From positions 62,001 to 126,000 of the forward strand of contig NZ_JACHNU010000005.1 of the NCBI RefSeq assembly GCF_014199525.1: a DNA stretch of 64,000 nucleotides. Reading direction: 5' to 3'. Of this stretch, positions 1-64,000 are shown piece by piece. The notes below the pieces were generated by a model that was not told where the DNA came from, made no database searches, and was given only the letters and a program-made list of their open reading frames with translations. How positions within the stretch are numbered: the first letter of the stretch is position 1; every line of letters begins with the position of its first letter. This stretch comes from Conexibacter arvalis. GTDB lineage: Bacteria > Actinomycetota > Thermoleophilia > Solirubrobacterales > Solirubrobacteraceae. The translations under genes and the position numbers were made by a program.

Positions 1-1
1 C

Positions 2-313
2 TCACTGCTCGAGTGGGTCGACGCCAACCAGGCGCAGGCGGCCGCGCTGCTGCGCAGCCTCGCGGTCGTCGAGGTCGCCGAGCTGGTCGCGGAGGCGCGC
101 GGCGCGATCGCCCTGCGGATCCTCGACGGCCTTGGACCGGACGGCGGCAGCGACCGCGCGGCCGTCCAGCTCGCCGTCCACGCCTGGCTGCGCACGGTGG
201 AGGGCGCCTGCCTCGCGTGGGTCGAGCGCGGCCTCTCCGTCACGCCCGCCGAGCTGCAGGGAGTCCTGCTCGGCTCGCTCGGCGGCTCGCTGATGGGCGC
301 CGGCCAGCGCTGA
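2..313 (+). CDS. TetR/AcrR-family regulator, C-terminal part (5' truncated)
   Basis: The open frame enters from the left edge and stops at 311-313, giving 103 residues with no start in the window. The sequence is the helical C-terminal ligand/dimer domain typical of TetR repressors: a Leu/Ala-rich amphipathic helix, a segment reading HAWLRTVEGACLAWVERG, and a last helix ending LLGSLGGSLMGAG. The DNA-binding helix-turn-helix would lie upstream. The target cannot be told; a TetR-like palindrome exists at 10193-10208 but is far away. Family assignment is by resemblance of the C-terminal domain only. Confidence 0.6.
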   Translation, partial: SLLEWVDANQAQAAALLRSLAVVEVAELVAEARGAIALRILDGLGPDGGSDRAAVQLAVHAWLRTVEGACLAWVERGLSVTPAELQGVLLGSLGGSLMGAGQR

Positions 314-560
314 GCCGCGCCGCGCCCGCGCCGCCCGCGCCCGCGCGCCGCCCGCGCCCGCGCGCCGCCCGCGCCCGCGCGCCGCCCGCGCGCAGCCCGC
401 GCCCGCGCGCCGCCCGCGCCGCACGCCGCCCGCGCCCGTGCGCCGGTCTTGTACCGCGCCCACGCGCCGCCCGCGCGCCGCCCGCGCCCGCGCACCGCCC
501 GCGCTCCGCTCCGGCGCCGCGCCCGAGCCCCGAGCCCGCGCGCCGCCTCCCGACACCCCG
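314..560. repeat. GC-only tandem repeat, 17-bp unit
   Basis: Almost pure G+C sequence follows the TetR stop. A 17-bp unit, CGCCGCCCGCGCCCGCG, occurs in three perfect head-to-tail copies at 329-379 and decays into variants through about 560. Both strands stay open here only because stop codons are rare in such sequence; the Arg/Ala/Pro-rich frames are not genes. Similar GC-only tracts occur at 34705, 35989 and 60541. Confidence 0.8.
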
Positions 561-609
561 CGCCCACGCGCCAACATGAGCGGTTGTGATCGAAAAGGAT
601 CGTGCATGG

Positions 610-638
610 TTGACTTCGATCAAGGGCGTTCATAGAGT
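610..638 (+). promoter_or_regulatory. Sigma-70-type promoter of the GH106-like gene
   Basis: TTGACT at 610-615 and TAGAGT at 633-638 are separated by exactly 17 bp. They sit in the only AT-richer stretch of the 390-bp gap and lie 65 bp before the start codon. GATCG motifs on both sides of the -35 could be operator half-sites; that is a guess. Confidence 0.6.
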
Positions 639-703
639 CGCTCACGTTCAGATCGCGGGGTCGGGGTACGTCCCCGCGAGGTCGTTCACGAGGAGAGACA
701 CGG

Positions 704-3700
704 ATGAGTGATCCCCGCACGCCCAGCGTCGGCGAGCTGTCGCGTCGACGGCTGCTCCAGCTCGGCGCCGTCGCCGCCGGAGCCGGAGCGCTCGCCTCCG
801 CCGAGGGCGCCGCCGCGCAGGGCAAGGGCAACGGCCTCGGTCAGGGCGGCAGGGCCGGCGGCGGTGGGAACGTCCCGGGCATCGGCCGTTTCGCCGCGCC
901 CGACCGCGCGGTCCAGCCGAGGTTCCGCTGGTGGTGGCCGCACGGCATGGTCGACCACGCCGAGATCGCGCGCGAGATCGACCAGATCGCCGACGCCGGC
1001 TTCGGCGGCGTCGAGATCGCCGACGTCCACCACTCCGTCAAGACGCCGCTCGACCCGGCCGGGACCGGCTGGGGGACGCCGACGTGGGTCGCCGCGGTCG
1101 AGGTCGCGCTGAAGCAGGCCCGCAAGCGCGGCGTGATCGTCGACATGACGCTCGGCCCGAGCTGGCCGGCCTCGACGCCGACGATCACCCCCGACAGCGA
1201 CGCCGCCGTCAAGGAGGTCGCGCACGGCCTGCAGCCGCTCGCGGCGGGGACGACCTACGACGGCGCCGTCCCCGAGCCGGTCGTCGCGCCCCACGGCGCC
1301 GCCACGCGCAAGCAGCTGCTGCGCGTCGAGGCCGCCCAGGTGATGGCCGGCAGAGAGACGACGAGACGGCCGATCGGCATCGTCCGCGACAGCCTCGTCG
1401 ACCTGACCGACACGGTCCGCGACGGCCGCATCGCCTTCACCGCCCCCGCCGCCGGCACGCAGTGGGTGCTGATCTCCTACTGGGAGCGCGGCTCGGGCCA
1501 GCAGCCGGAGGGCGGCCCGCACACCGAGCCCGAGTCGTACGTGATCGACCACTTCAGCGCCGCCGGTACGCAGACGATGATCGACTTCTGCGAGCGGACG
1601 CTGCTGACACGCGAGGTCCGCAGGCTGCTGCGCGACGTCGGCGGCACCATCTTCGAGGACTCGATCGAGATGGAGACCGACGCGACGCTGTGGACGCCGC
1701 GGATGGCGCAGGAGTTCGCCGCCTTCAAGGGCTATGAGCTGATGCCGGTGCTGGCCGCCGTCGTCGAGCAGGACGAGAAGTACGTCTTCGACTTCGACGA
1801 CGCGACCCACGGCCGCATCCGCACCGACTACAACGACACGCTCTCGCAGCTGTACATCGACAACCACCTGCTGAAGCTGCAGCGGTGGGCGCGCGGCTTC
1901 GGCATGGGGCTGCGGATGCAGCCCTACGGCCTCGAGACCGACGCGGTGACGAAGGCGGCGCTGCTCGACGTCCCCGAGGGCGAGTCGCTCGGCTTCAAGA
2001 ACCTCGACGACTTCCGCTCGCTGGCCGGCGGCCGCGACGCCGGCGGCAGACTGGTCCTCTCCAACGAGGCCGGCGGCCTCGCCGGCGGCGCCTACAGCAC
2101 CGCCTGGGACGTGACGCTCAAGAGACTGATGCCGCAGTACGCGGCCGGCATGAACCAGGCGGTCTTCCACGGCTTCGCCTACCGCGACGTGCCGAACGTC
2201 AGATGGCCCGGCTTCGCCGCCTTCAGCCCCTACAACGGCGGGCCCGGCTACGGCGAGGCGTGGGGCCCGCGCCAGCCGACGTGGGGCCACGTGCCCGACA
2301 TCTCGGCCTACCTCGCCCGCGTCCAGCACATCCTGCAGCTCGGCCGCCACCAGGTCGACGTCGCCTTCCTGCGCCAGAAGGGCTACGCCGGCTCCGGCTT
2401 CGGCGCCGCCTGGTTCACCAGCGACGGCGGACCGATCGGCTGGACGCACAACTTCCTCAGCCCGCGCACGCTGCACCTGCCGCTGATGCGGGTCCGCGGC
2501 GGCCGCCTGGCGCCCGACGGCGCGAACTACAAGGTGCTCGTCTTCGAGGGCGACGCTTTTGCCGGTCGCGAGCCCGCGCTCCAGCTCGACACGGCCGAGC
2601 GGCTGCTGTCGTTCGCGCAGGCGGGCCTGCCGATCGTCGTCGTCGGCGACTGGAGCAGACCGGTCACGCCCGGCCTGGCGCGTTCGGGCCAGCTGGCGCA
2701 GCTGAAGTCGCTGGTCGACGAGCTGCTGGCGCAGCCGACCGTCCGCAACGTCGCGGACCGCCCGAACATCCCGGAGGGGCTGGCGTCGCTCGGCATCCCG
2801 CGCGACGTCGAGCACGCGGAGAGATCGCCGCTGCTGCACGACCATCGCGTGCTGCCCGGGGCCGACCTGTACTACCTCGTCAACGGCCACGCGAGCACGC
2901 TCGTCGACCACGACGTGACGTTCGCGCCCAGCGGCCGCGGCGACGTCACGCCGTTCCTGCTCGACGCCTGGACCGGCGAGATCGCCCCCGTCGCGGAGTG
3001 GGAGGAGGTCGGTGGCCGCATCCGCATGCGCGTGCGGCTGAAGCCCGGGCAGACGACGATCGTCGCGCTCGCGCGGCGCGGCTGGTGGCAGGAGCTGCTC
3101 GGCTCCGCGACGCACGCGACCGCGACCGAGGCCGACGAGATCCGCTTCGCCGACCGGCGCCTGGAGATCCGCTCCGCGCAGGCCGGCAGCTACGCGACGA
3201 CGCTCGCCGGCGGCCGCACCGTCCGCGCGGCGATCGGCCCGGTGCCGGCGCCGATCGCGCTGGAGTCGTGGTCGCTGGAGGTCGAGGACTGGCAGCCGGG
3301 GCGCAAGCCCTACGAGACGAGCAGAACGCGTCGCAAGGTGCCGCTGTCCGCGCTGGCGCCGTGGACGGCGATCCCCGGGCTCGAGGAGGTCTCCGGCATC
3401 GGCCGCTACACGGCGACAATCACGCTCGGCAGGGAATGGCGGGGCGAGATCGGCGCGAAGCTCGACCTGGGGGAGGTGTTCGACACCTTCCGCGTGCGGG
3501 TCAACGGGAAGCCGCTCGGCCCGCTCGACCAGGTCGACACGGTCGTCGACCTCGGCGACCGGCTGAAGCCAGGCCGCAACACGATCGAGGTCGAGGTCGC
3601 GACGACGCTGCTCAACCGCCTGCGCGTCACCGACCCGACCGTCTTCGGCGGCAACAGACCGCAGAGCTACGGACTGATCGGCCCGGTGCGCCTGCTGCCG

Positions 3701-3730
3701 TACGGTCGCGCGACGCTCCCGAAGCGCTGA
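704..3730 (+). CDS. Tat-exported glycoside hydrolase, GH106 (alpha-L-rhamnosidase)-like
   Basis: 1008 residues. The N-terminus has a twin-arginine signal (SRRRLLQLG, then an Ala-rich hydrophobic stretch to about residue 38), so the product is probably exported folded. The catalytic part starts near residue 70 with RFRWWWPHGMVDHAEIAREI and continues through a TIM-barrel-like region with FGGVEIADVHHS and TIFEDSIEME, a style I associate with GH106 rhamnosidases. Residues about 900-985 form a galactose-binding-like beta-sandwich. The start is fixed by AGGAGAG at 691-697, 6 nt before ATG, with a good promoter at 610-638. It stands alone, followed by strong hairpins. A role in plant-type glycan breakdown is inferred; substrate is unproven. 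Confidence 0.7.
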   Translation: MSDPRTPSVGELSRRRLLQLGAVAAGAGALASAEGAAAQGKGNGLGQGGRAGGGGNVPGIGRFAAPDRAVQPRFRWWWPHGMVDHAEIAREIDQIADAGFGGVEIADVHHSVKTPLDPAGTGWGTPTWVAAVEVALKQARKRGVIVDMTLGPSWPASTPTITPDSDAAVKEVAHGLQPLAAGTTYDGAVPEPVVAPHGAATRKQLLRVEAAQVMAGRETTRRPIGIVRDSLVDLTDTVRDGRIAFTAPAAGTQWVLISYWERGSGQQPEGGPHTEPESYVIDHFSAAGTQTMIDFCERTLLTREVRRLLRDVGGTIFEDSIEMETDATLWTPRMAQEFAAFKGYELMPVLAAVVEQDEKYVFDFDDATHGRIRTDYNDTLSQLYIDNHLLKLQRWARGFGMGLRMQPYGLETDAVTKAALLDVPEGESLGFKNLDDFRSLAGGRDAGGRLVLSNEAGGLAGGAYSTAWDVTLKRLMPQYAAGMNQAVFHGFAYRDVPNVRWPGFAAFSPYNGGPGYGEAWGPRQPTWGHVPDISAYLARVQHILQLGRHQVDVAFLRQKGYAGSGFGAAWFTSDGGPIGWTHNFLSPRTLHLPLMRVRGGRLAPDGANYKVLVFEGDAFAGREPALQLDTAERLLSFAQAGLPIVVVGDWSRPVTPGLARSGQLAQLKSLVDELLAQPTVRNVADRPNIPEGLASLGIPRDVEHAERSPLLHDHRVLPGADLYYLVNGHASTLVDHDVTFAPSGRGDVTPFLLDAWTGEIAPVAEWEEVGGRIRMRVRLKPGQTTIVALARRGWWQELLGSATHATATEADEIRFADRRLEIRSAQAGSYATTLAGGRTVRAAIGPVPAPIALESWSLEVEDWQPGRKPYETSRTRRKVPLSALAPWTAIPGLEEVSGIGRYTATITLGREWRGEIGAKLDLGEVFDTFRVRVNGKPLGPLDQVDTVVDLGDRLKPGRNTIEVEVATTLLNRLRVTDPTVFGGNRPQSYGLIGPVRLLPYGRATLPKR

Positions 3731-3792
3731 GCGACCGTCGCGCCGGCCGGTCCGTTCGCGGGCCGGCCGGTCGCGCCCGCCCGCGGGCGGGC
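3731..3792. terminator. Two adjacent GC hairpins between convergent genes
   Basis: The first hairpin has outer arms GCGACCG/CGGTCGC and inner CCGGCC blocks (3731-3773). The second is GCCCGCCC/GGGCGGGC at about 3776-3792. They lie directly between a + strand stop (3728-3730) and a - strand stop (3803), as expected for a bidirectional terminator. There is no T-tract, which is common in very GC-rich actinobacteria. Confidence 0.6.
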
Positions 3793-3802
3793 AGGGCGCC
3801 CG

Positions 3803-3985
3803 CTAGCGCAGGTCGCCGTCCTCGTGGCGCAGCGCGCGGGCGTCGCGCAGGTCGAGGCGCGGGGAGCCGCACGCGGCGTTGTGGCAGACGATCGCACGAC
3901 CGTCGCCGCCGGAGTGGAAGTGGACCGGCTCCGGGCGGGTGTTGCTCTCGAAGAGCCGGCCGATGACGGAGATGAACGAAGGCAT
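3803..3985 (-). CDS. Small Cys/His-containing hypothetical protein (60 aa)
   Basis: Starts MPSFISVIGRLFES. I chose the ATG at 3985 because AGAAAG lies 5 nt upstream; an in-frame upstream start would add 12 residues without a ribosome site. The centre reads HFHSGGDGRAIVCHNAACGSP: two His, then two Cys spaced CHNAAC, which could bind one metal ion. No known family is recognised. Codon use matches the neighbourhood, and it has its own ribosome site and a downstream hairpin pair, so I treat it as real. Confidence 0.5.
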   Translation of the reverse strand: MPSFISVIGRLFESNTRPEPVHFHSGGDGRAIVCHNAACGSPRLDLRDARALRHEDGDLR

Positions 3986-4083
3986 GTTGCTTTCTGGTCG
4001 AGTGGTGCGTCGGTACACCAATCAAGGTAGGTATCGAAGCGCCGGAGATGTGTGAGGGCGCGCACCTCCTACAGTGAGGGGCC

Positions 4084-4551
4084 GTGTCCGAGAGGCCCGA
4101 CAGCCGACTGACCCCCGCCGAGCGGATCCTGCGCCGCAGCGCGGACGACACCCAGCACGGCAGACCGCTCTCCTCGCGCGCCCGGCAGGCGCAGCGCAGC
4201 GTCGAGAACTACCTGAAGGGCGGCAACCCGCCGCGCTGGATGGAGCGGATCGCCGAGATCGACGCCCGTACGGCGCGCGAGCTGGGCGAGCTGGAGGAGG
4301 CGTGGCAGGCGCTGCGCGCCGAGCACGACGGCGACCGCGAGGCGTTCGCCGCGGCGTGGCGGGCGGTCGCTCACGCGCGCGACTTCGACGAGCTGAACGC
4401 GCTGATCCGCCAGCACAACGACTGGTACCCGGTCGAGCGCGACCTCCCGTTCGACCCGCGCACCGGCGAGTACCTGAAGGTCCACGGCCGCTCCTACCTG
4501 CGCCCGCTGCTCGGCCCCGAGTGGGTGCTGGAGCGGTTCCCGGCCGAGTAG
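4084..4551 (+). CDS. Conserved-looking hypothetical protein (155 aa)
   Basis: GTG start. Charged, mostly helical soluble protein: an N-terminal SRLTPAERILRR segment, a likely basic helix (SRARQAQRSVENYLKGG) and an acidic helix with LGELEEAWQALRAEH. The tail reads EYLKVHGRSYLRPLLGPEWV. No catalytic motif, membrane segment or signal peptide is seen. TACAGT about 8 nt before the start could be a -10 box of a short-leader transcript. Function is not recognised. Confidence 0.6.
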   Translation: MSERPDSRLTPAERILRRSADDTQHGRPLSSRARQAQRSVENYLKGGNPPRWMERIAEIDARTARELGELEEAWQALRAEHDGDREAFAAAWRAVAHARDFDELNALIRQHNDWYPVERDLPFDPRTGEYLKVHGRSYLRPLLGPEWVLERFPAE

Positions 4552-4566
4552 CCGCCGGGCGCGCCG

Positions 4567-5007
4567 TCAGAGGTCGACGACCTCCAGCCCCGGCACGCGC
4601 TCGCGCAGCAGCTCGGCGAGCACGCGGCGGTGGCAGCCCGACGGCTCGGCCTCGAGGCAGAGGAGCGCGGTCGCCGGGCCGCCGCGCGTCAGCTCGGCGG
4701 CGAGCGCGTCGAGCTCGGCGGCGGCGTTCGCCTCGGCGTGTGCGCGATAGCGGCGGGCGGCCTCGCGGACGGCGCTGCGACGGTAGAACGACCGGATCTC
4801 CGGCGGCGTCCCCAGCGAGCGGCGGTGCTCGTAGGCGATCCCGTGCGCGGCGAGCCGCTCGCCGAGCTTCGTCTTCGACATCCCCGGCCGCCGCGACTGC
4901 GGCCGCTCGCGCACGTCGAGGACCCGCACGACGCCGGCCGCCTCCAGCTCCGCGACGAGCGCCTCCGGCGCGAGCCGCTCGTACCCGATCGTCCACAGGG
5001 TCGGCAT
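4567..5007 (-). CDS. DUF488 family protein
   Basis: About 146 residues. It carries the DUF488 pattern: LWTIGYERL at the start, VLDVRERPQSRRPGMSK near residue 35, GIAYEHRRSLGTP near 60, and a late CLEAEPSGCHRR motif with two Cys and a His. The family is widespread and biochemically unclear. I place the start at ATG 5007; a GTG 9 nt upstream (5016) is in frame, and GGTGA 5 nt before the ATG is a weak ribosome site. It shares the short 5008-5078 gap with the divergent methyltransferase. Confidence 0.75.
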   Translation of the reverse strand: MPTLWTIGYERLAPEALVAELEAAGVVRVLDVRERPQSRRPGMSKTKLGERLAAHGIAYEHRRSLGTPPEIRSFYRRSAVREAARRYRAHAEANAAAELDALAAELTRGGPATALLCLEAEPSGCHRRVLAELLRERVPGLEVVDL

Positions 5008-5078
5008 GGAGTTCACCGTAGCGCGGCCCGCCGCGGGCGCCGTCGCCCGCGGGCGCCGACCGGGCGTAGACTCGGCAG

Positions 5079-5759
5079 ATGGCCGACCAGACGCCGACCC
5101 AGCCGCCGCAGCCCGTCAGCCACCCGCTCTTCGCCCGCTTCTACGCCCGCGTGCTCGCGCGCAACGAGCCGGCCGAGATGCGCGACCACCGGGTCGCGCT
5201 GCTCGCCGGCCTGCGCGGCCGCGTCGTCGAGGTCGGCGCCGGTTCGGGCGCGAACTTCGCGCACTACCCGACGACCGTCGACGAGGTGGTCGCCGTCGAG
5301 CCCGAGCCGTACCTGCGCGACGAGGCGCGCGCCGCGGCCGCGAGCGCGCCGGTGCCGGTGACCGTCGTCGAGGGCGTCGCCGACGCGCTCCCGCTCGAGG
5401 ACGGCTCGTGCGACGCCGCCGTCGCCTGCCTCGTGCTCTGCTCGGTGCCCGACCAGGGGCAGGCGCTCGCGGAGATGCGGCGCGTCCTGAGACGGCCCGA
5501 CGGGGAGCTGCGCTTCTTCGAGCACGTGCTCGCGAAGAAGCCGCGGACGGCCCGCCTCCAACGCGTCGTCGACCGGCTCTTCTGGCCGCGCGCCTTCGGC
5601 GGCTGCCACACCGCCCGCGACACCGGTGCGGCGATCGCGGCGGCCGGCTTCGAGATCGTCGAGCAGCGGCGGGTCAAGGCGCCCGCGCTGACGCCGCCGC
5701 CGGTCTCCGTGCAGCTCGCCGGTCGCGCACGGCTTCCGCACGACCCGTCGGCTGTGTAG
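5079..5759 (+). CDS. Class I SAM-dependent methyltransferase
   Basis: 226 residues. SAM-binding motif I is VVEVGAGSGANFAHYP (about residues 49-64), followed by VVAVEPEPYLRDEAR for the acidic ribose-binding residue, a motif near 115 (DALPLEDGSCDAAVACLVLC), and RVLRRPDGELRFFEHV. This is the UbiE/methyltransferase-11 fold. The N-terminal HPLFARFYARV resembles lipid or small-molecule methyltransferases. The substrate cannot be told; neighbours do not define a pathway. Confidence 0.8.
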   Translation: MADQTPTQPPQPVSHPLFARFYARVLARNEPAEMRDHRVALLAGLRGRVVEVGAGSGANFAHYPTTVDEVVAVEPEPYLRDEARAAAASAPVPVTVVEGVADALPLEDGSCDAAVACLVLCSVPDQGQALAEMRRVLRRPDGELRFFEHVLAKKPRTARLQRVVDRLFWPRAFGGCHTARDTGAAIAAAGFEIVEQRRVKAPALTPPPVSVQLAGRARLPHDPSAV

Positions 5760-5859
5760 CATCGCTTGACGGTGCACCACCGTCCGCGCGCCCGAACCGG
5801 GCACGCGCCGCCGACAAGCGACAGACCTCCCCGAACCCGGGCGCCGGCGGCGCCATGCC

Positions 5860-7125
5860 ATGACTGCCACCACCGACACCACCAGCACCACGGACACGAC
5901 CGGCCTCCACGGCGCCCACGACCTCGTCGTCGTCGGCGCCGGCATCGTCGGCCTCGCCGTCGCGCGCGAGCTGCTGCACCGCCATCCGCGGCTGAAGCTC
6001 GTCGTCGTCGACAAGGAGCAGCAGGTCGGCCGGCACCAGACCGGCCACAACAGCGGCGTGATCCACGCCGGGATCTACTACCAGCCGGGTTCGCTGAAGG
6101 CGCGGCTGTGCGTCGAGGGCGCCGCCGCCCTGTTCGACTACTGCGAGCGCAAGGAGATCGCGTTCGACCGCTGCGGCAAGGTGATCGTCGCGCTCTCCGA
6201 CGCGGAGCTGGGCCGGCTCGACGAGCTCGAGCGGCGCGGCCGCGCCAACGGCGTCCCGGGCCTCAGACGGCTCGACGCCGCCGGCCTGCGCGAGGTCGAG
6301 CCGCATGCCGCGGGCGTCGCCGCACTCCACTCGCCGAACACCGCGATCGTCGACTTCCCCGCGGTGGCGCGCGGGCTCGCCGACGACGTCGTCGCGGCCG
6401 GCGGGCGGCTCGCGCTCGGGCGCGAGGTGACCGGCGTCGAGCGCGGCAGCGGCGGCGGCGTCGTGCTGCGCGACGCCGACGGCGGCGGGATCGGGGCCAG
6501 ACGCGTCGTCTTCTGCGCCGGCCTCTGGGCCGACCGCCTCGCGCGCGCCGCCGGCGCCGACCCGGACCCGCGGATCGTCCCCTTCCGCGGCCAGTACATG
6601 ACGCTCGCGCCGCAGGCCCGCAGCCTCGTCAAGGGCCTGATCTACCCGGTTCCGGACCCGTCGCTGCCGTTCCTCGGCGTCCACCTCACCAAGCACGTCT
6701 CCGGCGAGGTGTGGGCAGGTCCGAGCGCGCTGCTGGTCGGCGCCCGCGACGCCTACCGCCTCGGCCGCCTGCGCGGCGCCGACCTCGCCGACACGCTCGG
6801 CTGGCCGGGGACGTGGCGGGTGATGGCGAGATACTGGCGCAGCGGCCTCGACGAGATCCGCCTCGCCGCGAGCAGAGCGGCCTTCGCGCGCGCCTGCGCC
6901 CAATACGTCCCGCAGCTGCGACCGGAGGATCTGCTGCCCGGCCAGGCCGGCGTCCGCGCCCAGGCGGTATCGCGCGACGGCAGGCTGGTCGACGACTTCG
7001 TCTTCTCCGACGCGCCGGGCGAGCTGCACGTCCGCAACGCGCCGTCGCCGGCGGCGACCTCGGCGCTCGCGATCGCCGGCATGATCGCCGACCGCGCCGA
7101 GGAGGCGCTGTCGCTCGCGCGCTGA
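5860..7125 (+). CDS. lhgO: L-2-hydroxyglutarate oxidase
   Basis: 421 residues. FAD-dependent oxidase of the DAO superfamily that converts L-2-hydroxyglutarate to 2-oxoglutarate, a metabolite-repair step. The dinucleotide fold is at residues about 23-52 (DLVVVGAGIVGLAVAREL, then VVVDKE). The family-specific GRHQTGHNSGVIHAGIYY follows at about 57-74, then CVEGAAALFDYCERKEI. The late part has the substrate/FAD region with GVRAQAVSRDGRLVDDFVF. The length is normal. It is followed by a 10-bp hairpin. Assignment to LhgO rather than another DAO enzyme rests on the N-terminal block. Confidence 0.88.
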   Translation: MTATTDTTSTTDTTGLHGAHDLVVVGAGIVGLAVARELLHRHPRLKLVVVDKEQQVGRHQTGHNSGVIHAGIYYQPGSLKARLCVEGAAALFDYCERKEIAFDRCGKVIVALSDAELGRLDELERRGRANGVPGLRRLDAAGLREVEPHAAGVAALHSPNTAIVDFPAVARGLADDVVAAGGRLALGREVTGVERGSGGGVVLRDADGGGIGARRVVFCAGLWADRLARAAGADPDPRIVPFRGQYMTLAPQARSLVKGLIYPVPDPSLPFLGVHLTKHVSGEVWAGPSALLVGARDAYRLGRLRGADLADTLGWPGTWRVMARYWRSGLDEIRLAASRAAFARACAQYVPQLRPEDLLPGQAGVRAQAVSRDGRLVDDFVFSDAPGELHVRNAPSPAATSALAIAGMIADRAEEALSLAR

Positions 7126-7132
7126 CCGACTG

Positions 7133-7168
7133 TGCCGGTCCGCGTCCGCAACGGGGCCCGGACCGGCA
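7133..7168 (+). terminator. Terminator-like hairpin after lhgO
   Basis: Arms TGCCGGTCCG (7133-7142) and CGGACCGGCA (7159-7168) form a perfect 10-bp stem with a 16-nt loop, starting 7 nt after the lhgO stop. No T-tract. Confidence 0.5.
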
Positions 7169-7191
7169 CCGCCCGCGCTACGCTGCGGGTC

Positions 7192-7473
7192 GTGAGTGGC
7201 GATTCGCTCGACGCGCTCAGTTCAGAGCAGCTGCATGACCTCGCGGTCAAGCGCGCGCGGCGCCATCTCGACGTCGCCTTCTTCTGGCGCCTGATGAAGT
7301 ACCTGCCGGCCGCCGAGGCGGGGGCGGGGGAGATCGACGAGGCCGACGCCGACCTCGACTCGCTGACCGCCCACGTCGACGACGTGACGACCTCAGGCAG
7401 AGGCGAGGTCGGCGACCTGCTGCGCCCGTTCTACCTCGAGTACCTGCGCGAGCACGGCGTCACGGGGCCGTAG
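7192..7473 (+). CDS. Small hypothetical protein (93 aa)
   Basis: I take GTG 7192 (MSGDSLDALSSEQLHDLAVK) as start; the upstream in-frame extension runs through the lhgO terminator hairpin. The protein is soluble and acidic, with a basic helix RARRHLDVAFFWRLMKYLP followed by an acidic segment and LLRPFYLEYLREHG. No enzyme motif, membrane segment or known domain is recognised. Confidence 0.5.
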   Translation: MSGDSLDALSSEQLHDLAVKRARRHLDVAFFWRLMKYLPAAEAGAGEIDEADADLDSLTAHVDDVTTSGRGEVGDLLRPFYLEYLREHGVTGP

Positions 7474-7533
7474 GAGGGCGGCCCGCGGCGTCGCCGGCAG
7501 CCGTCCGGCTCGCGCCGGCCGGCCGCCGCGTCG

Positions 7534-7905
7534 TCAATGTCTCTTCGCGTAGTCCCCGAACTCGCCGAAGTCGAGCATCGTGCAGGTCTCGTCGCCGAGC
7601 ACCTCGGCGTCGTGGCCGGGCGCGATCGCGAAGACGTCGCCGGGGTGGATCGTCATCTCTCTCCCGTCGTCCATCCGGACCCGCATCTGGCCCGAGAGGC
7701 AATAGCCGAGATGGGAGACCTGGCAGCTGTCGGTGCCGGCGATCGGCTTGACGTCGTCGGACCAGCGCCAGCCGGGCTCGAAGCTCCCGCAGCCGACGAT
7801 GTGGCCGTTCATGTCGAGCGCGTCCGCTCTGCCGTGGGCCATGAACGGGCGGGACTCGTCGGGGACGTCGAAGCGCTTGACCACGGTGGTCGCGGTGGTG
7901 GCCAT
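7534..7905 (-). CDS. Cupin-domain protein
   Basis: 123 residues. Single small cupin barrel: motif 1-like HLGYCLSGQMRVRMDDGRE and motif 2-like IHPGDVFAIAPGHDAEVLG. The metal-binding set is incomplete compared with classical cupins, so it may bind a ligand rather than catalyse. The start is well supported by AAGGAGG 5 nt before ATG 7905. Stand-alone gene, transcribed toward the left. Confidence 0.75.
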   Translation of the reverse strand: MATTATTVVKRFDVPDESRPFMAHGRADALDMNGHIVGCGSFEPGWRWSDDVKPIAGTDSCQVSHLGYCLSGQMRVRMDDGREMTIHPGDVFAIAPGHDAEVLGDETCTMLDFGEFGDYAKRH

Positions 7906-8009
7906 GGGCTCCTCCTTCTGTCGGGAGACCGACGCTACTCCTCGCTCCACCGACCGCCACCCGCCCGTCGCGCGGGGGCGCCGAGACGCGGCGGCCGGGC
8001 GCGTTCGCC

Positions 8010-8708
8010 TCAGCGCTCGAGCACGTCGAGCGACCAGGCGGCGCCGGGGCGCTCCGGCTCGCGCAGCTCGGCCTCCATCCCGGCGGCGGCGACGATCGAG
8101 GCGGCGTCGGCCGGCGTCCGCGGCGCCGCGCTGGCGAGCAGCAGCTCGCGCGCGACGTCGCCGCGGGTCGCCTTCGCCATGTGCGAGATCACCTGACGCG
8201 ACCCGTCGGGCTTGACGCTGAAGGCGCGCACCTCGACCCGCGCCGCCGCCCGCGGCTTCCAGACGGAGGCGTAGCCGCCGGAGCGGCAGTCGACGACCAG
8301 CTCGCGCGGCCTGTCGCGCGCGGCCAGCGCCTCCGCGACGAGCGGGCGCCAGGCGCCGGCGAGCCCGCCGATCCCGTCGACCCTGTCGCCGATCGGCAGC
8401 TTGTAGCGGGGGATGCGGTCGGCGAGCGAGAGCAGCCCCCACAGCCCGCTGGCGATCAGGACCGCGCGGGCGGCCCGCCGTCTCGCCGCGACCGGGAGCG
8501 AGGCGACGTCGAGGCGACCGTAGAGGACGCCGTCGTAGACCTTCCACGCCGGCGCCGCGGGCGCGGTCGCGAGCGCCGGGTCGAGCGCGTCGAGGAGCTG
8601 CGCGCGCAGCGGGCCGAGCGCGTCGGCGAACGAGAGCGAGTCGAGGTCGACCGCTCTGCCGGATCTCGGCGCGGCCTTCCCCTCGGAGGGCGGGAGCAGG
8701 AGCAGCAT
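8010..8708 (-). CDS. yaaA: Peroxide-stress protein YaaA (DUF328/UPF0246)
   Basis: 232 residues. The N-terminus MLLLLPPSEGK is the family hallmark. AWKVYDGVLYGRLD, VLIASGLWGLLSLADRIPRY and HMAKATRGDVARELL are the other conserved blocks. In E. coli YaaA limits intracellular free iron under hydrogen peroxide stress and binds DNA. I choose ATG 8708, which places the hallmark at the N-terminus; longer in-frame extensions would run into the terminator of the P450 gene. Confidence 0.85.
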   Translation of the reverse strand: MLLLLPPSEGKAAPRSGRAVDLDSLSFADALGPLRAQLLDALDPALATAPAAPAWKVYDGVLYGRLDVASLPVAARRRAARAVLIASGLWGLLSLADRIPRYKLPIGDRVDGIGGLAGAWRPLVAEALAARDRPRELVVDCRSGGYASVWKPRAAARVEVRAFSVKPDGSRQVISHMAKATRGDVARELLLASAAPRTPADAASIVAAAGMEAELREPERPGAAWSLDVLER

Positions 8709-8760
8709 GAGAGCCGCAAGTCTGCCGCTTCCTCGCCGCTCGCGCCGGCCCGCCGCCACG

Positions 8761-8806
8761 AGCTGCGTCGATCCGCACCCCTCCACGGGGTCGGATCGAC
8801 ACAGCT
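8761..8806 (-). terminator. Long hairpin downstream of the P450 gene
   Basis: Arms AGCTG-n-GTCGATCCG-n-ACCCC and the matching GGGGT-CGGATCGAC-n-CAGCT close over a 5-nt loop, about 19 paired bases with two single-base interruptions. It lies 17 nt beyond the P450 stop on the minus strand and before yaaA. Confidence 0.6.
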
Positions 8807-8822
8807 CACGACCGCGCGGCCG

Positions 8823-18335: not shown

Positions 18336-19601
18336 GTGACCGCCGCCTGGAGCCTGGAGGAGGCCGAGCGCTACCTGCTCGGCCTGGAGCTGTTCGGGAT
18401 GCGCTTCGGCCTCGACCGGATGCGCCGCCTGATGACCGCGCTCGACCGGCCCGAGCAGCGCTTCGACACGATCCACGTCGTCGGCACCAACGGCAAGTCG
18501 TCGACGGTGCGGATGACCGCGGCGATCCTGCAGCGCCACGGCCTGCGCGCCGGCGCCTACCTGTCGCCGCACCTCGTCTCCTTCACCGAGCGGATACGGG
18601 TCGACGACGCCGACGCCGACCCGCGCGAGTTCGCGCGGGCCGTCCAGCGCGCCGCCCACGCCGCCGCGCTCGTCGACCGCACCCAGCGCGACGACGACAG
18701 GGTGACCCAGTTCGAGGCGCTGACCGCGGCCGCCTTCAGCGAGCTGGCCGCGCGCGAGGTCGACGTGGCGGTGATCGAGGCCGGCCTCGGCGGCCGCTGG
18801 GACGCGACCAACGTCCTGCCGAGCTCGGTCCAGGTGCTGACCAACGTCGGCCTGGAGCACACCCGCTGGCTCGGCCCGACCGTGCGCGACATCGCGCGCG
18901 AGAAGCTCGCCGTCGTGCGCGACGGCGCGACGCTCGTGATCGGCGGCGACCTCCATCCCGACGCCCGCGACGAGGCCGAGCTGACGGCAGAGCGCCACGG
19001 CGCGAAGCTGGTCGTCGCGCCGGCCGAGCCGGGCGTCGAGGTCGCGGCGCCGGGCGGCTTCCAGCGCCGCAACTTCGCGCTCGCGCGCGCCGCCGCGACC
19101 GCCTATCTGGAGCGCCGCGGCGACGTCGCGCTCGATCTCGCCGCCGTCCGCGCCGCCGCCGGCGCCGTGGCGGTGCCGGGACGGATGCAGGTCGCCGGCC
19201 ACGAGCCGCTGACGGTCTTCGACGGCGCCCACAATCCGGCCGGGATCGCCGCCGTCGCCGAGTCGCTGCCGCAGCTGACCGCCGGTCGGCGGCTCGTCGC
19301 GGTCGTCTCGGTGCTCGACGACAAGGACGCGGCCGCGATGCTGCGCGACCTGCTGGGGCATTGCGACGCGGTCGTCTTCACCCGCAACCACAGCCCGCGG
19401 GCGCTGCCGCCGGCGACGCTCGCCTCGCTCGCCGAGCAGCTCGACGGCCCGCCGAGCGAGCTGCAGAGCGACCCGCGCAGAGCGCTCGCGCGGGCGCGCG
19501 AGCTGGCCGGCGCCGGCGGCGTCGTGCTCGCGACCGGCTCGATCTACCTGATCGCGGACCTGCTGCGCCCCGCCGGCCAGCGGACCGCTTCGATCTTGTG
19601 A
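18336..19601 (+). CDS. folC: Bifunctional folylpolyglutamate / dihydrofolate synthase
   Basis: 421 residues. Mur-ligase-type enzyme that adds Glu to dihydropteroate and folates. ATP loop: HVVGTNGKSSTVRM (about 47-60). Substrate segments: YLSPHLVSFTERIRVD, EAGLGGRWDATNV and TNVGLEHTRWLG; C-terminal FDGAHNPAGIA. I choose GTG 18336 because GGAGG lies 7 nt upstream at 18324-18328. The gene overlaps the next small gene by one base (TGATG). Its place between valS and ndk matches the usual actinobacterial order. Confidence 0.94.
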   Translation: MTAAWSLEEAERYLLGLELFGMRFGLDRMRRLMTALDRPEQRFDTIHVVGTNGKSSTVRMTAAILQRHGLRAGAYLSPHLVSFTERIRVDDADADPREFARAVQRAAHAAALVDRTQRDDDRVTQFEALTAAAFSELAAREVDVAVIEAGLGGRWDATNVLPSSVQVLTNVGLEHTRWLGPTVRDIAREKLAVVRDGATLVIGGDLHPDARDEAELTAERHGAKLVVAPAEPGVEVAAPGGFQRRNFALARAAATAYLERRGDVALDLAAVRAAAGAVAVPGRMQVAGHEPLTVFDGAHNPAGIAAVAESLPQLTAGRRLVAVVSVLDDKDAAAMLRDLLGHCDAVVFTRNHSPRALPPATLASLAEQLDGPPSELQSDPRRALARARELAGAGGVVLATGSIYLIADLLRPAGQRTASIL

Positions 19602-19726
19602 TGGCCCCTGACGACCCGCAACCGCCGAAGTTCCTGCCGATGATGGGGCTCGTCGCCGCGATCGTGGCGATCGTGATCCTCGTCTTCTTCGCGATCGGCT
19701 ACCTCTTCGGCCGCATGTTCCTGTAG
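19601..19726 (+). CDS. 41-aa single-pass membrane protein coupled to folC
   Basis: The ATG shares its A with the folC stop (TGATG), so translation is very likely coupled. The protein has a Pro/Asp-rich start (MAPDDPQPPKFLP), then one long hydrophobic helix (about residues 14-36, LVAAIVAIVILVFFAIGYLF) and a short RMFL end. It has no recognisable family. Its size, clean membrane helix and tight coupling support it as a real gene. The 19727-19863 gap holds only a possible TAAACT -10 box for the next gene. Confidence 0.65.
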   Translation: MAPDDPQPPKFLPMMGLVAAIVAIVILVFFAIGYLFGRMFL

Positions 19727-19863
19727 CGGCGAGGCGACCGACGCGGGCGGCGGCGGTCGCCCGATCGCCGCTTTGCAGGAGCTTCCCGACGGTCAGCGAA
19801 TCGTCTGAATGCGCCACCGCGGCGCCACCGCACCCGGACCCCGGCTAAACTCAGCCCGCACTC

Positions 19864-20373
19864 ATGACCCCGTTCGCAATCTTCGGCATCGAGAACAGCG
19901 GCCTCAACCTGGCCGTCAACCTCGTGCTCCTCTTCCTCGTCGTCCTGTGGATCGCGCTGATCTACTGGACGTTCGCCGACGCGCGGCGCCGGATCGAGGA
20001 TCCGATGCTGATCGGCTGCGCCACGGCGGCATCGCTCTTCCCGTTCGTCGGGACGATGGTCTACACGATCGTGCGGCCGCCGGAGTACCTCGACGACGTG
20101 CGCGAGCGGGAGCTCGAGATGCAGGCCGCCGAGGCCCGTCTCGCGCAGCTCGGCTATCACCTCTGCCCGCACTGCGACTTCGAGGTGGAGAAGGACTTCC
20201 TGCGCTGCCCGAACTGCCTGCGCAAGCTGAAGGACCCGTGCCGCAGCTGCGGCAAGCCGCTCGACCCGCTGTGGAAGATGTGCCCGTATTGCGAGACCGA
20301 GGTCGAGTCGACCGCAGCACCGCGCCGCGCGCGGCGGCGGCGCGCCGAGGGCGCGCCCGAGCCGACGCCGTGA
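19864..20373 (+). CDS. Membrane-anchored double zinc-ribbon protein
   Basis: 169 residues. The N-terminus has a hydrophobic helix (about 14-36, LNLAVNLVLLFLVVLWIALI) and a second hydrophobic stretch at about 49-70. The cytoplasmic-looking tail carries four Cys pairs: CPHC, CPNC, CRSC and CPYC, i.e. two zinc ribbons in tandem, then a basic Arg/Ala end. Zinc ribbons of this type bind nucleic acids or proteins; the exact job is unknown. It sits between folC and ndk in the housekeeping block, with ndk 44 nt downstream. Confidence 0.75.
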   Translation: MTPFAIFGIENSGLNLAVNLVLLFLVVLWIALIYWTFADARRRIEDPMLIGCATAASLFPFVGTMVYTIVRPPEYLDDVRERELEMQAAEARLAQLGYHLCPHCDFEVEKDFLRCPNCLRKLKDPCRSCGKPLDPLWKMCPYCETEVESTAAPRRARRRRAEGAPEPTP

Positions 20374-20417
20374 CGCGGCCCACCTCTCGTCGAGAACCGA
20401 CCCCCTGAAGGAGCCCC

Positions 20418-20825
20418 ATGAGCCGGACCCTGATCCTGGTCAAGCCGGATGCCTTTGCCCGCGGCCTGACCGGTGAGATCCTCGCCCGCTTCGAGCGCAA
20501 GGGCCTGTCGATCGTCGCGCTGGAGAAGCAGACGCTGACGCGCGAGGTCGCCGAGACCCACTACGCCGAGCACAAGGAGCGCCCCTTCTTCGGCGAGCTG
20601 GTCGACTTCATCACCTCCGGTCCGCTCGTCGCCGCCGTCCTGGAGGGCCACGAGGCCGTCAAGGCCGCGCGCCAGGTGATCGGCGCGACCAACCCGCTCG
20701 AGGCCGCGACCGGCTCGATCCGCGGCGACTTCGCGCTCGAGGTCGGCCAGAACATGGTCCACGGCTCGGACTCCGACGAGTCGGCGGCCCGCGAGGCGGC
20801 GATCTTCTTCCCGAACCTGGGCTGA
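20418..20825 (+). CDS. ndk: Nucleoside diphosphate kinase
   Basis: 135 residues, full length. Transfers the gamma phosphate of ATP to NDPs through a phospho-His. [14 protein letters not shown] at the N-terminus, then [17 protein letters not shown] and the active-site His in [12 protein letters not shown] are all present. AAGGAG lies 5 nt before ATG 20418. maf begins one base after its stop. Confidence 0.97.
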
Positions 20826-20826
20826 C

Positions 20827-22609
<1,783 letters not shown>

Positions 22610-22652
22610 TGACCGGCGCGGGAGCTTCCACCCCCTTGGAGACACGCGACCC

Positions 22653-23546
22653 GTGTATGACAGACAAGTACGCCGCCGGCGAGCCGTGCTCATCGCGCTC
22701 GTCGTGGTCTCCCTGATCCTCCTGACCGCATACTTCGGCGAGTCGGCCGGGAGCCCGCTGCACACCGTGCAGCGCGGCGTCATCCAGGTCCTGTCCCCGA
22801 TACAGGAAGGCGCGAGCCGCGCGCTCAAGCCGGCGCGCGACCTGTTCGGCTGGTTCGGCGACACGCTCGACGCCAAGAAGGAGCGCGACCAGCTGAGAGC
22901 CCAGCGCGACGCGCTGCTGGCGGAGGAGATCGACTACCAGGTCGCGATCCGCGAGAACAGGCAGCTGCGCGCGCTCGTCAGAATGGACGGCAACCACGGT
23001 CTCGGCTCCTACGAGAAGGAGACGGCGCGGATCATCGTGCGCTCGCCCAACAACCTGCTGCGCGACACGCTCCAGGTCGACAAGGGGACCAGCTCCGGCG
23101 TGCACGTCGGCCAGGCGGTGATCGCCGGCGGCGGGCTCGTCGGCCAGGTCACGACGGCGGCCGGCGGCACGGCGGTCGTGACGCTCATCACCGATCAGAG
23201 ATCGGCCGTCGGCGCGAAGGTGCTGAACAGAGGCGGCAGAGGCGACATCGGCCTCGTCAAGCCGTCGATCGGCGACCCGCTCGACCTGCTCGTCCAGCAG
23301 CTGCCGCGCGACACGAAGGTGAGAGTCGGCGACAACGTCGTCACCTCCGGCGTGATCGACCCGAGATTCCCGTCGCCCTACCCGCCCAACATCCCGATCG
23401 GGCGCGTCACGAAGGTCGACCCGGCGGAGCTGGAGTCCAACAACCAGATCCACATCTCGCCGATCGCCGACCTGCGCCACCTCGACTTCGTCCAGATCCT
23501 CACGACGCCCCCGCCGGGCGGCGAGGAGCGGGCGCAGGTGCCGTGA
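22653..23546 (+). CDS. mreC: Rod-shape-determining protein MreC
   Basis: 297 residues, GTG start. Short cytoplasmic Arg-rich end, one membrane helix (about 10-26, AVLIALVVVSLILLTAYF), a periplasmic coiled coil (about 70-105, KKERDQLRAQRDALLAEE), and the double beta-barrel MreC domain with VDKGTSSGVHVGQAVIAGGGLVG-type turns. It recruits PBP2 and RodA to MreB. The stop overlaps the mreD start (GTGA). Confidence 0.93.
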   Translation: MYDRQVRRRRAVLIALVVVSLILLTAYFGESAGSPLHTVQRGVIQVLSPIQEGASRALKPARDLFGWFGDTLDAKKERDQLRAQRDALLAEEIDYQVAIRENRQLRALVRMDGNHGLGSYEKETARIIVRSPNNLLRDTLQVDKGTSSGVHVGQAVIAGGGLVGQVTTAAGGTAVVTLITDQRSAVGAKVLNRGGRGDIGLVKPSIGDPLDLLVQQLPRDTKVRVGDNVVTSGVIDPRFPSPYPPNIPIGRVTKVDPAELESNNQIHISPIADLRHLDFVQILTTPPPGGEERAQVP

Positions 23547-24130
23547 CCGCGATGGCCGACGGCTGGCAGCTTCCCGCGCGGCTCGCCGCGCTCGGCTTCT
23601 TCGGCGTGATCGTCCAGGTCGCGGCGGTCTCGCAGATCAGCATCCTCGGCGTCTCGGTCGACCTCGCGCCGCTGATGGTCGCCGCCGTCGGCCTGCTCGC
23701 CGGCTCGCTGCCGGGCGCGATCTTCGGCTTCGCCGTCGGCCTCTTCGTCGACCTCGCGCTGGTCCAGACGCTCGGCGTCACGTCGCTGCTGTTCATCGTG
23801 ATCGGCTACGCCGCCGGCCGCCTGCGCGAGCTGCGCGACCCGGCGCACGGCCTCGTGCCGGTGATGGTCGGGGCGGTCGCGACCGCGATCTCGACGGTCG
23901 GCTTCGCGCTGATGCAGTTCCTGCTCGGGATCGAGGCGCCCGTCTCGTGGCTGCTGCTGCGTCAGGTCGTGATCGCGATCCTGCTCGGCGCGCTGTTCGC
24001 GCTGCCGGTCCACGCGCTCGTGCGGCGGGTCGTCAGCGGCGCGCTGCCCGACGATCCGCGCCGTCGGCGCCGGCGCGCCTACACGACCGGCGGCCTCTCG
24101 CCGCTCTCCCGACCCTCCGAGGGCCGATGA
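23543..24130 (+). CDS. mreD: Rod-shape-determining protein MreD
   Basis: 195 residues from the GTG that overlaps the mreC stop. Polytopic membrane protein with about five hydrophobic helices, e.g. LAALGFFGVIVQVAAVSQ and LMVAAVGLLAGSLPGAIFGF; polar residues in VDLALVQTLG match the family. Arg-rich cytoplasmic tail (DDPRRRRRRAYTTGG). The stop overlaps the PBP2 start (ATGA). Confidence 0.88.
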   Translation: MTAMADGWQLPARLAALGFFGVIVQVAAVSQISILGVSVDLAPLMVAAVGLLAGSLPGAIFGFAVGLFVDLALVQTLGVTSLLFIVIGYAAGRLRELRDPAHGLVPVMVGAVATAISTVGFALMQFLLGIEAPVSWLLLRQVVIAILLGALFALPVHALVRRVVSGALPDDPRRRRRRAYTTGGLSPLSRPSEGR

Positions 24131-26139
24131 TCGAGTCGCCTGACGATCGCCGGGGGCAGCTGTCGCCGCAGTTGGCGATGCGGGTGGCGATCCTTGGCGG
24201 GATCGCGTTCGCGATCTTCGGGATCATCTTCTTCCGGCTGTGGTTCCTGCAGGTGCTGTCGGGCGATCAGTACCTGGCGGAGGCGTCGAGCAACCGCGTG
24301 CGGAGAGTGACGATCCAGGCGCCGCGCGGGGAGATGATCGATCGCAACGGGAACGTGCTGGTGCGCAACCGCTCCGCGGTGTCGATCGTCGCCTCGCCGA
24401 CGCGGCTGCCGGATGCCGAGGATCCGGCGCGCGAGCGGCTGTTCAGACGGTTGAGCTGGGTGCTGGGCGTCTCGACGAGACCGAGAGCGTGCAGATTCGG
24501 GTCGGGCAGAACGAGAGAGGTCAAGCGGCGGATGCCGCTGCAGTGCAGAGTCGAGCAGTCGATCGGCGCGCTGCCCTACGCCGATGTGGTGGTCGAGCCG
24601 GACGCGAGCACGGCGGTCTACACGTACCTGGCCGAGCGGGCGCGGGAGTTCCCGGGGGTCGAGACGCGGACGGCGTGGGTGCGCGAGTACCCCCACAGAA
24701 CGGTCGGGGCGCATCTGTTCGGGACGGTCGGCCAGATCGACGAGGAGGGGTTGAGAAACCCGAAGTTCCGCGGGGTGAGAGGCGGGACGGTCGTCGGCAA
24801 GAACGGGCTGGAGTACGTCTACGACCACTATCTGCGCGGCCAGAACGGCTGGCAGCGGATCCAGGTCGACGCGCATGGGCGCGCGACGGGCAGACCGCTG
24901 CGGTCGACCGAGCCGGTGAAGGGCAACGACCTGAAGCTCTCGGTCGACCTCGACCTGCTCAGGGTCGGGCAGCAGGCGCTCGTGAACGGCAAGCAGCTGG
25001 CGCAGCAGAACGGCAACCCGGCCAACGGCGGCGCCTTCGTCGCGATGAACCCGGACACGGGCGAGGTCTACGCGATGGGCTCGGACCCGTCGTACGACCC
25101 GAGCCTGTTCGCGCAGCCGATCATCCCCGAGAGGGAGTACAACGAGCTGCGCGACGATCCCGACAGGCCGCTCTTCAACCGCGCCACGCAGGGCACGTTC
25201 GCGATCGGCTCGACCTTCAAGCCGGTCACGATCGCCGCGGCGCTCGCGGCCGGGAAGACCCACGTCGGCGAGATCTGGAACGACACGGGCAGCTGGAGAA
25301 GCGGCGCCCAGGTCCGCTACAACGCCGGCAGAACGATCTACGGGTCGGTCGACCTCGTCGACGCGCTCTCGGTCTCGGTCGACACCTTCTTCTACGACCT
25401 CGGCGCGCGGCTCAACGTCGACCCGAGCGGCAACCCGCACGGCGGCCCGCTGCAGGAGTGGGCGCGCAAGTTCGGCTTCGGCGCGCCGACCGGCGTCGAC
25501 ATCGGCAACGAGGCTGGCGGCACGATCCCCGACCCGGACCACATCCGGGAGCTGCAGGACGCCGAGCGCAGATGCCGGCGCAGAGACAGAAGAGACAACT
25601 GCTACATCGCCGACCTCAACGAGACCTGGACGGTCGGCGACAACGTCTCCTTCGCGATCGGACAGGGCGACTTCCTCGCCACGCCGCTCCAGCTGGCGAC
25701 CGCCTACGCCGCGATCAGAAACGGCGGCACGATCGTCAGACCGCATCTGTGGATGGAGGCGCTCAACGCCAGAGAAGAGGTCGTCGACCGCTACACGGTC
25801 AAGCCAGGGCGGAGAATCGAGATCCCCGCGATCGACACGATCCGCGAGGGCCTGATCAAGTCGACGACCGATCCCAGAGGCACCTCGACCGACGTCTTCG
25901 CCGGGTTCGGCAAGCCGGTCTACGGCAAGACCGGCACCGCTGAGATCGTCAACAGACCGGACCAGTCGTGGTACGTCGCCTACGTCCCCGACGAGCAGAG
26001 ACCGATCGTCGTCGCGGCCGTGATCCAGAACGGCGGCTTCGGCGCGCAGGCGGCGGCGCCGGCGGTCCGGCAGATCCTCTCGCAATGGTTCTACGGCAAC
26101 CCCGGCAGAGCCGTCGCAGGAAGCTCGACGACGAATTGA
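24127..26139 (+). CDS. mrdA: Penicillin-binding protein 2, elongasome transpeptidase
   Basis: 670 residues. N-terminal membrane helix (about 18-38), pedestal domain with APRGEMIDRNGNVLVRN, then transpeptidase. Active-site SxxK is S362-T-F-K365, the second motif is S-V-D (DALSVSVDTFF), and KTG is in VYGKTGTAEIV. Cross-links peptidoglycan during cell elongation with RodA. The start ATG overlaps the mreD stop. Of 67 Arg codons I counted 26 AGA, very high for this GC content. A Cys- and Arg-rich insert near residues 115-145 (RPRACRFGSGRTREVKRR) and another at about 478-490 ([12 protein letters not shown]) are unusual. Confidence 0.94.
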   Translation: MIESPDDRRGQLSPQLAMRVAILGGIAFAIFGIIFFRLWFLQVLSGDQYLAEASSNRVRRVTIQAPRGEMIDRNGNVLVRNRSAVSIVASPTRLPDAEDPARERLFRRLSWVLGVSTRPRACRFGSGRTREVKRRMPLQCRVEQSIGALPYADVVVEPDASTAVYTYLAERAREFPGVETRTAWVREYPHRTVGAHLFGTVGQIDEEGLRNPKFRGVRGGTVVGKNGLEYVYDHYLRGQNGWQRIQVDAHGRATGRPLRSTEPVKGNDLKLSVDLDLLRVGQQALVNGKQLAQQNGNPANGGAFVAMNPDTGEVYAMGSDPSYDPSLFAQPIIPEREYNELRDDPDRPLFNRATQGTFAIGSTFKPVTIAAALAAGKTHVGEIWNDTGSWRSGAQVRYNAGRTIYGSVDLVDALSVSVDTFFYDLGARLNVDPSGNPHGGPLQEWARKFGFGAPTGVDIGNEAGGTIPDPDHIRELQDAERRCRRRDRRDNCYIADLNETWTVGDNVSFAIGQGDFLATPLQLATAYAAIRNGGTIVRPHLWMEALNAREEVVDRYTVKPGRRIEIPAIDTIREGLIKSTTDPRGTSTDVFAGFGKPVYGKTGTAEIVNRPDQSWYVAYVPDEQRPIVVAAVIQNGGFGAQAAAPAVRQILSQWFYGNPGRAVAGSSTTN

Positions 26140-27311
26140 GCGCGACGCCGATCAAGCGCAGCGTCGACGAGGCGACCCGCGGGTCGTCGCGGCCGCGGCT
26201 GCTGTTCGACCCGCTGCTGCTGATCGCGACGATCGGCCTCGTGGTCATCTCGGTCGTCGCGATCGACGGCTCGACGACCGGCGGCCTCGCCAGCCGCCAG
26301 ATCGGCTACGCGGTCGTCGGGGCGATTCTGATGATCGCGATCAGCCGCTTCGACTACTCGCGGCTGCGCGAGTTCAAGCTCGGCGTCTACGGGCTGATGA
26401 TCGCGCTCAACATCCTGCCGCTGCTGCTCGCCGCCGCCACGCGCGGGGCGCGCAGCTGGATCGCGCTGCCGTTCTTCAGATTCCAGCCCTCCGAGCTGGG
26501 CAAGGTGCTGCTGATCGTCGCGCTGGCCGCGTTCATCGTCGACCGCTATCGCCGCCTCGGCGAGCGCGAGACGACCGCGCGCCTGATGCTGCTGGCGCTC
26601 GGGCCGGCGGCGCTCGTGATGGCCCAGCCCGACCTCGGCTCGGCGAGCGTCTACGTCGTCGCCGCGCTGACGATGCTGTTCATCGCCGGCACGCCCGGCC
26701 GTCACATCGCGAGCCTGATCGGCCTCTTCGCCGTCTCGCTCGTGCTCGTGCTCGCCGTCGCGCCGGCGGTCGGCGTCAACGTCCTGAAGCCGTACCAGAT
26801 CGATCGGCTCACGGGCTTCCTCAGCCCCTCCAACGACCAGAGCACCACGACCTACCAGGTCAACCAGAGCAAGATCGCGATCGGCTCCGGCGAGAAGACC
26901 GGTCGCGGGCTGGAGAGATCGACGCAGACCAACCTGAGCTTCCTGCCCGAGCACCACACCGACTTCATCTTCTCGGTCGTGGGCGAGCGGTGGGGGTTCG
27001 CGGGAGCCGCGCTGGTCCTGTCGCTGTACGCGTTGCTGATCTGGCGGACGTTGCGCCTGATCACCATGTCGAAGAACCTCTTCGGCTCGCTGATCGCGGC
27101 AGGAATCCTGGCGATGCTGATGTATCAGCTGCTCGTGAACGTCGGGATGACGATCGGGATCATGCCGATCACCGGTGTCACGCTTCCGCTGATGAGCTAC
27201 GGCGGCTCCTCCTACTTGACAACGTTCATCGCCCTCGGGCTTCTCCAGGCGATCCACATCCAAGCGCGGATCGCACAGGGATCGAAGGGCCGCGGGCTCG
27301 TCCTTTCATAA
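26136..27311 (+). CDS. rodA: RodA, SEDS-family peptidoglycan glycosyltransferase
   Basis: 391 residues from TTG 26136, which overlaps the PBP2 stop (TTGA); no better start fits. Ten or so membrane helices. SEDS hallmarks: RFQPSELGKVLLIVALA, MAQPDLGSASVYV, the catalytic-loop region FLPEHHTDFIFSVVGERWG, and GVTLPLMSYGGSS near the end. Polymerises glycan strands with PBP2. Closes the mreBCD-mrdA-rodA operon. Confidence 0.94.
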   Translation: MSATPIKRSVDEATRGSSRPRLLFDPLLLIATIGLVVISVVAIDGSTTGGLASRQIGYAVVGAILMIAISRFDYSRLREFKLGVYGLMIALNILPLLLAAATRGARSWIALPFFRFQPSELGKVLLIVALAAFIVDRYRRLGERETTARLMLLALGPAALVMAQPDLGSASVYVVAALTMLFIAGTPGRHIASLIGLFAVSLVLVLAVAPAVGVNVLKPYQIDRLTGFLSPSNDQSTTTYQVNQSKIAIGSGEKTGRGLERSTQTNLSFLPEHHTDFIFSVVGERWGFAGAALVLSLYALLIWRTLRLITMSKNLFGSLIAAGILAMLMYQLLVNVGMTIGIMPITGVTLPLMSYGGSSYLTTFIALGLLQAIHIQARIAQGSKGRGLVLS

Positions 27312-27326
27312 GGGAATGCACCAACC

Positions 27327-29228
27327 GTGAAGAAGCAAGTGCTTGTCAGCGTCGACCGGGGAGAGACCCGCGTCGCGCTGCTCGAAGCGACGGGTGACGT
27401 CGCTGCCCCCGCCAGAAGATCCGGCCGCCGGCGCCGCAGATCAGCCAACCCGGCCGCCGGCTACCGCGTCGCGGAGCTCTACCTCGAGCGCCGCGGCAGC
27501 CGCTCGATCGTCGGCAACATCTACAAAGGCAAGGTCGACAACGTCCTGGCCGGCCTCGAGGCCGCCTTCGTCGACATCGGCCTGGAGAAGAACGGCTTCC
27601 TGCACGTCGACGAGATCGTCATGCCGGGCGTCGAGGTCGCCAAGCGCGGCCGCGGCTCGGGCAGGGACGGCCAGAAGATCCACGACCTGCTGAAGCCCGG
27701 CCAGGAGGTCGTCGTCCAGGTCGTCAAGGACCCGCTCAAGACGAAGGGCGCGCGCCTTTCGATGGAGCTGACGATCCCCGGCCGCTACATGGTCTACACG
27801 CCGCAGGGCGAGGGCGTCGGCGTCTCCAGGCGCCTGCCCGACAAGGAGCGCGACCGGCTCCGCAAGGAGGCCGCCAGACTCGACCTCGGCGGTGGCGGCG
27901 CGATCATCCGCACGGCCGCCTACGGCGCCAGACGCGAGGACTTCGAGCGCGAGCTGCAGTACCTCTTCAAGCTCAACGAGGTGCTGGAGAAGCGCGTCGA
28001 GGAGACGCAGGCGCCCGACCTCGTCTTCCAGGAGGCCGACCTCTCGGTCCGCGTCGTGCGCGACGTCTTCTCCGAGCACTTCGAGCGCGCGATCGTCGAC
28101 GACCCCAAGCAGCACCAGCGGCTCGTCTCGTTCTTCACCCGCACCGCGCCCGAGCTCGTCGACCGCGTCGAGCTGTGGGAGGACGACACGCCGCTGTTCG
28201 AGCGCTACGGCGTCGAGAGGGAGATCCAGGGGACGCTGACCAGACGCGTCGACCTGCCCTCCGGCGGCTACCTCGTGATCGACTACGCCGAGGCGCTGAC
28301 GGTGATCGACGTCAACACCGGCTCGTTCATCGGCCGCGGCAGAGGCGCGCGGCTGGAGGACACGATCACGAGAACCAACCTGGAGGCGGCCGAGGAGGCC
28401 GTCCGCCAGCTGCGCCTGCGCGACATCGGCGGCATCATCGTCATCGACTTCATCGACATGGCCCGCGCGCGCAACCGCGACGCCGTCCTGAAGACGCTGC
28501 GCAAGGCGCTCGACGAGGACCGCACGAAGACGTTCGTCGTCGAGATCTCGCCGCTGGGCCTGGTCGAGATGACGCGCCAGAACGTCACCGAGGGCGTGCG
28601 CGAGATCATGACCCGCGCCTGCCCGACCTGCGAGGGCGAGGGCGTGATCCGCTCCGAGGACACGATCGCGATCGACTTCGAGCGCAGACTGCGCGACATC
28701 GCCAAGGAGCACGCGGCCGAGGCGCTGCTGCTCCAGATCAACCCGCGCGTCGGCGCGGTCTTCACCGGCAACGGCGCCCGCATCCTCCGCCAGCTGGAGG
28801 AGGAGACCGGCAAGTGGTTCCACTTCGAGGGCTCCGAGGGGCTGCCGCTCGACCACTTCGCGATCACCTTCGAGGGCTCGCGCGAGGACGTCGCCGAGCG
28901 CGCGCTGCCGTTCCGCGAGGGCGACGAGGTGCTCGTCTCGATCGTCGAGCCGCACATGTACAACGTCGACGACGCGGTCGCGAAGATCGACGGCTACATC
29001 GTCTCGGTGACCGGCGGCGGCCGCCACGTCGGCGAGAAGCGGCTCGTCCGGATCGAGGAGGTCGGGCGCACCGCGGCGACCGCCACGCTGGTCGGAAACG
29101 ACTCCTCAGACGGGGAGGACGGCGGCGAATCGCAGGATGGCGTAGAATCCACCGCTCGGCGCCGCGGCCGCAGAGGCGGACGGCGCCGTTCCCGTGCAAC
29201 GGCGGACTCTTCCGCCGCGACCGAGTGA
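27327..29228 (+). CDS. rng: RNase E/G-family endoribonuclease with C-terminal TRAM-like domain
   Basis: 633 residues, GTG start. S1-like RNA-binding domain (IVGNIYKGKVDNVLAGLEAA to about residue 140). Catalytic region with Asp-bearing LTVIDVNTGSFIGRG and GGIIVIDFIDMARARNR; zinc-link CPTCEGEG. After the AIDFERRLRDIAKEH region a domain of about 60 residues (about 530-590: FREGDEVLVSIVEPHMYNVD, then GYIVSVTGGGRHVGEKRLV) looks like a TRAM RNA-binding barrel. The tail is Arg-rich and disordered (RRRGRRGGRRRSR). Cuts single-stranded A/U-rich RNA in rRNA processing and mRNA decay. It precedes rplU-rpmA as in many actinobacteria. Confidence 0.9.
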   Translation: MKKQVLVSVDRGETRVALLEATGDVAAPARRSGRRRRRSANPAAGYRVAELYLERRGSRSIVGNIYKGKVDNVLAGLEAAFVDIGLEKNGFLHVDEIVMPGVEVAKRGRGSGRDGQKIHDLLKPGQEVVVQVVKDPLKTKGARLSMELTIPGRYMVYTPQGEGVGVSRRLPDKERDRLRKEAARLDLGGGGAIIRTAAYGARREDFERELQYLFKLNEVLEKRVEETQAPDLVFQEADLSVRVVRDVFSEHFERAIVDDPKQHQRLVSFFTRTAPELVDRVELWEDDTPLFERYGVEREIQGTLTRRVDLPSGGYLVIDYAEALTVIDVNTGSFIGRGRGARLEDTITRTNLEAAEEAVRQLRLRDIGGIIVIDFIDMARARNRDAVLKTLRKALDEDRTKTFVVEISPLGLVEMTRQNVTEGVREIMTRACPTCEGEGVIRSEDTIAIDFERRLRDIAKEHAAEALLLQINPRVGAVFTGNGARILRQLEEETGKWFHFEGSEGLPLDHFAITFEGSREDVAERALPFREGDEVLVSIVEPHMYNVDDAVAKIDGYIVSVTGGGRHVGEKRLVRIEEVGRTAATATLVGNDSSDGEDGGESQDGVESTARRRGRRGGRRRSRATADSSAATE

Positions 29229-29242
29229 CAGACAGAGAATCC

Positions 29243-29584
29243 ATGTACGCGATCGTGAAGACCGGTGGCAAGCAGTACCGCGTCGAGGAGGGCCAGACCC
29301 TGCTCGTCGAGCGGCTGGCCGCCGACGAGGGCGCGACCGTTGCACTCGATCCGCTGCTCTTCCGCGGTGACGACCAGATCCTCGACGGCGACGACCTCGC
29401 GCAGGTCACGGTCGAGGCCAAGGTCGTCGCGCATGAGCGCGGTCCGAAGCTTCGGGTCGTCAAGTTCAAGCCGAAGCGCGGCTACAAGCGCCGCGCCGGC
29501 CACCGCCAGGAGCTCACCCGCATCCAGATCACGTCGATCAAGGCGGGCGCGGGCAGAGCTGCCGCGAAGAGAGAGGCTGCCTGA
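29243..29584 (+). CDS. rplU: 50S ribosomal protein L21
   Basis: 113 residues. [20 protein letters not shown] at the start and [20 protein letters not shown] near the end are the L21 signatures; binds 23S rRNA. The extra basic Ala-rich C-terminus is common in actinobacteria. The stop overlaps the rpmA start (TGATG). Confidence 0.98.
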
Positions 29585-29847
29585 TGGCGCATAAGAAGGG
29601 ACTCGGCTCCTCCCGCAACGGTCGCGACTCGAACGCGAAGCGCCTCGGCGTGAAGGTGTTCGCCGGCGAGACCGTCTACGGCGGCGAGATCATCGTCCGC
29701 CAGCGCGGCACGAGATTCAAGCCGGGCGAGGGCACGGGCATCGGCAAGGACGACACGATCTACGCGAAGGCGGCCGGCAAGGTCGACTTCAGAACCGGTC
29801 GTCGCGGCCGCGTGATCTCCGTCGTGCCGGCCCCGTCGGCCGAGTAG
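29584..29847 (+). CDS. rpmA: 50S ribosomal protein L27
   Basis: 87 residues. [20 protein letters not shown], then [21 protein letters not shown]27 reaches the peptidyl-transferase centre with its N-terminus; here the mature MAHKKG form is encoded directly, with no cleavable leader. Arg in the conserved RGTRF block is AGA, confirming that AGA is read as Arg. A strong hairpin follows. Confidence 0.98.
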
Positions 29848-29870
29848 CCGCGAGCCGCATCTGAGTCGTT

Positions 29871-29897
29871 CGAGCGCCCGGCCCCGCCGGGCGCTCG
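29871..29897 (+). terminator. Strong terminator hairpin after rpmA
   Basis: CGAGCGCCCGGC (29871-29882), loop CCC, GCCGGGCGCTCG (29886-29897): a perfect 12-bp stem 24 nt after the rpmA stop and just before the convergent SDR gene. It marks the end of the rng-rplU-rpmA unit. Confidence 0.75.
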
Positions 29898-29911
29898 TCG
29901 TTGCGGGGCCC

Positions 29912-30604
29912 TTACCGCTCCTGCTCGGTCGGGCGGATCAGGATCTCGTTGACGTCGACGTGCGGCGGGCGGGTGACCGCCCACATCACCGCGTCGGCGA
30001 CGTCGGCCGAGCCGAGCGGCTCGGAGCCCGGCGCTCTCGCGTCCCAGAACGGCGTCTCGACGGCGCCGGGGGAGAGCAGTGTCACGCGCACCCCGCTGCC
30101 GTTCAGGTCCTGGCGGGCGGCCTCGGACATCGCCGTCACCGCCCACTTCGTCGCCGAGTAGAGCGAGCCCGGCATCGCCTTGCGCCCGGCGACCGAGCCG
30201 GTCAGCAGCAGGTGGCCCCGCGACTCGCGCAGCGCGGGGATCGCCGCCCGCACGGTGTAGGCGGCGCCGAGCACGTTCGTCAGCACCATCGCTCTCCACT
30301 GCTCGGGATCGCCTTCCAGGAAGCCGCGCGGACCGCCGAAGCCGGCGTTCGCGAAGACGACGTCGATCCGCCCGAAGGCGTCGAGCGCTGCGGCGACGAG
30401 CGCCTGCTGCTGCGACCACTCGGTCACGTCGCAGGGGACCGACAGCGCCCGCTCCGGCCCGCCCAGCTCGGCCGCCAGCGCGTCGAGCGGCCCCTGCGAG
30501 CGCGCGGCGAGCACGACGCGGTAGCCCTCGGCGGAGGCCTGGCGCGCGGTCGCCGCGCCGATGCCGGTCGAGGCGCCGGTGATGAGGAAGACGGGGTCGG
30601 ACAT
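29912..30604 (-). CDS. Short-chain dehydrogenase/reductase (SDR)
   Basis: 230 residues, classical SDR. Cofactor loop TGASTGIGAATARQ (residues 9-22), NAG motif in VVFANAGFGGP, catalytic Ser in LLTGSVAGRKAMPG, and Tyr-x-x-x-Lys in LYSATKWAVTAMS. NAD(P)-dependent oxidation or reduction of an unknown alcohol or carbonyl substrate. Reverse-oriented, between rpmA and the catalase gene, where most actinobacteria have obg directly. Confidence 0.88.
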   Translation of the reverse strand: MSDPVFLITGASTGIGAATARQASAEGYRVVLAARSQGPLDALAAELGGPERALSVPCDVTEWSQQQALVAAALDAFGRIDVVFANAGFGGPRGFLEGDPEQWRAMVLTNVLGAAYTVRAAIPALRESRGHLLLTGSVAGRKAMPGSLYSATKWAVTAMSEAARQDLNGSGVRVTLLSPGAVETPFWDARAPGSEPLGSADVADAVMWAVTRPPHVDVNEILIRPTEQER

Positions 30605-30766
30605 GCTCGCTCCAGGGTCGCCGGGGTCGGTGATCGCTCAATGCTGCCCGCTGCGGCGGCCGGTACGCCGGCTGACGCCGCCGGTTGAGGGCGCCGGACG
30701 GCGGGGAGTCGGAGGGGACGGGCCGCTTCCGCGTCCCGCCGACCCAACGACGACAGGAGCGCTTCG

Positions 30767-32443
30767 ATGTCCGACGTCGCCAGCCAGCCGCCGGCCGAGG
30801 GTGACGACCGCAAGGTCCTCACCAACCGCCAGGGCCATCCGGTCCACGACAACCAGAACCAGCGGACCGTCGGCGCGCGCGGACCGGCGACGCTGGAGAA
30901 CTATCAGTTCCTCGAGAAGATCAGCCACTTCGACCGCGAGCGCGTCCCCGAGCGGGTCGTCCACGCCCGCGGCGCGACAGCCTTCGGCTCCTTCGAGGCG
31001 TACGGCAGCGTCGGCGACGAGCCGATCGCGCCGCACACGCGCGCGAAGCTGTTCCAGGAAGCCGGCAAGCGGACCGACATAGCGATCCGCTTCTCGACCG
31101 TCGCAGGCGGCCGCGACTCCTCGGAGGCCGTTCGCGACCCGCGCGGCTTCGCGGTCAAGTTCTACACCGAGGACGGCAACTGGGATCTCGTCGGCAACAA
31201 CATCGGCGTCTTCTTCATCCGCGACGCGATCAAGTTCCCCGACTTCATCCACTCGCAGAAGCCCGACCCGGTCACCTTCGAGCGCCAGGTGCCCAACCGC
31301 GTCTTCGACTTCTGGTCCCAGACGCCGGAGGCGCTCCACATGATCACGCTGATCCTCAGCCCGCGCGGGATCCCGGCCAGCTACCGCCACATGCAGGGCT
31401 TCGGCGTCAACACCTACAAGTGGGTCAACGAGGAGGGCAGAACGCAGCTGGTCAAGTATCACTGGCTGCCGAGACAGGGCGTGCGCAGCTGGTCGCAGGC
31501 CGACGCCGACGTGATGCAGGCGCAGGAGCTCGGCTGCCACACGAGAGACCTCTACGACGCGATCGCGCGCGGCGACTTCCCGCAATGGGAGCTGAACGTC
31601 CAGCTGATGAGCGACGACGAGCACCCCGAGCTCGACTTCGACCCGCTCGACGACACGAAGGTCTGGCCCGAGGAGGCGTTCCCGCTGCGGCCGGTCGGCC
31701 TCATGACGCTGAACAGAGCGCCGCGCAACTTCTTCGCCGAGAGCGAGCAGATCGCCTTCGGCACCGGCGTGCTCGTCGACGGGCTCGACTTCTCCGACGA
31801 CAAGATGCTGGTCGGGCGGACCTTCTCCTACTCAGACACGCAGCGCCACCGCGTCGGCGCCAACTACCTCCAGCTGCCGGTCAACCAGGCCAGAAACGCG
31901 GAGGTCCGCACCAACCAGCGCGACGGCGAGATGGCCTACTACGTCGACGACGGCGGCGAGAACCCGTCGGTCAACTACGAACCGTCGATCATCGGCGGCC
32001 TGCGCGAGGCGCAGGAGCCCAGCCACGACGAGCAGGGGCCGTTGATCGAGGGCCGCCTGACGCGCAAACGGATCCCGCGGACGAACGACTACGCGCAGGC
32101 CGGCGAGCGCTACCTGCTCTCCGAGCAGTGGGAGAAGGACGACCTCGTCGCCAACCTGATCGACGGCCTGTCGCAGTGCGACCGCGCGATCCAGGAGCGG
32201 ATGATCTGGCACCTCTACCTCGCCGAGGACGAGCTCGGGCAGCGGGTCGGCGAGGGGATCGGGATCGTCGCCGACGACGTGCGCCACCTGAAGCCGCTGC
32301 AGAGCCAGGGATGGGGCGAGGCCGAGCAGCGGCGGCTCGACAACCTCGGCAGAAACGGGCCGCGCGACGTCGAGGGCCACGTGATGACCCATTGCGTCCC
32401 GAACGAGCGCGACGTGCGGACGCAGGAGGGCGCGCCCGCGTAG
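30767..32443 (+). CDS. Heme catalase
   Basis: 558 residues. Monofunctional catalase that dismutates hydrogen peroxide. [20 protein letters not shown] near the N-terminus; catalytic His in [13 protein letters not shown]; Asn in [16 protein letters not shown]; heme-ligand Tyr in [20 protein letters not shown] lies 6 nt before ATG 30767. The enzyme is of small-subunit size but with an extended C-terminal part; NADPH binding is not decided. Inserted between rpmA and obg; a hairpin follows the stop. Confidence 0.96.
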
Positions 32444-32453
32444 CGCCGCGCAC

Positions 32454-32485
32454 GGGCGGCCGCCGCCTCCGGCGCACGGCCGCCC
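32454..32485 (+). terminator. Hairpin after the catalase gene
   Basis: GGGCGGCCG (32454-32462) and CGGCCGCCC (32477-32485) form a perfect 9-bp stem, beginning 10 nt after the catalase stop. Confidence 0.5.
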
Positions 32486-32518
32486 TCGCGCCGGGCCGAC
32501 CTGCCACGATTGGGGGCG

Positions 32519-33802
32519 ATGCTCTCCGATCGCGCCCGAATCCACGTCCAGGCCGGCCGCGGCGGCGACGGCTGCATGTCGTTCCGCCGCGAGTCGCGCG
32601 TGCCGAAGGGCGGTCCCGACGGCGGCGACGGCGGCCGCGGCGGCGACGTCGTGCTGCTCTGCGACGACTCGCTGCGCGACCTCCAGTTCTTCCGCCGCTC
32701 AGCCCACTTCAAGGCGCGCAGAGGCGGCCACGGCCAGGGCAGACTGCGCCACGGCGCCGACGGCGAGGACCTCGTCATCAGAGTGCCGCCCGGCACCGTC
32801 GTCGAGCTGGAGGACGGCACCCGCCACGACCTCGTCGTCCCCGGACAGCGGGCGGTCGTCGCAAGAGGCGGCGGCGGCGCGCGCGGCAACAAGCACTTCG
32901 CGACCCCGACGCGGCAGGCGCCGCGCTTCGCCGAGCGGGGCCTGCCCGGCGAGGAGGGATGGCTGGAGCTGCGGTTGAAGCTGCTCGCCGACGTCGGCCT
33001 CGTCGGCCTGCCGAACGCCGGCAAGTCGTCGCTGCTCTCCAGCATGACGGCGGCGCGGCCGAAGGTCGCCGACTATCCCTTCACGACGCTGGAGCCGGTG
33101 CTGGGGACGATCGAGGGCGACGACCGGCAGCTGGTCGTCGCCGACATCCCGGGGCTGATCGAGGGCGCCAGCGACGGCGCCGGCCTCGGCCACGACTTCC
33201 TCGCGCACGTCGAGCGCACGCGGCTGCTGGTCCACGTGCTCGACCTCGCGCCGATCGACGGCAGCGACCCGGTCGAGAACCACGCGACGATCGAGCAGGA
33301 GCTGGCCGCCCACGACGCCCGCCTCGCCGGGCTGCCGCGGATCCTCGCGCTGTCGAAGGTCGACCTCGTCACCGGCGAGGACGCCGACGCCGCCGCGGCG
33401 GCGTGGCGGGCGCGGCTGGGGGAGGAGGTGCCGATCGTGCGCACCTCCAGCGCGACCCGCGAGGGGCTCGACACGCTCAAGAAGCTGCTGCTCCAGCACG
33501 TCCCGGTGACGCCGCATGCCGAGGTCGCCGATGTCGAAGGCCTCGCCGAGCACAAGGTCTTCCGCCCGGCGGCCAGACGCGGCTTCCACGTCGAGGCGAT
33601 CGGCGCGGAGGGCTACCGCGTCGTCGGCGCCGGGGTCGACCGGCTCGTCTCCCGCTACGACGTCGACAACGAGGAGGCGATGGCCTACCTCGAGACGCGG
33701 CTGCGCTCGATCGGCGTCATCAGAGCGCTCGAGGATGCCGGCTTCGAGCCCGGCGACGACGTCGAGATCGGCGGCATCACCTTCGAGCTGGATCCGTCGT
33801 AG
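32519..33802 (+). CDS. obg: GTPase Obg/CgtA, ribosome assembly factor
   Basis: 427 residues. Glycine-rich Obg domain (about 1-158: GRGGDGCMSFRRE, GGDGGRGGDVVL), G domain with G1 GLPNAGKSSL, G3 DIPGLIEGA, G4 LSKVDLV and G5 SSATREG, and a C-terminal OCT domain (about 345-427, FRPAARRGFHVEAIG). Supports 50S maturation and growth control. I use ATG 32519; a TTG 9 nt upstream is less likely. Confidence 0.96.
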   Translation: MLSDRARIHVQAGRGGDGCMSFRRESRVPKGGPDGGDGGRGGDVVLLCDDSLRDLQFFRRSAHFKARRGGHGQGRLRHGADGEDLVIRVPPGTVVELEDGTRHDLVVPGQRAVVARGGGGARGNKHFATPTRQAPRFAERGLPGEEGWLELRLKLLADVGLVGLPNAGKSSLLSSMTAARPKVADYPFTTLEPVLGTIEGDDRQLVVADIPGLIEGASDGAGLGHDFLAHVERTRLLVHVLDLAPIDGSDPVENHATIEQELAAHDARLAGLPRILALSKVDLVTGEDADAAAAAWRARLGEEVPIVRTSSATREGLDTLKKLLLQHVPVTPHAEVADVEGLAEHKVFRPAARRGFHVEAIGAEGYRVVGAGVDRLVSRYDVDNEEAMAYLETRLRSIGVIRALEDAGFEPGDDVEIGGITFELDPS

Positions 33803-33810
33803 AGGTCGCC

Positions 33811-34704
33811 GTGGCCGGCTCCTGGACCCTGCTCGGCGCGCCGCTCGACTCGGCCGGCGCCGGCGAGGGGGAGGAGCGCGCGCCGGCGGCGCTGCGCGCG
33901 GCCGGGATCGCCGAAGCCGTCGGCGCGAGCGCGGACCGCGGCGACGTCACCGGGCTGCTGCGCCCGGCCGAGCGCGATCCCGGCAGCGGGATCGTCGCCT
34001 TCGCCGCGCTCGTCGGCGCTTCCCGCGCGCTGCGCGACGCGGTCGCCGAGGTGGCGCGCGGCGGCGGTCGCCCGCTCGTGCTCGGCGGCGACTGCGCGCT
34101 GCTGCCGGGTGCGCTCGCCGGCTGCCGCGCCGCCGGGCTCGAGCCCGGGCTGTGGGTGGTCGACGGCCATCCCGACGCGATGGACGGCGACAGCTCGCCG
34201 ACCGGCGAGGCGGCCGACATGGACGTCGCGATCGTCTGCGGACGGGGACCGGCCGAGCTGATCGCGCTCGCCGGGAACGGGGCGGTGCCGCTCGTCGACC
34301 CGGCGCGCTGCGCGGTGCTCGGCCTGCGGCCGCGGGGCGCCGATCCCGGCAACGACGCCGACCTGGCGCAGCTCGACGAGCGCATCTGGCGCCGCGACGC
34401 GCCGGCGATCGTCGCCGCTGCCGGCGGCCCGGCGATGGCCGGGCTGGAGGCCGCGGCGCGGCTGGCCGCCGGACCGGCGTGGCTGCACCTCGACCTCGAC
34501 GTGCTCGACGCGGAGGCGATGCCGGCCGTCAGCTATCCGCAGCCGCTCGGCCTCGCCTGGGAGGAGCTGGAGGAGCTGCTGGCGCCGCTCGCCGGCGCGC
34601 CCGGGCTGATCGGCTGCTCGATCAGCGACCTGCGGAGCGACCTCGACCCCGACGGCCGCTTCGCCGCCCGCGCCGTCGCGCTGCTGGGGCGCGTGCTGCG
34701 GTAG
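33811..34704 (+). CDS. Arginase/ureohydrolase-superfamily protein with GGDC metal site
   Basis: 297 residues from GTG 33811, with AGAGG overlapping the obg stop. Arginase-fold motifs: LVLGGDCALLPG (normally GGDH; ligand His replaced by Cys95), WVVDGHPDAMD (D118-x-H120-x-D122), and HLDLDVLD. Five of the six usual Mn ligands are thus present. The substrate could be arginine, agmatine or another guanidino compound, or the protein may be non-hydrolytic. It sits between obg and proB; a link of arginine breakdown to proline synthesis is possible but unproven. Confidence 0.75.
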   Translation: MAGSWTLLGAPLDSAGAGEGEERAPAALRAAGIAEAVGASADRGDVTGLLRPAERDPGSGIVAFAALVGASRALRDAVAEVARGGGRPLVLGGDCALLPGALAGCRAAGLEPGLWVVDGHPDAMDGDSSPTGEAADMDVAIVCGRGPAELIALAGNGAVPLVDPARCAVLGLRPRGADPGNDADLAQLDERIWRRDAPAIVAAAGGPAMAGLEAAARLAAGPAWLHLDLDVLDAEAMPAVSYPQPLGLAWEELEELLAPLAGAPGLIGCSISDLRSDLDPDGRFAARAVALLGRVLR

Positions 34705-34845
34705 GGCGGCCCGCCGGCGGGGCCCGCGCGCCGCTCGCCCGCGCTCCGCTCGCGCCGCCCGCCCGCTCGCCCCCCGCTCCGCTCGCGCGCCGCCCGCGCG
34801 CCGTGCCCGCCGCGGCGCCCGCCACCGGCCGCGCCGCGCCCTCTA
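34705..34845. repeat. GC-only low-complexity tract before proB
   Basis: Imperfect repeats of CCCGCGCGCCG and GCTCCGCTCG fill the 155-bp gap between the arginase-like gene and proB. No gene is seen. A TCTAAGCT stretch near 34842 may serve as the proB -10 region. Confidence 0.6.
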
Positions 34846-34860
34846 AGCTCCCTGCTCGCC

Positions 34861-35952
34861 ATGGGCATCGTCGTCATCAAGCTGGGCTCGAGCATCGTCT
34901 GCGACGACGCGGGCCATCCCCGCCGCGAGGTGCTGGAGCAGGTCTGCGACGACGCCGCGGCGCTGCATGCCGGCGGCCGCGACGTCGTGATCGTCACCAG
35001 CGGCGCGATCGCCCGCGGGATGGGCGTGATGGGACTCGGGATGCGGCCGCGCGCGGTCGACGAGCTGCAGGCGGCGAGCGCCGTCGGCCAGGGTCAGCTC
35101 TATCGCGTCTACGACGAGCTGCTGACCGAGCGCAGAGTCGCGACCGCGCAGGTGCTGCTGACCTTCTTCGACATCAGCGCCCGCACGCACTACCTCAACG
35201 CCCGCCAGACGCTGCAGAAGCTGCTCGACTGGCGCGTCGTCCCGGTCATCAACGAGAACGACACGACGACGACCGACGAGATCTCCTTCGGCGACAACGA
35301 CTTCCTCGCCGCCCAGGTCTCGATCCTGCTCGGCGCCGAGCAGCTCGTGCTGCTGACCTCGACCGACGGCCTCTACACCGCCGACCCGCGGCTCGACCCC
35401 TCCGCCGAGATCGTCCCGCTGGTCGAGGACTTCGACGCGCTCGCCGAGCTCGACATCCGCCAGACGACGACGACGCTCGGCTCCGGCGGGATGCGCTCGA
35501 AGGTCGTCGCAGCCGAGATGGCGACCGCGTCGGGCATCCCGGCCGTCGTCGCGAACGGGAAGACCGCCGGCATCGTCGCCGCCGCCGTCGCCGGCGAGCC
35601 GGTCGGGACCCGCTTCCCGGCGCGCGACGCCGGCTACTCGAGCTTCAAGCTGTGGCTGAAGTACGCCAAGCAGGCGCGCGGCCGGCTGGCCGTCGACGCC
35701 GGCGCCGCGCGCGCGCTGCGCGAGGGCGGCACGTCGCTGCTCCCGGTCGGGATCACCGAGGTCGGCGGCGGCTTCGACGCCGGCGACGCCGTCGAGGTCG
35801 TCCACGACGGCGCGGTCGTCGGGAAGGGGATCACGAACTACTCGGCGGCCGAGCTGCGCAGGGTGCAGGGGATGAAGTCGGCCGAGGCGCGCGCCATCCT
35901 GCCGCGCGCCAGCGACGAGGCGATCCACCGCGACTACTTCGTGCTGGCGTAG
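34861..35952 (+). CDS. proB: Glutamate 5-kinase
   Basis: 363 residues. First step of proline synthesis, ATP-dependent phosphorylation of glutamate. Amino-acid-kinase domain with VVIKLGSSIV at the start, VTSGAIARGMGVM, VINENDTTTTDEISFGDND and TTLGSGGMRSK. A C-terminal PUA domain begins at about residue 275 (KQARGRLAVDAGAARAL). The product is normally passed to ProA, encoded 2.3 kb downstream; the acetolactate synthase gene intervenes. Confidence 0.97.
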   Translation: MGIVVIKLGSSIVCDDAGHPRREVLEQVCDDAAALHAGGRDVVIVTSGAIARGMGVMGLGMRPRAVDELQAASAVGQGQLYRVYDELLTERRVATAQVLLTFFDISARTHYLNARQTLQKLLDWRVVPVINENDTTTTDEISFGDNDFLAAQVSILLGAEQLVLLTSTDGLYTADPRLDPSAEIVPLVEDFDALAELDIRQTTTTLGSGGMRSKVVAAEMATASGIPAVVANGKTAGIVAAAVAGEPVGTRFPARDAGYSSFKLWLKYAKQARGRLAVDAGAARALREGGTSLLPVGITEVGGGFDAGDAVEVVHDGAVVGKGITNYSAAELRRVQGMKSAEARAILPRASDEAIHRDYFVLA

Positions 35953-35988
35953 CGGCGCGGCCGCGCGGCGCCGTCCGCGCGGCCCGCG

Positions 35989-36060
35989 CCGCGCCGTCCC
36001 GCCCGCGCCGACCACCCGCCCGCGCCGCGCCGTCCCGCCCGCGCCGACCACCCGCCCGCG
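35989..36060. repeat. Two perfect tandem copies of a 36-bp GC repeat
   Basis: Bases 35989-36024 and 36025-36060 are identical 36-mers beginning CCGCGCCGTCCCGCCC; a third partial copy follows to about 36076. They lie 36 bp after proB. No gene is seen. Confidence 0.85.
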
Positions 36061-36076
36061 CCGCGCCGCCCGCCCG

Positions 36077-36304
36077 GATCCGTCCCGCCCGGCTGGCATT
36101 TCGCCGCTGTTTGCGGCATCCTTGTGCAGAAGTGACGCACCTGCGCGCACACGCCGACCGACTTACGAGCGCGATCCGCGTTCTCGTCGGCGTACGCGTA
36201 TCCGGCTGACATAGCTCGCCGACCGCACGACTCCGTCGTCCCACGCCGTGCCCCGCGCGCGGCCGCCGCACCAGTCACCGTCGTCTCGCACAAGGAGCAG
36301 GCCG
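36077..36304. other. Non-coding leader region upstream of the acetolactate synthase
   Basis: This stretch is less GC-extreme than its surroundings and carries no convincing gene in either direction. It probably holds the promoter and leader of the following gene (TTTGCGG and GACATAGCT patches are candidate elements), but no pair with good spacing stands out. Confidence 0.4.
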
Positions 36305-36394
36305 ATGCGCCTCCGCACCCTCGCCGTACTCAACCCGACCGTCCTCGCCACCGCTCATGAAGGGAGCGCCCGATGCGCGGCGCCGACGCCCTGA
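36305..36394 (+). CDS. Possible 29-aa leader peptide upstream of acetolactate synthase
   Basis: A small frame begins [20 protein letters not shown] and ends inside the next gene. It has a strong AAGGAG 8 nt before its ATG. Six of the first 14 residues are Leu or Val, the end products of the pathway served by the following gene. It overlaps the synthase start by 22 bp in another frame, so its translation could affect synthase initiation. This fits a branched-chain attenuation or coupling peptide, but no clear antiterminator/terminator pair is visible. Confidence 0.4.
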
Positions 36395-38076
36395 CGAAGG
36401 CCCTCGCGCGGGAGGGCGTCGACACCGTCTTCGGGATCCCCGGCGGCGCCAGCCTGCCGATCTACGACGCGCTCGTCGACAGCGAGATCCGCCACGTGCT
36501 GATGCGCCACGAGGCCGGCGCCGGGCACGCGGCGCAGGGGTACGCGCGCGCGACGGGCCGCGTCGGCGTCGCGCTGGCGACCTCCGGCCCCGGCGCCACC
36601 AACCTGATGACGCCGATCTGCGACGCGTACATGGACTCGACGCCGACCGTCTTCTTGACCGGCCAGGTGCGGACCGACCTGCGCGGCACGAACGCCTTCC
36701 AGGAGGCCGACGTGATCGGGATGACGGCGCCGATGGTCAAGCACGCGATCGCGGTCGAGTCGGCCGACGAGCTGGCGCAGGCGGTCCACGACGCCTTCCA
36801 CCTCGCGCGCAGCGGCCGCCCCGGACCGGTCGTGCTCGACATCCCCTCCGACATCGCGCGCGCCCCCGCGCGCGACCGGGAGCCGCACCCGCCCAACACG
36901 CCCGGCCACTGCCCGACGACGAAGCCCAACGGGAAGCAGGTGCGGCTGGCGGCGCAGGCGATCGCGGCGGCGCGGCGGCCGGTCCTCTACGCCGGCGGCG
37001 GCGTCGTCCACGCCGAGGCGGCCGCGGAGCTGACGGCGCTGGCGCGGCTCGCCGACCTGCCGGTGACGACGACGCTGATGGCGCTCGGCGCCTTCCCCGC
37101 CTCTGACCGCCGCTTCCTCGGGATGCTGGGGATGCACGGCACCCGCACCGCCAACTGGGCGGTCGACGAGGCCGACCTGATCGTCTGCGTCGGCGCCCGC
37201 TTCGACGACCGCGTCACCGGCGCGTTGGAGCAGTTCGCGCCGCACGCGAAGGTGATCCACCTCGACGTCGACCCGAGCGAGATCGGCAAGCTGCGCGCCG
37301 TCCACGTCCCGATCGTCGCCGACGCCAAGCGCGGCCTGGCGGCGATCGCCGACGCCTACGCCCAGCTCGACCCGGCGCCCGACGCCGGCCGCCTCGCCGC
37401 CTGGTGGCAGCGGATCGACGCCTGGCGCGCCGACGAGCCGTTCGACGTGCCGGCCCCGGGCTGGTCGGGCGGCGAGGGACCGGGGGAGGGGATCGACCCC
37501 CATGCGCTGCTCGACGCCGTGCAGGCGGCGACCGGCGGGGCGGCGATCGTCTCGACCGACGTCGGCCAGCACCAGATGTGGGCGGCCGGTCGGCTGCGCT
37601 TCGAGCGGCCGCGCCGCTGGCTGACCTCGGGCGGCCACGGCACGATGGGCTACGGCCTGCCGGCGGCGCTCGGCGCGCAGGCGGCCGAGCCGGAGTCGAC
37701 CGTCGTCTGCGTCAGCGGGGAGGGCTCGCTGCTGATGAACGTGCAGGAGCTGGCGACCGCCGCCGAGGAGGGGCTGCCGGTCAAGGTCGTGCTGATGCAC
37801 AACGCCTCGCTCGGGATGGTCCGCCAGCAGCAGGACATGTTCTGGGGCGGCCGCCGTCACTCGGTCGACCTCGGCGCCTCGCCCGACTGGCCGACGCTCG
37901 CCCGCGCCTTCGGCGTCGCCGGCCGCCGCGTGACCGATCCCGACGAGGTCGCCGACGCCGTCGCCGAGACGCTCGCCGAGCCCGGCCCGGCCCTGCTGGA
38001 GGCCCGCATCGCCCCGACCGCCGACTGCCTCCCGATGTTCCGCCCCGGCGGTCCCGCGCGCGAGATGATCGGCTGA
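36373..38076 (+). CDS. Acetolactate synthase-like ThDP enzyme, large subunit type
   Basis: 567 residues. Joins two pyruvates, or pyruvate and 2-oxobutyrate, for branched-chain amino acids. The ThDP-activating Glu is in [36 protein letters not shown] is typical of acetolactate synthases; the FAD domain has [11 protein letters not shown] and RFDDRVTG. The cofactor metal motif, normally GDGSF...N, reads SGEGSLLMN here, with Glu450 for Asp; the second part is [18 protein letters not shown] precedes ATG 36373. No ilvN or ilvC follows, so it may be a catabolic or unregulated form. Confidence 0.85.
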
Positions 38077-38111
38077 GCCCGCGCCCGCGCGTCGCCTGCG
38101 ACCCGCGCCGG

Positions 38112-38162
38112 GGAGGAGTGGCGCTCAGGGGGCGCATATCACCCCCAAGGCGCCGCTCCTCC
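38112..38162 (+). terminator. Large hairpin between acetolactate synthase and proA
   Basis: GGAGGAGTGGCGC pairs with GCGCCGCTCCTCC (one mismatch), and an inner GGGGG pairs with CCCCC over a 9-nt loop containing CATATC. This is one of the most stable hairpins in the window, 36 nt after the stop, and probably separates the two transcripts. Confidence 0.65.
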
Positions 38163-38235
38163 GGCCGGGCGCAGGCCGGGCGCGGGAGGCGGCCCGGTCC
38201 GGCGGCCGGGGCGCGCGGCCGGGTACCATGGGCAG

Positions 38236-39507
38236 ATGGCCATCTCGACGCCCACCTCGGTCACCGACATCTGCCTCGCCGCCAAGGCCGCCGCAAAGCC
38301 GCTCGCCGCGCTCGGCGCCGACGTGAAGGACCGCGCGCTGCACGCGATCGCGGACGCGCTGGTGGCCCGGACGCCAGAGATCCTGGAGGCGAACGCGAAG
38401 GACCTCGAGGCCGGGCGCGCCAACGAGATCGGCGACGCGCTGCTCGACCGGCTCGCGCTCGACGCTGAGCGGATCGAGGGGATCGCCGCCGGCACGCGCG
38501 CGATCGCCGCGCTGCCCGATCCCGTCGGCGAGACGATCGACGGCCACCGCCTCCCCAACGGCGTCGACGTCCGCCGCGTCCGCGTCCCCTTCGGCGTCGT
38601 CGCCGTCGTCTACGAGGCGCGCCCGAACGTGACGATCGACGCCGCCGGACTGGCGCTCAAGTCGGGCAACGCGATCGTGCTGCGCGGCTCCTCGACCGCG
38701 ATCCACTCCAACCGCGTGCTGGCCGCGATCGCCTCCGAGGCGGCGACCGCCGCCGGCGTGCCGGAGGGCGCGATCCAGCTGGTCGCCGGCGGCGGACGCG
38801 AGGAGCTGGCCGAGCTGGCGACGCAGGACGGCGTCGTCGACCTGATCTTCCCGCGCGGCGGCGAGGGGCTGAAGAACGCGCTGAAGGCGGTCGCGACCGT
38901 CCCGGTGATCTACGCCGCCTCCGGCAACTGCCACCTCTACGTCGACGCGAGCGCGAAGCTCGACGACGCCGAGGCGATCCTGATCAACGGCAAGACGCAG
39001 CGCCCCGGCGTCTGCAACGCGCTCGAGACGCTGCTCGTCCACGCCGACGCCGCCGCCGAGTTCCTGCCGCGCGCCGCGAAGGCGCTCCACGCCGCCGGCG
39101 TCGAGCTGCGCGGCGACGAGCGGGCGCGGGCGCTGGCCGGCCCCGGCATCCCGATCGCGCTCGCGACCGAGGAGGACTGGGCGACTGAGTACCTCGCGCT
39201 GACGCTGGCGATCCGCGTCGTCGACTCCGCCGCGGAGGCGATCGACCACGTCGGCCGCTACGGCTCGGGCCACTCGGAGGCGATCGTGACGCAGTCGACC
39301 GACGCGGCGCGCGCCTTCCAGCTCGGCGTCGACGCCGCCTGCGTCTACGTCAACGCCTCGACCCGCTTCACCGACGGCGGCGAGTTCGGGATGGGGGCGG
39401 AGATCGGCAACTCGACGCAGAAGCTGCACGCCCGCGGCCCGATCGGCGTGCGCGAGCTGACGACGTTCAAGTACCTGATCGAGGGCACCGGTCAGGTGCG
39501 CGCCTGA
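38236..39507 (+). CDS. proA: Gamma-glutamyl phosphate reductase
   Basis: 423 residues. Reduces glutamyl-5-phosphate with NADPH. Aldehyde-dehydrogenase fold: VPFGVVAVVYEARPNVTIDA, GNAIVLRGSS, catalytic Cys in TQRPGVCNALET, and a C-terminal FTDGGEFGMGAEIGNSTQK. Second enzyme of proline synthesis with ProB. nadD follows after 19 nt. Confidence 0.97.
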   Translation: MAISTPTSVTDICLAAKAAAKPLAALGADVKDRALHAIADALVARTPEILEANAKDLEAGRANEIGDALLDRLALDAERIEGIAAGTRAIAALPDPVGETIDGHRLPNGVDVRRVRVPFGVVAVVYEARPNVTIDAAGLALKSGNAIVLRGSSTAIHSNRVLAAIASEAATAAGVPEGAIQLVAGGGREELAELATQDGVVDLIFPRGGEGLKNALKAVATVPVIYAASGNCHLYVDASAKLDDAEAILINGKTQRPGVCNALETLLVHADAAAEFLPRAAKALHAAGVELRGDERARALAGPGIPIALATEEDWATEYLALTLAIRVVDSAAEAIDHVGRYGSGHSEAIVTQSTDAARAFQLGVDAACVYVNASTRFTDGGEFGMGAEIGNSTQKLHARGPIGVRELTTFKYLIEGTGQVRA

Positions 39508-39526
39508 CGCGGCCCGATCGGAGCGC

Positions 39527-40147
39527 ATGCGCGTCGGCATCCTTGGCGGGACGTTCAACCCGCCGCATCTCGCACACCTGGTCTGCGCCCAGGAGGCGCA
39601 CAGCCAGCTGGGGCTCGACCGGGTGCTGCTGATGCCGGCGGGCGAGCCCCCGCACAAGACGGTCGCGCCCGGCGACCCCTCGCCCGAGCAGCGCTTCGAG
39701 CTCTGCCGGCTGGCGGTCGCAGGCGACGAGCGGTTCGAGGTGTCGCGGATCGAGCTGGAGCGCCCCGGCCGCTCCTACACGGCCGATACCCTGCGGCTGT
39801 TGCACGAGCGAGCGCCCGAGGACGAGCTGGTCTTCATCGTCGGCGGCGACATGGCCGCCAGCTTCCCGAGCTGGCGCGAGCCGGAGGCGGTCCTGTCGCT
39901 GGCGACGCTCGCGGTCGCCGAGCGGCGCGGCTCCAAGCGCGACGCGATCGAGCGGGCGCTCGAGCCGCTCGCCGGCTCCGAGCGGGTGACGTACTTCGAC
40001 ATGCCCCGGATCGACCTCTCCTCCTCGGAGCTGCGCGCGCGCGTCGCGCAGGGACGGCCGATCCGCTATCTGGTCCCCGACGCCGTCGCCGAGGCGATCG
40101 CGGCGGAGGGGCTGTACCACGGTGTGCGGGGGGAGGTGACGACATGA
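39527..40147 (+). CDS. nadD: Nicotinate-nucleotide adenylyltransferase
   Basis: 206 residues. Makes deamido-NAD from NaMN and ATP. GGTFNPPHLAHL is the HxGH-type nucleotidyl-transfer motif with HLAH; GEPPHKT and the C-terminal ISSTxxR-like DLSSSELRARV are present. Overlaps rsfS by 4 bp (ATGA). Confidence 0.95.
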   Translation: MRVGILGGTFNPPHLAHLVCAQEAHSQLGLDRVLLMPAGEPPHKTVAPGDPSPEQRFELCRLAVAGDERFEVSRIELERPGRSYTADTLRLLHERAPEDELVFIVGGDMAASFPSWREPEAVLSLATLAVAERRGSKRDAIERALEPLAGSERVTYFDMPRIDLSSSELRARVAQGRPIRYLVPDAVAEAIAAEGLYHGVRGEVTT

Positions 40148-40518
40148 CACACAATGAACTGGAAGGCGCTCGGATGGCGGCCGCGATCGCGGAGTACGCC
40201 GACGACAGAAAGGCGACCGACATCGTCGAGTTGGACCTGCGCGGCGTGCTCGGGTACGCGGACTACTTCGTGGTCTGCTCCGGCAACAGCGACCGTCAGG
40301 TGAAGGCGATCCACGACGGGATCCACGAGCGGATGAAGAGAGAGCACGGCCTGCTGCCGCGCCGCGTCGAGGGACTGCCGCAAGCGCAGTGGGTCCTGAT
40401 GGATTATCTCGACGTGGTGGTTCACATCTTCACGCCGGACACCCGCGAGTTCTATCGGCTCGAGCAGCTGTGGGGCGAGGCCCCAGCCCGCGCAGTGGGG
40501 TCCGGTGCGGAGTCCTGA
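40144..40518 (+). CDS. rsfS: Ribosomal silencing factor RsfS
   Basis: 124 residues. Binds L14 and blocks subunit joining when nutrients are short. DLRGVLGYADYFVVCSGNSD, then LDVVVHIFTPDTREFYRLEQLW, are the family signatures. Last gene of obg-proB-proA-nadD-rsfS, translationally coupled to nadD. Confidence 0.94.
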   Translation: MTHNELEGARMAAAIAEYADDRKATDIVELDLRGVLGYADYFVVCSGNSDRQVKAIHDGIHERMKREHGLLPRRVEGLPQAQWVLMDYLDVVVHIFTPDTREFYRLEQLWGEAPARAVGSGAES

Positions 40519-40560
40519 TCGCCCTGCACTGAGGAATCCGACGAGGAGACGGGAGACGAC

Positions 40561-42060
40561 ATGGGGCGCAATCTTGCGAGCCTGCTGACCGACACCGCCG
40601 CGAAGCACGGGGACCGCATCGCCGTGAAGCTCGACGACGTGGCGCTGAACTACACGGTCATCGCAGAGGGCAGCGCGCGCATCGCGGGGCTCCTGCACGA
40701 GAAGGGCTTCCGGCCCGGCGACCGCGTCGGGCTGATGCTCCCCAACGTCCCCTTCTTCCCGCCGATCTACTACGCGATCCTGCGCGCCGGCGGGATCGTC
40801 GTGCCGATGAACGTGCTGCTCAAGCAGCGCGAGGTCGCCTACTACCTGCGCGACTCCGGCGCCAAGCTGCTGTTCGGCTGGCACGACTTCGCCGGCGAGG
40901 CGGCGCCAGGGGCGCAGGAGGCCGGCGCCGAGTTCATATCGGTCGGGCACGACTTCGCCCAGGTCGCCTTCGCCGCCGAGCCGCGCCACGAGATCGCCGA
41001 GGTCGGCGACGACGACGCGGCCGTGCTGCTCTACACCTCCGGCACGACCGGCCAGCCGAAGGGCGCCGAGCTGACCCACGCCAACCTGATCGCCAACGTC
41101 GAGACGACCGTCGACACGCTGATCCAGGTCGACCACGACGACGTGATCCTTGGCGCGCTGCCGCTCTTCCACTCCTTCGGCCAGACCTGCGCGATGAACG
41201 TCGCGACGGCGGTCGGGGCGACGCTGACCCTGATCCCGCGCTTCGACCCGCTGAAGGCGCTCCAGATCGTCGAGCGCGACAGGGTGACGGTCTTCGAGGG
41301 CGTCCCGACGATGTACAACGCGATGCTGGCCGTGCCGGAGGAGGCGCGCGCCGGCCTCGACCTGTCGTCGCTGAGGCTGTGCGTCTCGGGCGGCTCGGCG
41401 CTGCCCGGCGAGGTGCTGAAGGAGTTCGACGCGACCTTCGACTGCAAGATCCTCGAGGGCTACGGGCTGTCGGAGACCTCGCCGGTCGCCTCCTTCAACC
41501 ATCCCGACAGACCGCGCAAGGTCGGCTCGATCGGGACGGCGATCCGCGGCGTCGAGATGAGAGCGGTCGACGAGGACGGCGCCGAGGTGCCGACCGGCGA
41601 GGTCGGCGAGATCGTGATCCGCGGCCACAACGTGATGAAGGGCTACTGGGGCAAGCCGGAGGCGACCGACGCCGTCATGAGAGACGGCTGGTTCCACACC
41701 GGCGACCTCGCGAAGGTCGACGAGGAGGGCTACTTCTTCATCGTCGACCGCAAGAAGGACATGATCATCCGCGGCGGCTACAACGTCTACCCGCGCGAGG
41801 TCGAGGAGATCCTCTACGAGCATCCGTCGGTCGCCGAGGCGGCGGTGGTCGGCGTCCCCGACAGGGAGTGGGGCGAGGAGGTCGGCGCCTGCGTCGCGCT
41901 GAAGCCCGGCGAGCAGGTCGACCCCGACCAGCTGCGCGAGTACGTCAAGGAGCGGGTCGCCGCCTACAAGTACCCGCGCCACGTCTGGCTCGTCACCGAG
42001 CTGCCGAAGGGGCCGACCGGCAAGATCCTCAAGCGCGAGATCGAGGTGCCGGGCGCGTAG
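40561..42060 (+). CDS. Long-chain acyl-CoA synthetase (AMP-binding)
   Basis: 499 residues. Activates a carboxylic acid as acyl-AMP and transfers it to CoA. P-loop TSGTTGQPKGAELTH (about 157-171), GYGLSETSP (A5), GWFHTGDLAKVDEEGYFFI (A7), DRKKDMIIRGGYNVYPREVE (A8) and PTGKILKRE (A10 Lys). The compact N-terminus and A5 block fit medium/long-chain fatty acid ligases, but chain length is not determinable. It ends 13 bp before the first 47-bp hairpin repeat. Confidence 0.93.
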   Translation: MGRNLASLLTDTAAKHGDRIAVKLDDVALNYTVIAEGSARIAGLLHEKGFRPGDRVGLMLPNVPFFPPIYYAILRAGGIVVPMNVLLKQREVAYYLRDSGAKLLFGWHDFAGEAAPGAQEAGAEFISVGHDFAQVAFAAEPRHEIAEVGDDDAAVLLYTSGTTGQPKGAELTHANLIANVETTVDTLIQVDHDDVILGALPLFHSFGQTCAMNVATAVGATLTLIPRFDPLKALQIVERDRVTVFEGVPTMYNAMLAVPEEARAGLDLSSLRLCVSGGSALPGEVLKEFDATFDCKILEGYGLSETSPVASFNHPDRPRKVGSIGTAIRGVEMRAVDEDGAEVPTGEVGEIVIRGHNVMKGYWGKPEATDAVMRDGWFHTGDLAKVDEEGYFFIVDRKKDMIIRGGYNVYPREVEEILYEHPSVAEAAVVGVPDREWGEEVGACVALKPGEQVDPDQLREYVKERVAAYKYPRHVWLVTELPKGPTGKILKREIEVPGA

Positions 42061-42073
42061 GCGGCGTCGCGCG

Positions 42074-42120
42074 ATGAGGTGCGAGTTTCGGTCGCTCAGC
42101 GACCAGAGATCGCACCTCAT
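42074..42120. repeat. 47-bp double-hairpin repeat, copy A (contains DUF559 stop codon)
   Basis: Outer arms ATGAGGTGCGA (42074-42084) and TCGCACCTCAT (42110-42120) are perfect inverted copies. Inner arms GGTCGCT (42090-42096) and AGCGACC (42098-42104) close over a single C. Five-base unpaired spacers lie between outer and inner arms. The DUF559 stop codon (42117-42119, reverse strand) is bases 2-4 of the arm. The 11+5+7+1+7+5+11 layout is identical in copy B. Confidence 0.95.
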
Positions 42121-43004
42121 CGGCCGTCGAGCACCCGACGGAGCTGGGTTGCGACCGCTGCGGGGCGCTCGGCCACGTCGTGGTGGGTGAACCGGAGCAC
42201 CGTCCAGCCGGCAGCGGACAGCGCGTTCCCCTTCTCGCGGTCGCGCTGGAAGGCGCGTCGGTGGCGGTGGAACGCCCACCCGTCCAGCTCGACCGCGACC
42301 CGTTCGCGCGGCCAGACGGCGTCGACCTCGAAGCGCAGCACGCGGTGGTTGAGGCGCGGCCGCGGCAGGCCGGCCTCGGCGGTCAGGCCGAGGAAGCGCC
42401 GTTCCAAGGCGGACCGGTCCAGCTGGACCCCGTGGGCGGCATGTTCGGCGAGGACGGCGCGGAGGCGGGCGTGGCCGGGGCCGGTTCGCGTTCGCGTCCG
42501 CTCGATCGCCGCTTCGAGCGCATGGAGGTCGAGCAGCCGCCGGCGCTCTGCTTCCGCGAGGACGCTCGCCAGGCGGTCTTGGGAGAGGACGGCGGCAAGG
42601 TCGACCACGGTCCGGGGCAGGCTCGTGAGCGGGATGTCGTCCACCGTCGTCAGGTCGTCCGCGGTGAGTGCGGGCGCGCGGTGCACGCGGTAGGTCGAGG
42701 TGCTCTGGGCCCGGGTGGAGGTCGTCACGTCGATCCGGCCCCACCGAAGCGGCGCCAGCTCGTGCAGCCACGCCGCGCTGCGATGGCTCAGCGCCGCGCC
42801 GGGGCCGGCAGCCAGCACCGCGGCGAGCGCGTGCCCTTGCGGTGCGAGCCGCCGGTGCCCGACCACGTAGACGCCGCGGTGGAGGCGGGTCAGGGAGCCG
42901 CGGGCGAGCCGCGCCTTCACCATCGCCGGCGTGACGCCGACGGCCTCGAGCTGCCGCCGCGCCACCACACCCCACTGCGAATTCGCCAGTTCGACGAGGT
43001 CCAC
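42117..43004 (-). CDS. AbiEi-type HTH / DUF559 (Vsr-like, PD-(D/E)XK) nuclease-family protein
   Basis: 295 residues from GTG 43004, which puts the winged-HTH at the N-terminus (LVELANSQWGVVARRQLEAV, then LTRLHRGVYVVG), as in AbiEi-type antitoxin domains. The C-terminal DUF559 domain has the nuclease pattern: FEVDAVWPRERVAVELDGWA (D...E-x-D) and FQRDREKGNALSAAGWTVLR. A middle region (LTSLPRTVVDLAAVL) links them. No Shine-Dalgarno: copy B of the 47-bp hairpin ends 6 nt before the start, and copy A supplies the stop. An in-frame upstream GTG (43088) would translate through the hairpin and is less likely. Function is unproven; no AbiEii partner is adjacent. Confidence 0.85.
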   Translation of the reverse strand: MDLVELANSQWGVVARRQLEAVGVTPAMVKARLARGSLTRLHRGVYVVGHRRLAPQGHALAAVLAAGPGAALSHRSAAWLHELAPLRWGRIDVTTSTRAQSTSTYRVHRAPALTADDLTTVDDIPLTSLPRTVVDLAAVLSQDRLASVLAEAERRRLLDLHALEAAIERTRTRTGPGHARLRAVLAEHAAHGVQLDRSALERRFLGLTAEAGLPRPRLNHRVLRFEVDAVWPRERVAVELDGWAFHRHRRAFQRDREKGNALSAAGWTVLRFTHHDVAERPAAVATQLRRVLDGR

Positions 43005-43010
43005 GTCCGT

Positions 43011-43057
43011 ATGAGGTGCGACGTTTGGTCGCTGGGCGACCGGAAGTCGCACCTCAT
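43011..43057. repeat. 47-bp double-hairpin repeat, copy B (just upstream of DUF559 start)
   Basis: Outer arms ATGAGGTGCGA (43011-43021) and TCGCACCTCAT (43047-43057) equal those of copy A. Inner arms GGTCGCT (43027-43033) and GGCGACC (43035-43041) differ by one base from copy A. The five-base spacers differ freely. Conserved arms with variable spacers point to selection on the paired structure. It ends 6 nt from the DUF559 start codon. Confidence 0.95.
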
Positions 43058-43147
43058 GGGCGCGCTGGGAGTCGGGCGCGGCGGTCACCGGGCGAGGATG
43101 ACCGCCGGGCGTGTTGCGGCGCTACGCGTCTTCGCGCAGCGCCGCGC

Positions 43148-43666
43148 TCAGCCTCTGACGGCGATCGAGGGCGGGGCGCCGTTCTTGAAGAGGGTCGCGA
43201 TCAGGATCTCGATCTCGACCTTGCCGCGATTGGCGGCGTGGTGGATCGTGCCGGGCTTCTCGACGATCCAGTCGCCGGTGCGGATCTGGCCTCGCTGGCC
43301 GGCTCCGATCGTGCGCACGAGCTTGGCACCGGCGGCGGAGTCCGGGTCGCCGCGGCGGATCTCGACGGCGCCGCGGACGACCCAGTAGGTCAGCGTCCCT
43401 CGCGCGATCTGAGCGATCTGCGTCCCGGGGTGGCGGTGGAGCGCGAGCTCGGCGCCGGGCGCGACCGTCACGCGCGAGAGGCCGAGCGTCCGACCCTTCG
43501 CGCCGGCGGGGTCGCGGGTCTCCGCGAGGGCGGTGCGGACGACCGGCGCGGGCTCTGCGGTCGCGGCGCGCAGGGCGGTCGTCGCGACGGAGCCGCCGAC
43601 GGCGGCCAGCGCCAGGGCGGCGATCAGCAGCAGGGTGGCGCGCACGCGGCGCGGGTGCAGGGTCAC
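43148..43666 (-). CDS. Exported cupin-domain protein
   Basis: 172 residues from GTG 43666, with GGAGG 11 nt upstream. A signal peptide is clear: RRVRATLLLIAALALAAVGG, then an Ala-rich cleavage region. The mature part is a cupin: VAPGAELALHRHPGTQIAQI (motif 1, two His) and GDWIVEKPGTIHHAANRGKV (motif 2 with His). Probably binds a metal or small ligand outside the membrane. No partner is obvious. Confidence 0.75.
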   Translation of the reverse strand: MTLHPRRVRATLLLIAALALAAVGGSVATTALRAATAEPAPVVRTALAETRDPAGAKGRTLGLSRVTVAPGAELALHRHPGTQIAQIARGTLTYWVVRGAVEIRRGDPDSAAGAKLVRTIGAGQRGQIRTGDWIVEKPGTIHHAANRGKVEIEILIATLFKNGAPPSIAVRG

Positions 43667-43835
43667 GACGGTCTCGTCCTCCGGATCGGGTCGGTCTCTT
43701 CCCGCGTCATCGGCAGGACGGTCCGGGAACTGGACCGGCCGCCCGATGCAGGAGGGGCGGCCGGCGCCGGATCGGCCAGCGCCGGCGGCTTGGGCGGCGC
43801 CCGTGTGGCGGCGACGAGTGGGACCGGAGCGGCGA

Positions 43836-43907
43836 GCGCGGACGCGCACCCGGTGGGAGGCGCACCGCCGGGCGCGGACGCGCGCCCGGTGGGAGGCGCA
43901 CCGCCGG
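43836..43907. repeat. 36-bp direct repeat, two copies, before the Tim44-like gene
   Basis: 43836-43871 and 43872-43907 are the same 36-mer (begins GCGCGGACGCGCACCCGG) with one A/G difference, and a third partial start follows. It ends 20 bp before the ATG at 43928, i.e. in the likely leader or promoter. Confidence 0.85.
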
Positions 43908-43927
43908 GCGCGATACGGTGGAGTGAG

Positions 43928-45316
43928 ATGTCCGTCCATTTGCCCTCCGCTTCGATCGCCCGCCGCCTGCTCGCCGCGCTGCCCGCGGCGCTCGCAGTCC
44001 TGCTGCTGAGCGCGCCGGCCGCGCTGGCCGCCGCCGGCGGCGGCTCCTCCGGCTTCCGCGGCGGTGGCGGAGGAGGCGGCTTCGGGGGCGGCGGGAGCTT
44101 CGGCGGTGGCGGCGCCCGCGGGACGGGCGCCGGCGGCAGCCCGATCGTCGTGCTCGCGCTCGTCGGCGTCGTCGCGATCTTCTTCGTCGTCGCCGCGGTG
44201 ATCGCGGGCATCAAGGTCGCCCGCTACAACCGCCGCCGCCGCGAGCACGAGCGCAGAGTCGAGCTGGCCGCCGCGGTCGCCGCCGACGACGATCCGGCCT
44301 TCGCGCCCGACGCCGTCCGCGAGAGCGCGGCCAACATGTTCATGGCCGCGCAGCACGCCTGGGACGCCCGCGACGACCGCGCGCTGGCGGAGCTGCTCGT
44401 CCCCGACCTGCTGGTCGAATGGCGCCGGCGGCTCGACGACTTCGCCCGCAAGGGCTGGCACAACCGCGTCGAGGTGCTGGAGCTGAGATCGATCGAGTAC
44501 CTCGGCCTGACCAACCGCGAAGGGGAGAGGGACGACCGCGTCACCGTCCGCATCAGCGCCCGCCTGCGCGACTACGTCGTGATGCGCAACGGGATGATCC
44601 TGAAGCGCAACGAGGCCGGCTCCGACACGGTCGAGCTGACCGAGTTCTGGACGCTCGCCAAGCGGCACGACGGCAACGGCTGGATCATCGCCTCGATCGA
44701 GACCGACGCCGAGGGCCAGCACGTGCTCGACGCGGAGATCGTCGCCTCGCCGTGGAGCGACGAGCGGCGGATGGCCGACGCCTCGCTGCTCGAGGTCGCC
44801 GCGCTCGACAAGCTGCCGGAGGGCGTCAGCACCGCGGAGGTCGCCGACCTCGACTACGCCGGCGACGCGCGCACGGCCGCGCTCGACCTGTCGCTGGTCG
44901 ACGGCCGCTGGGCGCCCGACGTGCTGGAAGCATCGGTCCGCCGCGCCGTCGCCGCGTGGGCCGAGGCAGTCGACGGCGCCGACGCCGACCTGCTCGACGT
45001 CGCGACGCCGCAGGCGGCCCGGGAGCTGCTGCACCCGGGCGACCCCTCCGGCCGCACGCGCCTCGTGATCCGCGGCCCGCAGGTCCGCCATCTGACGATC
45101 GCCGCGCTGAACCCGGCCGCCGAGCCGCCGGAGATGACGGTCGAGGTCGAGGTCGTCGGCCGCCGCTACGTCGAGGACCGCGACACCGCGGCGGTGCTCA
45201 GCGGCAGCAAGGAGCGCGCCGTCACCTCGACCGAGCGCTGGACGCTCGCCCTCGCCGGTCCCGACGACCGCCCGTGGCAGGTCGTCGACGCGGCCGCGGG
45301 ATCGTTCACCGCCTGA
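43928..45316 (+). CDS. Membrane-anchored Tim44-like domain protein
   Basis: 462 residues. Signal or first membrane helix (about 14-37, LLAALPAALAVLLLSAP), a glycine-rich linker (GGGGGGGFGGGGSFGGGG), a second membrane helix (about 74-97, IVVLALVGVVAIFFVVAAV), then two Tim44-like barrels: about 130-250 (NMFMAAQHAWDARDDRALAE, then VRISARLRDYVVM) and about 335-460 (RRAVAAWAEAVDGADADLLD to STERWTLAL). Tim44-like domains bind membranes or partner proteins; the bacterial role is unclear. GAG-type ribosome site before ATG. Confidence 0.75.
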   Translation: MSVHLPSASIARRLLAALPAALAVLLLSAPAALAAAGGGSSGFRGGGGGGGFGGGGSFGGGGARGTGAGGSPIVVLALVGVVAIFFVVAAVIAGIKVARYNRRRREHERRVELAAAVAADDDPAFAPDAVRESAANMFMAAQHAWDARDDRALAELLVPDLLVEWRRRLDDFARKGWHNRVEVLELRSIEYLGLTNREGERDDRVTVRISARLRDYVVMRNGMILKRNEAGSDTVELTEFWTLAKRHDGNGWIIASIETDAEGQHVLDAEIVASPWSDERRMADASLLEVAALDKLPEGVSTAEVADLDYAGDARTAALDLSLVDGRWAPDVLEASVRRAVAAWAEAVDGADADLLDVATPQAARELLHPGDPSGRTRLVIRGPQVRHLTIAALNPAAEPPEMTVEVEVVGRRYVEDRDTAAVLSGSKERAVTSTERWTLALAGPDDRPWQVVDAAAGSFTA

Positions 45317-45372
45317 CCGAGCGGCTGACGCACCCTCAAACGGTGGTCGCCTCGTCGTTAAGGTGCTCCGCC

Positions 45373-46983
45373 ATGCATCATCGAACGTCACGACGGACCG
45401 CTCGCGGCGCGCTCCTCGCGGCCGCGGCCCTGGTCGCTCTCGCCATGGGCGCGTCCGCCGCTTCGGCGAGCGACGGCACGCTGCGGCTGGGTCCGCAGCA
45501 GCCGATCGGCAAGAAGCCGGCGATCGTCGGCGGGACGGCGATCCCCGTCACGCAGGCGCCGTGGCAGGTCTACGTCCGCTCCGACCTCGACGGCGGCCGA
45601 ACGTACGCCTGCGGCGGCTCGATCGTCGACGCGACCCACGTCGTCACCGCCGGCCACTGCGTCTACGACCCGACGACCGCGACGCGCGTCGGCACCGCCG
45701 CCCTGACGGTCGTCGCCGGCATCTCGAACGTCAACGCGCCCGAGTCGACGAGACAGGAGCGCGGCGTCGCCGCGATCCGCGTCCACCCCGGCTACCGCTA
45801 CACGGCCGACAACGGCGGCGTCGCACCCGACGACGTCGCGGTGCTCGCGCTGTCGGCTCCGCTCGACCTCCGCGGACCGGCCGTGCGGGCGATCGCGCTG
45901 GTCGGGAGCGGCGCCTACCCGGCGCTGGGGACGGTCGCGACGATCACCGGCTTCGGCCGCCAGGCCGCCGGCGTCGCCCCCGACGGCGGGCTCTACGCCG
46001 TCGGCACGACGATCGGCGATCCGCTGCTCTGCGGCGGCGCCGACAACGCCGTCGTCGACTGCGTCGCCAGCCAGGTCGGCTCGGCCTGCGAGGGCGACAG
46101 CGGCGGCCCGCTGACGATCGCCGGCGCGCTCGCCGGCGTCGCCAGCTTCGTCACGACGACCGGTCCGACCGGCACGTGCGGGGTCGGTTCGTGGAACGGC
46201 TACACCAACCTCGCCGCGCCGGAGATCCGCGCGTTCGTGCTCGGCGACGACGACCCGCCGATCGCACCGCGCGGCGGCAGCGACGTGAGCGCCGTCGGCG
46301 TCTTCCAGGCCGGCGGCACGATGACCTGCTCGCCCGGCACCTGGAGCGGCGCGCCGACGTTCGCGTACACCTTCCTCGACACGCGCAACGGCGAGGTGCT
46401 GCAGAGCGGCCCAAGCGCCGCCTACGCATTCGGCGACGGCGACGTCGGCCGCACGGTCGCCTGCCAGCCGGCGGCGACCAACGCCGGCGGCACCGGCATC
46501 ACCCGCACGGCGGCCTCGCCGGCGATCGCGGCGAGACCGTCGCAGCCGGCGCCGCAGCCGAGACCCGCGCCGCAGCCGAGCAGACCGGCCGCGCGCAGAC
46601 CGGCGCTGCGCCTGTCGGTCAATGCCTCCGCGAAGCGCGCGCGGCCGGGCGCGACCGTCCGCCACGCGATCACGGTCGCCAACCGCGGGCGCGCGGCGGC
46701 GACGCGCGTCGTCGTCTGCTCGGCGCCCGGCCGCGGCCTCGCGTTCCGCAAGCTGCCGAGCGCGGCGACGAGATCGCGCGGCCGCGCCTGCTGGTCGCTG
46801 CGGACCGTCGGAGCCGGCGGCAGACGGACCGTCCGCGTGACGCTGCGGGTCGCCCGCTCGGCGCGGCCGGCCGTCGCGCGCAACGCCGTCTCGGTGCGCT
46901 CGGCGAACGCCGGTCGCAGAGCGGTCCGGGCCGGCGTGCGGGTGCTCGCGGTCCAGCGGGGCGTCCCGGTCAGGCTCCGCTGA
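45373..46983 (+). CDS. Secreted trypsin-like serine protease with C-terminal extension
   Basis: 536 residues. Signal peptide (about 1-33), propeptide ending before IVGGTAIPVTQAPWQVYVRS. The catalytic triad is complete: His in VTAGHC, Asp in PDDVAVLAL, Ser in CEGDSGGPLTI. After about residue 290 comes an Ig-like region (AGGTMTCSPGTWSGAPTFAY), a Pro/Arg linker and a DUF11-like repeat domain (RLSVNASAKRARPGATVRHA) that may attach to the cell surface. Likely an extracellular digestive or processing protease. Confidence 0.9.
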   Translation: MHHRTSRRTARGALLAAAALVALAMGASAASASDGTLRLGPQQPIGKKPAIVGGTAIPVTQAPWQVYVRSDLDGGRTYACGGSIVDATHVVTAGHCVYDPTTATRVGTAALTVVAGISNVNAPESTRQERGVAAIRVHPGYRYTADNGGVAPDDVAVLALSAPLDLRGPAVRAIALVGSGAYPALGTVATITGFGRQAAGVAPDGGLYAVGTTIGDPLLCGGADNAVVDCVASQVGSACEGDSGGPLTIAGALAGVASFVTTTGPTGTCGVGSWNGYTNLAAPEIRAFVLGDDDPPIAPRGGSDVSAVGVFQAGGTMTCSPGTWSGAPTFAYTFLDTRNGEVLQSGPSAAYAFGDGDVGRTVACQPAATNAGGTGITRTAASPAIAARPSQPAPQPRPAPQPSRPAARRPALRLSVNASAKRARPGATVRHAITVANRGRAAATRVVVCSAPGRGLAFRKLPSAATRSRGRACWSLRTVGAGGRRTVRVTLRVARSARPAVARNAVSVRSANAGRRAVRAGVRVLAVQRGVPVRLR

Positions 46984-47082
46984 GCAGGCGCCGGGACGGC
47001 GCGGCGGTCCCGGCCGGTGCGGCTGGAGCCTGGCCCGCCGGCGCGCCAGCCCGACCCGCCCGGATCGCATGGAAGGGGCGGA

Positions 47083-47101
47083 TTAGGGTAGCCTAACTCG
47101 C
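47083..47101 (+). promoter_or_regulatory. DtxR/IdeR-type iron box upstream of siderophore permease
   Basis: TTAGGGTAGCCTAACTCGC matches the DtxR/IdeR consensus TTAGGTTAGCCTAACCTAA at 14 of the first 15 positions. It ends one base before the GTG start at 47103, so the mRNA may be leaderless or have a very short leader. Iron-loaded repressor would shut off uptake. No dtxR/ideR gene is in the window. Confidence 0.85.
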
Positions 47102-47102
47102 C

Positions 47103-48101
47103 GTGTCGCCGCCGTCCCGCAGCGCCGGTCTGATCGCCGCCTCGCTGGCGCTCGCCGTCGCCGTCATGCTGAGCCTCGCGCTCGGCGCCAAGTCGATCCC
47201 GCTCGCGGACGTCGTGCACGATCTGTTCCAGAACGACGGCTCGCAGAACGCGACGATCGTCCACGAGTTGCGGATCCCGCGCACGCTGCTGGGGCTGGCG
47301 GTCGGGATCGCGCTCGGCCTCGCCGGCGCGCTGATGCAGGCGCTGACGCGCAACCCGCTCGCCGACCCCGGCCTGCTCGGCGTCAACGCCGGCGCCGCGG
47401 CGGCGGTCGTCGCCGCGGTCGGGATCTTCGGGATCAGCGGCCTCGCCGGCTACGTCTGGTTCGCGTTCCTCGGCGCCGGGCTGGCGGCGGTCGTCGTCTA
47501 CCTGCTCGCCGCCGGCGGGAGCGGCGGCGCGACTCCGGTCCGCCTCGCGCTCGCCGGCACGGCCGTGACCGCGGCGCTGCTCGCGCTGACGCAGGCGATC
47601 ACGCTGCTCGACAGAGAGGCGTTCGAGACCTGGCGGTTCTGGTGGGTCGGCTCGCTCGCCGGCCGCGACTCCGAGACGCTCGCCGGGGTCGCGCCGTTCC
47701 TGATCGCCGGCACCGTGCTGGCGCTGCTGCTCGCGCGCCCGCTCAACGCGCTCGCGCTCGGCGACGACGCCGGCCGCGCGCTCGGCGCCCACGTCCACCG
47801 CACGCGTCTGCTCGGCGGCGTCGCGATCACGCTGCTGTGCGGCGCGGCGACCGCCGCCGCCGGCCCGATCGCGTTCATCGGGCTGACGATCCCGCACATC
47901 GCGCGCGCGATCGTCGGCCCCGACCAACGCTGGGTGCTCGCGTACTCGGTCGTGCTCGCGCCGCTGCTGCTGCTCGTCGCCGACGTCGTCGGACGGCTGC
48001 TGGTGCGGCCCGGCGAGTTGCAGGTCGGGATCGTCTGCGCCTTCGTCGGCGCGCCGGTCTTCCTGATGCTGGTCCGCCGGCGGAGGATCGCGCAGCTCTG
48101 A
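47103..48101 (+). CDS. Ferric-siderophore ABC transporter permease (FecCD family), first
   Basis: 332 residues, GTG start. Nine or ten membrane helices. FecCD marks: LRIPRTLLGLAVGIALGLAG, ALMQALTRNPLADPGLLGVN and GPIAFIGLTIPHIARAIVGP. Forms the membrane channel with the second permease; overlaps it by one base (TGATG). Imports iron-siderophore delivered by a binding protein, probably the one encoded at 56921. Confidence 0.93.
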   Translation: MSPPSRSAGLIAASLALAVAVMLSLALGAKSIPLADVVHDLFQNDGSQNATIVHELRIPRTLLGLAVGIALGLAGALMQALTRNPLADPGLLGVNAGAAAAVVAAVGIFGISGLAGYVWFAFLGAGLAAVVVYLLAAGGSGGATPVRLALAGTAVTAALLALTQAITLLDREAFETWRFWWVGSLAGRDSETLAGVAPFLIAGTVLALLLARPLNALALGDDAGRALGAHVHRTRLLGGVAITLLCGAATAAAGPIAFIGLTIPHIARAIVGPDQRWVLAYSVVLAPLLLLVADVVGRLLVRPGELQVGIVCAFVGAPVFLMLVRRRRIAQL

Positions 48102-49204
48102 TGGCGCAGCTGCTCGCAGAGCCGCCGAGCCCGCCGGAGCCGCCGCGCGCGGTCCGCGTCGAGGTCCGCGGCCGCGTGCTGCGGACGCCGGGCGGCGCCG
48201 TCGCGGTGCGGGTCGACCCGCGCACCGTCGCCGTCTGCCTAGTGCTCGTCGCGCTGCTGCTGGCGCTGGCGGTCGTCGGCGTCGGCACCGGCGACTACCC
48301 GCTGTCGGCCGGCGAGGTGATCTCGACGCTGCTCGGCGGCGGCGACCAGTCGAGCGCGTTCATCGTCGAGACGCTGCGACTGCCGCGCGTGCTGTGCGCG
48401 CTGCTGGTCGGCGGGGCGCTCGGCCTCGCCGGCGCGATCTTCCAGACGATCACGCGCAACCCGCTCGGCAGCCCCGACGTCGTCGGCTTCACCTACGGCT
48501 CGGCGGCCGGCGCGGTCGCGGCGATCACGCTGCTCGGCGTCGACGGCCCCGGCGTCTCGGCCGGCGCGGTCGCCGGCGGCCTGGCGACGGCGGCGCTCGT
48601 GCTCGCGCTGGCGTGGCGCCACGGGATCCAGGGCTACCGGCTCGTGCTCGTCGGGATCGGCCTCGGGCTGCTGCTGCGGTCGCTGACCGACTACCTCCTG
48701 ACGCGCGCCAGATACGAGGACGCGGTCAGCGCCGTGATCTGGATCACCGGCAGCCTCAACGGCCGCGGCTGGGAGCAGGTGCGGCCGCTCGCGCTCGCGC
48801 TCGCGCTGCTGATCCCGGCGGCGCTGCTGCTGGGCCGCACGCTGCGGACGCTGGAGCTCGGCGACGAGCTGGCGCGGGCGCTCGGCGCCCCGGTCGAGCG
48901 CGGCCGCGTCGCGCTGGTCGTCGTCGCCGTCGCGCTGACGGCCGTCGCGACCGCCGCCGCCGGCCCGATCGCCTTCGTCGCGCTCTCAGCGCCGCAGATC
49001 GCGCGGCGGCTGACGCGCGCCCCCGGCCCCAACCTCGTCGCCTCGATGCTGCTGGGCGCGGTCCTCCTGCAGGGCAGCGACCTCGCGGCGCAGCGGCTGT
49101 GGCCGGGGCGCGACCTGCCGGTCGGCGTCGTCACCGGCGTCGTCGGCGGGCTCTTCCTCTGCTGGCTGCTGGCCCGCGAATGGCGCGGGAGGCGCCGCAC
49201 ATGA
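48101..49204 (+). CDS. Ferric-siderophore ABC transporter permease (FecCD family), second
   Basis: 367 residues. Pro-rich cytoplasmic start, then FecCD helices. LRLPRVLCALLVGGALGLAG, AIFQTITRNPLGSPDVVGFT and GPIAFVALSAPQIARRL are the counterparts of the first permease; GSLNGRGWEQV is also typical. Overlaps the ATPase gene (ATGA). Confidence 0.93.
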   Translation: MAQLLAEPPSPPEPPRAVRVEVRGRVLRTPGGAVAVRVDPRTVAVCLVLVALLLALAVVGVGTGDYPLSAGEVISTLLGGGDQSSAFIVETLRLPRVLCALLVGGALGLAGAIFQTITRNPLGSPDVVGFTYGSAAGAVAAITLLGVDGPGVSAGAVAGGLATAALVLALAWRHGIQGYRLVLVGIGLGLLLRSLTDYLLTRARYEDAVSAVIWITGSLNGRGWEQVRPLALALALLIPAALLLGRTLRTLELGDELARALGAPVERGRVALVVVAVALTAVATAAAGPIAFVALSAPQIARRLTRAPGPNLVASMLLGAVLLQGSDLAAQRLWPGRDLPVGVVTGVVGGLFLCWLLAREWRGRRRT

Positions 49205-50025
49205 TGAGCAGCACGACCACAACCGCGGGCGACGCCCGCCTCTCGGGCCGCGACCTGCGGCTCGGCTACGACGAGCGGCTCGTCGTCGACGGCCTCGACG
49301 TGACGGTTCCGGACGGATCGTTCACCGTCGTCGTCGGCCCGAACGCCTGCGGCAAGTCGACGCTGCTGCGCGCGCTGGCGCGGATGCTGAAGCCGCGCGC
49401 CGGCACCGTCCTGCTCGACGGCGACGACATCCGCTCGCAGCCGGCGAAGGCGGTCGCGCGGCGGCTCGGCCTGCTGCCGCAGAGCCCGACCGCGCCCGAC
49501 GCGATCACCGTCGCCGATCTCGTGGCGCGCGGCCGCTACCCGCATCAGCGGCTGCTGCGCCAGTGGGGCCCCGAGGACGAGCGCGCCGTCTCGGAGGCGC
49601 TCGCGGCGACCGGCACGACCGCGCTCGCCGAGCGGGCCGTCGACGAGCTGTCGGGCGGCCAGCGCCAGCGCGTCTGGCTGGCGATGGCGCTGGCGCAGGA
49701 GACGCCGCTGCTGCTGCTCGACGAGCCGACGACCTTCCTCGACATCGCCCATCAGATCGAGGTGCTCGACCTCTGCGCCGACCTGCGCGACCGCCATGGC
49801 CGCACGCTCGTCGCCGTGCTCCACGACCTCAACCACGCCTGCCGCTACGCGACCCACCTGATCGCGATGCGCGACGGCGCGATCGTCGCGGAGGGCGCGC
49901 CGGCCGAGGTCGTCGACGCGGCGCTGGTCGAGGCGGTCTTCGGCTTGCCGTGCCGCGTGATCGACGATCCCGAGACGGGGACGCCGCTGGTCGTGCCGGC
50001 CGCGCGCGCCCGGCGCGAGGGCTGA
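49201..50025 (+). CDS. Ferric-siderophore ABC transporter ATP-binding protein
   Basis: 274 residues. Walker A GPNACGKSTLL, Q-loop LLPQSP, signature ELSGGQRQRVW, Walker B LLLLDEPTTFLD, H-loop VLHDLNHA. FecE/FepC type (YDERLVVDGLDVTVPDG start). Powers the two permeases encoded just upstream. A hairpin ends the operon. Confidence 0.94.
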   Translation: MMSSTTTTAGDARLSGRDLRLGYDERLVVDGLDVTVPDGSFTVVVGPNACGKSTLLRALARMLKPRAGTVLLDGDDIRSQPAKAVARRLGLLPQSPTAPDAITVADLVARGRYPHQRLLRQWGPEDERAVSEALAATGTTALAERAVDELSGGQRQRVWLAMALAQETPLLLLDEPTTFLDIAHQIEVLDLCADLRDRHGRTLVAVLHDLNHACRYATHLIAMRDGAIVAEGAPAEVVDAALVEAVFGLPCRVIDDPETGTPLVVPAARARREG

Positions 50026-50047
50026 GCCGCAAGAGGAGGGTGACGAC

Positions 50048-50091
50048 CGCGGCTCCGGGTGCGTCGGGGGGTGACGAGCACCGGAGCCGCG
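50048..50091 (+). terminator. Hairpin ending the siderophore permease operon
   Basis: CGCGGCTCCGG (50048-50058) pairs with CCGGAGCCGCG (50081-50091) over a 22-nt loop, starting 22 nt after the ATPase stop. Confidence 0.6.
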
Positions 50092-50361
50092 GGCGCCGTG
50101 ACGCGCGTCGCGGCGGGAGTGCGCAGGTCGGTTGTCGAAGGGCCGAGCCGGGGGGAACGGCGGGCTCTCCTGACGCCTGCGGCGGAACCGCCGCGCCGAC
50201 GAGCCGGATCCAGGGGAGCGGAACCGGCAGGTCGTTCGCGCGTATGGCTACAGAGGAGATCATGCCCCGTTCTCGCCCCTCGCAACAGTCCGATCAGTAG
50301 TCCGTCGCGGACTAGGGGGCCCCGCGGGGCATTCCGGCGCCCCGGGGCGGCACGCTGCCGC
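50092..50361. other. Gene-free stretch before the padR promoter
   Basis: No convincing gene is seen on either strand. It holds an 18-codon frame (about 50244-50300) with GAGGAG ahead of an internal ATG, and a GGGGCCCCGCGGGGC inverted stretch near 50317. I see no riboswitch or small-RNA signature. Confidence 0.4.
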
Positions 50362-50390
50362 TTGCTTCCGTCGACCGCGTTCTCTAGCCT
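50362..50390 (+). promoter_or_regulatory. Candidate promoter of the padR-ABC operon
   Basis: TTGCTT (50362-50367) and TAGCCT (50385-50390) are spaced by 17 bp and lie 64 bp before the padR start. Moderate match to a vegetative promoter; the segment is locally less GC-rich. Confidence 0.45.
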
Positions 50391-50454
50391 CGCTCGCACC
50401 GGTCACACCTCCGATGGGCGGAGCGGGACCAGGGGGAGGAGCAGCTTCAGGGGC

Positions 50455-51012
50455 ATGAAGTCCAACGTCAAGTCGGCCGTGCTGAGCTTGGTGATCGAGC
50501 GCCCGACCGGCGGCGCCGACGTCTGCCGCCGCTTCGAGGACCGTTTCGAGGGACTGCTGGAATCGCGTCGCAACCACATCTACGACGCGCTCGCGCAGCT
50601 CGCCCGCGGCGGCCTCGTCGAGCGCATACCGCTCGAGGAGAGCGACGCCGACGACCGCGGCAGGCTGCTCGGCTTCCGCGCGACCGCGAAGGGCGCGCGC
50701 GCCTACCGCAGCTGGATACGGCAGCAGATCCCCGCTTCCAAGGAGGCTCGCCAGGAGGCGCTGGTGCGCATCGCCGCGACGCAGGCGCACGACGTCGACA
50801 ACGCGCTGCGGCTGCTGGCCGAGTACGAGCGCGCGGTGCTCGACGTCGCCCGCCGCGCGCTGCCCGCGCCCGACGGCACCGTGATCGACGAGCTGCTCGC
50901 GGAGGAGCGCCAGGACGTCGCCGAGGCCGAGCTGCGCTGGATCCGGCGCGCCCGCGCGCGCCTGCGCGAGAGCGCCGGCCGCGCATGGGCCGCGGTCGAG
51001 CACTCGGCGTGA
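50455..51012 (+). CDS. PadR-family transcriptional regulator
   Basis: 185 residues. Winged-HTH at residues about 5-80: VKSAVLSLVIERPTGGADVC, ESRRNHIYDALAQLARGGLV, and RGRLLGFRATAKGARAYRSW; then a long helical dimer domain (about 95-185, LRLLAEYERAVLDVARRAL). PadR proteins usually repress adjacent transporter genes and respond to the exported compound. It heads an operon with two ABC ATPases, a permease and uppS, so it likely controls them. Confidence 0.85.
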   Translation: MKSNVKSAVLSLVIERPTGGADVCRRFEDRFEGLLESRRNHIYDALAQLARGGLVERIPLEESDADDRGRLLGFRATAKGARAYRSWIRQQIPASKEARQEALVRIAATQAHDVDNALRLLAEYERAVLDVARRALPAPDGTVIDELLAEERQDVAEAELRWIRRARARLRESAGRAWAAVEHSA

Positions 51013-51018
51013 GCGACG

Positions 51019-51762
51019 ATGAGCCTGCTCGTCCTCGACGGGGTCACGAAGCGGTTCGCGCGCGGCGGCAGGCGGCGGCGTGAGCGCCTCGCGCTGCACG
51101 ACGCGTCGCTGGAGCTGCGCGCCGGCGAGCTCGTCTCGGTCTGGGGCCAGCGCCGCTCCGGCCGCACGACGCTGCTGCGCGTCGCCGGCGGCGTCGTGGC
51201 GCCGACCTGCGGCGCGGTCCGCTTCGACGGGCGCGACCTGCGCGAGCGGTCGATGCTCGGCGTTCCGGGCGGGATCGGCTACTGCCAGCGGGAGTTCTCC
51301 TCGGTGATCGGCGAGGCGGTCGTCGAGCACGTCGCCGCGCCGCTGCTCGGCGGGCGTCGAACGACGGCCGAGGCGGAGGCGGCCGCGTACCGTGCGCTGC
51401 GGCGCGTCGGCGCCACCGGCTGCGCCGAGCTGGAGCCGGACGAGCTCGACCACGGCGAGACGATCCGCGTCGCGATCGCGCGGGCGCTGGTGAGCGGGCC
51501 GCGCCTGCTGCTGATCGACGAGCCGGCGGTCGGGCTGGCGCCGACGGCGAGCGGCGCCGGCGCGCTGTACCGGCTGCTGGAGTCGCTCGCGCACGACGAC
51601 GGGATCGCGGTGCTGACGACCGTCGACGAGGCGAGCGGCCTGTGCGGTGCCGACCGCGCGCTGACGATCGACGCCGGCGAGCTGCACGGCCAGCTGACGC
51701 CGCCGGCGCCGGTCGCGGCGGTCTTCGAGCTCGACGCGCGCCGCGCCCGTCCCTCCGCCTGA
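51019..51762 (+). CDS. Degenerate ABC ATPase-like subunit
   Basis: 247 residues with the ABC fold but damaged catalytic motifs. Walker A reads GQRRSGRTTLL, with Arg in place of the essential Lys. The signature LSGGQ is replaced by LDHGETIRVAIARAL. Walker B is intact (LLLIDEPAVGLAP), but the H-loop His is missing (LTTVDEASGL). The Q-loop Gln is present (IGYCQREFSS). It probably binds nucleotide weakly and pairs with the canonical ATPase encoded 9 nt downstream. Confidence 0.8.
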   Translation: MSLLVLDGVTKRFARGGRRRRERLALHDASLELRAGELVSVWGQRRSGRTTLLRVAGGVVAPTCGAVRFDGRDLRERSMLGVPGGIGYCQREFSSVIGEAVVEHVAAPLLGGRRTTAEAEAAAYRALRRVGATGCAELEPDELDHGETIRVAIARALVSGPRLLLIDEPAVGLAPTASGAGALYRLLESLAHDDGIAVLTTVDEASGLCGADRALTIDAGELHGQLTPPAPVAAVFELDARRARPSA

Positions 51763-51771
51763 CGCCCGTCG

Positions 51772-52533
51772 ATGCTCGCGCTCGAAGCGGTCGTCAAGCA
51801 CTTCGCCGAGGGCGACGAGGTCGTCCGCGCCGTCGACGGCGTCGAGCTGCGCGTCGCGGCCGGCGAGGTCGTCGCGCTGTACGGGCCGAGCGGCTCGGGG
51901 AAGTCGACGCTGCTGCAGCTGGCGGCCGCGCTGCTGCGGCCGGACGCCGGGCGGGTGACCTTCGAGGGCCGCGACCTCGCGCGCCTCTCCGGCGCCGCGG
52001 CCGCCGACTACCGGCGCGACGAGCTCGGCTTCATCATGCAGGAGTTCCATCTGATGAAGGGCGTGAGCGCGGTCGAGAACGCCGGCACGAAGCTGCTCGC
52101 GGCCTCCGTCGACCCGGCGGCCGCGCGCCGGCGGGCGACCGAGTGGCTCGACCGCGTCGGCCTTGGGCATCGCGTCTCGGCGCCGCCGGAGCGGCTGTCG
52201 GGCGGCGAGCGCCAGCGGGTCGCGATCGCACGGGCGCTGACCAACGAGCCGCGCCTGATCCTCGCCGACGAGCCGACCGGCAGCCTCGACAGCAGACGCG
52301 GCGAGGAGATCCTGCGGCTGCTGCGCGAGATCGCGCGCGACCGCGGCGCCGGCGTGCTGCTCGTCACCCACGACCCGCGCGCCGCCGAGGTCGCCGACCG
52401 CGTCGAGCGGCTGGTCGACGGCCGGCTGGCGGCCGGCGGCGGCGGGGAGGAGGCGCCAGCGGCGCGCGGCGGCGCGGTGGTCGGCGGCGCGGCCGGCGAG
52501 CCGGTCTCGCCGCCCGGCGCGACCGGGAGCTGA
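51772..52533 (+). CDS. ABC transporter ATP-binding protein (MacB/LolD type)
   Basis: 253 residues. Fully canonical: Walker A GPSGSGKSTLLQL, Q-loop GFIMQEFHLMKGVSAVEN, signature RLSGGERQRVAIARAL, Walker B LILADEPTGSLD, H-loop LVTHDPRAAE. This is the class that works with FtsX/MacB-type permeases. The Gly/Ala/Pro-rich tail after about 225 is unusual. Sits between the degenerate ATPase and the large permease. Confidence 0.93.
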   Translation: MLALEAVVKHFAEGDEVVRAVDGVELRVAAGEVVALYGPSGSGKSTLLQLAAALLRPDAGRVTFEGRDLARLSGAAAADYRRDELGFIMQEFHLMKGVSAVENAGTKLLAASVDPAAARRRATEWLDRVGLGHRVSAPPERLSGGERQRVAIARALTNEPRLILADEPTGSLDSRRGEEILRLLREIARDRGAGVLLVTHDPRAAEVADRVERLVDGRLAAGGGGEEAPAARGGAVVGGAAGEPVSPPGATGS

Positions 52534-52536
52534 CCG

Positions 52537-55089
52537 GTGCTGCCGCTGCGGACGCTGCTCTACTTCTACCGCCGCCGCCTGCGCGTCCACTGGATGCAGG
52601 AGCTGCTGGCGGCGGTCGGGATCGCGACCGGCGTCGCGCTCGTCTTCGGGGTCCAGGTCGCGAACACGAGCATCACCGGCTCCGCGCGCCAGATCGTCGA
52701 GGGCATCACCGGCGAGGCGACGCTCCAGCTCTCCGCGCGCGACACGACCGGGTTCGACCGGGAGGTGCTCGCGGCGGTGAAGGCCGCGCCCGGGGTGGAG
52801 CGGGCGGCCGGCGTGCTCGAGCAGCGCGCGACGGTCGCGTACGAGGGCCGCCGCATCTCGGTCGACCTCGTCGGGATCGACCGCGACCTGCCGCGGCTCG
52901 GCGGGACCGGCGCGCGCAGCTTCCAGCTCGGCGGGCTGCTGCTCCAGCGCGCGATCGCGCTGCCGGAGGCGGTCGGCGACGTGCTCGAGCTGCCGGCGCT
53001 CGCGACCGGCTCGCCCGCCGCGCACGTCGCGCTCGGCGTCCGCGGCCGGGCGCGCTCGATCGAGGTGGCGGCCGTGCTCGGGCGCGAGTCGATCGGCGGG
53101 CTGTCGGGCTCGACGCTGGCGGTCGTCTCGCTCCCGTACGCGCAGGACCTGGCGCGGCTGCCGGGGCGGCTGTCGCGCCTCTTCGTCGTCGCCGAGCCCG
53201 GGAGGGAGCAGCAGGCGCGCGCCTCGCTGGAGCGGATCGCCGCCGACCGGCTGACCGTCTCGTCGATCGACCACGAGACCCGCCTGCTGGAGCAGGCGAC
53301 CGGGCCGATCGACCAGTCGACCGGGCTGTTCGCGGCGATCAGCGCCTTCGTCGGCGTGCTGTTCGTCTTCAACGCGATGCTGCTGACCGTCCCCGAGCGG
53401 CGCCGCTTCATCGCCGACCTGCGGATCCTTGGCTACCGCCCCGGCCAGATCGTCCAGATCCTGCTCTCGCAGGCGGCGGCGCTCGGGCTCGCGGCGTCGG
53501 CGGTCGGCGTCGTCGTCGGCTATCTGCTGTCGCGGACGGCGGCGCAGCACCCGCCGGGCTACCTCGCGCTCGCCTTCCCGATCGGGCTCGAGCCGGTGAT
53601 CGAGCCGGCCGCGATCGTGCTCGCGCTGGTCGGCGGCGTCGCGGCCGCGTGCCTCGCGGCGGCCCAGCCGCTGCTCGACCTGCGCGCCGGCCGGGCCGTC
53701 GACGCCGTCTTCGGCGAGCACGGCGAGCCGGGGCACGCGATCAGCCGCCGGACCCGCGTCGCGATGGCGTACGCCGGCACGCTGCTGATCGCCGCGGCGA
53801 CGGTCGTCGCGCTCGCTGCCCCGTCGCTGACGGTCGTCGGCGTCGGCCTGCTCGCGCTCGCCGTCGTGCTGTTCGTGCCGGCGGCCTTCACGGCCGTCCT
53901 GTGGCTGGCCGAGCGGGTCGCGCTGCGCGGGCGCTTCAACATGCTCCTGCTGGCCGTGCGGGCGCTGCGCGCGACGACCGTCCGCTCGCTCGCGCTGGCG
54001 GCGACCGGCGCGGTCGCCGTCTTCGGGACCGTCGCGATCGAAGGCGCCCACGACAACCTCCTCGACGGGCTCTACGAGGACTACGCCGAGTACGCCGGCA
54101 CCGCCGACGTGTGGGTGTCGACGCCCGACGACGACCTCGCGCTGCAGCCGTTCGACGCCGACGGGATGGCGGCGCAGGTCGCGGGCGTCGACGGGGTGCG
54201 GGCAGTGCGCGAGTACCGCGGCGGGCTGCTCGACCTCGGCGATCGGCGCGTGTGGGTGATCGGCCGGCCGCCCGAGGACGCGATGCCGGTGCCGCGCAGC
54301 CAGATCGTCGACGGCGATCCCGACGCGGCGATGCGACGGCTGCGCGCGGGCGGCTGGATCACGGTCTCGCGCCAGCTCGCCGAGACGCAGGAGGCCGGCG
54401 TCGGCGACCTGTTCGCGCTGCCGACGCCGACCGGCACCGCGCGCTTCAGGATCGCCGCGACGACGACCAACCTTGGCTGGGGCGCCGGCGCCGTCGTGCT
54501 CAACGGCGACGACCACCGCGCGCGCTGGCCGCGCGAGTCGCCGACGGCGCTCGAGGTCGACGTCGAGCCCGGCGCCGACCCCGCCGCCGTCGCCGCGGCG
54601 ATCGACACGGCGCTCGGTCCGGGGAGCGCGCTGCAGGTGCAGGCGACCGCCGACCGCATGGCGCACGCGAATGCGCTCGCACGCGACGGCCTGGCGCGCC
54701 TCTCGCAGATCGCGCTGCTGCTGCTGATCGCGGCGGTGCTCGCGATGGCGTCGGCGATGGGCGCGGGGATCTGGCAGCGCCGGGCGACCTTCGCGCAGCT
54801 GCGGATCGAGGGCTTCCGCGCCGCGAAGCTGTGGCGCGCGCTGCTGCTGGAGACCGGGATCGTGCTCGGCACCGGCTGCCTCACCGGCGCGCTGGCCGGC
54901 ATCTACGGGCACTGGCTGGGGAACCGCTGGCTGGAGCTGACGACCGGCTATCCGGCGCCGTTCGACGTGACCGCGGGCCAGACGGTCCTCACCTGCGTGC
55001 TGGTCGCGGCGGCGGCGCTGGCCGTGAGCGCGGTGCCCGGCTACCTCGTCGCACGGACGCCGGCGCGGCTGGGGCTTGACGCGACGTGA
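52537..55089 (+). CDS. Large FtsX/MacB-type ABC permease
   Basis: 850 residues, GTG start. Two FtsX modules: an N-terminal helix (about 22-45), an extracytoplasmic domain (about 45-255), a three-helix block (about 268-390, FAAISAFVGVLFVFNAMLL), a middle pair of helices, a second extracytoplasmic domain (about 500-700) and a final three-helix block (about 720-840). Such permeases move lipids or lipoproteins, or act as mechanotransmitters, rather than import solutes. No AGA codons found, unlike mreC-rodA. Overlaps uppS (GTGA). Confidence 0.88.
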   Translation: MLPLRTLLYFYRRRLRVHWMQELLAAVGIATGVALVFGVQVANTSITGSARQIVEGITGEATLQLSARDTTGFDREVLAAVKAAPGVERAAGVLEQRATVAYEGRRISVDLVGIDRDLPRLGGTGARSFQLGGLLLQRAIALPEAVGDVLELPALATGSPAAHVALGVRGRARSIEVAAVLGRESIGGLSGSTLAVVSLPYAQDLARLPGRLSRLFVVAEPGREQQARASLERIAADRLTVSSIDHETRLLEQATGPIDQSTGLFAAISAFVGVLFVFNAMLLTVPERRRFIADLRILGYRPGQIVQILLSQAAALGLAASAVGVVVGYLLSRTAAQHPPGYLALAFPIGLEPVIEPAAIVLALVGGVAAACLAAAQPLLDLRAGRAVDAVFGEHGEPGHAISRRTRVAMAYAGTLLIAAATVVALAAPSLTVVGVGLLALAVVLFVPAAFTAVLWLAERVALRGRFNMLLLAVRALRATTVRSLALAATGAVAVFGTVAIEGAHDNLLDGLYEDYAEYAGTADVWVSTPDDDLALQPFDADGMAAQVAGVDGVRAVREYRGGLLDLGDRRVWVIGRPPEDAMPVPRSQIVDGDPDAAMRRLRAGGWITVSRQLAETQEAGVGDLFALPTPTGTARFRIAATTTNLGWGAGAVVLNGDDHRARWPRESPTALEVDVEPGADPAAVAAAIDTALGPGSALQVQATADRMAHANALARDGLARLSQIALLLLIAAVLAMASAMGAGIWQRRATFAQLRIEGFRAAKLWRALLLETGIVLGTGCLTGALAGIYGHWLGNRWLELTTGYPAPFDVTAGQTVLTCVLVAAAALAVSAVPGYLVARTPARLGLDAT

Positions 55090-55730
55090 GCGGCCGGCGC
55101 CCGCGCTACGTCGCGATCATCACCGACGGCAACGGCCGCTGGGCGCAGCGCCGCGGCCTGCCGGTGTGGGAGGGCCACCGGGCCGGCGCGGAGAACGTGC
55201 GCGAGCGGCTGCGCGACGCCGCCGAGCTCGGGATCGAGGAGCTGACGATCTACGCCTTCTCGACCGAGAACTGGTCGCGCTCGCCGGAGGAGGTCGCGAA
55301 CCTGATGACGCTGATGCGCGTCTACGTCGAGCGCGAGACGCCGCGGCTGCACGCCGAGGGGGTCCGCATGCGGTTCATCGGCCGGCGCGCCGACCCGCTC
55401 CCGGCCGACGTGATCGCGGCGATGGAGTGGGCTGAGGAGCTGACCGCGGGCAACGACCGGCTGACCTTCTTCGTCCCGTTCAACTACGGCGGCCGCGCCG
55501 AGATCGTCGACGCCGCGCGCACCTTCACGGGCAGCAGCGAGGAGGAGTTCCGCCGCCACCTCTACGCGCCGGAGATGCACGACCCCGAGCTGCTGATCCG
55601 CACGAGCGGCGAGCAGCGGCTGTCGAACTACCTCCTGTGGCAGGCGGCCGGCGCACGGCTCGTCTTCCGTGACGAGCTGTGGCCCGACTTCGGCCGGGAG
55701 GCGTTCGAGGAGTCGCTGCGGACGGGATGA
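55086..55730 (+). CDS. Cis-prenyltransferase (UppS family)
   Basis: 214 residues, slightly short. Catalytic Asp in YVAIITDGNGRWAQRRGLPV, GHRAGAENVRERL, LTIYAFSTENWSRSPEEV, and the C-terminal LLIRTSGEQRLSNYLLWQ with ELWPDF. Condenses isopentenyl units in cis onto an allylic diphosphate, as for undecaprenyl or shorter chains. It overlaps the ABC permease gene and is convergent, 7 bp apart, with a DUF2600 terpene-cyclase-like gene. Whether this is the housekeeping UppS or a dedicated one cannot be told. Confidence 0.88.
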   Translation: MSGRRPRYVAIITDGNGRWAQRRGLPVWEGHRAGAENVRERLRDAAELGIEELTIYAFSTENWSRSPEEVANLMTLMRVYVERETPRLHAEGVRMRFIGRRADPLPADVIAAMEWAEELTAGNDRLTFFVPFNYGGRAEIVDAARTFTGSSEEEFRRHLYAPEMHDPELLIRTSGEQRLSNYLLWQAAGARLVFRDELWPDFGREAFEESLRTG

Positions 55731-55737
55731 GCGCCGG

Positions 55738-64000: not shown

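Follow-up and report, generated by a model that had tools for sequence, protein, structure and literature searches.

The DNA analysed here, referred to as the window, is a stretch of 64,000 nucleotides from a contig of Conexibacter arvalis. It contains a gene for a predicted nuclease that is fitted between two short hairpin elements, and the features of this locus and its surroundings are as follows.

38112..38162, no strand assigned: solitary hairpin upstream of proA, of the gene 110 family (named for the DUF559 gene at G000:C4:313.5 kb)
40561..42060, plus strand: AMP-binding (acyl-CoA ligase type) gene, the left neighbour, at the end of a conserved proA-nadD-rsfS-ligase block
42074..42120, no strand assigned: 47-bp hairpin element at the 3′ end of the DUF559 gene, whose stop codon it overlaps
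42117..43004, minus strand: predicted AbiEi-fold plus DUF559 (Vsr/EDxHD-like nuclease) gene, GTG at 43004, TGA at 42119-42117, 295 amino acids, assigned from Pfam, PADLOC and predicted structure
43011..43057, no strand assigned: 5′ hairpin element, 6 bp upstream of the GTG
43148..43720, minus strand: cupin-domain gene, the right neighbour

A preliminary description of this DNA had reported two 47-bp elements with the same outer arms, one of them 6 bp from the GTG and the other with the TGA inside it, and all of this is present as described. The outer arms are 11 bp long, identical in both elements and separated by 25 bp, and the arm 11-mer occurs exactly four times in the window, with no further occurrence within one mismatch over its whole length. 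DNA folding of both elements yields z-scores of -7.3 to -7.9 on either strand. The layout that had been proposed for them (11/5/7/1/7/5/11, as arms, spacers and loop) stands as far as the arms are concerned, but the inner arm of the 43011 copy carries one mismatch (T/G), and the supposed spacers do not hold up as such. Because pairing in the family consensus continues through these ‘spacers’ too, the window element is a single 23-bp imperfect palindrome with a 1-nt loop. The accompanying claim that spacers vary under selection for structure is weak in the window’s own family, where the covariation score was matched by 26 of 500 shuffles, and fares better in the sister family of gene 110, where the score was reached by none of 500 shuffles (0.127 versus at most 0.071 in slid controls). 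The covariation of the 110-family spacers favours pairing at some stage, and part of it could also stem from relatedness of the copies or from imperfect palindromes being corrected by template switching. No T-run follows the hairpins in the flanks of window-family and 110-family copies, and a comparison with Rfam returned sub-threshold miRNA matches only, which were taken as chance.

GTG 43004 is a candidate start of the window gene and not a proven one, because a further in-frame GTG lies upstream at 43088 and an ORF from there would cross the hairpin. The protein matches AbiEi_4, DUF559 and MTES_1575 in Pfam and AbiEi in PADLOC (1.8e-31), and its predicted structure has a mean pLDDT of 86. 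In this model, residues 1-189 can be superimposed on the AbiEi antitoxin 6y8q (Z 12.9, rmsd 4.0, 176 aligned), and residues 198-295 on the homing endonuclease I-Bth0305I, 3r3p (Z 12.5, rmsd 2.1, 93 aligned) and on Vsr, 1cw0 (Z 10.6, rmsd 2.3, 99 aligned); a profile match to 3r3p was also obtained (E 6e-4). The modelled protein combines the fold of an AbiEi antitoxin with that of a Vsr/EDxHD homing endonuclease. Residues E201, D228, E239, D241, H246 and D255 are invariant in an alignment of seven sequences and may be the acidic and histidine residues expected of a Vsr/EDxHD-type site. Close relatives of the gene among named records come from Solirubrobacterales and Conexibacter MAGs. DUF559/AbiEi_4 matches number up to 14 per genome, and several DUF559/AbiEi copies are seemingly split or truncated in G100, G122, G182, G025 and G041, pointing to possible gain and decay of these genes.

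The window genome holds eight genes similar to the window protein (itself included), and all eight have a strong 5′ hairpin, the sequence of which is different for each. A wider sample was taken of 60 DUF559/AbiEi loci from the family, at about 9 kb each, in which the expected number of hairpins per zone (2.3) was derived from the flanking hairpin density. Against this expectation, 26 hairpins were found in 15 kb of gene-start zones (Poisson 9e-19) and 11 in 15 kb of gene-end zones (Poisson 3e-5), an enrichment of about 11-fold and about 5-fold, respectively, and the concentration at DUF559 genes becomes sharper under a stricter hairpin score. At least one hairpin is present in 31 of the 60 loci; the 29 that have none by the same method are mostly from genera other than that of the window. 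The gene-hairpin association is strong, and in this lineage of soil bacteria the genes are often flanked by two copies of a gene-specific hairpin about 35-50 bases long. The two ends of one gene resemble each other and not the hairpins of other genes: for six genes with hairpins at both ends, the true 5′-3′ pairing is the best of all 720 pairings, and matching hairpins at both ends are also seen, for example, at L282 in G191, which belongs to another family of the order. Hairpin similarity does not correlate with protein identity (Mantel r 0.02; 1188 of 3000 permutations as high), and the closest paralogue of the window protein in its genome, 66-68% identical, has an unrelated hairpin. A separate feature of the 60 loci (L105-L164) is the motif GGGGCGA, found at most 120 bp upstream of 20 of the genes versus about one expected, which may possibly be part of a promoter or operator.

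Families of unrelated hairpin sequence have a common layout with a median length of about 49 bp, in which an inner and an outer stem flank a zone of poorer pairing at 8-12 bp from the centre; since being a hairpin was a condition of the search, what is informative is their internal layout alone. An ATG lies near the apex of the 5′ hairpin in 11 genes. In all 11, such an ATG shares the reading frame of the conserved domain, where chance would give one in three, and the frame stays open up to that domain. Because the loop ATG is in frame in every case, translation of these 11 genes probably begins within the hairpin itself. No ATG is present in the hairpin loop of the window gene.

Hairpins of these families also occur away from DUF559 genes. 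The 5.2-Mb window genome contains 16 copies of the window hairpin within three mismatches (reversed control 0) and about 18 copies by covariance model, of which two flank the DUF559 gene and the rest are solitary, and the gene 110 hairpin is present in 20 copies, 18 of them away from the gene (controls 0). Among six congeners, no copy of the window hairpin was found within three mismatches, and the covariance model recovered a few diverged copies. Genome-wide counts of solitary copies cover four families, namely those of the window, of gene 110, of gene 145 in G014 and of L282 in G191; for the two counted outside the window genome, such copies are few (one in G014 and two weak ones in G191). 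The boundary of the repeat is the edge of the hairpin, the flanks of different copies are unrelated, and no target-site duplication was seen. By crude gene calls, 18 of 21 solitary copies lie outside genes, often directly behind a gene or between two that converge.

Clusters of at least two strong hairpins were sought in 1.6 Mb of the window genome, and nine were found, one of which is a low-complexity GC-rich group of 134 members. Seven of the other eight dispersed families either include a DUF559-gene hairpin or match one: five hold a copy at a DUF559 gene within the sampled DNA, and two were assigned by eye, from their sequence, to genes 121 (C7) and 113 (C1) outside the sample. The eighth consists of an identical 33-bp hairpin at G000:C3:54-86 and G000:C4:54-86, close to the ends of two contigs, where a repeat may have broken the assembly. 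Occurrence at many intergenic sites with no link to DUF559 genes had been named beforehand as an outcome that would speak against a joint unit of gene and hairpins. Many sites away from DUF559 genes were indeed found, which is not taken as a refutation because a dispersing element would produce them, and a link to the genes is present, because hairpin families and DUF559 genes correspond almost one-to-one in the sampled genome. The same genome also has an HNH_2 endonuclease gene (413675-414682, minus strand) between two direct repeats of about 80 bp at G000:C3:413597-414733 (L253:13597-14733); each repeat includes the same 43-bp hairpin, related to that of DUF559 gene 105, and from its sequence the arrangement looks like an insertion with duplication of the hairpin site.

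The proA-nadD-rsfS-ligase block was used as an anchor in searching for an allele that lacks the insertion. It is kept in six congeners, in all of which the hairpin-gene-hairpin unit is absent from this position; the comparison of loci for precise insertion, as suggested in the preliminary description, disclosed no exact junction and hence no precise empty site at the syntenic locus of the six. A clean empty site is missing because two of the congeners (G004 and G005) have a different gene of about 2 kb between ligase and cupin genes, and loss or replacement of the unit is possible there. The description had further held that DUF559 genes with no flanking hairpins, combined with a lack of empty-site alleles, would count against the unit, and what emerged is a mixture of loci devoid of hairpins (29/60), absence of the unit from the congeners and no precise junction. 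The 38112-38162 hairpin is likewise missing upstream of proA in the congeners, in intergenic DNA that does not align. No AbiEii toxin gene adjoins the window gene, its neighbours being the AMP-binding enzyme and the cupin protein.

The REP/RAYT systems (TnpA-REP, REPtron) consist of an enzyme gene with an adjoining palindrome, solitary extragenic copies of that palindrome, and a palindrome type that is specific to the gene (PMC3116915, PMC8266576). The present system is similar in that a palindrome adjoins an enzyme gene and further extragenic copies are present in the genome. It differs in that the predicted enzyme is AbiEi plus a Vsr-like nuclease and not an HUH transposase, that copies number about 20 versus hundreds, and that several gene/hairpin pairs are present per genome. 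No PF01797 match, as expected of a Y1/RAYT transposase, was found in the window genome, and inspection of the flanks of window-family and 110-family copies disclosed no common GTAG-type tetranucleotide 5′ of the palindrome. Lacking both HUH enzyme and GTAG tag, the system fails as a member of REP/RAYT, and the best reading is that of REP/RAYT-like logic with an unrelated enzyme.

The AbiEi of the S. agalactiae AbiE type IV toxin-antitoxin system binds its own promoter at 11-bp inverted repeats separated by N27, a site that can also be written as 23-bp arms with four mismatches and N3 (PMC3985639). Shared with the window locus are the AbiEi fold and 11-bp inverted repeats at the start of the gene itself, 25 bp apart here versus 27 bp; written in the second manner, the element here has 23-bp arms and N1. 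In contrast to AbiE, the nuclease here is fused, an adjoining AbiEii toxin gene is lacking, and the element also occurs at the 3′ end and in dispersed form. The likeness of 11-N25-11 to 11-N27-11, which was noticed post hoc and concerns one published case, may be the best clue to mechanism. The resemblance to the EDxHD homing endonuclease I-Bth0305I and to Vsr lies in the modelled fold of the catalytic domain, whereas here there is no intron or intein, the gene is hairpin-flanked and an N-terminal AbiEi module is present. Organellar double-hairpin elements and similar mobile palindromes are also small and dispersed, and differ in being organellar. We know of no cognate nuclease gene for each hairpin family among the organellar elements.

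That gene and hairpins form one mobile or self-regulating unit, as proposed in the preliminary description, is favoured because many DUF559/AbiEi genes are arranged in the same way with hairpins of different sequence, and is not helped by the lack of a precise empty site. We give even credence to a selfish, self-regulating unit in which AbiEi acts on the outer arms, the nuclease cuts, and repair or copying spreads the palindrome; binding, autoregulation, cutting and spreading or mobility are what we infer of it. Here, the N-terminal two thirds of the protein would be an AbiEi-type DNA-binding module with the conserved 11-bp outer arms as half-sites. By binding the hairpin over its own start, the protein would limit its own expression, and in related genes the start codon would even lie inside the hairpin loop. 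The C-terminal Vsr/EDxHD nuclease would then introduce cuts or nicks at cognate hairpins or close to them, and as the cut ends are repaired or copied, hairpins could arrive at new intergenic sites, and occasionally the whole hairpin-gene-hairpin unit likewise. The broader proposal, to which we lean with somewhat less than even confidence, is a new class of bacterial mobile element, independent of REP/RAYT, in which an AbiEi-guided Vsr/EDxHD nuclease, its translation often beginning within a double-hairpin palindrome specific to its gene, recognises that palindrome and disperses it through the genome as non-autonomous copies.

Regulation alone could be responsible for what is seen, with hairpins as AbiEi-type operators or mRNA hairpins through which the protein represses its own gene, solitary copies as a regulon or decaying relics, and a nuclease that serves in defence or repair. 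AbiEi is a known autorepressor that acts on inverted repeats of nearly the same geometry (PMC3985639), the 5′ hairpins cover the start codon, and the excess of GGGGCGA upstream of the genes would also be in keeping with regulation. However, matching 3′ copies and solitary copies between convergent genes are poor promoter sites, and 18-20 near-identical, sharp-edged copies require a spreading process, so this account is considered rather unlikely. Chances that are slimmer than one would grant to a serious contender attach to homing into pre-existing hairpins, whereby another agent disperses the hairpins and the DUF559 gene inserts into them, duplicating the hairpin in the manner of a free-standing homing endonuclease. 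The nuclease fold is closest to I-Bth0305I, and the HNH gene between identical hairpin-bearing direct repeats in the same genome is what target duplication would give, yet the DUF559 units have no duplicated flanks beyond the hairpins, and nearly every hairpin family has a DUF559 gene of its own, which is unexpected if hairpins spread independently.

It is quite improbable that an unrelated transposase mobilises the hairpins in trans with the DUF559 gene as a passenger. In other systems, the movement of small palindromes is attributed to HUH enzymes (PMC8266576), but PF01797, the one class surveyed, has no match in the window genome, and the gene-specific matching of both ends also speaks against a passenger. 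Ordinary terminators or chance palindromes beside genes, for which a GC-rich genome with many coding palindromes (such as the 134-member cluster) would offer ample material, can scarcely be entertained, as they are already contradicted by the counts and by the position, the matching ends, zero control matches, the fold z-scores and the absence of a T-run. The reading of gene and hairpins as one unit would tie each gene to its own palindrome family, and with this to a concrete substrate, and would suggest where dispersed hairpins come from in a family in which a RAYT-type transposase (PF01797) is lacking from 33 of 41 genomes. The gene-plus-palindrome strategy would gain another enzyme type, unrelated to the first, and a route is suggested by which a selfish element could arise when an antitoxin fold that binds DNA is combined with a nuclease of the homing type. 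A literature search that was without most subscription papers and all preprints found no paper on a link between DUF559 and hairpins, and the hairpin-flanked nuclease genes look like an undescribed selfish or self-regulating gene-plus-hairpin system.

Among minor observations, a compound palindrome of 89 bp, which is longer than the usual element, lies at the gene start immediately upstream of the DUF559 match at L162 (G036:C1:2.397 Mb). In the window itself, to the right of the cupin gene, positions 43845-43912 contain repeated GGTGGGAGGCGCACCGCCGGGCGCG units that make up a further palindrome.
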